Assembly (NCBI GenBank): GCA_018715745.1
Contig: DVLA01000055.1
Coordinates: 1-49,133 of the forward strand
DNA from: Candidatus Coprenecus stercoripullorum
GTDB lineage: Bacteria > Bacteroidota > Bacteroidia > Bacteroidales > UBA932
Direction: 5' to 3'
Length of the DNA: 49,133 nucleotides
The position numbers and the translations under genes are program-made. The notes under the pieces are model-generated. The model worked only from the letters and a program-made list of their open reading frames with translations. It made no database searches and had not been told where the DNA came from. Below are positions 1 through 49,133 of this stretch, piece by piece (positions within the stretch are counted from its first letter, which is position 1; every line of letters starts with the position of its first letter).

Positions 1-1146
1 ATGCTTACGTTCGGCCATATAGGCGAATTGTCGAGGTATTACAAGTTCTATACCGACGAGATAGGTCTGGGAGACCAGACAGGAAGGGACTTCTATAATA
101 ACGCCTTTTATATAAACCCTACTTCATCGGCAGACTCCATAAGGATGTTTACCGTTGAAAACAAGTTGTTTTTCAAGTTGCAGCCATGGGCGAGGGATGC
201 GGTTGTGTCCCGCATAGAGGGAGGTGTGGGCCATCAGTGGCAGAATATCTACAGTTTCAACCCTGACATGTTCCTGAGCGGGAACAGCAATGTACACTAT
301 AACAATATGTACGTTTATGCCGGCGCCGGAGGGAAGTATAAAAAATATTTCGACTGGAACGCTGCGGCAAGATACGACTTCCTAGGGTACTACCAGAATG
401 ACTTTATGGTGGATGCCGATGTAGGGGTGTCATTTTATCCTTTCAAGGACAAGACCGAACCCCTGCGTTTCGAGGCAAGGTTCTATACGGCCCTGAAGGA
501 GCCGGACTATTTCTCGCAAAGGTATTATTCCAACCATTATGTATGGGACAACAGTTTCGGCAAGACTTCGACGACAAAGGTGGAAGCCGGCGTGCATATT
601 CCCAAGTGGGATTTCGACGTGTCTTTCGGGTATGCACTGGTAAACAATTATCTGTATCATGATACGCTTGGAATTGCCAGCCAGTGCGGGGATCTTATAA
701 GCGTAATGAGCCTGTATCTGAGAAAGAATTTCAAACTGTGGCTTTTCCATCTTGACAACGAGGTGCTGTTCCAGCTTTCTTCCAATCAGGCCGTGCTGCC
801 TCTCCCCATGTTGTCAGCCCACCTGAGGTGGTATATCGAATTTACGGCGGTCAAGAATGCCCTTACGATTCAGATAGGTGCGGATGCGAGATATAATACG
901 AGATATTATGCCCAGGCCTACAACCCGGCGTTAGGGGTATTCCAGTTGCAGGAACAGGAGCTGATAGGCAACAGCCCGTACATCGATGTTTTTGTAAATC
1001 TACAGTGGAAGAGGGCGAGCATATTCCTGAAATGCGTTAATGTGGCAGAGGGCTGGCCTGAAAAGGGGGCTTTCTCGGCATATCATTATATTATGCCGAA
1101 GCGGGCTTTCAAGATAGGCATACACTGGCCATTCTATATTCATTAG
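1..1146 (+). CDS. Putative porin, C-terminal part (Porin_10-like), cut by window edge
   Basis: The reading frame is open from base 1, so this is probably the C-terminal 381 residues of a longer protein; the ATG at base 1 is likely internal. The sequence alternates aromatic and polar residues in the manner of a large outer-membrane beta-barrel, with many Tyr, Phe and Trp residues (for example YYKFY and YYQNDF). It ends in a barrel-terminal strand with a C-terminal aromatic pattern (FKIGIHWPFYIH), which resembles the end of Bacteroidetes 'putative porin' (Porin_10) proteins. No plug domain or TonB box is visible because the N-terminus is missing. It would sit in the outer membrane; its substrate is unknown. 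Its stop overlaps the stop of the converging pseudouridine synthase gene by 4 bp. A different barrel family remains possible. Confidence 0.7.
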   Translation: MLTFGHIGELSRYYKFYTDEIGLGDQTGRDFYNNAFYINPTSSADSIRMFTVENKLFFKLQPWARDAVVSRIEGGVGHQWQNIYSFNPDMFLSGNSNVHYNNMYVYAGAGGKYKKYFDWNAAARYDFLGYYQNDFMVDADVGVSFYPFKDKTEPLRFEARFYTALKEPDYFSQRYYSNHYVWDNSFGKTSTTKVEAGVHIPKWDFDVSFGYALVNNYLYHDTLGIASQCGDLISVMSLYLRKNFKLWLFHLDNEVLFQLSSNQAVLPLPMLSAHLRWYIEFTAVKNALTIQIGADARYNTRYYAQAYNPALGVFQLQEQELIGNSPYIDVFVNLQWKRASIFLKCVNVAEGWPEKGAFSAYHYIMPKRAFKIGIHWPFYIH

Positions 1147-1850
1147 ACTGTAGGGCCGAAGAAGCGGTGAGGTACGGTAAATACCATTTTTTCCTTTTTG
1201 ACCGGATGGACGAACTCTACCCTGTATGCATGCAGGGAAATGCTTTTGTCGGGATTGGGCCTTTTCGCCCCGTATTTCAGGTCTCCCTTTATCGGGCATC
1301 CTATGGAGGCAAGCTGGCATCTGATCTGATGGTGCCTTCCCGTGAGCAGTTCGACTTCTACTATAAAATAGTTTCTGGTATTTTCAACAAGCCTGTAACG
1401 CAGTATGGCTTCCTTTGTCCCGGGCTCCGGCCGTTGAAATGAGAACGATTTGTTGATTTTTTCGTTGCGTTTGATGTAGCTCCGTATCTCTCCTTCTGGA
1501 GGATCGGGCGCTTTGCTTGTCAGTGCAAGGTATGTTTTGTGTATCAGTCCGTTCTTGAAACCGTTACTGATTCTTTCAAGGGCCTTGGAAGTTTTGGCGA
1601 AGATTACGATTCCGCTGACGGGGCGGTCAATACGGTGCGGAATGCCTATATATACATTCCCCGGCTTGTTGTCCCGTTGTGCGATAAATGCTTTAAGCTT
1701 TTCCGTGAGGGGCTCGTCGCCGGTCTTGTCTCCCTGCACTATTTCCCCCGGCATCTTGTCGAATATCAGTATGTGGTTGTCTTCATACAGGATACGTGAT
1801 GATATGCTGCCGTATTCCTTGTCGCTGAGGTTTCTGAACAGACCGCTCAT
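1143..1850 (-). CDS. RluA-family pseudouridine synthase
   Basis: A 235-residue protein expected to isomerise uridine to pseudouridine in rRNA or tRNA in the cytoplasm. The family signature HRIDRPVSG is present, and Asp75 is the expected catalytic aspartate. The later motifs LLTGRHHQIR and GDLKYG also match the RluA fold. There is no N-terminal S4 RNA-binding domain, so it belongs to the short single-domain type, comparable to RluA/RluC-type catalytic cores. The exact target site cannot be read from the sequence. The ATG at 1850 is chosen because it gives a normal family length. It lies 15 bp downstream of the panB stop, so the two genes are probably co-transcribed. Confidence 0.9.
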   Translation of the reverse strand: MSGLFRNLSDKEYGSISSRILYEDNHILIFDKMPGEIVQGDKTGDEPLTEKLKAFIAQRDNKPGNVYIGIPHRIDRPVSGIVIFAKTSKALERISNGFKNGLIHKTYLALTSKAPDPPEGEIRSYIKRNEKINKSFSFQRPEPGTKEAILRYRLVENTRNYFIVEVELLTGRHHQIRCQLASIGCPIKGDLKYGAKRPNPDKSISLHAYRVEFVHPVKKEKMVFTVPHRFFGPTV

Positions 1851-1865
1851 GATGGCTGCCTATGC

Positions 1866-2681
1866 CTAATATTGTTCGTTTTCGGACGGGAAATCTTCGG
1901 ATTTCACGTCATTTACATATTGCCGGAAAGCGTTCAGGCATGTCTCGTGCAGGTTGGCATAGCGGCGCAGGAAACGGGGGGAGAATTCCGTTGTCAGGCC
2001 GAGCATGTCATGCATGACAAGCACCTGGCCGTCCACGTATCTGCCTGCCCCGATTCCTATTACGGGAATCTGCAGCGTTTCGGCCACTTTCCTGCCGAGG
2101 GCAGCCGGGATTTTTTCAAGGACGATAGAGAAGCAGCCGGCATTTTCGAGTGCCACGGCATCTTCCAACAGCCTGCTTGCCTCTCCGGCTTCTTTTGCCC
2201 TTACTGCGTAAGTCCCGAACTTATGTATGGATTGCGGTGTCAGCCCGAGATGCCCCATGACCGGAATGCCGGCCGAGAGGATTCTTTCTACCGATTCCAG
2301 AATCTCCATTCCGCCTTCCAGCTTCACTGCATCCGCCTCTGATTCCTTCATTATACGTATGGCATTGCTTACGGCCGTCTTGGAATTGCCCTGATATGTC
2401 CCGAAAGGCATGTCTACAACGACCAGCGGGTTCTTGACAGCTCTCATTACGCTTTGGGCGTGGTATATCATCTGGTCTATGGTAATAGGCAGGGTCGTTT
2501 CGTGCCCGGCCATGACATTGGCAGCCGAATCCCCTACGAGAATGACGTCTATGCCTGCTTCATCTATTATTTTGGCGGAAGTGTAGTCGTATGCGGTGAG
2601 CATTGCTATCTTTTCCCCGCTCTGCTTCATTTCCATGAGCCTGTGAGTCGTCATGACCCTTGTGTTTCCCTCGGTTGACAT
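1866..2681 (-). CDS. panB: 3-methyl-2-oxobutanoate hydroxymethyltransferase
   Basis: PanB transfers a hydroxymethyl group from 5,10-methylene-tetrahydrofolate to 2-oxoisovalerate, giving ketopantoate, the first committed step of pantothenate and CoA synthesis. The protein shows the family motifs [36 protein letters not shown] and [11 protein letters not shown]. The ORF track extends 33 residues further upstream, but that leader (IGYIGYI) is only the translation of a 9-bp tandem repeat. The ATG at 2681 (MSTEGNTRV) gives 271 residues, the usual family length. No panC or panD is nearby. The gene diverges from dnaK and probably shares an mRNA with the downstream pseudouridine synthase. Confidence 0.95.
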
Positions 2682-2703
2682 ATTACTGCTGTGTTTGACG
2701 CTG

Positions 2704-2734
2704 CAAAGGAAAACAATAATCGGAATATATCCAA
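2704..2734 (-). promoter_or_regulatory. Possible panB promoter (imperfect Bacteroidetes type)
   Basis: On the minus strand TTCCTTTG (2704-2711) matches the TAnnTTTG -7 element with one mismatch. It is preceded after 19 bp by TTGG (2731-2734), which matches TTTG with one mismatch. Transcription would start about 15-20 nt before the panB ATG. The match is partial, so this is a weak call. Confidence 0.35.
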
Positions 2735-2748
2735 TATATCCAATATAT
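2724..2748. repeat. 9-bp tandem repeat, about 2.8 copies
   Basis: The unit aatatatcc is repeated twice and followed by a partial aatatat copy. The repeat lies in the panB-dnaK divergent region and overlaps the putative -33 position of the panB promoter. A change in copy number could therefore alter promoter spacing; this is inference. Confidence 0.85.
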
Positions 2749-2833
2749 GACAGCTTGTCAGTCGTATGGATTTGGCACAATCTTCGTTGGCTCTTACCCC
2801 GAAAACTGAAAATAAAATAAAAATTATAGAATT

Positions 2834-4750
2834 ATGGGAAAGATTATTGGTATAGACCTCGGTACGACCAACTCCTGCGTAGCGGTGATGGAAGGCAACG
2901 AGCCGACGGTGATAATAAACAGCGAAGGTAAAAGGACTACTCCTTCCGTAGTGGCCTTTACCGATAACGGCGAAAGGAAGATCGGTGATCCTGCAAAGAG
3001 GCAGGCTATCACGAATCCGTACAAGACCATTTTCTCTATCAAGAGATTTATGGGCGAACCTTACGAGAGGGTACAGAAAGAAATAGAGAGAGTGCCTTAC
3101 AAGGTAGTCAAAGGCGATAACGGAACGGCCCGTGTGGATATAGACGGCAGGCTTTACTCGCCTCAGGAGATTTCCGCAATGATTCTCCAGAAGATGAAAA
3201 AGACGGCGGAGGATTATTTAGGACAGGAGGTGACGGAGGCTGTCATAACAGTACCTGCATATTTCAGCGATTCGCAGAGGCAGGCGACCAAGGAGGCCGG
3301 CGAGATTGCGGGCCTTAAGGTAAAGCGTATCATCAACGAACCTACCGCAGCGGCTTTGGCCTACGGTATGGATAAGAAGAAAAACGACATGAAAGTGGCT
3401 GTCTACGACCTTGGTGGCGGTACTTTCGATATTTCCATCCTCGAACTGGGTGACGGAGTGTTTGAAGTGAAGTCCACGAACGGTGATACGCACCTTGGCG
3501 GTGATGACTTCGACCACAGGATTATAGACTGGATGGCTCAGGAATTCATGAATGACAATCCGGGTGTGGATCTGAGGAAGGACCCGATGGCCTTGCAGAG
3601 ACTGAAAGAAGCCGCCGAGAAAGCTAAGATAGAACTTTCGAGCCAGACCACAACTGAAATAAACCTGCCTTATATCATGCCTGTAGACGGCGTTCCTAAA
3701 CACCTTGTAAGGAATTTGTCGAGGGCGAAATTCGAGCAGCTTTGTGACGATTTGATTCAGAGAACTATAGAGCCGTGCAGAAAGGCTGTTTCCGATGCCG
3801 GGCTCAAGGTGTCGGATATTGATGAAGTCCTGCTCGTGGGCGGTTCGACACGTATTCCCGCCATACAGCAGATAGTGGAGAAGTTCTTCGGCAAGACTCC
3901 CAACAAGGGCGTGAACCCGGACGAGGTAGTGGCGGTCGGTGCTGCTATCCAGGGCGGTGTGCTTGCCGGTGACGTGAAGGATGTGCTTCTGCTCGATGTT
4001 ACTCCGCTTTCCCTTGGTATAGAGACGCTCGGCGGAGTGATGACGAAGCTTATCGATGCCAACACGACAATACCTACCCGCAAATCTGAGGTGTTCTCTA
4101 CCGCAAGTGACAACCAGCCTTCAGTAGAGATACATGTCCTGCAGGGTGAAAGGTCGATGGCCAGGGACAACAAGACAATCGGGCGTTTCCATCTTGACGG
4201 CATAGCTCCGGCGCCGCGTGGCATCCCTCAGATAGAGGTTACGTTCGATATAGATGCGAACGGTATACTGAATGTATCCGCCAAGGACAAGGCTACCGGA
4301 AAGGAACAGAAAATACGTATAGAGGCTTCTTCCGGGCTGAGCGAGGATGAAATCAAGAGGATGAGGGATGAAGCCAAGGCAAATGAGGCTGCGGACAAGG
4401 CCGAGAGGGAGAAGATAGACAAGATAAATGCAGCTGACGCCATGATTTTCCAGTCCGAGAAGAACCTGAAGGAATACGGCGACAAGATCCCTTCCGACAA
4501 GAGGGGCGCTATCGAGAATGCCCTCGGACAGTTGAAGGAGGCTCATAAGTCACAGAACATTTCCGATATTGACCGCGCAACGGAGGCTCTCAACAATGCA
4601 TGGCATGCAGCATCGGAAGATATGGCCAAGGCGGCTCAGGCCGGCCAGTCTGCCAATGCCGGTGCGGGCAGCCAGGGCCAGGGCGGCCAGACTTCAGGGA
4701 AATCCGGGGACGATGAAGTGAAGGACGTGGATTTCGAAGAAGTCAAGTAA
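2834..4750 (+). CDS. dnaK: Molecular chaperone DnaK (Hsp70)
   Basis: This is a full-length Hsp70 of 638 residues. The N-terminal ATPase domain opens with the phosphate-binding motif GIDLGTTNS and contains DLGGGTFD, followed by the linker [16 protein letters not shown] and the substrate-binding domain. The disordered Gly/Gln-rich tail ends in the standard EEVK motif. DnaK works with DnaJ and GrpE in ATP-driven folding of cytoplasmic proteins. Neither co-chaperone gene is in the window, and dnaK appears to be monocistronic, bounded by the divergent panB gene and a strong intrinsic terminator. I see no CIRCE element and no clean TAnnTTTG promoter; TGGATTTG at 2767-2774 is the best, imperfect, candidate. 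Confidence 0.98.
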
Positions 4751-4781
4751 ACAGTCCGGTCTGATTGAATCAAGCTATAGG

Positions 4782-4821
4782 GATGAGGCATGGTCCAAGT
4801 GATTGTGCCTCGTCTTTTTTT
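4782..4821 (+). terminator. Intrinsic terminator after dnaK
   Basis: A 9-bp stem (gatgaggca pairing with tgcctcgtc, including one G-U pair) encloses a 15-nt loop and is followed directly by seven T residues. It begins 31 bp after the dnaK stop and sits between dnaK and the converging membrane-protein gene. Confidence 0.85.
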
Positions 4822-4882
4822 ATGATACTGCAGTCCGGAGTCTGGTACCGGATGTTTTGTCGGTTACGGGGTGTGCGACGTT

Positions 4883-5569
4883 TTATTTCCGGCGGGCGGC
4901 CAAGGCAAGAAGTACGCCTAATGCCACTCCGAGCAGTGCTGCACACAGTACGCGGCCGGACGGAGGCAGCAGGAATGTGACGGTATGTGCCGGAAACCAG
5001 AATAATGGAATGGTTTTCCTGAATACGAATCCCCACTGTGCTTTCCAGTTTATGCGGGCAAGCAGATTCCCCATTCTCCACGGCCTGAACAGGGCAAGTA
5101 CGGAACCGTTATAGTCAGCTATCTGCAGATCGCTGATTTTGTGGAGGGTCATGAATACCGGGGCGAATATGGAGTTCATGGCTACCGATACGCAGAAAGC
5201 TACAAATACTTTCTCCCAGCACAGTTTTCCGGCAAGTACTGCTGTTGCGTTTTCAAGTCCCATATATTCCAGGAAAGCGGGGGTGCCGGCCGAAAAGATA
5301 ATCATTGCCATATTTATGCCCATGCCGAGTACGCCCCATACTATCATCTTTGGCAATATTCCGAATCCGGGATAATAATAACGGCCGTTGGCAATGCGTG
5401 CCCCGAGCATTTCGCCGGCAGTCGAGAGTATGGCGAACTTTATGAAACCGGCTATCATTCCGTGTGACTGGTTGAATGCTTTGTATGCCCCGTACAGGGA
5501 TTCTGACAGCATGAACGGCAGGAATACGGCGATGGCTGTGCAGAGAAATACTAAATCCGCTTTTTTCAT
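4883..5569 (-). CDS. Conserved multi-pass membrane protein of unknown function
   Basis: A 228-residue hydrophobic protein with about five or six predicted membrane segments: near residues 5-25, 35-55, 70-95, 105-125 and a final pair around 190-225. A Pro-containing hydrophobic stretch (FWFPAHTVTFLLPP) lies near the C-terminus. It is likely in the inner membrane. I do not recognise a characterised family; a loose resemblance to Mpv17-like proteins is not strong enough to name it. The track ORF starts further upstream, but the ATG at 5569 (MKKADLVFL) gives a proper N-terminal segment, and the longer leader overlaps the AlbA_2 gene. A perfect TATATTTG promoter element lies only 4 nt upstream of this ATG. 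Confidence 0.75.
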   Translation of the reverse strand: MKKADLVFLCTAIAVFLPFMLSESLYGAYKAFNQSHGMIAGFIKFAILSTAGEMLGARIANGRYYYPGFGILPKMIVWGVLGMGINMAMIIFSAGTPAFLEYMGLENATAVLAGKLCWEKVFVAFCVSVAMNSIFAPVFMTLHKISDLQIADYNGSVLALFRPWRMGNLLARINWKAQWGFVFRKTIPLFWFPAHTVTFLLPPSGRVLCAALLGVALGVLLALAARRK

Positions 5570-5573
5570 GCCG

Positions 5574-5581
5574 CAAATATA
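5574..5581 (-). promoter_or_regulatory. Bacteroidetes -7 element TATATTTG for the membrane-protein gene
   Basis: A perfect TAnnTTTG element reads on the minus strand in the 28-bp gap between the AlbA_2 gene and the membrane-protein gene. It ends only 4 nt before the ATG, so a transcript from it would be leaderless or nearly so. No good -33 TTTG is visible. Confidence 0.5.
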
Positions 5582-5597
5582 ATGTTTTCCTTTTCTG

Positions 5598-6242
5598 TTA
5601 CCGTTTTGCCGAATACAGGAAATTGTGGCCGTCGTGGCATATCTCGATGATGCCCCAGTGGACAAGCAGGGAAAGCAGGCGGACGGCATTTTTTCCAGGT
5701 ACGGCGGTGCGTCTGCATATCTGCTGAAAGGTTAGTCCGTTGCCGGATGCTATGGTGTCGAGTATCTCCCGTTCCTGTGCCGTATAGTTCAAAGTATGGG
5801 GAATATCCCTGGCAGCGCACTTCCATGCGCCGATATGTACGGCTGTAGCCAGTATGTTTTCATCTGCGATACGTACATAGGCCAGCCAGCGGCCATCGCT
5901 GTTCCGTACCATAACCGGCTTTGCAGGGGCAGGCGGTACCTGTACGACCAGGACCTGTCTGCCGTCGGCCATATATCTTTCTATTCCGACATTTACCTCC
6001 GGGCAGCAGTAGATGCTCGCTGCAGTGTCTATCATGTAGATTTCCTCTTCACTGCGCACTCCGGCTATATTCCCGTTGTCCTTTACACCTATAAGGAGAC
6101 GGCCACCGTCGGTGTTTGAAAAGGCCGAAAGGGTGCGGGCAATCTTGCGTGAGTCGGATATCTCGAATTTGAAATCCTGATGGATATGTTCCCCTTCGGC
6201 TATCAGCGAGTGTATGTATGCCGAAGCATCCTGCGCTTTCAT
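5598..6242 (-). CDS. AlbA_2 (Schlafen-type) domain protein with C-terminal winged helix
   Basis: A 214-residue protein. The N-terminal region (about residues 15-110) shows the AlbA_2/Schlafen pattern: an early acidic-aromatic block (HQDFKFE), an ...IARTLSAFSNTDGGRLLIGVKD core and a later basic beta-hairpin. The C-terminal 70 residues (from about 145) read as a winged helix-turn-helix (QEREILDTIAS...TFQQICRRTAV), so DNA binding is likely. Bacterial AlbA_2 proteins are usually annotated as putative transcriptional regulators, but the biochemical role is poorly defined. The start overlaps the stop of the PAS gene by 4 bp, which implies translational coupling and a shared pathway. Confidence 0.8.
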   Translation of the reverse strand: MKAQDASAYIHSLIAEGEHIHQDFKFEISDSRKIARTLSAFSNTDGGRLLIGVKDNGNIAGVRSEEEIYMIDTAASIYCCPEVNVGIERYMADGRQVLVVQVPPAPAKPVMVRNSDGRWLAYVRIADENILATAVHIGAWKCAARDIPHTLNYTAQEREILDTIASGNGLTFQQICRRTAVPGKNAVRLLSLLVHWGIIEICHDGHNFLYSAKR

Positions 6243-6577
6243 TGCATGGAAGCCTTGTCCCTGTCGTAGTGGGGCATTCCATCCGGTATCACGATGGAAA
6301 ATTCTACCAGTCCGGCTGTCTTTCCGTCTTCATCATACCATGGGGTCTGGTATATCAGCTTCTTTTGCCCTTTTTTCGTTATGGTGTATGCATTGGAGGA
6401 TGACTCCGAAAGAAGTCTGTCTATTATGGAGCGTGAACGCTCGTTGTGACAACCCATTATGTTTTTGCCAAGAACATTGCCGTTGGTCTCTACGGACTTG
6501 TCGTTCATGTATATTACCTTGCCTTCAGCATCGCACACCGTTATGGCGCAGTTGAGTTTTTCAGCCCAGTCTTTCAT
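6239..6577 (-). CDS. Stand-alone single PAS-domain protein
   Basis: A 112-residue protein consisting almost wholly of one PAS fold. It has a WAEKLNCAITVCDAEGKVIYMN opening strand pair, a conserved G-x-N-hydrophobic-G-CH segment (GKNIMGCHNE) and a strand near the end typical of PAS (GLVEFSIVIP). There is no kinase, cyclase or DNA-binding output domain. The CHNERS motif resembles the CH(P)xxS motif of PAS domains found beside DUF438 proteins; a cofactor role for Cys43-His44 is conceivable but unproven. It is 1 bp downstream of the DPP IV gene and overlaps the AlbA_2 gene by 4 bp, which suggests that it passes a signal to that putative regulator. Confidence 0.75.
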   Translation of the reverse strand: MKDWAEKLNCAITVCDAEGKVIYMNDKSVETNGNVLGKNIMGCHNERSRSIIDRLLSESSSNAYTITKKGQKKLIYQTPWYDEDGKTAGLVEFSIVIPDGMPHYDRDKASMQ

Positions 6578-6578
6578 T

Positions 6579-8852
6579 TTACCGTCCTCCGGCCGGAAGG
6601 TGCTCCTTCCAGAATTTAAACATTGATTGATACAGGTGGCGGGATGTATTTTCCCTTTCCGATATACTGTGAGTCCTCATGGGATAGGAGAGCATGTGGA
6701 ACATCTTGTTCTGTTTTATCAGTTCGTTTACAAGCATTTCGCAACTCTGGTAATGCACATTGTCGTCACCTGTCCCGTGTATGAGCAGCAGCTCGCCCTC
6801 GAGGCCCCCGGCAAAATTGACAGGTGATCCGTCATGGTATCCTTCCGGATTTGTCGACGGCAGCCCCATGTACCTCTCCTGATAGATTGTGTCGTAAAGA
6901 TACTGGGAATATACTCCGGCTACGGCTATTCCTACGCTGTATATGTCCGGGTATTTGAACATAAGGTGCGCAGTTGAGGAACCGCCGCCGCTCCAGCCCC
7001 ATATTCCTATCCGTGACCGGTCTACGTATGGATACATGGAAATGATCTTCTTTACGGCTTCGGCATGGTCGGCGGGCGGGATGATGCCGACTTTGCCGTA
7101 GACGCATTTTCTCCATTCGCGCCCGCGGGGCAGGTTGGCGCCACGGACGTCCACGCTCATTACTATATACCCCTGTTGGGACAGGAACCTGCTCCACATG
7201 TCATTGTTGCCTCCCCACCTGTTCTGGACTGTTGTACTCCACGGTTCTCCGTATATGTAGAATATGACCGGGTACTTTTTCCCCGGATCAAACCCGGCAG
7301 GCTTTATCATCCATGCATCGAGCACTGCGTCCGGGGTCTCTACCTTGAAGAACTCCTTGGGGCTGACATCGAGGCCGGACAGCCTGGATTTGAGCCCGGC
7401 ATTGTCTTCAAGAGTGCGTATGGCCTTGTGATCGGGAAGCGATACTATTTCATATGTGAAAGGGGTCTCGCTGTCGCTGTATATATGTATTGCGTAACGT
7501 GCATTGTCCGATATGATATAGTCATGGTGGCCGTCCATTCCCCCGGGGGTGATCCTTTCCGCTTCACCTTTCCCGTCTATCCTGCTTCGGTACAGGTATC
7601 TGTCAATTGCCGAGCCGGGAGATGCGATGTAATATACGAATCCTCCTTTCCTGCCGGTCTTCAGGACTTTTTCTATATCGAAGTTTCCTTTTGTTATAGG
7701 CTGCTGTACGGAACCGTCTTTGGATATTCTGTAAAGGTGCCGCCATCCGTCCCTTTCCGTAGTCCAGGTAAAGGAGCCGCCGTCCTCTGCCCATACAGTG
7801 TTGTCGTGAATGTCCAGAAATGCTTCATCCGTTTCCGTCATAATATTGGCCGCTTCCAGCGTCTCACAGTCTATGAGATAGACTTTGTTGGTGTTCTGCA
7901 GGCGGTTGAGTTGCTGGAGCATTACCGTATTGCTCCCCGGGAGGAAGTCCATTCTGGCTATATAGTTGTTCCTCGGGTCGCCGGGAATGTCGAACCATTT
8001 TGTTTCGGGGTTCTTTTCCCCTATTTTCACTACGCCTGCCCGGACAGCGGAATTTGCCGTGCCTGCTTTAGGGTACGGCAGCGGTATTACGGTCGAATAC
8101 ACTGAATCTATATTGTCGATCATGTAGAACACCCCTGTACCTTCGGTGTCGGACTGCCAGTATGCTATCATTGTACCGTCGGGACTCCATCTGAAACCGT
8201 CGGCGATATGCAGCTCCTCTTCATAGACCCAGTCGAAGTTCCCGTTTATGACGGTTTCATCCCCGTCGAAGGTCAGCCGGCTCCTTTCACCCGTCAGGAC
8301 ATTTTCGCAGTAGATGTTATTCCTGTAGACGTATGCCACATTGGCTCCGTCCGGCGAGAATTTTGCGAACATCAGTTCCGAGGAGTCCAGACCCTGTCCT
8401 ACCTGCCGCAGTGAAGAGGTGGATGTATCGTAGATCCAGTAGTCTCCCTTGGAGTTCAGGCGCCATACCTTTTTGGAATTTGTATAAATAAGGAGCAGCT
8501 TCCCGTCATCTGACCACGCGTAGTCTTCTATGTTTATCGGCATCGTCCTCCCTTCGGGGACCAGCAGGGCGGAAGATATTACCGTTTTTGTCCTGCCTGT
8601 GCGTATGTCATTCGAGACAACATCATTTGCTCCGGTCTCAGGATTCCGCACCAGAGTGTAATAGGCTTTGTCCTCATTGTCCCATTTTAAGGCTGTAATG
8701 CCTTTGGCTGCATATTTGTTTTCGGAAAAAATGTCTTCGAGGGTAATCTTCCCTGAGTCGTCGGCAATGCACTGCCCCTTATCGCCTCCTGCTGCCGGAA
8801 GCGCATGCAGGAGAAATGCGGCGGCTATTATCGGAATGAAAGAAGTTCTCAT
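6579..8852 (-). CDS. Dipeptidyl peptidase IV (S9B family serine peptidase)
   Basis: A 757-residue secreted or periplasmic peptidase that removes Xaa-Pro dipeptides from peptide N-termini. An N-terminal signal peptide is visible (MRTSFIPIIAAAFLLHALPA). A beta-propeller region carries the paired glutamates E211-E212 in the DWVYEEE motif, which bind the substrate amino terminus. The C-terminal alpha/beta-hydrolase domain has Ser621 in GWSGGG, Asp696 in HGTGDDNVH and His728 in RTHS, forming the expected triad. Length and motif order match Bacteroidetes DPP IV. It is the first gene of a minus-strand run with the PAS and AlbA_2 genes and has its own TATTTTTG promoter. Confidence 0.95.
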   Translation of the reverse strand: MRTSFIPIIAAAFLLHALPAAGGDKGQCIADDSGKITLEDIFSENKYAAKGITALKWDNEDKAYYTLVRNPETGANDVVSNDIRTGRTKTVISSALLVPEGRTMPINIEDYAWSDDGKLLLIYTNSKKVWRLNSKGDYWIYDTSTSSLRQVGQGLDSSELMFAKFSPDGANVAYVYRNNIYCENVLTGERSRLTFDGDETVINGNFDWVYEEELHIADGFRWSPDGTMIAYWQSDTEGTGVFYMIDNIDSVYSTVIPLPYPKAGTANSAVRAGVVKIGEKNPETKWFDIPGDPRNNYIARMDFLPGSNTVMLQQLNRLQNTNKVYLIDCETLEAANIMTETDEAFLDIHDNTVWAEDGGSFTWTTERDGWRHLYRISKDGSVQQPITKGNFDIEKVLKTGRKGGFVYYIASPGSAIDRYLYRSRIDGKGEAERITPGGMDGHHDYIISDNARYAIHIYSDSETPFTYEIVSLPDHKAIRTLEDNAGLKSRLSGLDVSPKEFFKVETPDAVLDAWMIKPAGFDPGKKYPVIFYIYGEPWSTTVQNRWGGNNDMWSRFLSQQGYIVMSVDVRGANLPRGREWRKCVYGKVGIIPPADHAEAVKKIISMYPYVDRSRIGIWGWSGGGSSTAHLMFKYPDIYSVGIAVAGVYSQYLYDTIYQERYMGLPSTNPEGYHDGSPVNFAGGLEGELLLIHGTGDDNVHYQSCEMLVNELIKQNKMFHMLSYPMRTHSISERENTSRHLYQSMFKFWKEHLPAGGR

Positions 8853-8876
8853 TATCGGTATTTTATTATCCGGTCA

Positions 8877-8884
8877 CAAAAATA
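8877..8884 (-). promoter_or_regulatory. -7 promoter element TATTTTTG for the DPP IV gene
   Basis: A perfect TAnnTTTG element reads on the minus strand and ends 24 nt before the DPP IV ATG. A TTTC (8901-8904) near the -33 position is a 3/4 match. The predicted start of transcription lies about 15-20 nt upstream of the ATG. Confidence 0.6.
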
Positions 8885-8953
8885 ATTATATTTTACGTCT
8901 GAAATGCGCAGGATGAATTAAAAACTTGTGCGCCTCGGCAATTGCAAACAAGC

Positions 8954-8996
8954 TTGCATTGCTCTCGGCTTCTCGCTATATTTGTGCGTATATTTG
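8954..8996 (+). promoter_or_regulatory. Two tandem TATATTTG promoter elements for the hydrogenase operon
   Basis: Perfect TATATTTG copies lie at 8977-8984 and 8989-8996, 12 bp apart. TTGC at 8954-8957 sits 19 bp before the first and is a plausible -33 element. The first promoter would give a leader of about 10-15 nt. The second ends 5 nt before the ATG at 9002 and would give a leaderless mRNA. Confidence 0.65.
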
Positions 8997-9001
8997 CAGA
9001 A

Positions 9002-9793
9002 ATGATAAGGGCTTTGTTTTTTGATATTGACGGTACGCTGGTGAGTTTCAATACCCACAGGATACCGGAATCTGCCGTGGAAGCCCTTTCGGCAGCAAAA
9101 GGGAAAGGGCTGTCCATATTCATATCGACAGGAAGGCCCTGGCCCATGGTAAACAATGTAAACAATCTGGCTGATGCAGGCCGGTATATAGACGGTTACA
9201 TTACGGTCAACGGGGCCTATTGTTTTATCGGTGACAGGACTGTCTCCATAACCCCTATTCCCGAAGGGGACGTAGCCTTATCGGTTGACAAGTCGGATTT
9301 TTACCGTTATCCCATACTGATTGTCGGGAAGGACAGGGTCGCAATGCGCAATGGAAATGAGTTTGCCAGCCGGATAATGAGTGACATACTTAATGTTGGA
9401 CCGGAATTGTGGTCTGCACCTGTAGAAGAGGTCCTTTCCGATGATGTACTGCAACTTACTCCATTTGTTCCCGAAGTCGGGGAGGCAGGGTTTATGGAAG
9501 GCCTTTCAGGAAGCCATGCTGCGCGTTGGCACGAGGCATTCATAGATGTGACGGCCAACGGGGCGGACAAGGGGAGTGCCATGGAGACCATGTGCATGGC
9601 AACCGGCATATTGCCGTCGCAGGCTATGGCTTTCGGTGACGGCGGAAACGATATTGCGATTATCAGGAAGGCAGGGATAGGCGTGGCTATGGGAAATGCG
9701 TCCGTCTATGTAAAGGACGCCGCTGATTATGTCACCCGGGATGTGGACAGTGACGGCCTGTATTATGCGTTGGAACATTGGAATGTAATATGA
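9002..9793 (+). CDS. Cof-type HAD-superfamily hydrolase
   Basis: A 263-residue cytoplasmic phosphatase of the Cof/HAD-IIB subfamily. Motif I is FFDIDGTL with the nucleophile Asp near residue 8, motif II is FISTGRP and motif IV is AFGDGGNDIAII. The cap domain lies between motifs II and III, as in sugar-phosphate and FMN phosphatases of this family. The substrate cannot be read from the sequence. The track ORF starts at 8942, but the leader crosses both promoter elements, so the ATG at 9002 (MIRALFF) is the real start. The next gene begins inside its stop codon (ATGA), which places it in the sensory-hydrogenase operon. Confidence 0.9.
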   Translation: MIRALFFDIDGTLVSFNTHRIPESAVEALSAAKGKGLSIFISTGRPWPMVNNVNNLADAGRYIDGYITVNGAYCFIGDRTVSITPIPEGDVALSVDKSDFYRYPILIVGKDRVAMRNGNEFASRIMSDILNVGPELWSAPVEEVLSDDVLQLTPFVPEVGEAGFMEGLSGSHAARWHEAFIDVTANGADKGSAMETMCMATGILPSQAMAFGDGGNDIAIIRKAGIGVAMGNASVYVKDAADYVTRDVDSDGLYYALEHWNVI

Positions 9794-10071
9794 AAATGAC
9801 AGTTAAGATATGCGTGGGAAGCTCCTGTCATCTTAAAGGCTCGCCTGATGTAATAGAGGTCATGCAGGAGATAATAAAAAAGTATGGGGTCGGGGACCGG
9901 ATAGAACTGCAGGCTACGTTCTGTCTGGGCTTTTGTGCTGAAGGCGTATCCATGCAGGTTGATCCTGGAGAACCCTCGGAAGACGGAGTATACTGCCTGC
10001 ACGGCGTAAACAAGTTCAATGCGGAAGAGAAGTTTTTATCTGAAATATTCCCTAAGCTGACTGACGTATGA
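9790..10071 (+). CDS. NuoE/thioredoxin-like [2Fe-2S] ferredoxin domain protein
   Basis: A 93-residue protein with the thioredoxin-like [2Fe-2S] fold of the complex I 24-kDa subunit (NuoE) and of HydC/HndA hydrogenase subunits. Cys8 and Cys13 (CVGSSC) and Cys45 and Cys49 (CLGFC) supply the expected CxxxxC...CxxxC ligands. It lacks the N-terminal helical part of full NuoE, so it is the short stand-alone version. The ATG at 9790 overlaps the upstream stop, and its own stop overlaps the hydrogenase start, which indicates translational coupling. It probably passes electrons to or from the hydrogenase-like partner; a purely sensory redox role is also possible. Confidence 0.88.
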   Translation: MKMTVKICVGSSCHLKGSPDVIEVMQEIIKKYGVGDRIELQATFCLGFCAEGVSMQVDPGEPSEDGVYCLHGVNKFNAEEKFLSEIFPKLTDV

Positions 10072-11783
10072 AAGAGTATCTTGATTTTAAGAAAGCCCGG
10101 TGCAAGGACTGCTACAAGTGCCTGCGGGACTGTCCTGTCAAGGCCATAGAGGTTAAGGACCATCAGGCAAGGATAATAAAGGAGAGATGTATTCTTTGCG
10201 GACGCTGTACCGTAGTATGCCCGCAGAATGCCAAGATTGTGCATAGTGAGAAGGATGTTGTCGAAGATCTGCTGCTTTCAGGGGCTGAAGTGGTGGCAAG
10301 CGTGGCCCCTTCTTTTGTATCCTCTTTCCATATAGGCAGTTTCGCCGCAATGGAGAAAGTCCTTTACAAAATCGGATTTTCCTTTGCGGAGGAGACGTCG
10401 GTAGGGGCCAATGTGGTTACGAAAGAGTACGCGAGGCTGATGAGTACAGGCAAGTATTCAAATTTTATTACATCCGCCTGTCCGGCCCTCTGCCGCCTGA
10501 TTCAGGAGTATCATCCCGATGCCTTGAAGTATCTGGCCCAGGTGGATTCGCCCATGGTGGCCCATGCCAAGATTATCAAGGCCGAGCATCCTCAGGCGAA
10601 AATAGTGTTTATCGGCCCGTGCATAGCCAAGAAAAGGGAGGCGTATGAGAGCGGGCTTGTAGACGGGGTGCTTACTTTCGAGGATCTCAGGGCCCTTATG
10701 GTTGAAAGGGGGCTTGTTTTCGACGAGGCGGATTCGTGGGGCGGTACCCCGAGCTGCAGGACCGGTTATGCAAACAAATCAAAGGCTTATCCTATACGCA
10801 GGGGTATAATCCATTCGTTTGAAAGACGTCCTGCCGGATACGAATATTTTGCCGTGGACGGGCCTGAAAGGTGTGTTACGGTGTTGGAGAATATCGACAA
10901 GGTGCAGGGCGTGTTTTTCGAGATGAACATGTGCGAGAATGCTTGCGTGGGCGGGCCGTGCAGCATGGTAGACGAGGGTGGAGCGGTAAAGGCCGCTTTC
11001 GACGTGCGCACTTATGTACGCAAGGAATGCGAGTCCATGCCGCCTGAAAGGGATGACCTGCAATTGCCGGATGTGAATATCGCAAAAGCCTATCCGAAAA
11101 TAGGCGGGACCGGCAGTATGCCTACGGAAGAGCAGATCATCGAGATTCTGAGGAAGACAGGGAAGACGAGGCCGGAGGATGAACTGGATTGCGGGGCGTG
11201 CGGATACCGTTCGTGCAGGGAAAAGGCCTGGGCCGTATTCAACGGTTATGCGGGAATAGAGATATGCCTGCCGTTCATGAGGGAAAGGGCGGAGTCCATG
11301 TCCTATGAGATTATCCATAACTCACCAGAAGGAATCGTGGTCATAGACAGGGATATGAATATCGTAGACATTAATGCCAAGGCCAAAGAGCTTCTCGGCA
11401 TTACGGCTGTCAGCCTGAAGGGTATGCCTGCGGTGGACTTTTTCAACCCGTCGGAGTTCCTGATAGCTTATTCGGAGGGCAAACCTTTGGTTCACAAGCG
11501 TATATATGTTATGGAGACAAAGAAGCATATCGATTTGTCCATAAGCATATTGAAAAATAACGACATTCTCTTCGGCATAATGAAGGATGTGACTGATCAG
11601 GTTTGTTATAACGAAAGACTGTCGAAGATGAAGATGGAAACCCTGGTGACGACGGATGAGATGATAAAGAAACAAATGCGGGTTGCACAGGAGATAGCAT
11701 CCCTGCTCGGAGAGACTACGGCGGAGACCAAGGTGGCTTTGCTTAAACTTAAGAAAACGCTTCAACAGGAAGAAGATAAATGA
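10068..11783 (+). CDS. PAS-containing [FeFe] hydrogenase-like protein, sensory group C type (HydS-like)
   Basis: A 571-residue protein with four modules. Residues 10-55 carry two [4Fe-4S] motifs (C12/15/18/22 and C41/44/47/51). Residues about 70-320 form the H-cluster domain, with ligands Cys138 (TSACP), Cys185 (GPCIAKK), and Cys289 and Cys293 (MCENAC). Residues 370-402 form an extra Fe-S domain (C375, C378, C383, C400). Residues about 405-515 form a PAS domain, followed by a helical tail. In catalytic hydrogenases TSACP reads TSCCP; here the proton-relay cysteine is Ala137. That substitution plus the PAS domain fits sensory group C enzymes, which are known to neighbour PP2C/SpoIIE phosphatases, as here. 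No HydE, HydF or HydG maturase is in the window. Low-rate catalysis cannot be excluded. Confidence 0.88.
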   Translation: MKEYLDFKKARCKDCYKCLRDCPVKAIEVKDHQARIIKERCILCGRCTVVCPQNAKIVHSEKDVVEDLLLSGAEVVASVAPSFVSSFHIGSFAAMEKVLYKIGFSFAEETSVGANVVTKEYARLMSTGKYSNFITSACPALCRLIQEYHPDALKYLAQVDSPMVAHAKIIKAEHPQAKIVFIGPCIAKKREAYESGLVDGVLTFEDLRALMVERGLVFDEADSWGGTPSCRTGYANKSKAYPIRRGIIHSFERRPAGYEYFAVDGPERCVTVLENIDKVQGVFFEMNMCENACVGGPCSMVDEGGAVKAAFDVRTYVRKECESMPPERDDLQLPDVNIAKAYPKIGGTGSMPTEEQIIEILRKTGKTRPEDELDCGACGYRSCREKAWAVFNGYAGIEICLPFMRERAESMSYEIIHNSPEGIVVIDRDMNIVDINAKAKELLGITAVSLKGMPAVDFFNPSEFLIAYSEGKPLVHKRIYVMETKKHIDLSISILKNNDILFGIMKDVTDQVCYNERLSKMKMETLVTTDEMIKKQMRVAQEIASLLGETTAETKVALLKLKKTLQQEEDK

Positions 11784-12946
11784 TGACCGACCCATTTGTA
11801 GAGTACGGATATGTCTCTTTGAACAAGTACGGAGAAGAGCTTTGCGGCGACAAGGTTGAATGTACTTCCAGCCACGGGCATATTACCGTGGTTCTCGCGG
11901 ACGGGCTGGGCAGCGGTGTGAAGGCTAACATATTGTCTACCTTGTCTTCCAAGATATTGTGTACAATGGTTGACAATGATATGCCGATTGAAGAGTGTGT
12001 GGAGACCATGATACAGACCCTTCCGGTATGCAAGGTGCGGGGGGTGGCGTATTCGACATTCTCTGTCATACATGTGGACATGGAAGGCAGGGGCAATCTT
12101 TTCGAATTCGACAACCCGCAGGCAATATATTATCATGACGGGCATTGCCGGGATTTCGAGAGGACACCTATGGATGTGCTGGGCAAGAAGGTGTACCATA
12201 CGAAGCTCGCCCTTGAGGAAAATGATGCCGTGCTGATAATGTCCGACGGTACGATACATGCCGGTATCGGTATGGTACTGAATTTCGGGTGGGACAGGAA
12301 AGAGATAATGGAGCATCTCGACAGGAACATCAAGCCTGGGATGTCCGCCCGTTGTATAGCATGGTTGCTGGCATCGGCATGCAATGACCTGTATATGGAC
12401 AAGCCCGGGGACGATACTACCGTTGCCGCATTGAGGTTGCGCAGGGCCTGCCGCGTCCATCTGATGGTCGGCCCTCCGGTAGACAAGGAAAAGGATGACT
12501 ACTATGTCTCCCGTTTCATGGAAGGGAACTGCAAGAAGATAGTATGCGGCGGAACGACATCGCAGGTTGTATCACGCTATCTCAAGACTTCCGTGAGGAC
12601 CAGTCTCGACTTTCCGGACAAGGATGTGCCCCCCATAGGGTATATAGACGGTATAGACCTTACGACGGAAGGTGTAATAACGTTAAGGAAGCTGTTGGAC
12701 CTGTGCGATAAATATGTTTCATCCAATGACCTTTCCCCCAAGACGTTCAACAAGAAAGACGGGGCGTCCCTGCTGGCGGAGATGCTGCTTGAGGAAGCCA
12801 CGCACGTTACCTTTTTCGTCGGACAGGGCATGAACAAGGCCCATCAGGGGCTGCCTATCGACATTACCATGAAGCTGAAACTTGTGGAAAGACTTGCAGC
12901 GAACCTGGAAGCGGCGGGGAAAGTGGTGGAGATACACTATATGTGA
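11780..12946 (+). CDS. SpoIIE/PP2C-type serine phosphatase, hydrogenase-associated
   Basis: A 388-residue cytoplasmic protein. The first 220 residues form a SpoIIE-type PPM phosphatase domain with metal-binding motifs GDK (23-25), ADGLGSG (Asp41), MSDG (Asp156) and a C-terminal GDDTT (210-214). It is not fused to a sensor or membrane domain. Residues about 225-388 form an additional C-terminal region containing CGGTT and a helical end, which I cannot assign. The start overlaps the hydrogenase stop by 4 bp, so it is probably the output partner of the PAS hydrogenase, acting on an unseen phosphoprotein such as an anti-anti-sigma factor. No such partner gene is in the window. Confidence 0.88.
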   Translation: MMTDPFVEYGYVSLNKYGEELCGDKVECTSSHGHITVVLADGLGSGVKANILSTLSSKILCTMVDNDMPIEECVETMIQTLPVCKVRGVAYSTFSVIHVDMEGRGNLFEFDNPQAIYYHDGHCRDFERTPMDVLGKKVYHTKLALEENDAVLIMSDGTIHAGIGMVLNFGWDRKEIMEHLDRNIKPGMSARCIAWLLASACNDLYMDKPGDDTTVAALRLRRACRVHLMVGPPVDKEKDDYYVSRFMEGNCKKIVCGGTTSQVVSRYLKTSVRTSLDFPDKDVPPIGYIDGIDLTTEGVITLRKLLDLCDKYVSSNDLSPKTFNKKDGASLLAEMLLEEATHVTFFVGQGMNKAHQGLPIDITMKLKLVERLAANLEAAGKVVEIHYM

Positions 12947-13648
12947 TTATTCCCGTCCCGTTGTTGGGAATGTGACTGATTCCAGGACCTGTATGTTCTC
13001 GATATTCCCCTTTTTATCGTAGACGGTCTGTTTTACGCAGCCTATGCCTTTGGCGTACCAAGTCTTTACGGTATTTGTCCTGGTGCCGATTATCCTGGTC
13101 TCCTGTTTCTCTTCGATGAGCCAGCAGTCGAAAGTGCCTGCCGGTACGGATATGCTGTCATGGTCCGTGATTTTCCTGTCGATGGTGCGGATGGTCGATC
13201 CCATCCGTCCGACCTTTACTTCAATGATTCCGTCGGGAATATCCGTCCCCACCGAAAGTTCAGGAGGGATGGAACTTGCATCACCCTTTGAAATAAGATC
13301 CTGTACCCTCATGACTTTCGCCGCATCGTGCATGCGTGAAACAGTTGTCTCCCCGCCTACTGTCACTTCCATTTCTATGCCGTTCCCGTCGAACATTGCG
13401 CTTCCGTCAGCATTGAAGAAAGTCTGGTCGAAAACTACGCGGCCCTTTTCAAGGGTCCCTTCTGCCTCGGCTACTTTGATTACATAATAGCTTTGAATCA
13501 TGTTGTCCGCATCATAGTTTGCATAACGCAACTCCATCCCCGGAGTTATGGGGCAGAACCCGGATCTGTCATAGCCGGCTGCTGTCAGGCTGCATGCGAA
13601 AAGCATGGCAACCATTATGGAAATGATGCGATCAGTCGTTGTTGTCAT
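12947..13648 (-). CDS. Exported TapB/DUF3108-like protein
   Basis: A 233-residue protein with a signal peptide (RIISIMVAMLFACSLTAAG). The body is predicted to be beta-rich and has features of the TapB/DUF3108-like family: an opening PITPGMELRYANYD strand, a central VPAGTFDCW motif and a late TWYAKGIGCVKQ motif. Family members are exported or periplasmic, but their molecular role is not established. The ATG at 13648 overlaps the end of the upstream CBS-domain gene by 17 bp and is kept because it gives the signal peptide a charged n-region. The stop lies directly against the SpoIIE gene stop with no spacer. Confidence 0.75.
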   Translation of the reverse strand: MTTTTDRIISIMVAMLFACSLTAAGYDRSGFCPITPGMELRYANYDADNMIQSYYVIKVAEAEGTLEKGRVVFDQTFFNADGSAMFDGNGIEMEVTVGGETTVSRMHDAAKVMRVQDLISKGDASSIPPELSVGTDIPDGIIEVKVGRMGSTIRTIDRKITDHDSISVPAGTFDCWLIEEKQETRIIGTRTNTVKTWYAKGIGCVKQTVYDKKGNIENIQVLESVTFPTTGRE

Positions 13649-14912
13649 TGTTCTTGTTTCTGGTTACCAGTACCTTGTCTATGCGTGCCCCGTCCATGTC
13701 CACCACTTCAAAGGTGAAGCCGTTCCATGTTGCCTTTTCTCCCGAGTGCGGGACATGTTCGAGCAGTTCGAGTATCAGCCCTCCTACCGTGTTGTAGTCG
13801 TTGTCCGCAGACAGTTCCTCCAGGTCGAAGTGGGCCAGGAAATCGTAGAACGAACATTGTCCGTCTACAAGCCAGCCGTCCCCGGCCTTTCTTTCGATGA
13901 TATCCGGCTCGTCTTCGTCAATTGAACCGATGAGCCCTTCAAGTATGTCCTTGTATGTGACGATACCCTGGCACACCCCGAATTCATCGCAGACCAGCCC
14001 GTAGGATACATGCTGTTCCTTCATCTGCTCAAGGACATTGTAGATGTCGGTATATTCATGGAAATATTGTACCGGGCGGATGATCTTGTCTATATCGAAG
14101 CCGTCCTTTTCCAGCTTCCCGAAAAGGTCTTTAAGGTAGACGACTCCCACTATATTGTCGAGGCTGCCTTCCCCTACGGGATAGACTTCGAATAGATTCT
14201 CCTGGACAGTGGTATTTATTTCCTCCTTGGTCATGTTCCTGTCTATCCATACAATCTCGTTGCGGCTGGTCATTATGGATTCTATGTCCCTGTCTCCAAG
14301 ATAGAATACCCGTTCTACTATATCCTGCTCCACTTCCTGTACCTCCCCGTCTTCCTTGCCTTCCGCAATCATGGACTTTATTTCCTCTTCTGTCACTTTC
14401 GATTCCTTTTCGGAAATTCTCAGGATTTTCGAAATCCCGTTTGTGGTCTTTTCAAGAATCCATACGAAAGGGCTTGCAATCCACGACAGTACCAGCATGG
14501 GGCCGGACATGGCCTTGGTGATCCTCTCCGGAGCGCTCATGCCGATCCTTTTTGGTATAAGCTCTCCGAGGATGATGGACAGGAATGTTACGATAACGAC
14601 GATAATTGTCTCCGCCACGGCTTCTGCCGAAGATGCTCCGACGCCTGCGCCGATGAGGACCGCAGCCAGATCGTCCGCAATCTTCTCTCCCGAAAAGAGA
14701 CCGGTCAGAATACCTATCAGTGTTATCCCTATCTGTACGGTAGAAAGAAACCTGCTTGGCTTGTCTATGAGGTTCAGTGCTGTTTTGGCTGACTTGCTTC
14801 CTCGTTTTACGTCAGCGCTGATACTTGATTTCTTGGCGCGTACCAATGCCATCTCGCTCATGGAGAACAGTCCGTTGAGGAAGATAAGCAGTAGAATTAT
14901 TACAATTTCCAT
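13632..14912 (-). CDS. CNNM/DUF21 and CBS-pair membrane protein (CorC/HlyC family)
   Basis: A 426-residue inner-membrane protein of the family often annotated as hemolysin-like or magnesium/cobalt efflux protein. The N-terminal DUF21/CNNM domain (about residues 1-170) has an initial membrane helix, the motif SMSEMALV and a later ILGELIPKR. Two CBS domains follow at about 205-325 (including DEFGVCQGIVTYKD), and a CorC_HlyC C-terminal domain ends the protein. CNNM relatives transport or sense Mg2+, but the substrate here is inferred. The protein ends in an Asn/Asp-rich tail (RNKNNDNND). It overlaps the downstream TapB-like gene by 17 bp and has its own TATTTTTG promoter. Confidence 0.92.
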   Translation of the reverse strand: MEIVIILLLIFLNGLFSMSEMALVRAKKSSISADVKRGSKSAKTALNLIDKPSRFLSTVQIGITLIGILTGLFSGEKIADDLAAVLIGAGVGASSAEAVAETIIVVIVTFLSIILGELIPKRIGMSAPERITKAMSGPMLVLSWIASPFVWILEKTTNGISKILRISEKESKVTEEEIKSMIAEGKEDGEVQEVEQDIVERVFYLGDRDIESIMTSRNEIVWIDRNMTKEEINTTVQENLFEVYPVGEGSLDNIVGVVYLKDLFGKLEKDGFDIDKIIRPVQYFHEYTDIYNVLEQMKEQHVSYGLVCDEFGVCQGIVTYKDILEGLIGSIDEDEPDIIERKAGDGWLVDGQCSFYDFLAHFDLEELSADNDYNTVGGLILELLEHVPHSGEKATWNGFTFEVVDMDGARIDKVLVTRNKNNDNND

Positions 14913-14928
14913 ATATGTTCAGTCGGCA

Positions 14929-14936
14929 CAAAAATA
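14929..14936 (-). promoter_or_regulatory. -7 promoter element TATTTTTG for the CBS-domain gene
   Basis: A perfect TAnnTTTG element on the minus strand ends 16 nt before the ATG of the CNNM/CBS gene. It lies in the 37-bp gap after the thymidine kinase stop. No clear -33 TTTG is seen. Confidence 0.5.
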
Positions 14937-14949
14937 GATAAATTTTGCG

Positions 14950-15522
14950 TCATTCGCCATTTTTGATCATTTTGTCAAAACAATGGCGGCAAAGGGGCTC
15001 GTAAATGTCTTTTTCCCCGAGTTCTACGAGTCTGTCGCTTTTTGTGAGCCTGTGGGAACGCAGGGCCGGGTCACCGCAGCGGACACATATTGCATGGACT
15101 TTGTCTACATGCTCTGCCACAGCCATAAGGGCAGGCATCGGACCGAAAGGCTTTCCGAGGTAGTCCATGTCAAGCCCTGCTGCTATTACGCGGATACCCT
15201 GGGATGCAAGGATGTTGCATACGTCCACGATTCCTTCGTCAAAAAACTGGGCTTCGTCTATACCGACTACATCGACCTCTGACGCAAGCAGAAGGATGCT
15301 TGCGGAAGATTCGACAGGGGTAGAGCGGATCGAGTTGGAGTCGTGGGATACGACCTCTTCTTCCGAATATCTGGTATCGACTGCCGGCTTGAATATCTCC
15401 ACCCTTAGATGGGCGATCTCCGCCCTGCGCAGCCTTCTTATAAGTTCTTCCGTTTTTCCGGAAAACATGGAGCCGCAAATGACCTCGATCTGTCCCGGTT
15501 TTTTTGCGTTTTCTAAAAACAT
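14950..15522 (-). CDS. tdk: Thymidine kinase
   Basis: This 190-residue type II thymidine kinase phosphorylates thymidine with ATP in the pyrimidine salvage pathway. The P-loop GSMFSGKT is at residues 17-24. The Walker B-like [10 protein letters not shown] carries the catalytic Glu in DEAQFF. Two CxxC pairs (CVRCG and CRHC) form the structural zinc site, and a [11 protein letters not shown] segment follows the lasso region. Length and motif order are standard. The gene has its own TAACTTTG promoter, which overlaps head-on with the promoter of the divergent plus-strand gene. Confidence 0.96.
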
Positions 15523-15535
15523 TTCCCTATTTTTG
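15503..15535 (+). promoter_or_regulatory. Promoter TTTG-N21-TATTTTTG for the gene at 15573
   Basis: TTTG at 15503-15506 and TATTTTTG at 15528-15535 are separated by 21 bp, a good match to the Bacteroidetes housekeeping promoter. The -33 box lies inside the tdk coding region. The predicted transcription start near 15541 gives a leader of about 30 nt. Confidence 0.65.
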
Positions 15536-15550
15536 TCATTGATCAGTTTA

Positions 15551-15558
15551 CAAAGTTA
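15551..15558 (-). promoter_or_regulatory. -7 promoter element TAACTTTG for tdk
   Basis: A perfect TAnnTTTG element reads on the minus strand and ends 28 nt before the tdk ATG. Its predicted start lies near 15545, so the 5' ends of this transcript and the opposing plus-strand transcript would overlap or touch. Confidence 0.55.
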
Positions 15559-15572
15559 TATAAAAAAGGACA

Positions 15573-16145
15573 ATGCAGAGTAAGGGTTCAGATATCGGAA
15601 AGGCATTTGAAAATGTTGCCGGGGCTCTGACAGCGGAGCTCCGTTCACTCAGGATGGAGGTAGATGCCTTGCGGGAAGAGCTTTCGCTCTTGCGCAGACA
15701 GATACGGCAGACTCCGGCTGCCGTGGCGGAAACCGCCGCGACAGACAGGCCTTCGGCCTCTCCTGCAGGGGACGTCCCGGACACTGCGGCCTTTTCTTCA
15801 GGAAGCCGCACCGGAGCCGGGAATACTGGTCCGGAAAGGCCTGCCGTTTTCACCCGGGGATTCTACGGAGGCGGGCATGCGGCTGCCCAGGCATGGCGGA
15901 CAGACATACCGGGGGCAAGGGTGGAAGATGTCCGAGAGGCCTTCTCCCTGAATGATACGGCCTATTTTGTAAGGGAACTGTTCGGGTCCGACAGAGAGCA
16001 GTTCGATCTGACTGTGGAGCGGATTAACGATACTCTTTCATTCGAGGACGTTGTATCCGATATGAGGGCGGCTTTTCCCGAGTGGGATGAAAGTTCTGAT
16101 GAGGTATACAGGTTCTATATGGCCGTAAGGCGGAAGTACAGGTAG
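15573..16145 (+). CDS. Conserved protein of unknown function with coiled coil
   Basis: A 190-residue cytoplasmic protein with no recognised catalytic motif. Residues about 8-45 form a heptad-patterned coiled coil (LRSLRMEVDALREELSLL). Residues about 48-100 are a Pro/Ala/Ser-rich disordered linker. The C-terminal 70 residues (from about 122) form a compact helical domain with SLNDTAYFVRELFG, a pattern I associate with conserved but uncharacterised Bacteroidetes proteins. The domain repeats an acidic-aromatic theme (FEDVVSDMRAAFPEWD). It is the first gene of an operon with rsmI, 4 bp upstream, and the helix-hairpin-helix gene, so a role linked to translation or DNA is possible but not shown. 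Confidence 0.75.
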   Translation: MQSKGSDIGKAFENVAGALTAELRSLRMEVDALREELSLLRRQIRQTPAAVAETAATDRPSASPAGDVPDTAAFSSGSRTGAGNTGPERPAVFTRGFYGGGHAAAQAWRTDIPGARVEDVREAFSLNDTAYFVRELFGSDREQFDLTVERINDTLSFEDVVSDMRAAFPEWDESSDEVYRFYMAVRRKYR

Positions 16146-16149
16146 GATT

Positions 16150-16854
16150 ATGGGGAAATTATATCTTGTGCCTACACCTGTGGGCAATCTTATGGACATG
16201 ACTTTCAGGGCTGTGGAGGTCCTGAAGTCCGTGCAGGTGATTCTGGCTGAAGATACCAGGACTACATCCGTGCTGTTGAAGAGGTATGGAATAGTTACCC
16301 GGATGGAGTCCTTCCACAAGTTCAACGAACATGCAAAGGTCGCCCCCGTGAGTGACAGAATCGCCGGGGGTATTGATATGGCGCTTGTTACGGACGCAGG
16401 GACTCCTGCAATATCGGATCCTGGCTTTCTGCTTGTCAGAGCCTGCATAGAGAAGGGAGTATGTGTCGAGACCCTGCCTGGGGCCACTGCATTTGTGCCG
16501 GCCCTTGTAGATTCGGGCCTTCCTGCCGACCGTTTCGTTTTCGAGGGTTTCCTGCCTGTGAAAAAGGGCAGGCGTACAAGGCTGGCCGTCCTGGCCGAAG
16601 AAAGCAGGACAATGGTGTTTTATGAGTCCCCTTACAGGCTTGCCGGGACACTGGCCGATCTGGCGGAAGTCATGGGGGACGGGCGCAGGTGCTCCGTCAC
16701 CCGCGAGATAAGCAAACTGCATGAAGAGACCCGGCGCGGCACCTTGTCGCTTATGGCCGGATGGTTCAGGGAAAATCCTCCCAAAGGGGAGATTGTATTA
16801 ATAGTAGAGGGGAAAGACTATGAGGGGAAAGGAAAGAAACCGGAAGATTCATGA
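16150..16854 (+). CDS. rsmI: 16S rRNA (cytidine-1402-2'-O)-methyltransferase
   Basis: RsmI methylates the 2'-O position of C1402 in the 16S rRNA decoding centre using S-adenosylmethionine. The protein has the tetrapyrrole-methylase fold with the N-terminal signature LYLVPTPVGNLMDMTFRA, the AEDTRTT segment, the SAM-binding DAGTPAISDPG loop and LPGATAFVPAL. At 234 residues it matches the catalytic core and lacks the extra C-terminal domain of longer versions. Its last 35 bp overlap the start of the next gene. Confidence 0.96.
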   Translation: MGKLYLVPTPVGNLMDMTFRAVEVLKSVQVILAEDTRTTSVLLKRYGIVTRMESFHKFNEHAKVAPVSDRIAGGIDMALVTDAGTPAISDPGFLLVRACIEKGVCVETLPGATAFVPALVDSGLPADRFVFEGFLPVKKGRRTRLAVLAEESRTMVFYESPYRLAGTLADLAEVMGDGRRCSVTREISKLHEETRRGTLSLMAGWFRENPPKGEIVLIVEGKDYEGKGKKPEDS

Positions 16855-17605
16855 AGCCTTGTCCAAAGGCGTGGTGGCATTGGTGTTCCTGATGCTTGCC
16901 GTACAATTCGCGTTTTTCATTGTCAGGGCCGCAGACTCGTGTACGAGGCAGGTGGCGGCTGTCTCTTCTTCTGCAGATTCGGCAGTGACTGTCCCTGCGG
17001 CAGGCATTCCGTCTGCAAGGGATTCCGTTATGCGGCAGCAATTGCCTGAAGCCATTCCTGATGTCGGAAGAAAACCGGCGCCGGCCGTCATTCCTGGCAC
17101 TGGCAGTGACCTTGGGGACAATATCCATATCTCCTGCAGGCGGCAGGAGCCGGAAGCCGTGGAATATGTCTATGACGGCTGGAAATGGGACAATGTGGAA
17201 TTGAATTCGGCAGACAGCGCCGCGCTTGTCGGCCTGCCAGGAATCGGTCCGTATTACGCCCGGAAGATACTGCAGTACAGGGAAAGGCTGTGGGGCTCTT
17301 TTGCGTCTGTTTACCAATTGTTGGAAATAAGGGGAATAGATACGTCTCTGATGGCGCTAATCAAGGACATGATATATATCGAGCCGTCATCTGTCAGGTA
17401 CATCGACCTGTCGTCCCTGAGCGTTGACTCAATGTCAGCGCATCCCTATATAGGCCCGTATGCGGCCAAAGGGATAGACAGATACAGGAGAATGAAGGGC
17501 GGGGGAAGGATAGATGTGGATGAACTGGTATCTAACGGGATTGTCCGCGAATCCTCCGCAAGGAGGCTTAAACTGTATATCAGGGAATATGAAAATATTT
17601 TATAA
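16820..17605 (+). CDS. Membrane-anchored helix-hairpin-helix protein (ComEA-like)
   Basis: A 261-residue protein. A single N-terminal membrane helix (GVVALVFLMLAVQFAFFIV, about residues 17-35) is followed by a low-complexity Ala/Ser/Pro linker of about 90 residues. The C-terminal 130 residues contain ComEA-type helix-hairpin-helix motifs: VELNSADSAALVGLPGIGPYYARKI, then a second, weaker HhH-like repeat (PYIGPYAAKGIDRY). HhH domains bind DNA backbone non-specifically, so this may be a DNA-binding protein anchored to the inner membrane and exposed on its outer side, as in DNA uptake systems. No other competence gene is in the window. It overlaps rsmI by 35 bp. Confidence 0.85.
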   Translation: MRGKERNRKIHEALSKGVVALVFLMLAVQFAFFIVRAADSCTRQVAAVSSSADSAVTVPAAGIPSARDSVMRQQLPEAIPDVGRKPAPAVIPGTGSDLGDNIHISCRRQEPEAVEYVYDGWKWDNVELNSADSAALVGLPGIGPYYARKILQYRERLWGSFASVYQLLEIRGIDTSLMALIKDMIYIEPSSVRYIDLSSLSVDSMSAHPYIGPYAAKGIDRYRRMKGGGRIDVDELVSNGIVRESSARRLKLYIREYENIL

Positions 17606-17621
17606 AAACTGGATAGATTCC

Positions 17622-17629
17622 TATATTTG
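17622..17629 (+). promoter_or_regulatory. -7 promoter element TATATTTG for the ABC transporter operon
   Basis: A perfect TATATTTG lies in the 62-bp gap before the ABC ATPase gene. TTTT at 17598-17601, 20 bp upstream, is a 3/4 match to the -33 TTTG. The predicted leader is about 30 nt. Confidence 0.6.
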
Positions 17630-17667
17630 CGGGCAGTAAACCTGAATTAACTCAATTTAAACGATAG

Positions 17668-18585
17668 ATGAATACGATTTCGTGCAGGAATATCGTCAAG
17701 AAGTTCGGAGACTATACGGCTCTGAACAATGTTTCGGTAGATGTTCCGAAAGGTACGGTTTTTGGCCTGCTCGGTCCGAACGGGGCCGGCAAGACTACGC
17801 TGATACGCATAATAAACCAGATTACCATTCCGGATTCCGGAGAAGTGTTTTTCGATGAACTCCCGCTGAGGCCCGACGATGTCTACAGGATAGGCTATCT
17901 TCCTGAAGAAAGGGGGCTGTATAAGAAGATGAAGGTAGGGGACCAGGCCATGTATCTTGCGAGGCTCAAGGGCCTGGGTTCGGCCGAGGCAATGAAGGAA
18001 CTCAAGAAGTGGTTTGTGAAATTCGGCATACAGGCCTGGTGGGACAAGAAGGTGGAGGAACTTTCAAAAGGCATGGCCCAGAAGATACAGTTCATCACTA
18101 CGGTGCTCCACAGACCGGAACTCCTTATCCTTGACGAGCCGTTTTCGGGGTTTGACCCGATAAACGTACAGTTGATCAGGAATGAGATACTTTCCATGAA
18201 GTCGGAAGGGGCGACCATCATACTGTCGACGCACAATATGGAGTCTGTCGAGGAAATGTGCGACAACATAGCGCTGATAAACAAATCCAACCTTGTTGTC
18301 ACCGGCGGGGTGGAGCAGATACGCAAGGAACACGGTAAAAACCAGGTGGAACTGATATACAGGGCGGATTCGCCGGCGGATTTCCGTACGGAGTGCTTTA
18401 CGGTATCTTCCGACGGTGAATTTAAAGGCAACAGGAAGGCCGTATTCGATGTGGCCGACGGTACGCCTTCAGCCAAAGTTCTGGAGGATATTCTGGCCTC
18501 CGGAACCGACGTGGTGTCATTCAGGGAACTGATACCGAGCATGAACGATATATTTATCAAATTAGTAAAAGGGGAGGGCAAATAA
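17668..18585 (+). CDS. ABC transporter ATP-binding protein (NatA-like)
   Basis: A 305-residue ATPase subunit. It shows Walker A (GPNGAGKTT), a signature motif in the variant form LSKGMAQ, Walker B (LLILDEPFSGFDP) and the H-loop (STHNMES). The C-terminal 80 residues form the accessory domain found in ABC-2-type exporters. The next gene begins directly after its stop and encodes the matching permease, so the pair probably forms a NatAB-type exporter. Substrates of this family include Na+ and drugs; nothing here identifies the substrate. Confidence 0.93.
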   Translation: MNTISCRNIVKKFGDYTALNNVSVDVPKGTVFGLLGPNGAGKTTLIRIINQITIPDSGEVFFDELPLRPDDVYRIGYLPEERGLYKKMKVGDQAMYLARLKGLGSAEAMKELKKWFVKFGIQAWWDKKVEELSKGMAQKIQFITTVLHRPELLILDEPFSGFDPINVQLIRNEILSMKSEGATIILSTHNMESVEEMCDNIALINKSNLVVTGGVEQIRKEHGKNQVELIYRADSPADFRTECFTVSSDGEFKGNRKAVFDVADGTPSAKVLEDILASGTDVVSFRELIPSMNDIFIKLVKGEGK

Positions 18586-19935
18586 ATGGATTTTAGGAAA
18601 GTGAGGCTCGTAATGGGACGTGAATACTCCATTCGGGTTAAAAAGAAATCATTTATACTTACTACGATTATAACGCCGATACTCTTTGCGGCCCTTATGA
18701 TTGTCCCGACTCTCGTAATGATGATGGATACGAACAGCGAACAGAGGAAAGTGATGGTTGTAGACGCTTCTTCGATAGTGTATCCTACGCTTACGGACAA
18801 GGAGACGGTGCAGTATGTGCCGGGGGGCGGAGGCGATCCGGAATATCTGAAGACGAGGCTCGACTCTCTCGGTGTATTCGCCCTGCTCTACATATCTCCT
18901 CTCGATTCGGCCAACAATGTGAGTGCTACCGTATATTCGGTCAAACAGCTCAATGCCGACCTCTCGGACATAATATCGTCCGATATTGATCAGGCAATGG
19001 AGGAATACAAGCTGGGCCTGTACGACATAAAGGATTTTGACAAGATACTTGAGGATGTGCAGACCAGTGTCCCGATGCAGACATTTACCATAGGAAAGGA
19101 CGGCAGTGTCAAGGAAACCGTGCTCGGCATCAATATGGCACTCTCCTTCGTCATGGGCTTCATTATTTACATGTTTGTTGTCATGTTCGGGCAGATGGTC
19201 ATGACCAGCGTCATAAACGAAAAATCGAACAGGATAGTGGAGGTGATAATATCTTCCGTCAAGCCCTTTGAGCTCATGATAGGTAAAATCGTCGGTGTGG
19301 CCTGTGTGGCACTTACCCAGTTTTTTGTATGGGTTGTCCTTACCATTGTCCTTGTGTTCGGATTCCAGGCTGTGGCTGGGCCGGAACTCTTCGGCGACCC
19401 CCAGGCTGCCGGACAGATGATGGATATGGCGGGCATGGGCTCGGCCGGGGTAGGGGAAATCGTATCGGACCAGGGACAGATTCACAGTGTGCTGTCGGCG
19501 CTTTCGGAGATAGATTTCCTGTATGTGATAGGATGCTTTATCGTGTATTTCATACTCGGTTACCTGTTGTATGCCTCGCTCTTTGCAGCCATAGGCTCCG
19601 CCGTGGACAATGAAGCGGATACCCAGCAGCTGATGATACCGGTTACGATACCGCTGCTTATAGGTATGTTCATAATGCTGTCAGCCTTCAATAACCCTGA
19701 CAGCCAGCTGGCTTTCTGGGGCTCCGTCATACCGTTCACTTCTCCCATGGTGATGATGGCCAGAATACCTTTCGAGGGAGGGGTGCCGCTCTGGGAGCTG
19801 CTCCTGTCGATAGGTCTCCTGCTGGTGACGTTTCTGATAACAGTCTATGTTTCAGGTAAAATATATCGGGTTGGAATACTTATGTATGGGAAGAAATATT
19901 CCTGGAAGGATATCTACAAGTGGATGAAGTACTGA
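18586..19935 (+). CDS. ABC-2 type transporter permease (NatB-like)
   Basis: A 449-residue inner-membrane protein with one N-terminal membrane helix (FILTTIITPILFAALMIVPTL), a large extracytoplasmic domain of about 150 residues and then about five or six clustered C-terminal helices. The segment MTSVINEKSNRIVEVIISSVKP is the conserved coupling-helix region of ABC-2 permeases of the NatB/YhaP type. The start codon abuts the ATPase stop without spacing. A Gly/Met-rich loop (MMDMAGMGSAGVG) between two helices is unusual but unexplained. Confidence 0.92.
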   Translation: MDFRKVRLVMGREYSIRVKKKSFILTTIITPILFAALMIVPTLVMMMDTNSEQRKVMVVDASSIVYPTLTDKETVQYVPGGGGDPEYLKTRLDSLGVFALLYISPLDSANNVSATVYSVKQLNADLSDIISSDIDQAMEEYKLGLYDIKDFDKILEDVQTSVPMQTFTIGKDGSVKETVLGINMALSFVMGFIIYMFVVMFGQMVMTSVINEKSNRIVEVIISSVKPFELMIGKIVGVACVALTQFFVWVVLTIVLVFGFQAVAGPELFGDPQAAGQMMDMAGMGSAGVGEIVSDQGQIHSVLSALSEIDFLYVIGCFIVYFILGYLLYASLFAAIGSAVDNEADTQQLMIPVTIPLLIGMFIMLSAFNNPDSQLAFWGSVIPFTSPMVMMARIPFEGGVPLWELLLSIGLLLVTFLITVYVSGKIYRVGILMYGKKYSWKDIYKWMKY

Positions 19936-19936
19936 T

Positions 19937-20707
19937 ATGCGGCCGGCTGCATTCATCATAAGGTCATGTTTGCTTGCCACCTTGTCCTTAACCCTGTGTC
20001 CCCTGCTTCAGGCCAGGGATTTCAGGTATGGATGGACCAGGGTAAGGATGGATTCGGCTTACGATTCGGACAAGGTATATGCAGTGGACAGCATAGTGGC
20101 TACCCATCAGGCCATGATGGAGCCCCTTATGGAGGTGATAGCCCATGCGGATGCGGAAATCAGGGTGTATTATCCTGAGAGCCCTTTGTCGGATTTTGCG
20201 GCCGACATGCTGATTTATGCGGCTGGGGATTATCTTGCGGACAAGGACAAGGTAGTGTCCCTGACGAATTTCGGAGGTATCCGGAATGATCTTCCGGCTG
20301 GGGCGATAAGGGTATATGATGTCGTATCGGTATTTCCGTTTGAAAACAGGATTGTCATAATTGATGTGTATGGCAGGGATTTGTGGGAAATGATAGAGGA
20401 GTTCGCGGACAATGAAAAGTTCGAGGTGCTTGGGGGGGTGCGTCTCCTTGCCGAGGGGGACGATCTGATTTGGTGTACGGTTGACGGCGAGCCTCTCGAT
20501 CCGGATGCCGTTTATAAGTTGGTGACAGTGGATTTCCTATATGACGGAGGCGACGGCATAGAGATTGGCCGGAATGCCCTTGCAGTGGAAAAGACCGGGA
20601 TACTAATGAGGGATGCGGCAGTAGAGTATATGCGCTATCTTGATTCGCAGGGCATTGTACTGACAGACCGTACCGACGGAAGGATAATGATAGAAAATGA
20701 TGATTAG
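19937..20707 (+). CDS. Exported 5'-nucleotidase C-terminal-domain protein
   Basis: A 256-residue protein with a signal peptide (FIIRSCLLATLSLTLCPLLQA) and the substrate-binding C-terminal domain of 5'-nucleotidases. The evidence is SPLSDFAADMLIYAA, the TNFGGIRNDLPAG motif and YDGGDGIEI, all typical of that domain. There is no metallophosphatase domain in this protein. The next gene, overlapping by 11 bp, encodes exactly that missing N-terminal catalytic domain, so the two products probably form a two-chain nucleotidase in the periplasm. The gene order is reversed relative to the usual single-chain protein. Confidence 0.9.
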   Translation: MRPAAFIIRSCLLATLSLTLCPLLQARDFRYGWTRVRMDSAYDSDKVYAVDSIVATHQAMMEPLMEVIAHADAEIRVYYPESPLSDFAADMLIYAAGDYLADKDKVVSLTNFGGIRNDLPAGAIRVYDVVSVFPFENRIVIIDVYGRDLWEMIEEFADNEKFEVLGGVRLLAEGDDLIWCTVDGEPLDPDAVYKLVTVDFLYDGGDGIEIGRNALAVEKTGILMRDAAVEYMRYLDSQGIVLTDRTDGRIMIENDD

Positions 20708-21545
20708 TCCCAGATATATTTCCCTCCTGACGGCCCTGTGCATATCCGTCTGCTTTGCAAGTGCCCAGGACCTTGTTATATTGCATACGAATGACACCCA
20801 TTCGCAGATAGAGGAAATAAGGGCCGGAAAAGGGGCCGGGCTTGGCGGGGTACACCGCAGGGCCGCGTATTTCGATTCGGTCAGGAGCTCCTGTCCCAAC
20901 GTACTGCTGCTTGATGCGGGAGACTATAATCAGGGCACTCCGTATTTCAATGTTTTTCATGGAGATCTGGAGATAGAGCTGATGAATGCGCTCGGGTACG
21001 AGGTCGTAGGCCTCGGGAACCATGAGTTTGACAATGGTCAGGAGGAACTGGCGCGAAGACTGTCCATGGCCCGTTTCCGTACGGTATGTGCCAATTATGA
21101 TTTTACCGGAACACCTCTGGACGGGCTTATAGAGCCTTATGTGATTATCGACAAGGGAGGATGGAAGATAGGGATATTCGGACTTACGCTCGATCTCAGG
21201 AAAATCGTCGCCAAGGATAATCTCCGCGGGCTGGTGTACCGTGATGCTGCGTCAGTGGCCCTCGACATATCGGAAAAACTCAAGACGGAAGAAAGATGCG
21301 ACCTGGTAATTGCCCTCACCCATCTCGGATATGATGTGCAGGATGATGATGACAATCCCGTTTCCGATGTTTTTCTGGCAAGCATATCGGAATATATCGA
21401 TATAATCATCGGCGGGCACAGCCATACTTTCCTTTCCAAGGCAATGGAGTTTCCCAATGCCCGTGGAAAGGATGTCCCTGTGGTGCAGACCGGAGAAAAG
21501 GGGGAATGGGTAGGAAGGTTCGATATATTTTTTGACGGAAACTGA
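20697..21545 (+). CDS. Exported metallophosphatase, 5'-nucleotidase N-terminal domain
   Basis: A 282-residue exported protein with signal peptide (ISLLTALCISVCFASA). It carries the dinuclear-metal phosphoesterase motifs of the 5'-nucleotidase catalytic domain: LHTNDTHSQ, DAGDYNQG, GLGNHEFDNG, IALTHLG and IGGHSH. It ends where the single-chain enzyme would begin its C-terminal domain, which is encoded by the gene just upstream. ATG codons at 20697 and 20700 are both possible starts. The probable activity is hydrolysis of periplasmic nucleotides to nucleosides and phosphate; UDP-sugar hydrolysis is also possible. Confidence 0.92.
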   Translation: MMISPRYISLLTALCISVCFASAQDLVILHTNDTHSQIEEIRAGKGAGLGGVHRRAAYFDSVRSSCPNVLLLDAGDYNQGTPYFNVFHGDLEIELMNALGYEVVGLGNHEFDNGQEELARRLSMARFRTVCANYDFTGTPLDGLIEPYVIIDKGGWKIGIFGLTLDLRKIVAKDNLRGLVYRDAASVALDISEKLKTEERCDLVIALTHLGYDVQDDDDNPVSDVFLASISEYIDIIIGGHSHTFLSKAMEFPNARGKDVPVVQTGEKGEWVGRFDIFFDGN

Positions 21546-21570
21546 TTAATTAACATAAAAAATTTCAGCC

Positions 21571-22176
21571 ATGAGTTTCAGTGAAGATTGCAATAGGATA
21601 TTTGCCAGACAGGTAGAGTCATACCATGAAAAGGATGATGTGGATGCCCCCCTGGATACACCGTATCAGGAGGGAACGCTTGAGAACCTGCTGTACAGAA
21701 AGAACTGGATAGATACGGTCCAGTGGCATCTTGAGGATATAATAAGGGAACCGTCTATCGAGCCTGCCGAGGCTTTGGCCGTGAAGCGGCGTATAGACAA
21801 GTCCAATCAGGACAGGACAGACCTTGTCGAGAAGATCGATGAATGGTTTTATGCCAGGTTCAGCAAAGTTCCCGTGCAGGGGAAAGTTTCCCTTAATACC
21901 GAGACTCCTGCCTGGGCCATAGACCGTTTGTCCATACTGGCGCTGAAGATTTACCATATGGATATAGAAAGCCGCAGGCTTACCGCTACGGAAGAGCACA
22001 GGGCCAGGTGCAAGGCAAAACTTGATATTCTGCTCGAACAGAAAGGGGATCTCTCTGGAGCTATAGATGAACTTATCTCCGACCTGGAAAGCGGCAGGAA
22101 GCGCATGAAGCTCTACCGCCAGATGAAGATGTACAACGACCCTTCACTTAATCCGGTATTATACGGAAAAGACTGA
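21571..22176 (+). CDS. DUF4254 domain protein
   Basis: A 201-residue helical, charged, soluble protein that matches my recollection of the Bacteroidetes DUF4254 family, including LENLLYRKNWIDTVQWHLEDIIREP and a DRLSILALKIYHM core. There is no signal peptide and no catalytic motif that I can point to. Family members are often near glycosyltransferase genes for cell-surface glycans, but no glycosyltransferase is present here. It follows the nucleotidase pair by 25 bp. The function is unknown. Confidence 0.85.
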   Translation: MSFSEDCNRIFARQVESYHEKDDVDAPLDTPYQEGTLENLLYRKNWIDTVQWHLEDIIREPSIEPAEALAVKRRIDKSNQDRTDLVEKIDEWFYARFSKVPVQGKVSLNTETPAWAIDRLSILALKIYHMDIESRRLTATEEHRARCKAKLDILLEQKGDLSGAIDELISDLESGRKRMKLYRQMKMYNDPSLNPVLYGKD

Positions 22177-22196
22177 CAGGATTGTTATCTCCTGTC
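22175..22196. terminator. Short hairpin at convergent gene ends
   Basis: A perfect 7-bp stem (gacagga/tcctgtc) with an 8-nt loop spans the stop codons of the DUF4254 gene and the converging acyl-CoA ligase gene. Only three T residues follow on the plus strand, so it is a weak terminator candidate. Confidence 0.35.
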
Positions 22197-23858
22197 TTTG
22201 TCCTTGTCTTCGTAAAGGTACCGTTTTATCTTTTTTGTCGCAGTCTTTTCGAATCCGTCTTTCTGCTCGTCAATACCGTTTATTTTGGAGAAACGGCTGA
22301 CTTTCTGATTGACGTATTCCATTATTTCCTGCTTCAGGTTCAGCAGCTTTTCGTGCGCACTCTTGATAGAGCCGTCTTTCGGTTCGAGGAATGCTTTCAG
22401 TTTGTCGGCATTGAAGTGAATCAGGGCTATCAGTTTCCCTTTTCTTTGGGTTACAACTGATTCCTCGACCATGTCGTGGCTGTTTATTACGCTTTCTATC
22501 TCCTCCGGGTATATGTTTTCCCCGTTGGGGCCTATTATTGTGGAGTTCGTGCGCCCTTTTATGTAAAGCCATCCGTCCTTGTCAAACCTGCCGAGGTCTT
22601 TCGTCCTGAACCACCCGTCATCGGTGAATGCTGCCGCTGTAGCTTCGGGGTTCCTGTAATATCCCATCATTACGTTGTCGCCTTTGACAAGTATTTCCCC
22701 TATGCCCGTTTCCGGATTTTTATCGGCCAGTCGTACCTTAACGCCATGTACTATGGGCCCTGTGGACCCAAGTCGCACCATTTCGGGAATAGCGCCGGCA
22801 ATAAGGGGGGAGGTCTCTGTCAGGCCGTAGCCTATTGCATACGGAAACCTGGCTTCGATGAGGAATTTTTCTACGGCAGGGTCAAGCCTGGCGCCGCCTA
22901 TGCCGAAGAACCTTATTCTCCCTCCGAATTTTTCGACAAGCTGTTTCCCGGCCATGCGGTTCATGAGCTTCCTGAAAGGCGGGATGCTGTACAGGATTGA
23001 GGCCGTCCTGTTCTTTTTCAGTTTGGGAAGGACAGAAACCTTGTACAGTTTTTCTATAATCAACGGAACGGAAAGTATCGTAGTCGGTTTTACCGCACTT
23101 AACGCTTTCGCCAGGATTGTGGGGGTAGGGGCCTTGTCGATGTAATATACGCTCCCGCCGGCGTGCATGGGCAGCAGCAGGCTGAGGCTGCATTCCAGAG
23201 TGTGGGAAAGAGGCAGGAGTGACAGCCATACGTCCGTTTCAAAACTTGGCCTCAGCTTCTGGGCTGAAAACAGGTTGGCGCAAAGGTTCCTGTGGCTCAG
23301 CATGACACCTTTGGAAGAACCGGTAGTACCCGATGTATATATTATTGAGGCGAGGCTTTCCGGGCTTGCCTCTTCCGGCCTGCGTCCCGGTGCGGCTTCG
23401 GCCGCAGTCTCTCCCTTGACTATGGAGAAATCATCCAGCAATATTATGGTCTGGAGTCTGTCGAATGCTTTCTGGTGTACCTTGCCAAGCAGTTTTGCAG
23501 ATACGAACAGGGCCTTGCATTCCGAGTGCTTGAGTATATGTTTAATGTCGCTTTCCGAAAAGTCGGGCAGCATGGGGACCGAGATTCTTCCGAATGCGCT
23601 TGTGGCGAAGTATGCTACGGCCCAGTTCGGCATGTTCTGCGAGAGGATCCCTACCTTGTCGTCCGCACCTATGCCGTAACGGGAGAGCATTGCAGAAACT
23701 TCAACTGTCCTGGCATGGAACTCCCCGTAGGTATAGCCGCCTCCGTTGATAAAGTAAAGGAAGCCGTTGTTCCCGTATTTTCTGCATGCATATTCGAACA
23801 AATCTCCAAGAGAACCGTGCAGAATATTGTTTCCCGTATCTTCTTTAGTCGAGGTCAT
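22185..23858 (-). CDS. AMP-dependent acyl-CoA synthetase (long-chain fatty acid type)
   Basis: A 557-residue adenylate-forming enzyme predicted to activate a fatty acid to its acyl-AMP and then acyl-CoA. The phosphate-binding motif YTSGTTGSSKGVMLSH and the GYGLTETSP motif are clear, as are the YRNPEATAAAFTDDGWFRTKDLG segment and the C-terminal hinge KGRTNSTIIGPNGENIYPEEIE. Length fits the family. It overlaps the upstream acyltransferase gene by 14 bp, which links fatty acid activation to phospholipid acylation in one transcript. Acyl-ACP synthetase activity is an alternative that the sequence does not rule out. Confidence 0.92.
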   Translation of the reverse strand: MTSTKEDTGNNILHGSLGDLFEYACRKYGNNGFLYFINGGGYTYGEFHARTVEVSAMLSRYGIGADDKVGILSQNMPNWAVAYFATSAFGRISVPMLPDFSESDIKHILKHSECKALFVSAKLLGKVHQKAFDRLQTIILLDDFSIVKGETAAEAAPGRRPEEASPESLASIIYTSGTTGSSKGVMLSHRNLCANLFSAQKLRPSFETDVWLSLLPLSHTLECSLSLLLPMHAGGSVYYIDKAPTPTILAKALSAVKPTTILSVPLIIEKLYKVSVLPKLKKNRTASILYSIPPFRKLMNRMAGKQLVEKFGGRIRFFGIGGARLDPAVEKFLIEARFPYAIGYGLTETSPLIAGAIPEMVRLGSTGPIVHGVKVRLADKNPETGIGEILVKGDNVMMGYYRNPEATAAAFTDDGWFRTKDLGRFDKDGWLYIKGRTNSTIIGPNGENIYPEEIESVINSHDMVEESVVTQRKGKLIALIHFNADKLKAFLEPKDGSIKSAHEKLLNLKQEIMEYVNQKVSRFSKINGIDEQKDGFEKTATKKIKRYLYEDKDKDRR

Positions 23859-24414
23859 CTCCTGTAGTGAATTTTTCCGGATATTTTCCGACTACGCCTT
23901 TGTCCCTATACCATTGCCTTATGCGTTTCATGTCATACATTACATCATCGGTTATTTCAAAACGCTCTCCTGCACTGACTGTCTTCGTCCCCCAGTCGAA
24001 ATAGCCGAGATAGACCGGAACGCCTGTAGCCTTGGCTATCTTGTGAAAACCTGTCTTCCACTTCTTTACCGGCTTCCTTGTTCCTTCAGGCGCAATGGCC
24101 AGATGGAAAGTCTCATGCTGTTCGAAATACTCTATCATCTGTTTTATGAGGGAGGCACCGGCATTGCGCCCGTGTTCTACCGGAATGCCGCCCAGGCGAA
24201 GCAGTACGGGCTTTAGGGGCCATTTGAAGAAATCCTTCTTTATCATGACTTTTGCATGTCCCCCTACGGATGCATAAAACAGGTATGAGATGACAAAATC
24301 CCAGACGGATGTATGCGGGGCTCCGAGCAGTATGCATTTGGGCTCCCGGACGGCAGGGCCTATCCCTTTCCATCCTATGAGATTCAGCAGGAATTTGGCG
24401 GTTTTCGGTTTCAT
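23845..24414 (-). CDS. 1-acyl-glycerol-3-phosphate acyltransferase-like protein (PlsC family)
   Basis: A 189-residue membrane-associated acyltransferase. The HX4D catalytic motif appears as HTSVWD near residue 34, and the second block is APEGTRKPVKKWKTGFH. It is shorter than typical PlsC and resembles the compact Bacteroidetes version. It is expected to transfer an acyl chain to lysophosphatidate or a related lipid acceptor at the inner membrane. It sits 1 bp downstream of parE and overlaps the acyl-CoA ligase, an operon that pairs lipid enzymes with a topoisomerase. Confidence 0.88.
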   Translation of the reverse strand: MKPKTAKFLLNLIGWKGIGPAVREPKCILLGAPHTSVWDFVISYLFYASVGGHAKVMIKKDFFKWPLKPVLLRLGGIPVEHGRNAGASLIKQMIEYFEQHETFHLAIAPEGTRKPVKKWKTGFHKIAKATGVPVYLGYFDWGTKTVSAGERFEITDDVMYDMKRIRQWYRDKGVVGKYPEKFTTGDDLD

Positions 24415-24415
24415 G

Positions 24416-26284
24416 TCAGACGATTTCCAGTATAAGTTCCGTTCTCAGGTTGCTGCGGATGAATGTCTGCCTTTCGTAAGTGTTTTTCCCCATATAGAAC
24501 TGCAGCAGGCTGTCTATGTCGTCATCGGGGGCGAGCCGCACCGGATCGAGACGGATATTCTCTCCGATAAAGTCTTTGAACTCTTCGGGAGAAATCTCTC
24601 CGAGTCCCTTGAAGCGGGTTATCTCGTGGCTGTTGCCCAGTTCCTTGATTGCGGCCTGCTTTTCTTCTTCGTTGTAGCAGTATATGTTTTTGTTCTTGTT
24701 CCTGACCCTGAAAAGCGGGGTCTGCATGATGTAGACGTGCCCGCTGCGTATCAGCTCCGGGTAGTATTTGAGGAAGAAGCTGACCATCAACAGCCTTATG
24801 TGCATGCCGTCCACATCCGCATCCGTGGCGATTATGATTTTGTTGTATCGCAGGTTATCCATATCCTCCTCCACGTCAAGGGCCGCCTTCAGGAGAATCA
24901 GTTCCTCATTTTCCCGGACGTCCTTTTCCGTTTTCTGGACGCAGTTGAGCGGTTTGCCCCTGAGGCTGAAAACTGCCTGGGTGTTTACATCCCTGATTTT
25001 GGTTATGGCCCCGCTTGCAGAGTCCCCCTCGGTAATGAACAGGGAGGAGAATTCCGAAAGCGGGTTCCTGCTGTCATTGTAGTGTATCCTGCAGTCTTTG
25101 AGCTTGCGGTTGCAGAGGGAGGCTTTCTTTATTTTCTCCCTCGTGTTTTTCTGGATGCCGGATATAGCCTTCCGTTCTTTTTCCGACTCCTGTATTTTCC
25201 TGAGCATGACGGAGGCCGCTTCCGTATTCTTGTGCAGGTAGTTGTCCAGTTCCTCCCCCACGAAGTCGCAGATAAAGTTCCTGATGGAGGGACCTTCCTT
25301 GGTCATGTCCTTGGAATTCAGCTTTGTCTTTGTCTGATTGCCGAAAATGGGCTCGTCAATCTTTATGCTTATGGCACCGACGGCGGACTGCCTTATGTCG
25401 GCGGGCTCGAAGTCTTTCTTGAAGTAGTCCTTGACGGTCTTTACTACTGCCTCACGGAATGCGGAAAGGTGCGTACCGCCCTGGGTCGTATTCTGTCCGT
25501 TTACAAACGAGGCTATGTTTTCTCCGTTCCTGCTCCCGTGCGTAAGGACAAATTCGATGTCCTCTCCGGATATGTGGATTGGCGGGTACAGAGGTTCTTC
25601 GCCTATGTTCTCGTTGACCAGGTCGAGCAGTCCGTTCCTGGACTTGTATTCAGTACCGTTCAGGCGCAGGGTAAGGCCGACATTGAGATAGGAGTAGTTC
25701 TTTACCATCGTCTCGATGAATTCCATGTTGTAACGGTAATTGTGGAATATCTCTTCATCGGCGGTAAATGATACCAGAGTGCCGTCCTTCTCGTCCGTTT
25801 CCCCTTCTTCTTCCGTTATAAGCAGCCCTTTTCCGAACAGGGCTTTCTTGAATCTGCCGTTGCGGCATGATTTGATGAGGAACACGGATGATGTCGCGTT
25901 TACCGCCTTCAGGCCTACACCGTTCAGGCCGACGCTCTTCTTGAATGTATTGGCATCGAACTTGGCGCCCATCATGAGATTGCTCGCCACTGCCGTCAGC
26001 GAGCCGAGCGGTATGCCGCGGCCGTAGTCGCGGATACTTACCTCTCGTCCGTCTATACTGATGTCGATAAGTTTCCCGTATCCCGAGGAGAACTCATCGA
26101 CCGAGTTGTCAATGACTTCTTTGATCAGTACATATATACCGTCCTCCGGGGACGAGCCGTCTCCTGTATTTCCTATGTACATGCCGGGCCTCTCGCGGAT
26201 ATGCCTGTTCCACTCGAGTTGCTGAATAGATGATTCGTCATAGTTGCCCGGCATGTCTTTGCCGATTACCTTTTTCTCCTCCAT
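24416..26284 (-). CDS. parE: DNA topoisomerase IV subunit B
   Basis: This 622-residue GyrB/ParE-family ATPase subunit works with ParC in ATP-dependent chromosome decatenation. The GHKL ATPase shows RERPGMYIGNT, EVIDNSVDEF and DYGRGIPLG, with the lid GLNGVGLKAVN. The transducer domain has QTKTKLNSK, and the TOPRIM domain has the ITEGDSASG and ATDADVDGMHIR motifs. Calling it ParE rather than GyrB rests on length (no large TOPRIM insertion) and on its resemblance to Bacteroidetes ParE. The track starts at a TTG; the ATG at 26284 (MEEKKVIG) is preferred. No parC lies next to it. Confidence 0.93.
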   Translation of the reverse strand: MEEKKVIGKDMPGNYDESSIQQLEWNRHIRERPGMYIGNTGDGSSPEDGIYVLIKEVIDNSVDEFSSGYGKLIDISIDGREVSIRDYGRGIPLGSLTAVASNLMMGAKFDANTFKKSVGLNGVGLKAVNATSSVFLIKSCRNGRFKKALFGKGLLITEEEGETDEKDGTLVSFTADEEIFHNYRYNMEFIETMVKNYSYLNVGLTLRLNGTEYKSRNGLLDLVNENIGEEPLYPPIHISGEDIEFVLTHGSRNGENIASFVNGQNTTQGGTHLSAFREAVVKTVKDYFKKDFEPADIRQSAVGAISIKIDEPIFGNQTKTKLNSKDMTKEGPSIRNFICDFVGEELDNYLHKNTEAASVMLRKIQESEKERKAISGIQKNTREKIKKASLCNRKLKDCRIHYNDSRNPLSEFSSLFITEGDSASGAITKIRDVNTQAVFSLRGKPLNCVQKTEKDVRENEELILLKAALDVEEDMDNLRYNKIIIATDADVDGMHIRLLMVSFFLKYYPELIRSGHVYIMQTPLFRVRNKNKNIYCYNEEEKQAAIKELGNSHEITRFKGLGEISPEEFKDFIGENIRLDPVRLAPDDDIDSLLQFYMGKNTYERQTFIRSNLRTELILEIV

Positions 26285-26302
26285 AAACCTCAATCAAGGC
26301 TA

Positions 26303-26310
26303 CAAAATTA
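26303..26310 (-). promoter_or_regulatory. -7 promoter element TAATTTTG for parE
   Basis: A perfect TAnnTTTG on the minus strand ends 18 nt before the parE ATG. TTTC at 26332-26335 is a 3/4 match to the -33 element at 21 bp spacing. Confidence 0.6.
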
Positions 26311-26343
26311 TAAGTAATTTTTAAAAAATGTGAAAATATATGC

Positions 26344-26351
26344 TACATTTG
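26344..26351 (+). promoter_or_regulatory. -7 promoter element TACATTTG for the DUF4493 operon
   Basis: A perfect TAnnTTTG lies in the 114-bp divergent region between parE and the DUF4493 gene, with a T-run at the -33 position. The predicted leader is about 40 nt. Confidence 0.6.
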
Positions 26352-26398
26352 CTGGATATTGTGTACTGAATTTTTAACCTTATGATGCTATTGTCAAA

Positions 26399-27631
26399 AT
26401 GAAGAAACTCTTAATCCCAATTATCTGCGCGGCTGTTCTCGTGGCGTACGGGTGTACGCAGGAGCGGCTCGGGTACGGCGGAGGGCAGGGCGCGTTGACG
26501 CTTACGCTGTCTAACGAGGGAACCTTTGCGGATCTGCCTAATATTTCCGCAACCTCGCTTGGAGGGCAGGATACGTGTGGCATGTTTACGGGAGATTACT
26601 CCGTGTCTATTCTGGACCAGGCTACGGGAGAGGTGGTCATGTCGTGGGAACGCTACGCCGACATGCCTTCGTCGGTGGCGCTGGATCCTGCCTCGTACAT
26701 AATAGTGGCCGAATCGGCAGGAGGGGAAGAACCCTCGTGGAAAGGGCCGCACTACAGGGGAGAACGTAACATTACCGTCGAGACCGGCAGGGTGTGTGAG
26801 GTCGATATAGTGTGCATCCCTGACAATATGAAGATTACAGCTTTGTGTACGGACTATTTCCTTGATGTCATGGATGATTATTCCGTCACGGTGACCAATT
26901 CCTGCGGGGGGCTTATTTACGGGCGTCAGGATATAGCCTCAATACGTTCCGGATATTTCGGGACGGCAGGTATGGAAGTCTGGCTGAAAGGACTGACAAA
27001 GGAAGGCAGGAGCGTTTCGCTTTCATTCAAGGTGGACAATGTCGCTTCAGGCGACCATCATGTATTTACGTTGAACTATAACGAAGACCATGCCGGCGAT
27101 TATACGGGAATAGCCGTCCATTATTTCCTTAACGGCACGGCATGCGGGACATTTATGGAAAAGGCCGGTACGGGCCAGGAGCCTGAAGATCCCGAACCCG
27201 ATGATCCGGAGCCGGATGATCCCGAGCCGGAAGAGCCTCTTCTGATTGTTTCTCCGGGGATTGACACTCCGGCCGTATTCGGGCATGGTACCGTTCCCGA
27301 ATCTTTCGACCTTAAGGTATATGCCAGGGAAGGGATAGCCTCGCTGCTGGTGGACGTGCAGTCCTCCACACTTGTAGATTTGATAAATTCCCTGAATATG
27401 GGCCTGTCGCCGGTATTCGACCTTGCTGACATGGATAATACCGAGACAATGTTCTGGGGAGGCCTTTTCGGACTGACTTCCGCAGATGTACTGGATGCTA
27501 CATCCGTGACCCTGTCCGTCGCGGATTTTATAGCGCTTATGCCTGTGGATACGCATAAACTCGTGGTTTCCGTAACGGATAATACCGGCTCGACGGTTAC
27601 CGAAACTGTAACAATTATCATAACAGACTGA
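26399..27631 (+). CDS. DUF4493-domain lipoprotein
   Basis: A 410-residue probable lipoprotein with a type II-like signal ending in VAYGCTQ (Cys19); the lipobox is not ideal. The main body to about residue 250 matches my recollection of the Bacteroidetes DUF4493 domain (GALTLTLSNEG start, SILDQATGEVV, SYIIVAESAGG). An acidic proline linker made of repeated PEPDD units (about 258-276) follows, and then a second beta-rich domain of about 130 residues with Ig-like character. It is probably on the cell surface or facing the periplasm. It is the first gene of a three-gene unit with an outer-membrane barrel and a PCMD lipoprotein, so the three may form one envelope complex; the function is unknown. 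Confidence 0.82.
   Translation: MKKLLIPIICAAVLVAYGCTQERLGYGGGQGALTLTLSNEGTFADLPNISATSLGGQDTCGMFTGDYSVSILDQATGEVVMSWERYADMPSSVALDPASYIIVAESAGGEEPSWKGPHYRGERNITVETGRVCEVDIVCIPDNMKITALCTDYFLDVMDDYSVTVTNSCGGLIYGRQDIASIRSGYFGTAGMEVWLKGLTKEGRSVSLSFKVDNVASGDHHVFTLNYNEDHAGDYTGIAVHYFLNGTACGTFMEKAGTGQEPEDPEPDDPEPDDPEPEEPLLIVSPGIDTPAVFGHGTVPESFDLKVYAREGIASLLVDVQSSTLVDLINSLNMGLSPVFDLADMDNTETMFWGGLFGLTSADVLDATSVTLSVADFIALMPVDTHKLVVSVTDNTGSTVTETVTIIITD
27187..27231 (+). repeat. In-frame repeat encoding a PEP-D linker
   Basis: Degenerate copies of a 15-bp unit encode the PEPDD/PEPEE repeat that links the two domains of the DUF4493 lipoprotein. The copies vary at third codon positions, so this is an old protein-level repeat rather than a recent slippage product. 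Confidence 0.75.
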
Positions 27632-28410
27632 TGAGACATTCCGTACTGACAAGACTGCTTCTCGTGCCGGTTTTCATGCTTTGTTCCGTGCAGCTTTTAT
27701 CCGCACAGAAATTCGACAGGGGAATGGGGTTGAGAGAGGCTTCCGTATTCATGCCCAAGGGACATATAATGTTCGGTGGGACGGTGAGTTATCAGGATTA
27801 TAAGTTTTACGATTACAAGTTCCTGATACTCGATAACATGAAGCTTAATGCATATTCGCTCAAGGCTACTCCGTACGTGTATTATACGTTTGCCAAGAAT
27901 ATGGCGGTCGGCGTAAGGTTCTCCTATGAGAGATTCCTTGCGAAGGTGGACCGGGTGGACATATCCCTGTCGGATGATCTGACTTTCGGCATAGATGATT
28001 ATTACAATCTGCAGCATACGTATTTCGGCTCCGTTTCCTACCGCTATTATATCCCGCTCGGGAAAAGCAGGGTGTTCGGGCTTTTCAGCGACATATCCCT
28101 GAATTTCGGGGCAGGGCAGGGGAAGGTCATATCCGGCAGCGGTCAGAACATGACCGGGACTTATCAGAGTATCCTCGATATCGGGATAGATGTTATTCCC
28201 GGCCTTGTAGTCTTTATAACCAACGAGATGTCCGTAGAGGCCTCTGTCGGTATCCTCGGCCTTGAATGGAAAAGGATTTCCCAGACGACAAATCAGGTCT
28301 ACGAGGGGAGCTATGAGACAAGTTCCGCCAATTTCAAATTGAATTTACTATCTATCAGCATAGGCGTCAATTTTGTGATGCCATTGATAAAGGACAAGAA
28401 GAAAAGTTAG
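27631..28410 (+). CDS. Outer-membrane beta-barrel protein
   Basis: A 259-residue protein with signal peptide (LLLVPVFMLCSVQLLSAQ) and alternating hydrophobic strands consistent with a barrel of about 8-12 strands (for example FGGTVSYQDYKFY, AVGVRFSYERF and SVSYRYYIPLG). No OmpA-like peptidoglycan domain is present, and the protein ends in strand INFVMPLI plus a basic tail. It is likely in the outer membrane. The start shares one base with the upstream DUF4493 stop (TGATG), and the PCMD gene follows after 2 bp, so the three genes are surely co-transcribed. Confidence 0.8.
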   Translation: MRHSVLTRLLLVPVFMLCSVQLLSAQKFDRGMGLREASVFMPKGHIMFGGTVSYQDYKFYDYKFLILDNMKLNAYSLKATPYVYYTFAKNMAVGVRFSYERFLAKVDRVDISLSDDLTFGIDDYYNLQHTYFGSVSYRYYIPLGKSRVFGLFSDISLNFGAGQGKVISGSGQNMTGTYQSILDIGIDVIPGLVVFITNEMSVEASVGILGLEWKRISQTTNQVYEGSYETSSANFKLNLLSISIGVNFVMPLIKDKKKS

Positions 28411-28412
28411 TT

Positions 28413-30020
28413 ATGAGATTCCCGCTGGATTTTATGAAACATCTTCTCGGGGCCGGGGCTGCCTTTCTGCTGGCTTTGCCTTCCGGTTGCATAAAGAACG
28501 ATATACCATATCCCTATAAACCCGGGGAGATACTTGCAATCGAGGTAGAGGGACAGTCGGGACAGGCCGCTATCGATTTGCAGGCAAGGACAGTTTCGCT
28601 TCAGGTTGTGGATACGGCAGATTTGCATAATCTTAAAGTATTGGAATTCAGGGTGACTGACAGCACTTCTGTGGAGCCGGGAATAGATTCCGTCATTGAC
28701 CTTTCCCAGCCCCGTAAGTATGTTCTGACAACTTATCCGGACCAGGCTTATGAGTGGACAGTGTCTGCAACACAGAACATCGAGCGTTATATCATAGCCG
28801 AGAACCAGGTAGGTGATGCAGTGTTTAATGTGGAAGAACGCCAGGCTATTTTGTACGTTTCTGTAGACCAGCCGCTCGACGCTATAAATATTATCGATGT
28901 GCAGTTGGGGCCTTCCAATTCGTCAATCACCCCTGACCCGAGGCAGGAACACGATTATTCGACCCTGAAGGAATTCGAAGTCGCTTACAGGGATGTCAGG
29001 GAAATATGGACAATAAGCGCCGTGCAGCGGGAAATAGAGGTGGAAACGGGCAACCCCGACGCCTGGGCTTCCTTTGCTTACCTTACAGGGATGTATTCGG
29101 CCCAGACGGGCGAGCCTTCATTTCTTTACAGGGAGGCATCCTCTTCCGAATGGACGGAGGTCCCTTCATCTGAAGTCGTAATTGAAGGCCATTCGTTCGA
29201 GGCCCGTGTTACCGGGCTGAAACCGGGGTCTTCCTATGTATACAAGGCTGTCGCCGGGGATTTGGAAGGGGATGAGGTGACCTTTGTGACAGAGGATGCC
29301 GTACAGATGATAAACATGGATTTCGATGACTGGATAAAGGAAGGCAAGAGCTGGTTTCCCAATGCCGACCTGGGAAGCGGCTACTGGTGGGATTCGGGAA
29401 ACAGGGGCGCTAATGCCATAGGCGAAAACAATCCTACTTCCCCTGAAGAGGATTTCGTTGCGGTCTCCGGAGAAGGGAAGAGGGCTGCAAGGATGGAGAC
29501 GGTAGTCGTTGCCGGCTTCATGGCCGGAGGGAATATTTTCTCGGGCGAATTCCTGCGTGTGGCCATTCCCGGTGCGGAAGTCGCTTTCGGTAGACCTTTT
29601 ACTTCCCGCCCGTTGCAGCTTAAAGGCTATTACAGCTATGCTCCGGTCACCATCAACAAGGCACGTTCCGGAATGGAACACATGCTCGGCAGGCCGGACA
29701 GATGCCATATCTTCGTGTATGTTACGGATTGGGACGCCCCTTACGTGGTGGATACCAACAAGGAAATCTATCTTGACGTCAACGATCCGCACGTAATAGG
29801 CTACGGCAGTCTTGTTGACAGTGTGGGCACCGGCGGTGCCTATCGCGAATTTACCGTGGACATAAAGTACAGAAACAAGAGAAAGCCCACATACTGTGCC
29901 GTTGTAGCCGTGGCGAGCCAGTATGCGGACTTGTTTACCGGTGGAGTAGGCAGTCTGATGTACGCCGATGAGTTCAGTTTCGTATACGACGGTGATGTCG
30001 TATGGGAAGAAGGGCTTTAA
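28413..30020 (+). CDS. PCMD-domain lipoprotein
   Basis: A 535-residue protein with a lipoprotein signal peptide ending in ALPSGCIKN. The N-terminal half carries two Ig-like repeats of about 80 residues (around YEWTVSATQNIER and EIWTISAVQREIEV). The last 240 residues (from about 295, MINMDFDDW) form the PCMD domain, a putative carbohydrate-binding beta-sandwich found in Bacteroidetes. It contains the characteristic KGYYSYAPVTIN segment. It is probably surface-exposed and may recognise glycans, in partnership with the barrel and the DUF4493 lipoprotein. The ATG at 28413 is used; ATG 28434 is possible. Confidence 0.85.
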   Translation: MRFPLDFMKHLLGAGAAFLLALPSGCIKNDIPYPYKPGEILAIEVEGQSGQAAIDLQARTVSLQVVDTADLHNLKVLEFRVTDSTSVEPGIDSVIDLSQPRKYVLTTYPDQAYEWTVSATQNIERYIIAENQVGDAVFNVEERQAILYVSVDQPLDAINIIDVQLGPSNSSITPDPRQEHDYSTLKEFEVAYRDVREIWTISAVQREIEVETGNPDAWASFAYLTGMYSAQTGEPSFLYREASSSEWTEVPSSEVVIEGHSFEARVTGLKPGSSYVYKAVAGDLEGDEVTFVTEDAVQMINMDFDDWIKEGKSWFPNADLGSGYWWDSGNRGANAIGENNPTSPEEDFVAVSGEGKRAARMETVVVAGFMAGGNIFSGEFLRVAIPGAEVAFGRPFTSRPLQLKGYYSYAPVTINKARSGMEHMLGRPDRCHIFVYVTDWDAPYVVDTNKEIYLDVNDPHVIGYGSLVDSVGTGGAYREFTVDIKYRNKRKPTYCAVVAVASQYADLFTGGVGSLMYADEFSFVYDGDVVWEEGL

Positions 30021-30027
30021 AACGGTA

Positions 30028-30492
30028 TCACTGCATGCTCCTGCACAGGTTGACCATTTCTATGGCGGCTGTCATTGCATCGAACCCTTTGTTCCCGGAC
30101 TTGGTCCCCGCTCTTTCTATTGCCTGCTCTATGGAGTCTGTAGTGAGTATCCCGTAAATTACAGGAATATTCGATTCAAGCCCTACATGGGCTACTCCTT
30201 TTGCCGATTCGTTTGCAACCATGTCGAAATGCGGGGTGGCACCCCTGATTACGGCCCCAAGGCAGACTATGGCGTCGTATTTTCCCGAAAGAGCCATCGT
30301 TTTGGCTGCGAACGGAATCTCAAACGCTCCCGGTACCCAGGCTACTTCTATATTGCCGCTTTCCCCTCCGTGCCTTACGAAAGAGTCTTCCGCCCCCCCG
30401 AGAAGCCTTGAGGTGATAAATTCATTGAATCTTGCAGCTACTATTCCTATTTTCTGTCCTTTGGCTGAAAGGTTGCCTTCAATTGTTCTCAT
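30028..30492 (-). CDS. ribH: 6,7-dimethyl-8-ribityllumazine synthase
   Basis: RibH condenses 5-amino-6-ribitylaminouracil with 3,4-dihydroxy-2-butanone 4-phosphate to make lumazine, the penultimate step of riboflavin synthesis. Motifs present include [37 protein letters not shown] with the catalytic His, and [14 protein letters not shown]. The track ORF starts at a TTG (30501); the ATG at 30492 (MRTIEGN) gives 154 residues and still overlaps the ribBA end by 14 bp. It is the last gene of a long minus-strand operon and ends 7 bp from the converging PCMD gene. Confidence 0.96.
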
Positions 30493-31747
30493 CTTTTCCA
30501 ATATTTTTATCGTTTTTGTTTTCTATGTTGCTTATGTCCTTTACATGGAGGAGATGCCCCATTTTCTTGTATTTGGTGAACAGGTATTTTTCGTTTTTCT
30601 CGTTGCTGGCCACTTCTATGGGTTCGCGTCTCACAATCTCTATCCCGTATCCGTCTAACCCGGTGATTTTGGAAGGGTTGTTGGTCATGAGAATCAGCTT
30701 CTTGACCCCAAGGTGCGCGAGTATGGAAGCGCCTGTGCCGTATTCCCTGAGGTCGGCCCCGAAACCGAGTGCAAGATTTGCCTCTACCGTATCCATTCCC
30801 ATATCCTGCAGGTGGTAGGCCTTTATTTTATTTATAAGCCCTATACCGCGTCCTTCCTGTTTCATGTAAAGCAGGACACCGCGTCCGGCTTTCTCGATCC
30901 GCCTCATGGCTTCAGCCAGCTGGTCCCCGCAGTCGCATCGCAGGGAACCGAAGGCATCCCCTGTGAGGCATTCGGAGTGGACCCTGCACAATACCGGCTC
31001 GTCGGTAGTGATGTCCCCTTTTACAAGTGCGATATGGTAGTCCCCGTTGATTTTGTTTATGTAACCAATGGCTTTAAATGAGCCGTATTTTGTGGGGAGG
31101 TCTGCTTCGGCGACCCTTTCCACGAGGACCTCATGTTTCCTGCGGTAGCGTATAAGGTCGGCAATTGTGACTATTTTAAGATTGTGGCTGACAGCAAACC
31201 CTATGAGTTCGGATGTCCGCATCATTGTTCCGTCATCCCTCATGATCTCGCAGCAGAGGCCGCATTCTTCAAGCCCTGCGATTCTCAGCAGGTCAACCGT
31301 AGCCTCGGTATGTCCCGAGCGCACCATTACCCCTCCTTTCCTGGCCTCGAGGGGAAACATGTGCCCGGGCCTGCGGAAATCTTCCGGCTTTGCTTCGGGA
31401 TCTACGCATTTAAGGGCGGTAACAGACCGTTCTACGGCGGAAATACCCGTACTTGTGGAAATATGGTCTATCGACACCGTAAAGGCGGTGGAATGGTTGT
31501 CCGTATTTTCGGAAACCATCTGGCGCAGGTCGAGCCTTGTGGTCATTTCCCTGCTCATGGGCATGCATATCAGTCCTTTACCGTAGGTGGCCATGAAGTT
31601 GACATTTTCTGTAGTCGCATATCTTGCAGCACATATAAGGTCCCCTTCATTCTCCCTGTCCGGATCGTCTATTACAATGACGATTCTGCCCTGGGCCAGA
31701 TCGGAAGCCGCTTCTTCTATCGTATTGAACCTAAAATCCGTTTTCAT
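30479..31747 (-). CDS. ribBA: Bifunctional DHBP synthase and GTP cyclohydrolase II
   Basis: A 422-residue fusion of two riboflavin enzymes. The N-terminal half (about 1-205) is 3,4-dihydroxy-2-butanone-4-phosphate synthase, with [11 protein letters not shown] and RRPGHMFPL. The C-terminal half (about 210-400) is GTP cyclohydrolase II, with the zinc site [14 protein letters not shown], the EGRGIGL motif and the RREPIEV segment. The two products feed ribH and ribD respectively. The protein ends in an Asn/Lys/Asp-rich tail (NIENKNDKN) beyond the normal domain. It overlaps ribE by 17 bp and ribH by 14 bp. Confidence 0.96.
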
Positions 31748-32375
31748 ATAGAAATTCCATTGTTATTTTCCTGTCATTGTTATTATTGTTGTATGATAAC
31801 AGCCGCTCCACGTACAGGGCAATCGGATCCACCTCGACATTCACCTTATTCCCCGTCCTTAGTGCTTTAAGGGTAGTGGCTTCTACTGTGTGGGGTATAA
31901 GGGAAACCTTGAATGAGCTGCGTCCTGCCCATGTTACAGTAAGGCTCGCCCCGTCTATGGCGACAGAACCTTTGGCCGCTATATATTTAAGCGTATCGTC
32001 GGGTACGCTTATCTCAACTGTCCTGGCTATGCCTTCCGGGACGATGGAGACTACCTTGCCGCAGGCATCCACATGGCCTGAGACAATATGTCCCCCGAAG
32101 CGTCCGTCCGCTCTCATTGCCCTTTCGAGATTTACCTCTGAACCGGGCCCAAGTTCCCCGAGGGAACTTCTTCTGAGTGTCTCCGGCATAATCTGGGCAT
32201 TGAACCCCGAACCGTCAAGGGAAGTGACTGTAAGGCATACGCCGTTTACGGCAATACTGTCCCCGGCGGAAGTGCCCTGAAGCACTTTGCAGGCCCGGAT
32301 GCCTATGTCGTATCCTCCCGCCCCTCCGGTTATGGAACGGACAACCCCTGTTTCTTCAATTATTCCCGTAAACAT
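31731..32375 (-). CDS. ribE: Riboflavin synthase alpha subunit
   Basis: This 214-residue enzyme dismutates two lumazine molecules into riboflavin and 5-amino-6-ribitylaminouracil. It contains the duplicated lumazine-binding barrels: the N-terminal [10 protein letters not shown] with [12 protein letters not shown], and a second repeat with [12 protein letters not shown]. The C-terminus carries a short Asn-rich tail (YNNNNND) encoded by a degenerate AAY trinucleotide run. It overlaps ribD by 20 bp and ribBA by 17 bp, so translation of the rib genes is probably coupled. Confidence 0.96.
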
Positions 32376-33480
32376 TTTCGTATTGTTTTGAATAGGCGTG
32401 GATAAGAATATCCTGGCCGGAAGGCCTTACGCTTTCCACAGCCAGCCTTATGGCCTGGGATACCAAGCGGCAGCCGTCTCCACCTACCGGAGTCACGGCG
32501 CCGCTCCCGCCGATTATTACCGGTGCTACAAATGTATAGAACTCATCGGCAATTCCGGATTTTACCACGCTCCAGTTCAGCATTGGCCCTGCCTCTACCA
32601 GGACGGAACCTATACCCATCTCCCCGAGCCGTGCGCATAAATGCCCCAAATCGACCTGACGGTTTGTTGCAGGGCATTCGATCGTCTCTATCCCTGCCTT
32701 CTGCAGGGCCTCAATCCTTTTGTGCGGCGCTGCCGGGGTATGGGCGATGATTGTCCTGAATTTTCCGGCCGTTTTTATTATATTGCTGTCGTGGCTTATC
32801 GATGCCTCAGAATCGGCGATTATCCTTACTGGGGACTGCATCCCGTCTATTCTGCAATTCAGCATCGGATCATCGGCCCGTACGGTGCCTATGCCTGTCA
32901 GCAGTCCTGCATGGGCAGAGCGGAGCAGGTGGACGTAATGCCTGGATTCTTCGGATGAAATCCATCTGGAATCACCGGTTTTTGTCGCAATTTTCCCGTC
33001 AACCGACATGGCCGTTTTTATCGTTACCCACGGTATGCCGGTCGTTATGTGCTTTATGAACATCCTGTTGAGAATCATGGCTTCCTTTTCGAGAAGTCCG
33101 GTCTCTGCATGTATGCCGTGTTCAAGCAGCAGAGAGATGCCTTTCCCTGCAACGAGCGGGTTGGGGTCCTTCATCCCTATGACAACTCTTTTGATTCCGG
33201 ATTCCGTTATTGCATCCGTGCATGGGGGTTGTTTCCCATAATGGCAGCATGGCTCGAGGGTCACATACATTGTAGCCCCGCACGGGCTTTCACTGCAGGA
33301 AGAAAGAGCCTCCCTTTCCGCGTGCAGCCCGCCATAGTACCTGTGGTATCCCTCGGCGATGATTTTTCCGCCCTTGACTATCACTGCACCGACCATCGGG
33401 TTGGGACTGACTTTGCCGCGTCCCTTTTCAGCAAGGTCGAGGGCTCTTTGCATGAACCCTATATCTTCCCGATCCCACAT
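32356..33480 (-). CDS. ribD: Bifunctional pyrimidine deaminase/reductase
   Basis: A 374-residue fusion that deaminates the pyrimidine formed by GTP cyclohydrolase II and then reduces its ribosyl chain. The deaminase domain has the zinc ligands His53 (HAERE), Cys78 and Cys87 (PCCHYGKQPPC), with Glu55 as proton donor. The reductase domain has KTAMSVDGKIAT and VEAGPMLNWS. The track ORF begins 68 residues upstream, but that Arg/Gly-rich leader is out of family and lies wholly within pyrF; the ATG at 33480 (MWDREDIGFM) is correct. It still overlaps the pyrF end by 22 bp. Confidence 0.96.
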   Translation of the reverse strand: MWDREDIGFMQRALDLAEKGRGKVSPNPMVGAVIVKGGKIIAEGYHRYYGGLHAEREALSSCSESPCGATMYVTLEPCCHYGKQPPCTDAITESGIKRVVIGMKDPNPLVAGKGISLLLEHGIHAETGLLEKEAMILNRMFIKHITTGIPWVTIKTAMSVDGKIATKTGDSRWISSEESRHYVHLLRSAHAGLLTGIGTVRADDPMLNCRIDGMQSPVRIIADSEASISHDSNIIKTAGKFRTIIAHTPAAPHKRIEALQKAGIETIECPATNRQVDLGHLCARLGEMGIGSVLVEAGPMLNWSVVKSGIADEFYTFVAPVIIGGSGAVTPVGGDGCRLVSQAIRLAVESVRPSGQDILIHAYSKQYENVYGNN

Positions 33481-34304
33481 AGTGTCTTTCTCATTTCGGC
33501 TGCCATCTCCTTTGCCTTTACGGCCGCAGCTTCCGCGAAATCCTTTCCTGACGAGGCGTAGATTATGCCCCTTGAAGAGTTTACTATCAGCCCGCATTTG
33601 CTGTTCATCCCGTAACGGGCTACCTCTGCGAGACTGCCTCCTTGTGCGCCAACGCCCGGGACCAGCAGGAAATGTTCCGGACAACAGGAACGGACCGAGG
33701 CTATCTCCTCCGCTCTTGTCGCCCCGACCACGAACATAAGCCTGTCTTTCGATGATCCGTATTCATTTTCGGCAAACCGTATGGTTTTCTTTATTACCGT
33801 TTGATACAGCGGTTCCCCGCAGACTGACAGTGTTTCGAACTCTTCGGCAGAGGGGTTGGATGTTAGGGCAAGTACTATGCTCCAGCGGCCCTCATACCTG
33901 AGGAACGGCCTTATGGCATCGCTTCCCATATATGGGGACAGGGTTACTGCCCCGAAGTCCATGACTTCGAAGAAAGCCTTTGCATAGCGGTCGGCGGTAT
34001 TGCCTATGTCGCCCCGTTTGGCGTCTGCAATCACGAGCATTTCCGGATATTCAGCCCCCAGGTACGCTACGGTCTTTTCCAGTTGTTCCAGTCCGTGTGT
34101 CCCTTCCGCCTCGTAAAAGGCTATGTTGGGCTTATAGGCGACGGCGTACGGGGCAGTCGCGTCTATTATGGCTTTATTGAATTCAAAGACAGGCTCCTTC
34201 CCGCTTCTCAAATGTGCGGGTATCTTTTCAGTGTCTGTATCGAGCCCTACGCACAGGTAGGAGCCCTTCTCCATTATATGCCTGTAGAGTCCGTTGTAAT
34301 CCAT
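33459..34304 (-). CDS. pyrF: Orotidine 5'-phosphate decarboxylase (type 2)
   Basis: PyrF converts orotidine monophosphate to UMP, the last step of de novo pyrimidine synthesis. The protein has the type 2 motif ADAKRGDIGNTA with the catalytic Asp-Lys-Asp arrangement, VGLDTDTEKIP near the N-terminus, and VPGVGAQGG. Its 281-residue length matches type 2 enzymes, which are longer than E. coli PyrF. It is 1 bp downstream of the M20 peptidase gene and overlaps ribD by 22 bp. Confidence 0.95.
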   Translation of the reverse strand: MDYNGLYRHIMEKGSYLCVGLDTDTEKIPAHLRSGKEPVFEFNKAIIDATAPYAVAYKPNIAFYEAEGTHGLEQLEKTVAYLGAEYPEMLVIADAKRGDIGNTADRYAKAFFEVMDFGAVTLSPYMGSDAIRPFLRYEGRWSIVLALTSNPSAEEFETLSVCGEPLYQTVIKKTIRFAENEYGSSKDRLMFVVGATRAEEIASVRSCCPEHFLLVPGVGAQGGSLAEVARYGMNSKCGLIVNSSRGIIYASSGKDFAEAAAVKAKEMAAEMRKTLCGIGKI

Positions 34305-34305
34305 T

Positions 34306-35652
34306 TCAGAAATACTTATAGAACAGAGCTATTGATTCCATGCCTTTCTCGAACTGCGACAACAGGTAACTCTCGTTGGGAGAGTGTATTGTATCCCTTT
34401 CGAGGCCGAAACCGATAAGCAGGGGGTCGGCCTTCAGGATCTGTTGCATTTCAGCGAGGACAGGTATTGAACCTCCGCCCCGGTTAGGTACAGGCTCGAT
34501 GCCGTAAACTTCGTGTATGGCCCTTGATGCGGCTTTGTATGCCGGGGATGAGATTGGAATCAGGAATCCGTTCCCGCCGTGGTGCGCGGTGACCTTTACC
34601 CTTACTCCCTTAGGGACATTGGCCATGATGTGGGCCTCGAAGAGCTTTGCAATCTTTTTCCAGTCCTGGTTGGGTACAGTCCGCATGGAAATCTTGGCAT
34701 GTGCCTTTGAAGGCAGTACCGTCTTTGCCCCTTCTCCCGTGAAGCCTCCCCATATCCCGTTTACATCCAGGCATGGACGTATTCCGGTGCGTTCAGGCGT
34801 GGAGTATCCCCTTTCACCGTCGACATCGTCTATGTCGAGGAACTTCCTGTATTCTTCGGCATCGAACGGGGCTTTTGCCAGCATGGCCCTGTCTTCAGCC
34901 GACAACTCCACAACATCGTCGTAGAAGCCCTTTACGGTTATGCGCCCGTCCTTGTCAATGAGGTTGTCAATAATCTTGCACAGTGCATTCAGCGGGTTTA
35001 CGACAGCTCCCCCGTAATGCCCGGAATGCAGGTCCTTGTTGGGCCCTGTAACTTCTATCTCCATGTATGTGAGCCCGCGCATCCCGCAGTTTATTGACGG
35101 TGTATCTTCCCCTATCATGGTGGTGTCGGATACGAGAATAATGTCGCAGGCAAGCATGTCCTTGTGCTCCCGGGCCCATTTGGCCAGGCTCGGGGAACCT
35201 ATTTCCTCTTCGCCCTCGAGGATGAATTTTATGTTGTGCCTTTGCATGCCCTTGGCGGTGAGATATTCAAACGCCTTTATGTGCATGAAGGACTGTCCTT
35301 TATCGTCATTTGCACCTCTTGCGTATATCGCCCCGTCCCTGATTTGCGGATCGAACGGACCTGATTTCCACAAGTCTACAGGATCTACCGGCTGGACATC
35401 ATAGTGTCCGTAGACCAGGATTGTCTTAAGGGACGGATCAATGATCTTTTCCCCGTACACGACAGGATGCCCTTCCGTCTCCATGACATCGGCCCTGTCT
35501 GCCCCCGCTTTCCTGAGCAGCCCGGATATCTCTTCGGCGCATCTGTACATGTCGGCCTTGTGTTCCGGTTCCGAACTTATGGACGGTATCCTAAGCAAAT
35601 TGAAAAGTTCGTCGATAAATCTGTCCTTGTTTTCCGCGTAATACTGTTTCAT
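34306..35652 (-). CDS. M20-family dipeptidase
   Basis: A 448-residue cytoplasmic zinc peptidase of the M20 family, predicted to cleave small peptides. The metal ligands are in YGHYDVQPVDP (His/Asp), GANDDKG, EGEEEIGSPS (catalytic Glu and ligand) and the final HSPNES. The dimerisation domain lies between, with DLHSGHYGG. Substrate specificity, for example carnosinase-like or general dipeptidase, cannot be told from the sequence. It lies 11 bp after psd and 1 bp before pyrF in the long operon. Confidence 0.92.
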   Translation of the reverse strand: MKQYYAENKDRFIDELFNLLRIPSISSEPEHKADMYRCAEEISGLLRKAGADRADVMETEGHPVVYGEKIIDPSLKTILVYGHYDVQPVDPVDLWKSGPFDPQIRDGAIYARGANDDKGQSFMHIKAFEYLTAKGMQRHNIKFILEGEEEIGSPSLAKWAREHKDMLACDIILVSDTTMIGEDTPSINCGMRGLTYMEIEVTGPNKDLHSGHYGGAVVNPLNALCKIIDNLIDKDGRITVKGFYDDVVELSAEDRAMLAKAPFDAEEYRKFLDIDDVDGERGYSTPERTGIRPCLDVNGIWGGFTGEGAKTVLPSKAHAKISMRTVPNQDWKKIAKLFEAHIMANVPKGVRVKVTAHHGGNGFLIPISSPAYKAASRAIHEVYGIEPVPNRGGGSIPVLAEMQQILKADPLLIGFGLERDTIHSPNESYLLSQFEKGMESIALFYKYF

Positions 35653-35663
35653 AGCGATATCGG

Positions 35664-36338
35664 TTATTGTTTATTGTCTTTTTGTGCAAGTTCCGCGATG
35701 ATGGTCTCGGCCCCTTTGACTATGTCTCCCGGTTTTACGTTGACTTTTGTACCGATGGGCAGGAATACGTCCGCTCTCGAGCCGAACTTTATAAAACCTA
35801 TCTGTTCTCCGGCGCTGAAATCCTTGTCGAATTCGGCGTAGCATACTACCCTGCGTGCAAAAAGGCCGGCTATCTGCCTGCACAGTACTTCTGTCCCGTC
35901 CTCATTCCTGAAAACTATGGTTGTCCTTTCGTTTTTCGTAGAAGACTTGGGATGCCATGCCGCAAGGTAATTGCCCCTGTGGTATCTGAAGAAAGCCACT
36001 TTTCCGGAGATGGGCGCCCAGTTGATATGGACATTGAAGAAGCTCATGAATACGGATATCTGAAGCATTCTCGAATGGAAGTATTCATTTTCCTCCACTT
36101 CTTTCACGATTACTATCTTGCCGTCTGCGGGCGCCGATACTTTGTGTCCGTCTCCTGCCGGCACCCTTACGGGATCCCGGAAAAACGCAATGAAGAATAC
36201 CGCAAATCCGACGGGAATAAAGGTGATGGCGCATGTCCATATCTTCACGCCGTTGAAATAGAACAGCGAACCTCCGATGATCAGAGCAAAGACGAAAGAC
36301 ATAACAATCATCATTGTCCCTTCTTTGTGTATTCGCAT
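35664..36338 (-). CDS. psd: Phosphatidylserine decarboxylase, short form
   Basis: Psd makes phosphatidylethanolamine from phosphatidylserine at the inner membrane. This 224-residue protein is the short (archaeal/Bacteroidetes) type. Two hydrophobic segments at the N-terminus (about 10-28 and 34-53) are followed by the enzyme core with SAPADGKI and FFNVHINWAP. The self-cleavage motif is FGS at Gly186-Ser187, and that serine becomes the pyruvoyl group. The neighbour cdsA supplies CDP-diacylglycerol for this pathway; a phosphatidylserine synthase gene is not in the window. Confidence 0.93.
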   Translation of the reverse strand: MRIHKEGTMMIVMSFVFALIIGGSLFYFNGVKIWTCAITFIPVGFAVFFIAFFRDPVRVPAGDGHKVSAPADGKIVIVKEVEENEYFHSRMLQISVFMSFFNVHINWAPISGKVAFFRYHRGNYLAAWHPKSSTKNERTTIVFRNEDGTEVLCRQIAGLFARRVVCYAEFDKDFSAGEQIGFIKFGSRADVFLPIGTKVNVKPGDIVKGAETIIAELAQKDNKQ

Positions 36339-36349
36339 AGTCTGAGTGT

Positions 36350-37156
36350 TTAAATTCCTACAAGTAAAATATATGCAGCCGAAACTGGAAATGCTATCAG
36401 CGCTCCGTCAAACCTGTCGAGCAGGCCTCCGTGCCCCGGCATTATCTTTCCGGCGTCCTTAACTTCAAAATTACGTTTAAATTGTGATTCCGCCAAATCT
36501 CCGAAAGTGGATGCGATGTTGATAATCAGTGCAAGAACCAGTGACCCGCAAACAAAGTACCCGGCGATAAGGGCGAATACGAGCCCGCCGATGTAGCCTT
36601 CCCACGATTTTTTCGGTGAAATCGACGGGAAAAGCCTGTGGCCGTTTTTCTGGCCGAAAGCCATTCCGCACAGATATGCCCCTACATCGGAGCTCCATAT
36701 TATTATCATTATGGAAAGCAGGATGCCTGCATCGAAAGTCCCGTTGTCGAATATTATGAAATTGGTTATTGAGAACGGGAGCGCTATGTACAGAATCGGA
36801 ATGAAAAGGTATATGAACGAACCGTAAGAGGCCTTGTCCTTTTCATACAGCAGGCATACCGGGAGCAGGCAGCATGCAGCGGGCAGCAGAACGAACCACT
36901 CTCCCCCGACGATGCCCCCGCAGTAAAGGAATGTCAGAATGAAGCCTCCGGTACATATCACCGTGGTGACCGCACGTCCCGCCTTATGTTTTTTCCCGAT
37001 GCTGACATTCAGGTACTCCGTGGTCATCACGGCTACAATAAATGAGAATATGAGGCAGAATGCCGTTTTTCCCGTCAGCAGGGCTGTCAGCAGGATGCAC
37101 AGGAAGACGATACCGCTGGCTGTCCTTACAAGCAGGTTTCTGAAAGCCGGACTCAT
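36350..37156 (-). CDS. cdsA: Phosphatidate cytidylyltransferase
   Basis: CdsA makes CDP-diacylglycerol from phosphatidate and CTP, feeding all phospholipid head-group pathways. This 268-residue inner-membrane protein has about seven or eight membrane helices. It ends in the family signature SQFKRNFEVKDAGKIMPGHGG-LLDRFD, with the metal-binding Asp residues. The KKSWEG motif is also present. Its start overlaps the ftsH stop by 4 bp, and psd follows after 11 bp. Confidence 0.96.
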   Translation of the reverse strand: MSPAFRNLLVRTASGIVFLCILLTALLTGKTAFCLIFSFIVAVMTTEYLNVSIGKKHKAGRAVTTVICTGGFILTFLYCGGIVGGEWFVLLPAACCLLPVCLLYEKDKASYGSFIYLFIPILYIALPFSITNFIIFDNGTFDAGILLSIMIIIWSSDVGAYLCGMAFGQKNGHRLFPSISPKKSWEGYIGGLVFALIAGYFVCGSLVLALIINIASTFGDLAESQFKRNFEVKDAGKIMPGHGGLLDRFDGALIAFPVSAAYILLVGI

Positions 37157-39147
37157 GCTGTAAGTTCCTTTTCCGGCCCGGATTCAGTTATGGCGGCATC
37201 AGCCTTGTCCGTGGACTTGCGTTTCCCGAAAATGGCCTCGAGATCTTCGGAAAAGATGACCTCTTTTTCAAGCAGCAGGCCGGCCAGTTTTGTAAAGCCT
37301 TCCATATTGGCGCGCAGAACGTCCAAAGCCGTCCGGTGGGCCTGGTCTATGAATTCTTTCGCTTCCTTGTCTATGAGCTCCGATGTCTTCTCGCTGTATG
37401 GTTTGCCGAGATTATATCCGGAATTACCCGTCGAGTCGTAGAAAGAGATGTTGCCGACCTTTTCACTCATCCCGAAATATGTGACCATGGCGTATGCCTG
37501 TTTTGTCACTTTCTCCAGGTCGTTCATGGCACCCGTAGATATTTCCCCGTTTATTATTTCCTCTGCGGCCCGTCCTCCGAGAGTGGCCGCCATTTCGTCC
37601 ATCATCTGTCCGGTAGTCGTTATCTGCCTTTCTTCAGGAAGGTACCATGCGGCGCCAAGGGCATTGCCGCGCGGGATTATGGTGACTTTCAACAGAGGAT
37701 TGGCGTGCGGGAGCATCCAGCTTACTGTGGCATGGCCGGCTTCATGGAATGCAATCGTGCGTTTCTCTTCAGGGGAAATAATCTTGCTTTTCCTTTCCAG
37801 GCCGCCGACTATGCGGTCTATGGCGTCCAGAAAGTCCTGCCTGTCTATGGCGTCCTTGTTTTTCCTTGCAGCTATCAGAGCGGCTTCATTGCAGACATTG
37901 GCAATGTCGGCGCCGGAAAATCCGGGAGTCTGTTTCGCCAGGAATCCGGCATCGAATCCCTCTGTCAGTTTCAGCCCTCTCAGATGGACGTTGAATATCT
38001 CGAGCCTTTCTTTCAGCTCAGGCAAATCCACGTGTATCTGCCTGTCGAAGCGCCCGGCCCTCATGAGTGCCTTGTCGAGTATGTCGGCCCTGTTGGTTGC
38101 AGCCAGGATAATTACGCCGGAGTTTGTCCCGAACCCGTCCATTTCGGTGAGAAGCTGGTTAAGCGTATTCTCCCTTTCATCATTGGATGAAAATCCGACA
38201 TTCTTGCTTCTTGCCCTTCCGACAGCGTCTATTTCATCGATAAAGACGATGCACGGGGCTTTCTCCTTTGCCTGCCTGAAAAGGTCCCTCACTCTTGAAG
38301 CGCCGACCCCGACGAACATTTCTACAAAATCGGAACCTGATATTGAAAAGAACGGAACATTGGCTTCACCTGCTACTGCTTTGGCCAATAGCGTTTTGCC
38401 TGTGCCCGGAGGGCCTACCAGCAGGGCGCCTTTGGGAATTTTCCCTCCCAAGGCAGTGTATTTTTTCGGATTTTTCAGGAAATCCACTATCTCCATCACT
38501 TCTACCTTCGCCTCTTCAAGGCCTGCCACATCTTTGAATGTTACTTTTACATTGTTGCCCTTGTCGAACAGTTTCGCCTGGGACTTGCCGACGGAGAATA
38601 TTCCTCCTCCGGGCCCGTTGCCCATACCTTTCTGCATGGGCCTGAACATGATGAACCAAAGAAGCCCGAACAGCAGAAGCGGAAATATCACCCAGTCGAA
38701 TATCCTGCCGAAATAATCGTTCTGTTCCGTGATGGATATGTCGAACCTTTCTTCAGGCGGCAGTTCCTCCCTTGACTGGGCAAAACTCTCTTCGGCATTG
38801 AAATTCCTTGAGACAAGGAATGAGAAATGCGGGCCCATGTCCGGTGTCCTCCCTCCGAAATACCTGTTTACGTATTTATAGAGCGAGTCCCTTTTTATGG
38901 TGACTTCCGCCTTGTTGAGATTGGATATGAAATTTATTTTTTCAACGTCTCCCTGCGGAATCATTTCCTCCTTTACGGTAATCCATTCAGTCTTCGCCTC
39001 ATTTACTGAAGACGAGGAACGGATGAACCAAATTATGGACATGATGAATCCAGCGTAGAGCAGTATCATCAGTCCCATTCTCGGCCTTCTGTCCTTTTTG
39101 AAGTTGTCGCCGGGCCCGTTACCCGGAATCTGGCTGTTATCGTTCAT
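37153..39147 (-). CDS. ftsH: ATP-dependent zinc metalloprotease FtsH
   Basis: A 664-residue membrane-bound AAA+ protease that degrades misfolded membrane proteins and selected regulators. Membrane helices lie near residues 25-42 and 150-168, flanking a periplasmic domain of about 105 residues. The AAA module has Walker A GPPGTGKT (245-252), Walker [11 protein letters not shown] (301-310) and the second region of homology ending in GRFDR. The zinc site is HEAGH (468-472), with a later ligand in the MNDLEKVT region. Length is normal. It lies 7 bp downstream of rsfS and overlaps cdsA by 4 bp. Confidence 0.97.
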
Positions 39148-39154
39148 ATTTGTC

Positions 39155-39499
39155 CTATTCGTCCTTATATTCTTTCTTTATGGCATCGGCCCACAGGTCC
39201 TCGAGCCTGTAGAAGTTGCGGTATTCGGTAAGGAAGACATGCACTACGATATTGATGTAGTCCAGTATTATCCAGAAACCGTTTTCCCTGCCCTGCATTC
39301 TGGCTGTCCTTATGCCGCATTCCTCCCTCATCCTGTCTTCAATGTTGTCGGCAATGGCACATACCTGTGTGGAGGAGTCGGCGTTGCATATAACGAAATG
39401 GTCGGTTATTGCTGTCCCGATCTTTCTCAAATCAAGCGAACATACCCCTTTTGCCTTCTTGTCGAGCATGGCCGAGACAATAGTGTCGATTTCTTTCAT
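39155..39499 (-). CDS. rsfS: Ribosomal silencing factor RsfS
   Basis: RsfS (RsfA/Iojap family) binds L14 on the 50S subunit and blocks subunit joining when nutrients are scarce. This 114-residue protein has the conserved block ITDHFVICNADSSTQVCAIADNIED and the C-terminal VVHVFLTEYRNFYRLEDLWADA. It is the first gene of the ten-gene minus-strand operon and has its own TATATTTG promoter in the short divergent gap to birA. Confidence 0.95.
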   Translation of the reverse strand: MKEIDTIVSAMLDKKAKGVCSLDLRKIGTAITDHFVICNADSSTQVCAIADNIEDRMREECGIRTARMQGRENGFWIILDYINIVVHVFLTEYRNFYRLEDLWADAIKKEYKDE

Positions 39500-39526
39500 C
39501 TTCCCTGTTTATCTGTATCGATTTCT

Positions 39527-39534
39527 TAAATTTG
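39527..39534 (+). promoter_or_regulatory. -7 promoter element TAAATTTG for birA
   Basis: A perfect TAnnTTTG on the plus strand, 30 nt before the preferred birA ATG at 39565. The predicted start near 39540 lies on top of the opposing rsfS promoter. No clear -33 TTTG is visible. Confidence 0.6.
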
Positions 39535-39539
39535 CGTTG

Positions 39540-39547
39540 CAAATATA
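39540..39547 (-). promoter_or_regulatory. -7 promoter element TATATTTG for the rsfS-ribH operon
   Basis: A perfect TAnnTTTG on the minus strand, 40 nt before the rsfS ATG. Together with the birA element it forms the inverted repeat TTTGCgttGCAAA, so the two promoters face each other. Confidence 0.6.
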
Positions 39548-39564
39548 TGTATAAAAATTATGCC

Positions 39565-40326
39565 ATGAATATCTACAGGATGAAGATGACGGATTCTACG
39601 AACCTTGAGGCTTCACGTCACAAGGATGCTGAGGATATGAGCGTGTGGACCGCTCTCTTCCAGACAGAAGGGAGAGGCCAGAGGGGTAATGTCTGGGAAA
39701 GCGCTTTCGGGGAGAACCTGACATTTTCCATACTTTTCAAGCCGTCTTTTTTTATACCTGCGTCCGGACAGTTTGTCATCTCCCAGATTTCGTCCGTCGG
39801 CGTCGCTTCCTACCTTGAGACTTCGGGCCTCTCTCCGAAGATAAAGTGGCCAAATGATATCTATATAGAAGACAGGAAGATCTGCGGGATGCTTATTGAG
39901 AATACGGTTTCGGGAGACAGGCTGGCTGCCGGCATATCCGGAATAGGGCTCAACCTGAACCAGCGTTCTTTTTCTCCGGAGCTTCCCAACCCTACATCCC
40001 TTCTCATCGAGAAGGAGAGGGCAGGCGGGAGGCCGTGCCCTCTGTATGATCCGGATTCCGAACTGGAAAGGCTGCTGGAACATATATTCGGATATTACAG
40101 GCTTGCGGCCGGGCAGGAGGGCAGGGAGCGCATTAAAAAGGAGTATCTGGCCAGACTGTACCGTATGGGGAAGGAGTGCCTGTTTGATGAAACCTTGCCC
40201 GGGAGGCCTGTACGCCGCTTTTCAGGCAGAATAGCCGGGGTAGATGAAAATACCGCCCGCCTTGTTGTAGAGACTGCGGACGGTATGAGAATGTATGCCT
40301 TTAAGGAGATAAGGTATGTAATCTGA
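39565..40326 (+). CDS. birA: Biotin-[acetyl-CoA-carboxylase] ligase
   Basis: BirA activates biotin to biotinyl-AMP and transfers it to the biotin carboxyl carrier protein. Motifs include TDSTNLEA at the N-terminus, the biotin-binding loop EGRGQRGNVW, and KWPNDIYIEDRKICGMLIE with the catalytic Lys. There is no N-terminal helix-turn-helix domain, so this is the monofunctional ligase and not a repressor. The track ORF starts at a TTG within the promoter; of the ATGs at 39547 and 39565 the latter gives the standard N-terminus (MNIYRMKMTDSTN) and a leader of about 25 nt, with 253 residues. Confidence 0.93.
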   Translation: MNIYRMKMTDSTNLEASRHKDAEDMSVWTALFQTEGRGQRGNVWESAFGENLTFSILFKPSFFIPASGQFVISQISSVGVASYLETSGLSPKIKWPNDIYIEDRKICGMLIENTVSGDRLAAGISGIGLNLNQRSFSPELPNPTSLLIEKERAGGRPCPLYDPDSELERLLEHIFGYYRLAAGQEGRERIKKEYLARLYRMGKECLFDETLPGRPVRRFSGRIAGVDENTARLVVETADGMRMYAFKEIRYVI

Positions 40327-40328
40327 CT

Positions 40329-40988
40329 TTAGCGCAGGCTCTTCAGCCTGTCTATCATTGCTTTCGGATCGGGTGAGGACATGACTGCACTGCCGGCGAC
40401 AAGTGCATCCGCCCCTGCCGCGACCAGCGCTTTTGCATTCTCTGCGGTTACTCCGCCGTCCACTTCTATTAAAGCCCTTGAACCCGTACGTTCAAGCAGG
40501 GCTTTCGTCTCCGCGACTTTCCGGACAGTGTTTTCTATGAAATGCTGCCCTCCGAATCCAGGATTGACAGACATTATAAGCACCATGTCTGCATATTGGG
40601 CTATGTATTCTATGGCGGATACAGGAGTGTGCGGGTTGAGGGCCACGCCGGCTTTCATGCCGTGCGCATGGATGTTCTGCAATGTCCTGTTAAGATGGGT
40701 GCAGGCCTCGTAATGGACACATGCGTATTCAGCCCCGCACTCCTCCAGTACCGGGATATACCTGTCTGGATCGACAATCATCAGATGTACGTCGAGGGGC
40801 TTGGTGGCAACTCTTGCGATGTCCTTTATGACCTGGAACCCGAATGAGATGTTGGGGACGAAAACCCCGTCCATTACGTCAAGGTGTATCCAGTCTGCCT
40901 TAGAGTCTTCCAGCATTCCGACGGTTTCTCCGAGATGAAGGAAGTCGGATGACAATATGGAAGGGGAGAGTATTGTTGTGCTGTCCAT
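40329..40988 (-). CDS. rpe: Ribulose-phosphate 3-epimerase
   Basis: Rpe interconverts ribulose 5-phosphate and xylulose 5-phosphate in the pentose phosphate pathway. The TIM-barrel motifs are HLDVMDGVFVPNISFG with metal-binding His and Asp, VHLMIVDP, MSVNPGFGGQ and EVDGGVTAENA. The track start at 40997 is a TTG; the ATG at 40988 shares a base with the pepD stop (TAATG-type overlap) and gives 219 residues, a normal length. It ends only 2 bp from the converging birA stop. Confidence 0.96.
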   Translation of the reverse strand: MDSTTILSPSILSSDFLHLGETVGMLEDSKADWIHLDVMDGVFVPNISFGFQVIKDIARVATKPLDVHLMIVDPDRYIPVLEECGAEYACVHYEACTHLNRTLQNIHAHGMKAGVALNPHTPVSAIEYIAQYADMVLIMSVNPGFGGQHFIENTVRKVAETKALLERTGSRALIEVDGGVTAENAKALVAAGADALVAGSAVMSSPDPKAMIDRLKSLR

Positions 40989-42427
40989 TATCTGCAACTC
41001 CTTATTACGTCTTCCAGCAGCAGGGTGAATTTGTCAAGGCTTGCCAGTTCGAGCCTTTCTCCGGGAGCATGGACTCCGCGCAGCGTCGGGCCGAACGATA
41101 TCATGTCCAGGTCGGGATATTTGTCGAGGAACAGGCCGCATTCGAGCCCGGCATGTATGGCTCTGACAACGGGGTCCTTTCCGAACAGCCGCCTGTAGGA
41201 CTCCCTGCATGTCTCGAGAATACGGGATTTCATGCTCGGCCTCCAGCCCGGATATTCAGATTCGTGAGTGACCTTTGCCCCGGCGGATACGAATGCAGCC
41301 TCTACCATTTCAGAGGCAAATTTCCTGGCCGAGTTTATGGAGCTTCTCTGGCTTGTGCCGATTCGTATTGTGTTGTTTTCTGCCATCTTGACGGAAGCAA
41401 GGTTCGTGGATGTCTCTACAAGGCCTTTCACTTCCGCGCTCATTGCAAGAACACCGTGCGGAACGGAATTAAGGGCGCATATCAGCCTGAATGCCGTATC
41501 CCTGTCTATGGCGCATGCCGGCTTGTCGGTGACTTCTGAAATGCTGGCGGATATTCCCGGGTCGGTAAGACCGTATTCGGCTTTTACTTCCTCTGCCGTG
41601 GCGGTGTGTGATTCCATTATGCCGTTCCTGTCTTCTCTTTTTACGGCTATTACCGCAAACGCTTCCCTTGCTATGGCATTCCTTTTGTTTCCACCGTCTA
41701 TGCAGCATAGTCCGATATCGAAACTGTTCCATATCCTGTAAAGGGATCTGGCTATGGAGCGTATGGCATTTGAACGCCCTTTGTCTATATCGTCTCCGCT
41801 GTGTCCTCCGATGCCTCCGGCAAAGCCGATTTTCAGGAAGACCCGGTCTTTGTCCGCAGGTTCCGGCATATAGTGGAATCTGGCTGTTGTATCCACTCCT
41901 CCGGCGCAGCCGATGAACAGCTCCCCTTCGTCTTCAGAGTCGAGGTTCAGCAGAATTTTCCCTGTAAGAAAATCTTTCTCCAGTGCGAAAGCACCGTCAA
42001 GCCCTGTCTCTTCCGAGGTCGTGAACAGGCATTCCATTTTTCCGTGTTCCAGGTCCCTGTCTTCCAAAGCGGCGAGTTGGGCGGCAATGCCTATGCCGCA
42101 GTCGGCCCCGAGAGTCGTGTCTTTGGCAATCAACCATCCGTCTTCTATGACGGCCTTGATAGGGTCCTTTGAGAAATCATGCTCGACGCCGCTGTTTTTC
42201 TCGCAGACCATGTCGGAGTGGCTTTGAAGGATTATGGTGGGAGAGCCTTCCCTTCCCGGAGAAGCTGGCTTGGTAATCAATACGTTGCCGGCTTTGTCCG
42301 TTTTGCAGTCGAGATTGTGCCTTTCAGCGAACTGTTGGAGATACGCGATAATATGTTCCTCGTGCCCGGACTCTCTCGGAATTTTCATTATTTCCCGGAA
42401 ATGGGCGAGAACCTGTTCTGATGTCAT
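40988..42427 (-). CDS. pepD: Aminoacyl-histidine dipeptidase (M20C)
   Basis: A 479-residue cytosolic dipeptidase of the PepD (Xaa-His dipeptidase) type with broad dipeptide specificity. Metal ligands lie in LQSHSDMVCEKN, DTTLGADCGIG and FTTSEETGLDGAF (catalytic Glu). The GGHSGDDIDKGR motif of the lid domain is present. It sits 11 bp downstream of dnaA and directly upstream of rpe, so it is part of the dnaA operon. Confidence 0.95.
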   Translation of the reverse strand: MTSEQVLAHFREIMKIPRESGHEEHIIAYLQQFAERHNLDCKTDKAGNVLITKPASPGREGSPTIILQSHSDMVCEKNSGVEHDFSKDPIKAVIEDGWLIAKDTTLGADCGIGIAAQLAALEDRDLEHGKMECLFTTSEETGLDGAFALEKDFLTGKILLNLDSEDEGELFIGCAGGVDTTARFHYMPEPADKDRVFLKIGFAGGIGGHSGDDIDKGRSNAIRSIARSLYRIWNSFDIGLCCIDGGNKRNAIAREAFAVIAVKREDRNGIMESHTATAEEVKAEYGLTDPGISASISEVTDKPACAIDRDTAFRLICALNSVPHGVLAMSAEVKGLVETSTNLASVKMAENNTIRIGTSQRSSINSARKFASEMVEAAFVSAGAKVTHESEYPGWRPSMKSRILETCRESYRRLFGKDPVVRAIHAGLECGLFLDKYPDLDMISFGPTLRGVHAPGERLELASLDKFTLLLEDVIRSCR

Positions 42428-42438
42428 GGTTATGGTAT

Positions 42439-43857
42439 TTAATGAAGGTTGGATTTAAGCTTCTTCTCGATGTCCAGGATATATTGCCGGAATGTCCTGT
42501 CGGTATCCATCAGGTCGCAGACGGTATTGCAGGCGTACAGGACTGTCGCATGGTTCCGTCCCCCTATCTCGTTCCCTATGGTAGCGAGGGATGTGTTCGT
42601 CATGTTGCGGGAAAGGTACATGGCAATCTGCCTTGCCTGGACGATTTCTCTCTTTCTGGAGTTGGACAGCAGCCTTTCGCTGGAAATTCCGAAATAGTCG
42701 CATACGGTATTCTTTATCCTCTCAATCGACATGTCGTTCTTCGGTACGCTTACAATCTTGTCTATGAGCTGTTGGGCCAGCGATAAGGTTATGCTTTTCT
42801 TTGTAAGGGTGGCATTGGCAATAAGGGATATCAGCGTCCCCTCGAGTTCCCGGACATTGCTGGTGACTTTTGATGCAATGTATTCGAGAATGTCATCGGA
42901 AAGATTTATGCCCTCCCTGAAACTCTTTGATCTGAGAATGGCGAGCCTCGTGTCGAAATCGGGCGGCATGAGTTCCGTGGTCAGCCCCCATTTGAAACGT
43001 GACAGCAGCCTGTCTTCAAGCCCCTTCATGTTTACGGCAGATCTGTCCGAGGTCAGTATGAGTTGCTTGCCGAGCTGGTGCAGGTAGTTGAATATCTGGA
43101 AAAATGCTGTCTGTGTACCAGGTTTGTCGGCAAATTCGTGTACGTCATCTACGATAAGCACGTCCATTGACTGGTAGAAGTGGAGAAAGTCGTTCAGGGC
43201 GTTCCTGGCCATTACCGAATCCACGTAATGCGTCTGGAATCTGTTGGCTGTCACATAATGTACGACCTTCTCGGGGTACAGTTTCTTGATTTCTATGCCT
43301 ATGGCCTGTGCCAGATGCGTTTTCCCCAATCCGGACCCTCCATAAAGGAACAGCGGATTGAAAGCCGTAGTCCCGGGCTTTTTCGCTATCTCCATCCCGG
43401 CAGTCTTGCCGAGCCTGTTGCAGTCCCCCTCTATAAAGTTCTCGAAAGTATAGTTGTTGTTGAGGTTCGATTCCACATGGACGCCCTTTTTTACTCCGGG
43501 AATCACATAGGGGTCCGTAATGTTCAGGATTTTTTCGTTCGGGATAGCTATGTCGGGATTCTTTATCTCTTTCTGCTGGGTGCCGGCCGGGTAGGATATG
43601 ACGGTGTCTTTTACCATAGGTACCTCATATACGAGTTTCGCATCCGGGCCGATGACTCTTTTCATTGAGGAGCTGAGCACGTCGATGAGATGTTCCTCGA
43701 TATATTCGGGGAAGAAGTCCGACGGTACGCGGATAGTGAGCACGGAGCCGTCCAGCTTTATAGGCTTTATGGGACCGAACCACGTCCTGAAAGTGGTCGG
43801 GGGTACTATGTCTCTGATTATCAGTAGACAGTTATCCCATGCTTCTATATGCGTCAT
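42439..43857 (-). CDS. dnaA: Chromosomal replication initiator DnaA
   Basis: DnaA binds DnaA boxes and opens the replication origin. This 472-residue protein has the N-terminal domain (WDNCLLIIRDIV...TWFGPIKPI), a short linker, the AAA+ domain with Walker A GGSGLGKT (173-180) and Walker B LIVDDVHEF, and a C-terminal DNA-binding domain with IGGRNHATVLYAC. The track start at 43869 is a TTG; the ATG at 43857 (MTHIEAW) is preferred. The upstream region is AT-rich and holds a weak DnaA-box-like site. The pepD and rpe genes follow in the same direction. Confidence 0.97.
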   Translation of the reverse strand: MTHIEAWDNCLLIIRDIVPPTTFRTWFGPIKPIKLDGSVLTIRVPSDFFPEYIEEHLIDVLSSSMKRVIGPDAKLVYEVPMVKDTVISYPAGTQQKEIKNPDIAIPNEKILNITDPYVIPGVKKGVHVESNLNNNYTFENFIEGDCNRLGKTAGMEIAKKPGTTAFNPLFLYGGSGLGKTHLAQAIGIEIKKLYPEKVVHYVTANRFQTHYVDSVMARNALNDFLHFYQSMDVLIVDDVHEFADKPGTQTAFFQIFNYLHQLGKQLILTSDRSAVNMKGLEDRLLSRFKWGLTTELMPPDFDTRLAILRSKSFREGINLSDDILEYIASKVTSNVRELEGTLISLIANATLTKKSITLSLAQQLIDKIVSVPKNDMSIERIKNTVCDYFGISSERLLSNSRKREIVQARQIAMYLSRNMTNTSLATIGNEIGGRNHATVLYACNTVCDLMDTDRTFRQYILDIEKKLKSNLH

Positions 43858-44025
43858 GCTTCTATCCAATTATTGCTGCTGTTAAGTTCAGGAATATTTT
43901 GTTAAAATCCTGTGACAAAATTGAGCAAAAATCCCCTATTTAGAAAATAAAAAATGGGGATTTTTTTGTAGAAAAAATAAACCTGTTGATAGTCAGTCTG
44001 AAAATTTTTACCCGAAATTTTTTTT
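43858..44025. other. AT-rich gap upstream of dnaA, weak origin candidate
   Basis: This 168-bp gap between dnaA and the MCE gene is the most AT-rich stretch of the window, with long A and T runs. It contains one hairpin terminator and one DnaA-box-like 9-mer (tgttgatag, 43984-43992; its complement differs from TTATCCACA at two positions). No box cluster is visible, so an oriC here is only a possibility. CAATTTTG (43916-43923, minus strand) is an imperfect promoter candidate for dnaA. Confidence 0.3.
43927..43967 (-). terminator. Symmetric intrinsic terminator after the amidase-MCE operon
   Basis: A 10-bp stem (aaaaatcccc/ggggattttt) with a 19-nt AT-rich loop carries A and T tracts on both sides. 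It can therefore end transcription arriving from the MCE gene on the minus strand and, in principle, from the other direction. It lies about 60 bp past the MCE gene stop. Confidence 0.75.
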
Positions 44026-44937
44026 TTAAAAAACGGAGATTTTTATGTATTTTTTAGGGTCTCTTTCTATTCTCTTGACGAGCGTGTCGAGGTCTGTTGC
44101 AAGGCTGTTGACAGCATTGTGCAGGGAATCGGTCGTGAGAAGTTTTCCTATGCTCGAAGACGGGTCTGATGCCTTTTCGAGCAGGTCCCTGAGGTTCAGC
44201 ACGGCGTTTTTCAGATCCGCCTCCTTGAGACTGACGGTTATTGCCTCCGCATTTTTAACGGTCCTGTCCAGGCTTTCGGCCGTATTCGCGAAATTCCCGG
44301 CTATATCATTTATACTGTGTATTATGGAGTCGATTCTCGGTCCCTGGCTTTCTATACCGGCTGTTATGTCGGAAATGTTTGCCGCGCTTTTGCGCAGGTC
44401 GGCGGATATCATGGAAATGTCTTCGCGCAGCCCGCCGTCCAATATTGAGTTTATGGAAACTACGGCCTTGTCGAAGTTGCCTATGAGCGAATGGAGGCTG
44501 TTTTCCAAAGGTACGATTCCGGAAACGATTGCAGACAGGGGGTCCGCCTCTATGCGGCTCCCGAGAGTGTCGCCGTCTGAGGCCATTTTATCCGAATTCC
44601 CCATAATTACCCTTATGGACCGGCTCCCGAGTATGTCGGAGCTGTATATTTCCAGATAACTGTCTTTCGGAATGTCGTACTCGTCGGATATGGATACTCT
44701 TGCTGTATAAAGTCCGTCGGACTTGCCGTACTTGAGGGAAGTTACGCTTCCGGCCCTGTATCCCTTGACAAAAACAGGTGTGGATTCGGCTATCCCTTCG
44801 ATATCCGCATATTTGGCGTAGAATGTATGGCTTTTCCCGAATATGTCGTTCCCTTTCAGGAAGTCGATAGTCAGGAATGTGGCCGCAAGGACAACTATGG
44901 CAAATATGCCTATTTTGATTTCTTTCCTTATTTTCAT
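44026..44937 (-). CDS. MCE/MlaD-family protein
   Basis: A 303-residue protein with one N-terminal membrane helix (IGIFAIVVLAATFLTIDFL, about 9-27) followed by a single MCE domain (about 38-115, with VFVKGYRAGSVTSL and SRSIRVIMG). A long helical region of about 180 residues ends in the basic tail RDPKKYIKISVF. MCE proteins form hexameric tunnels or rings that move lipids across the periplasm with an ABC transporter (MlaE/MlaF). Those partners are not in the window. It overlaps the amidase gene by 4 bp. Confidence 0.92.
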   Translation of the reverse strand: MKIRKEIKIGIFAIVVLAATFLTIDFLKGNDIFGKSHTFYAKYADIEGIAESTPVFVKGYRAGSVTSLKYGKSDGLYTARVSISDEYDIPKDSYLEIYSSDILGSRSIRVIMGNSDKMASDGDTLGSRIEADPLSAIVSGIVPLENSLHSLIGNFDKAVVSINSILDGGLREDISMISADLRKSAANISDITAGIESQGPRIDSIIHSINDIAGNFANTAESLDRTVKNAEAITVSLKEADLKNAVLNLRDLLEKASDPSSSIGKLLTTDSLHNAVNSLATDLDTLVKRIERDPKKYIKISVF

Positions 44938-45980
44938 TGCGGTAGAGTGATGATGAATGCTCCCGGGAAACTTTTTTCTATGGTCTTGAGCGCTTCGGCC
45001 GCTTCATCCCTTGTCCCGTATTGTCCGATATAGTATTTATAGGTCTTTCCGGATTTGATGTATTTGCAGCTCCATCCCTTGAACTCCCTGGAGTTTTTCT
45101 TCAGCAGCCTTTTCCCGGACATTATCTGTATCCCGTAGTTGCCGGCATGTTTCTCCCCAATGTCGGATGTGACTGTCTCCGGAATATCTATGTGTTTGTC
45201 ATATAGCTGTTTGTAGCTTTTGAAGGCCCGGAAGAGCGATGAGGCCATTTTTTTCTGGCTCTGCCTGTCCGTAAGAACGGCCCTGTCCGACGAGTTGGAC
45301 AGGAATCCCAGTTCTACGAGTACTGCCGGCATGGTGCATTGCCAAAGTACGAGGAACGGGCCTTCCTTTACGCCGCGGTTCCTTGTAATGGGCCCTTTCC
45401 CCATATTTTCCTGTATGAGGGAAGCAAGGCTGAGGCTCTGTTCTACATGGGCGTTCTGCAGAAGGGAGAATATTATATAGGATTCCGGATTGTTGGGGTC
45501 AAAGCCTGCGTATTTCGACGAGTAGTCTTCCTCCAGGAGGATGACGCTGTTTTCCAGCTGGCACACTTCGAAGTTCGAATCGGTTTTGTCGCTGCTCATC
45601 ACGAATGTTTCGGAGCCCCTTGCGGAATTGTCCTTTGCAGCATTTACGTGGATTGATATGAACAGGTCGGCATTGTTCTTGTTGGCCAGGTCCGCCCTGT
45701 CGTACAGGGATACGAACGAGTCGTCCTTTCTGGTATAGAGCACCTTTACCGAAGGGTAGGCTTCCTCTATCATTTTGCCGAGCATCAGGGCGACGGACAG
45801 TGTTATGTCCTTTTCAAGAATCCTGCCGTAAAGCGTGCCGGGCTGCTTTCCCCCGTGCCCTGCGTCGATGACCACTGTCCTGACGCTTACAAGGGATTTG
45901 TCTTCAGCCGATAACGGCCTGATGCCGATAATGGCGAGTGCCGTTGCGGCGATTAGGGCTGTTTTGACAAAAAAGTTCAT
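44934..45980 (-). CDS. N-acetylmuramoyl-L-alanine amidase with SPOR domain
   Basis: A 348-residue exported peptidoglycan hydrolase that cuts the bond between N-acetylmuramic acid and the stem peptide. After a signal peptide (FFVKTALIAATALAIIGIRPLSA) comes the Amidase_3 domain, with zinc ligands in VVIDAGHGG, an early Glu in LEKDITL, SIHVNAA and the catalytic Glu in VELGFLSN. The C-terminal 80 residues look like a SPOR domain, which recruits enzymes to the septum, so a role in cell division is likely. The track start at 45992 is a TTG; the ATG at 45980 is used and follows a canonical promoter by only 9 nt. Confidence 0.93.
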   Translation of the reverse strand: MNFFVKTALIAATALAIIGIRPLSAEDKSLVSVRTVVIDAGHGGKQPGTLYGRILEKDITLSVALMLGKMIEEAYPSVKVLYTRKDDSFVSLYDRADLANKNNADLFISIHVNAAKDNSARGSETFVMSSDKTDSNFEVCQLENSVILLEEDYSSKYAGFDPNNPESYIIFSLLQNAHVEQSLSLASLIQENMGKGPITRNRGVKEGPFLVLWQCTMPAVLVELGFLSNSSDRAVLTDRQSQKKMASSLFRAFKSYKQLYDKHIDIPETVTSDIGEKHAGNYGIQIMSGKRLLKKNSREFKGWSCKYIKSGKTYKYYIGQYGTRDEAAEALKTIEKSFPGAFIITLPQ

Positions 45981-45989
45981 TACCGGGTG

Positions 45990-46021
45990 CAAAATTAATA
46001 AATGTTTGGTAAGAGTTCAAA
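45990..46021 (-). promoter_or_regulatory. Canonical promoter for the amidase-MCE operon
   Basis: On the minus strand TTTG (46018-46021), a 20-bp spacer and TAATTTTG (45990-45997) match the Bacteroidetes consensus exactly. The -7 box ends 9 nt before the ATG at 45980, so the leader would be a few nucleotides at most. Confidence 0.75.
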
Positions 46022-46035
46022 AAAGACTATATTTG
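46005..46035 (+). promoter_or_regulatory. Canonical promoter for lptD
   Basis: TTTG (46005-46008), a 19-bp spacer and TATATTTG (46028-46035) match the consensus exactly. The predicted start near 46041 gives a leader of about 65-70 nt before the ATG at 46109. Its -33 box lies within the spacer of the opposing amidase promoter. Confidence 0.75.
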
Positions 46036-46108
46036 TGCCCGAATTGTCAAACACGGATGTATTAATCTATTTAGGCTATTGCAGGCCTATATATCAACAG
46101 CCGAATTG

Positions 46109-49045
46109 ATGCAGTTTCCGAAATTCCTGATAAAGCTTTCAGTTATAGCCTTGGCATTGTACCTGTCCTTTTCATGCGGGTATAGTGTCACGGGAGGGAG
46201 GCGTGCTCAGGCAGACGGGCCGGTTGACTCGCTTTTCGCCCTGTTCGCCGCCCCTGATACGCTTTCAGGGGCCGATGAAGGGCTGTTGCCTGCAGATGAC
46301 GCGGTAGCGGACTCCCTGCCGGCCGCTTCTCCCCGGAGCGATACTCTTGTTGCCGGAAAGGATACTGTGGAACGTCCTGCCGGAGGTTTTGTCAGGGACA
46401 GCCTAAGGGCGCCGGTAGCGGATTCCGTTTCCCTGCTTCCGGTGACTGACAGTATCCCTTCCCTTGACACTCTTTTTCTCTCCGACTCTACAAGGCAGGG
46501 CATGCTGGACATGCCTGCTTTCTCGACGGCGCGGGATTCGGTAATAGAGGATTTCACTGACGGGAAGAAAATGATATATTATTATGGCGATGTGAGCGTA
46601 ACATACGGCAATATGGAGCTTACGGCCGAATATATGGAGTATGATGTCGACCGGCAGACGGTTTATGCGGCCGGTGTTGCCGATACCGCAGGTGTAGTGA
46701 CTGGCAAGCCGGTAATGAAAGAGGGGAACAAGACCTATTCCATGGACAATGTGCTTTATAATTTCGATACGCAGAGGGCGAGAATCAGGAATGCCGTTTC
46801 GGAAGAGGAGGACGGGATACTGCAGGGGCGCAATATGAACATGCTTCCCGACAAGTCCATAAATATTAACGGAGGGCGATATACGGTCTGTGATCTGGAG
46901 CATCCGCACTATTACCTGAGAATGACGAGGGCTAAAGTGGAGACACAGCCGAAGCAGAAAACCGTGTTCGGGCCGGCCTATCTCGTGCTGGAGGATGTCC
47001 CCCTGCCTTTGGTCCTGCCTTTCGGGTTTGTACCGAGAAGGCCTGCAAGGGCCAGCGGAATACTTTTCCCGACATTCGGCGAGGAAGCGGCGAGAGGGCT
47101 TTTCTTCAAGGACGGAGGGTTCTATTTCGTCCTCGGTGACTATTTCGATGTAGCCCTTACCGGAAGCATATATACCAAGGGCTCGTGGAGCGTGTCCATG
47201 AATACGAGGTACAAGCTGAGGTACAAGTTCAACGGTTCTTTCAGCCTTACCTATTCCAACGACCAGACGGGAGACAAGGGAAGCCCGGACTTTTTCCAGA
47301 CCAAGAACTTCGAATTCAAATGGTCGCATGCCCAGGATTCCAAGGCAAGGCCGGGTACGTCCTTCAGGGCTTCGGTCAATTTTTCAAGCCCTTCCAACAA
47401 TAGGTATAATTACGAAGGTATAAATGACGCCCTTCAGAACCAGGTGTCATCGTCCATTTCCTATTCCAGGACATGGAGCGCCCTGAGCCTGTCGATAAAC
47501 GCCCTGCACAGCCAGAACTCGCGGGACAGTTCGTATGCCATTACCTTGCCTAATATTACCTTGAACGTAAACAAGTTCTACCCGTTCAAACGTAAAAACA
47601 GGGTGGGAAAGGAAAGATGGTACGAGCAGTTCGGGCTAAGCTATAATACCACGCTGCAGAACAAGATAAATTTCAAGGCAAGTGAAATAAACGACCCGGA
47701 CTTCTGGAACAAGATGCAGACGGGCATGACGCACCGTTTTACGATAGACCTTCCTACCTTTACCCTGTTCAAGTACATAAACTTCTCGCCCGGGGTGTCA
47801 TACGGCATGAACTGGTATTTCCAGTCAAGCAGCCGTTACTATAATCCCGAGACCGACAAGGTGGAGACTGTAAAGACGGACCTGTTCGGCGATTTTGGCG
47901 CGTCGCATACTTTTTCGGCCAATATGTCCGTAAGTACGAGGCTTTACGGCCTGTTCAATTTCAGGCACGGCAAGCTCAAGGCCGTCAGGCACATGATAAC
48001 CCCTTCGCTCTCGGTATCGTATTCTCCCGAGATGGGGACCCTTGTAAACGGGTACAGGACATACACCTATACGGACATACACGGTATCAGCCATACCGAG
48101 GAATACAACAAGTGGTCGGGCGGAATCAACAACCCCCCTGCAAAGGGTAAGTCCGCCACCCTGTCTTTTTCAATAGGCAACAACCTGGAAGCAAAGGTAG
48201 AGGACCGAAAGGATACGACCGGTACCGGCGTCAAGAAGATAAAGCTGATAGACCAGCTGAACCTGTCGGGAGGCTATAACTTCCTTGCGGATTCCATGAA
48301 GCTTTCCAATTTCAATATAAGCGCCAATACCAATGTGCTTGAAAAGGTGGCCATCAGCGGAAATATGGTACTCGATCCCTATGCGGTCAATTACAGGGGA
48401 CAGAGGATAAATGAATTCAACGTGATGCATACCGGACGTCTGGTACGTCTGACGAGTGCCAGCATATCCGCAAGCTTCAGTATATCCGGGGACGGGAAAG
48501 GAAAGGGGAATGACGGTTCGTCCTCGTCCGGCAGCAGTAATGCCGGTGCTGGCGGTTCCGGGAACACGGGAAACAGGGGGCGCGGAAGCAATGTCAACAT
48601 GGGTGCGGAACCGACGCCTTATACAAGGGTCTATTACCATCCTGTAACTGGGGAGTATATTCCAGGAGGCTGGGTCTATTATCTGAACCCCGAAGTGCCG
48701 TGGGCCATAACCTTTTCTTATTCGTATAACTATAGCAAATCATACCAGTACAGCAATGACCAGCTGATAGTCAAGAACAACCATACCCAGACGCTCGGGG
48801 TGACGGCACAGGTGAGGCTTACCAAAGACCTCAATATAAATGTTACGACCGGGTTCGACCTTACCAAACTGAAACTTACCACTACGCAGTTGAGCGCCAC
48901 ATACGATTTGCACTGTTTCCAGATTTCGTTTTCATGGGTGCCTATGGGAAGGTGGACCCAATGGAATTTCAGGATAAACGCCAAGGCGGCGGCTTTGGCG
49001 GACCTGCTTTCCTACAGGAAAGGAGCATCCGAGTGGGATAATTGA
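46109..49045 (+). CDS. lptD: LPS-assembly protein LptD (Bacteroidetes type)
   Basis: A 978-residue outer-membrane protein that inserts lipopolysaccharide into the outer leaflet. After an N-terminal signal (LIKLSVIALALYLSFSC) there is a long Asp/Ser/Leu/Pro-rich disordered segment of about 110 residues. An OstA/LptA-like periplasmic beta-jellyroll follows (MIYYYGDVSVTYGNMELTAEYM, QRARIRNAVSEEEDG), and then a large barrel that fills the C-terminal two thirds. A Gly/Ser-rich loop (GSSNAGAGGSGNTGNRG) interrupts the late barrel. The track start at 46079 is a TTG; the ATG at 46109 (MQFPKFL) fits the signal peptide. Whether the SFSC cysteine is lipidated is unclear. Confidence 0.9.
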   Translation: MQFPKFLIKLSVIALALYLSFSCGYSVTGGRRAQADGPVDSLFALFAAPDTLSGADEGLLPADDAVADSLPAASPRSDTLVAGKDTVERPAGGFVRDSLRAPVADSVSLLPVTDSIPSLDTLFLSDSTRQGMLDMPAFSTARDSVIEDFTDGKKMIYYYGDVSVTYGNMELTAEYMEYDVDRQTVYAAGVADTAGVVTGKPVMKEGNKTYSMDNVLYNFDTQRARIRNAVSEEEDGILQGRNMNMLPDKSININGGRYTVCDLEHPHYYLRMTRAKVETQPKQKTVFGPAYLVLEDVPLPLVLPFGFVPRRPARASGILFPTFGEEAARGLFFKDGGFYFVLGDYFDVALTGSIYTKGSWSVSMNTRYKLRYKFNGSFSLTYSNDQTGDKGSPDFFQTKNFEFKWSHAQDSKARPGTSFRASVNFSSPSNNRYNYEGINDALQNQVSSSISYSRTWSALSLSINALHSQNSRDSSYAITLPNITLNVNKFYPFKRKNRVGKERWYEQFGLSYNTTLQNKINFKASEINDPDFWNKMQTGMTHRFTIDLPTFTLFKYINFSPGVSYGMNWYFQSSSRYYNPETDKVETVKTDLFGDFGASHTFSANMSVSTRLYGLFNFRHGKLKAVRHMITPSLSVSYSPEMGTLVNGYRTYTYTDIHGISHTEEYNKWSGGINNPPAKGKSATLSFSIGNNLEAKVEDRKDTTGTGVKKIKLIDQLNLSGGYNFLADSMKLSNFNISANTNVLEKVAISGNMVLDPYAVNYRGQRINEFNVMHTGRLVRLTSASISASFSISGDGKGKGNDGSSSSGSSNAGAGGSGNTGNRGRGSNVNMGAEPTPYTRVYYHPVTGEYIPGGWVYYLNPEVPWAITFSYSYNYSKSYQYSNDQLIVKNNHTQTLGVTAQVRLTKDLNINVTTGFDLTKLKLTTTQLSATYDLHCFQISFSWVPMGRWTQWNFRINAKAAALADLLSYRKGASEWDN

Positions 49046-49133
49046 AAGCCGGCATAAGATGCAAGGCCGGGAGCACTGGCGGGCCTGTCCGGACAATGCC
49101 GGGACGCAACGTGATTGTAAACGAAGTTTAAAA
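49046..49133. other. Unassigned window end
   Basis: After the lptD stop the last 88 bases are GC-rich and contain only an 11-codon open frame (from ATG at about 49097). I see no recognisable gene start, hairpin with T-tract or promoter here. Confidence 0.4.

What the first reader, a model, noticed from the sequence alone, without database searches (positions are those of the whole stretch)
26399..30020. DUF4493, outer-membrane barrel and PCMD lipoprotein as one surface module
Three envelope genes with spacings of -1 and 2 bp encode two lipoproteins with Ig-like repeats and one barrel. No SusC/SusD, glycosidase or regulator is present, so this is not a normal polysaccharide utilisation locus. 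An adhesin or glycan-binding surface complex is plausible but undescribed as far as I know.
Basis: partly seen in the sequence, partly recalled or inferred. Interest (0 to 1): 0.55.

Follow-up and report, generated by a model that had tools for sequence, protein, structure and literature searches.

The report
Reduced pilin-like surface lipoprotein operon
These three neighbouring genes are a stripped-down version of a five- or six-gene outer-membrane operon, conserved across gut Bacteroidales, that appears to combine pilus-type lipoproteins, a small barrel and a sugar-binding-type lipoprotein; I found no description of it in the open literature that I could search.

Summary
The three genes are real: DUF4493 lipoprotein (26399-27631), small outer-membrane barrel (27631-28410) and PCMD lipoprotein (28413-30020), spaced -1 and +2 bp. 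They are not the natural unit. Across Bacteroidales the usual operon is [DUF4493-PCMD] [DUF4493] [DUF4493-PCMD fusion] [barrel] (second barrel) [PCMD]. The window keeps three genes; its genus keeps the fuller set at the same chromosomal site. Barrel plus final PCMD gene is the stable core, and DUF4493 genes are gained or lost around it.

DUF4493 looks like a type V (Bacteroidota) pilin. Its model matches type V pilin and anchor structures best, and its profile aligns to the Mfa2/FimB anchor family (P 2.5e-6; reversed and shuffled controls fail). Relatives carry a [T/S/V/L]-[R/K]-[A/S/T] site in the beta1-beta2 loop (175/193 versus 50 expected), where type V pilins are cut. The window's copy has no Arg or Lys there, as in uncut anchors. 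The final PCMD lipoprotein has a near-constant C-I-K-N-D-I-P-Y-P N-terminus, absent from PCMD paralogues away from the barrel.

Best reading: a surface adhesion or glycan-binding complex of pilin-like and SGBP-like lipoproteins around a small barrel. Pilus assembly, glycan ligand, barrel docking and surface exposure are inferred.

The parts
26344..26352 (+). candidate Bacteroides-type -7 element TACATTTGC, 46 bp before the first gene
   Evidence: 10 matches in the window versus 5.7 expected; position suggestive, not evidence by itself. The two-box pattern with TTTG upstream is not matched here
26399..27631 (+). DUF4493 lipoprotein gene, 410 aa
   Evidence: orthologous to the ~410-aa DUF4493 gene of the larger operon, full-length BLASTP matches
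26453..26455 (+). lipidated Cys19 codon of the DUF4493 protein (mature N-terminus C-T-Q-E-R)
   Evidence: invariant Cys in 39/39 orthologues
26483..27118 (+). DUF4493 domain: two beta-sandwich subdomains like a type V pilin/anchor
26516..26596 (+). beta1-beta2 loop (residues 40-66), the place of the R/K cleavage site in relatives; here it has no Arg or Lys but one Cys (Cys60)
27173..27238 (+). Pro/Glu/Asp-rich linker (residues 259-280)
   Evidence: translation; low pLDDT
27239..27628 (+). C-terminal Ig-like beta domain of the DUF4493 protein
   Evidence: strands, pLDDT about 90
27631..28410 (+). small outer-membrane beta-barrel gene, 259 aa, no named family
   Evidence: unique in its genome
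28413..30020 (+). PCMD lipoprotein gene, 535 aa
28488..28514 (+). lipid Cys26 and the conserved motif C-I-K-N-D-I-P-Y-P
   Evidence: 81/87 barrel-adjacent PCMD proteins carry the motif; complete PCMD paralogues away from a barrel do not
28530..29099 (+). N-terminal Ig-like region, related to the N-terminal region of the levan surface glycan-binding protein BT1761
   Evidence: 8a9y_T, E 4e-10 to 6e-9
29100..29285 (+). FN3-like domain (residues 230-291)
   Evidence: sub-threshold, E 8.6e-5
29319..29981 (+). PCMD jelly-roll domain with the conserved pocket residues F376, F380, D506, F508 and Ca-site residue D519
   Evidence: compared with BT2081/3hbz in PMC2954218

Best explanation
The genes encode a cell-surface adhesion or glycan-binding complex of the outer membrane. 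The core is the small barrel plus the PCMD lipoprotein, which I infer docks on the barrel through its near-constant N-terminal peptide and holds its CBM-like PCMD head away from the membrane on Ig/FN3 spacers. The DUF4493 protein is a lipoprotein of the type V pilin/anchor superfamily. [quoted passage not shown] In the window both fusion genes are gone and the remaining DUF4493 has lost the R/K site, so it probably stays lipid-anchored, as Mfa2 does. Shown by computation: gene order, conservation, fusions, secondary reduction, pilin-like fold, loop site and its loss, motif-barrel association. Inferred: surface exposure, protein contacts, glycan ligand, any polymerisation.
For: Larger operon and DUF4493-PCMD fusions in Bacteroides clarus, Phocaeicola, Parabacteroides, Odoribacter, Barnesiella and others. 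Barrel followed by PCMD gene in 19/20 barrel-led loci. Same chromosomal site (gyrB-like/acyltransferase) with the five-gene form in Ca. Coprenecus. Foldseek best matches are type V pilins and anchors, including 3pay and 3gf8, E 5e-7 to 1e-4, prob 1.00. Profile match to Mfa2/FimB, P 2.5e-6, score 46.1 versus at most 24.8 in 40 block shuffles and 14 reversed. R/K loop site 175/193 versus 50 expected. Window loop without R/K and with a Cys. C-X-(K/R)-(D/E)-(D/E) N-termini in the DUF4493 classes, as in the export signal of PMC5080379. C11 protease gene in the same genome. PCMD pocket aromatics conserved while the proposed catalytic Asp259 is Gln/His (PMC2954218).
Against: No protein here has been tested. 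DUF4493 does not match the main fimbrillin family Mfa_like_1, and known type V pilus loci have no barrel that I know of. The core persists without any DUF4493 gene in several genomes (L090, L107, L109, L119, L127, L128, L142), so pilin-like parts are not essential. The window's DUF4493 and PCMD N-termini (CTQERL, CIKNDI) are poor matches to the export signal, so surface exposure is uncertain. TM-scores are modest (at most 0.43 against pilins). Most loci were recruited through PCMD, which inflates apparent linkage except in the barrel-led set.
Confidence: 0.5

Rival explanations
1. The operon is a true type V pilus variant: DUF4493 proteins are the shaft, anchor and tip pilins, PCMD heads are tip lectins, and the barrel-PCMD pair is its base; the window retains only a base and anchor.
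For: Pilin-like fold and Mfa2 profile match; cleavable loop site; C-terminal ligand-type domain fused to DUF4493 as in tip pilins (PMC12632263); shaft-sized DUF4493-only genes of 240-300 aa, sometimes four in tandem (L104).
Against: No shaft-type gene in most operons; the barrel is foreign to type V pili; core without DUF4493 exists; the ~410-aa DUF4493 protein ends in an extra Ig-like domain rather than a pilin donor strand.
Confidence: 0.2
2. A nutrient-capture or scavenging complex: PCMD proteins act like SGBPs or exo-acting glycosidases that feed a SusCD transporter encoded elsewhere, and the barrel is a small porin.
For: N-terminal Ig region resembles levan SGBP BT1761; BT2081 and paralogues lie in PULs (PMC2954218).
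Against: No SusCD, glycosidase or regulator among the flanking genes scanned or as a recurrent domain-bearing partner inside the conserved operon; proposed catalytic Asp259 not conserved; DUF4493 has no place in this model.
Confidence: 0.15
3. The barrel is a dedicated exporter or flippase for the PCMD lipoprotein, which carries its own signal (C-I-K-N-D-I-P-Y-P) instead of the usual export signal.
For: Motif tied to the barrel (81/87 barrel-adjacent versus none of the complete PCMD paralogues away from a barrel); strict adjacency; motif has one acid where the export signal needs two (PMC5080379).
Against: The barrel is small and closest to OmpA/OmpW, unlike Slam-type exporters; no direct evidence of transport; the motif could equally be a docking peptide.
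Confidence: 0.12

Closest known systems
Type V pili of Bacteroidota (FimA/Mfa1 systems), especially the anchor family Mfa2/FimB (PF08842, DUF1812)
   Same: Lipoproteins with two beta-sandwich domains; beta1 strand followed by a loop with an R/K site in most relatives; window copy without R/K as in Mfa2; ligand-type domains fused C-terminally in tip proteins.
   Different: Sequence similarity only at profile level and not to Mfa_like_1; presence of a barrel and an SGBP-like PCMD lipoprotein; extra Ig-like domain after DUF4493; core can exist without pilin-like genes.
PCMD family, BT2081 (3hbz, 4jrl, 4het, 3s30)
   Same: Jelly-roll domain with conserved pocket aromatics and Ca-site Asp (E 3e-26 by profile).
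   Different: About 300 residues of N-terminal Ig/FN3 region and the NDIPYP peptide are added; the Asp259 equivalent is Gln/His; no PUL context.
Levan surface glycan-binding protein BT1761 (8a9y/8aa2)
   Same: Lipidated N-terminus followed by two Ig-like domains lifting a binding head away from the membrane.
   Different: Different head (ThuA-like in BT1761, PCMD here); no SusC to sit on, a small barrel instead.
OmpA/OmpW-type small outer-membrane barrels
   Same: Small barrel fold (best Foldseek matches OmpA, OmpW, OprG).
   Different: No detectable sequence relation to any solved structure and no Pfam family; almost always tied to the PCMD lipoprotein.

Membership tests
Type V pilus (FimA/Mfa) | pilin is a lipoprotein precursor | tested here: met
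   lipobox Cys invariant in DUF4493 orthologues
Type V pilus (FimA/Mfa) | two-domain transthyretin-like beta-sandwich fold | tested here: met
   model; best PDB matches type V pilins/anchors at prob 1.00, modest TM-scores
Type V pilus (FimA/Mfa) | R/K cleavage site in the beta1-beta2 loop of shaft and tip subunits | tested here: met
   for relatives, 175/193 loops versus 50 expected; not present in the window copy
Type V pilus (FimA/Mfa) | C-terminal donor strand and polymerisation | not testable with these tools
   no complex modelling or microscopy available
Type V pilus (FimA/Mfa) | match to fimbrillin families Mfa_like_1 / P_gingi_FimA | tested here: not met
   Pfam scan reports only DUF4493 above cut-off; hhalign versus Mfa_like_1 prob 2%
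Mfa2/FimB anchor family | profile similarity to PF08842 | tested here: met
   P 2.5e-6, prob 88.8, 111 columns; reversed and shuffled controls fail; too weak for the Pfam scan itself to report
Mfa2/FimB anchor family | no R/K in the beta1-beta2 loop | tested here: met
   window copy only; most relatives have R/K
Mfa2/FimB anchor family | loop-to-C-domain disulphide (seen in Mfa2 itself, not in other anchors) | tested here: inconclusive
   Cys60 lies in the loop and other Cys follow; pairing not tested
PCMD / BT2081 family | PF13201 domain with pocket aromatics and Ca-site Asp | tested here: met
PCMD / BT2081 family | candidate catalytic Asp259 and Asp338 (proposed, unproven, in PMC2954218) | tested here: not met
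   Asp338 equivalent D506 conserved (27/29), Asp259 equivalent is mostly Gln/His
SusCD polysaccharide utilisation locus | susC/susD pair with glycosidases and regulator | tested here: not met
   for the window's larger flanking ORFs
Surface lipoprotein (LES) | C-X-K-(D/E)2-X or two acids after the lipid Cys | tested here: inconclusive
   met on average for DUF4493 classes; window N-termini CTQERL and CIKNDI have one acid each

The most novel reading that the evidence does not exclude
A previously undescribed Bacteroidales surface machine in which a dedicated small barrel recognises a fixed N-terminal peptide (C-I-K-N-D-I-P-Y-P) of one lipoprotein and uses this core to export or seat it, with optional type V-pilin-like lipoproteins carrying the same lectin-like heads assembled around it: a new pilus-like class with an outer-membrane barrel.
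Probability: 0.17. Interest if true: 0.82.

Novelty: new variant of a known kind. Interest (0 to 1): 0.52.

Why it matters
It ties two orphan domain families (DUF4493, PCMD) and an unnamed barrel into one conserved operon across gut Bacteroidales, and gives DUF4493 a testable identity as type V pilin relatives with a protease site. If right, it adds a pilus-like or surface-lectin system to common gut commensals and offers a defined barrel-lipoprotein pair for studying how Bacteroidota place lipoproteins on the cell surface, which is still unexplained.

Tried and rejected
Ordinary PUL: rejected, no SusCD, glycosidase or regulator. A conserved three-gene unit as the basic form: rejected, larger operons are the rule and triplets arise more than once. 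Missing fusion genes elsewhere in the genome: own-genome searches show 2 DUF4493 and 3 PCMD loci and no fusion, though the assembly is 86% complete. DUF4493 as a member of Mfa_like_1: rejected. PCMD as an active glycosidase: weakened, the Asp259 equivalent is not conserved. Sequence match of the barrel or DUF4493 to solved structures: nothing useful. Bacteroides two-box promoter upstream: no match at the operon. Literature on DUF4493 or the PCMD domain: no paper in the open library; BT2081 is the one structural paper found. Disulphide geometry of Cys60: coordinates not available to scripts.
Full report
Observation. The three ORFs lie where stated, same strand, with a 1-bp overlap and a 2-bp gap. 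Pfam gives DUF4493 (residues 29-240, E 2.4e-29) for the first and PCMD (303-523, E 5.6e-39) with a sub-threshold FN3-like stretch for the third; the second has no family. AlphaFold gives a small barrel for the second (pLDDT 86.6), closest to OmpA, OmpW and OprG. The first and third start with lipoprotein signal peptides with an invariant lipid Cys. The flanking genes scanned are housekeeping (gyrB-like topoisomerase, acyltransferase, lumazine synthase, M20 peptidases, LptD, DnaA, FtsH-type protease and others); no SusCD, glycosidase or regulator.

What the unit really is. Searches of the order and of named genomes followed by domain calls on every ORF show a larger operon: a 700-900-aa DUF4493 protein with a PCMD-type C-terminus, a ~410-aa DUF4493 protein, a ~710-aa DUF4493-N-PCMD fusion, one or two barrels, and a ~530-aa PCMD lipoprotein. 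It occurs in Bacteroides clarus, Phocaeicola faecicola, Parabacteroides massiliensis, Odoribacter lunatus, Barnesiella, Muribaculaceae and Candidatus Coprenecus. Among 85 barrel-adjacent PCMD genes with neighbours, 62 have a fusion gene upstream, five have a single unfused DUF4493 gene (the window, L060, L062, L139, and L126 with a 766-aa protein), and eight have barrel(s) and PCMD only. The window's genus carries the barrel in 19 of 19 genomes and mostly three DUF4493 genes beside it. Ca. Coprenecus pullistercoris has the five-gene form at the same site, after the acyltransferase and gyrB-like genes. In the tree of PCMD lipoproteins the window groups with these full-operon species (SH-aLRT 99), apart from the Merdivivens-type triplets, so the reductions are separate (quick tree). 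The assembly is 86% complete, but own-genome searches find no fusion gene elsewhere.

Linkage check free of PCMD bias. Starting from the barrel profile alone in 200 genomes of the family (47 positive), 20 barrel loci were read and 19 have the PCMD gene next; in the exception (L145) the gene call contains undetermined bases. DUF4493 by contrast also occurs alone (L037-L044). The core is therefore barrel plus PCMD; DUF4493 is the variable part.

DUF4493 as a pilin relative. The model (pLDDT 84.5) shows two beta-sandwich subdomains within DUF4493, then a Pro/Asp/Glu linker and a third Ig-like domain. Foldseek's best PDB matches include, at probability 1.00, Bacteroides cell-adhesion proteins of the type V pilin class (4gpv, 3ufi, 3pay, 3gf8, 3up6, 5cag, 4k4k, 4h40, 3t2l); other multi-domain beta proteins also appear in the list. 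3pay and 3gf8 are named putative anchors in PMC5789003. TM-scores are modest (0.33-0.43 by target length). An independent profile comparison of 217 DUF4493 domains with seven Mfa2/FimB domains gives prob 88.8, P 2.5e-6, score 46.1, against 24.8 at most in 40 block shuffles and 14 reversed; Mfa_like_1, PCMD, N-region and barrel profiles score nothing.

Cleavage loop. Type V shaft and tip pilins are cut at an exposed Arg/Lys in the beta1-beta2 loop, while Mfa2 has none and keeps its lipid (PMC5789003); PMC12632263 names the surface clostripain as the protease. In DUF4493 proteins this loop carries [TSVLIPAF][RK][AST] in 175 of 193 cases against 50 expected on shuffling each loop, and T[RK][AS] is about 20 times denser than in the rest of the proteins. 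The site lies a median 31 residues from the lipid Cys. The sequences are related, so these are not 193 independent events. The window copy (NEGTFADLPNISATSLGGQDTCGMFTG) has no Arg or Lys and one Cys: by this criterion it is anchor-like. Triplets of the Merdivivens type keep a TKA site. The window's genome has a C11 clostripain-family gene.

The PCMD lipoprotein. Its jelly-roll matches BT2081 and three further structures (E 3e-26 to 2e-21). Pocket aromatics F376, F380 and F508 and the Ca-site D519 are conserved; the proposed catalytic Asp259 is mostly Gln or His, the Asp338 equivalent D506 is kept (residue mapping by me from the alignment and PMC2954218). This favours binding over catalysis. 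The N-terminal region resembles that of the levan SGBP BT1761 (E 4e-10 to 6e-9), a lipidated surface protein whose two Ig-like domains carry a binding head (PMC7618045). Directly after the lipid Cys stands I-K-N-D-I-P-Y-P. A relaxed form of this motif is present in 81 of 87 barrel-adjacent proteins and in none of the complete PCMD paralogues away from a barrel. I infer docking on, or delivery by, the barrel.

Surface exposure. DUF4493-class N-termini tend towards C-S-(K/R)-(D/E)-(D/E), close to the optimal C-X-K-(D/E)2-X export signal of PMC5080379. The window's own CTQERL and CIKNDI have one acid each, so exposure of these two proteins is likely by kinship but not shown.

Mechanism and verdict. 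Most likely (0.5) a surface adhesion or glycan-binding complex with a barrel-PCMD core and pilin-like accessory lipoproteins; a true type V pilus variant 0.2; a nutrient SGBP-type complex 0.15; a barrel exporting the PCMD lipoprotein 0.12. No paper in the searched open library names DUF4493 or the PCMD domain; subscription journals and preprints were not searchable, so 'undescribed' is limited to that. Filed as a new variant of a known kind: it works like type V pilins and SGBPs, but DUF4493 fails the fimbrillin-family test and the operon adds a barrel.

Noticed in passing
L047-L055 (Ca. Coprenecus and kin), directly after the PCMD gene: A 374-417 aa gene overlaps the end of the PCMD gene by 10-25 bp in several species; in L047 it is a radical SAM/SPASM protein. 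It is absent from that position in the window.
   Followed up: partly
L104:11260-16587 and L120: Tandem arrays of three or four shaft-sized DUF4493-only lipoproteins (about 258-291 aa), with TR/TK loop sites, plus a ~680-aa DUF4493 protein, downstream of the PCMD gene; the best place to look for a DUF4493 filament.
   Followed up: partly
L043:5928-7034 (G000:C92): A solitary DUF4493 lipoprotein (368 aa) in the window's genome; most of the genus has a similar solitary copy with a 367-430 aa frame.
   Followed up: no
L088 (JAMPAQ010000002.1): A contig titled Pseudoflavonifractor sp. carries a Bacteroidales-type six-gene operon nested among Muribaculaceae sequences in the tree; probably a mis-binned or mislabelled MAG contig.
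   Followed up: no
L114 and L117: The operon is rearranged: barrels and DUF4493 genes lie in separate blocks (divergent in L114), yet both blocks stay together.
   Followed up: no
L045 (G000:C67) and L046 (G000:C3): Two further PCMD proteins in the window's genome stand away from barrels and lack the NDIPYP motif; the C11 protease gene lies about 8 kb from the one on C3.
   Followed up: partly
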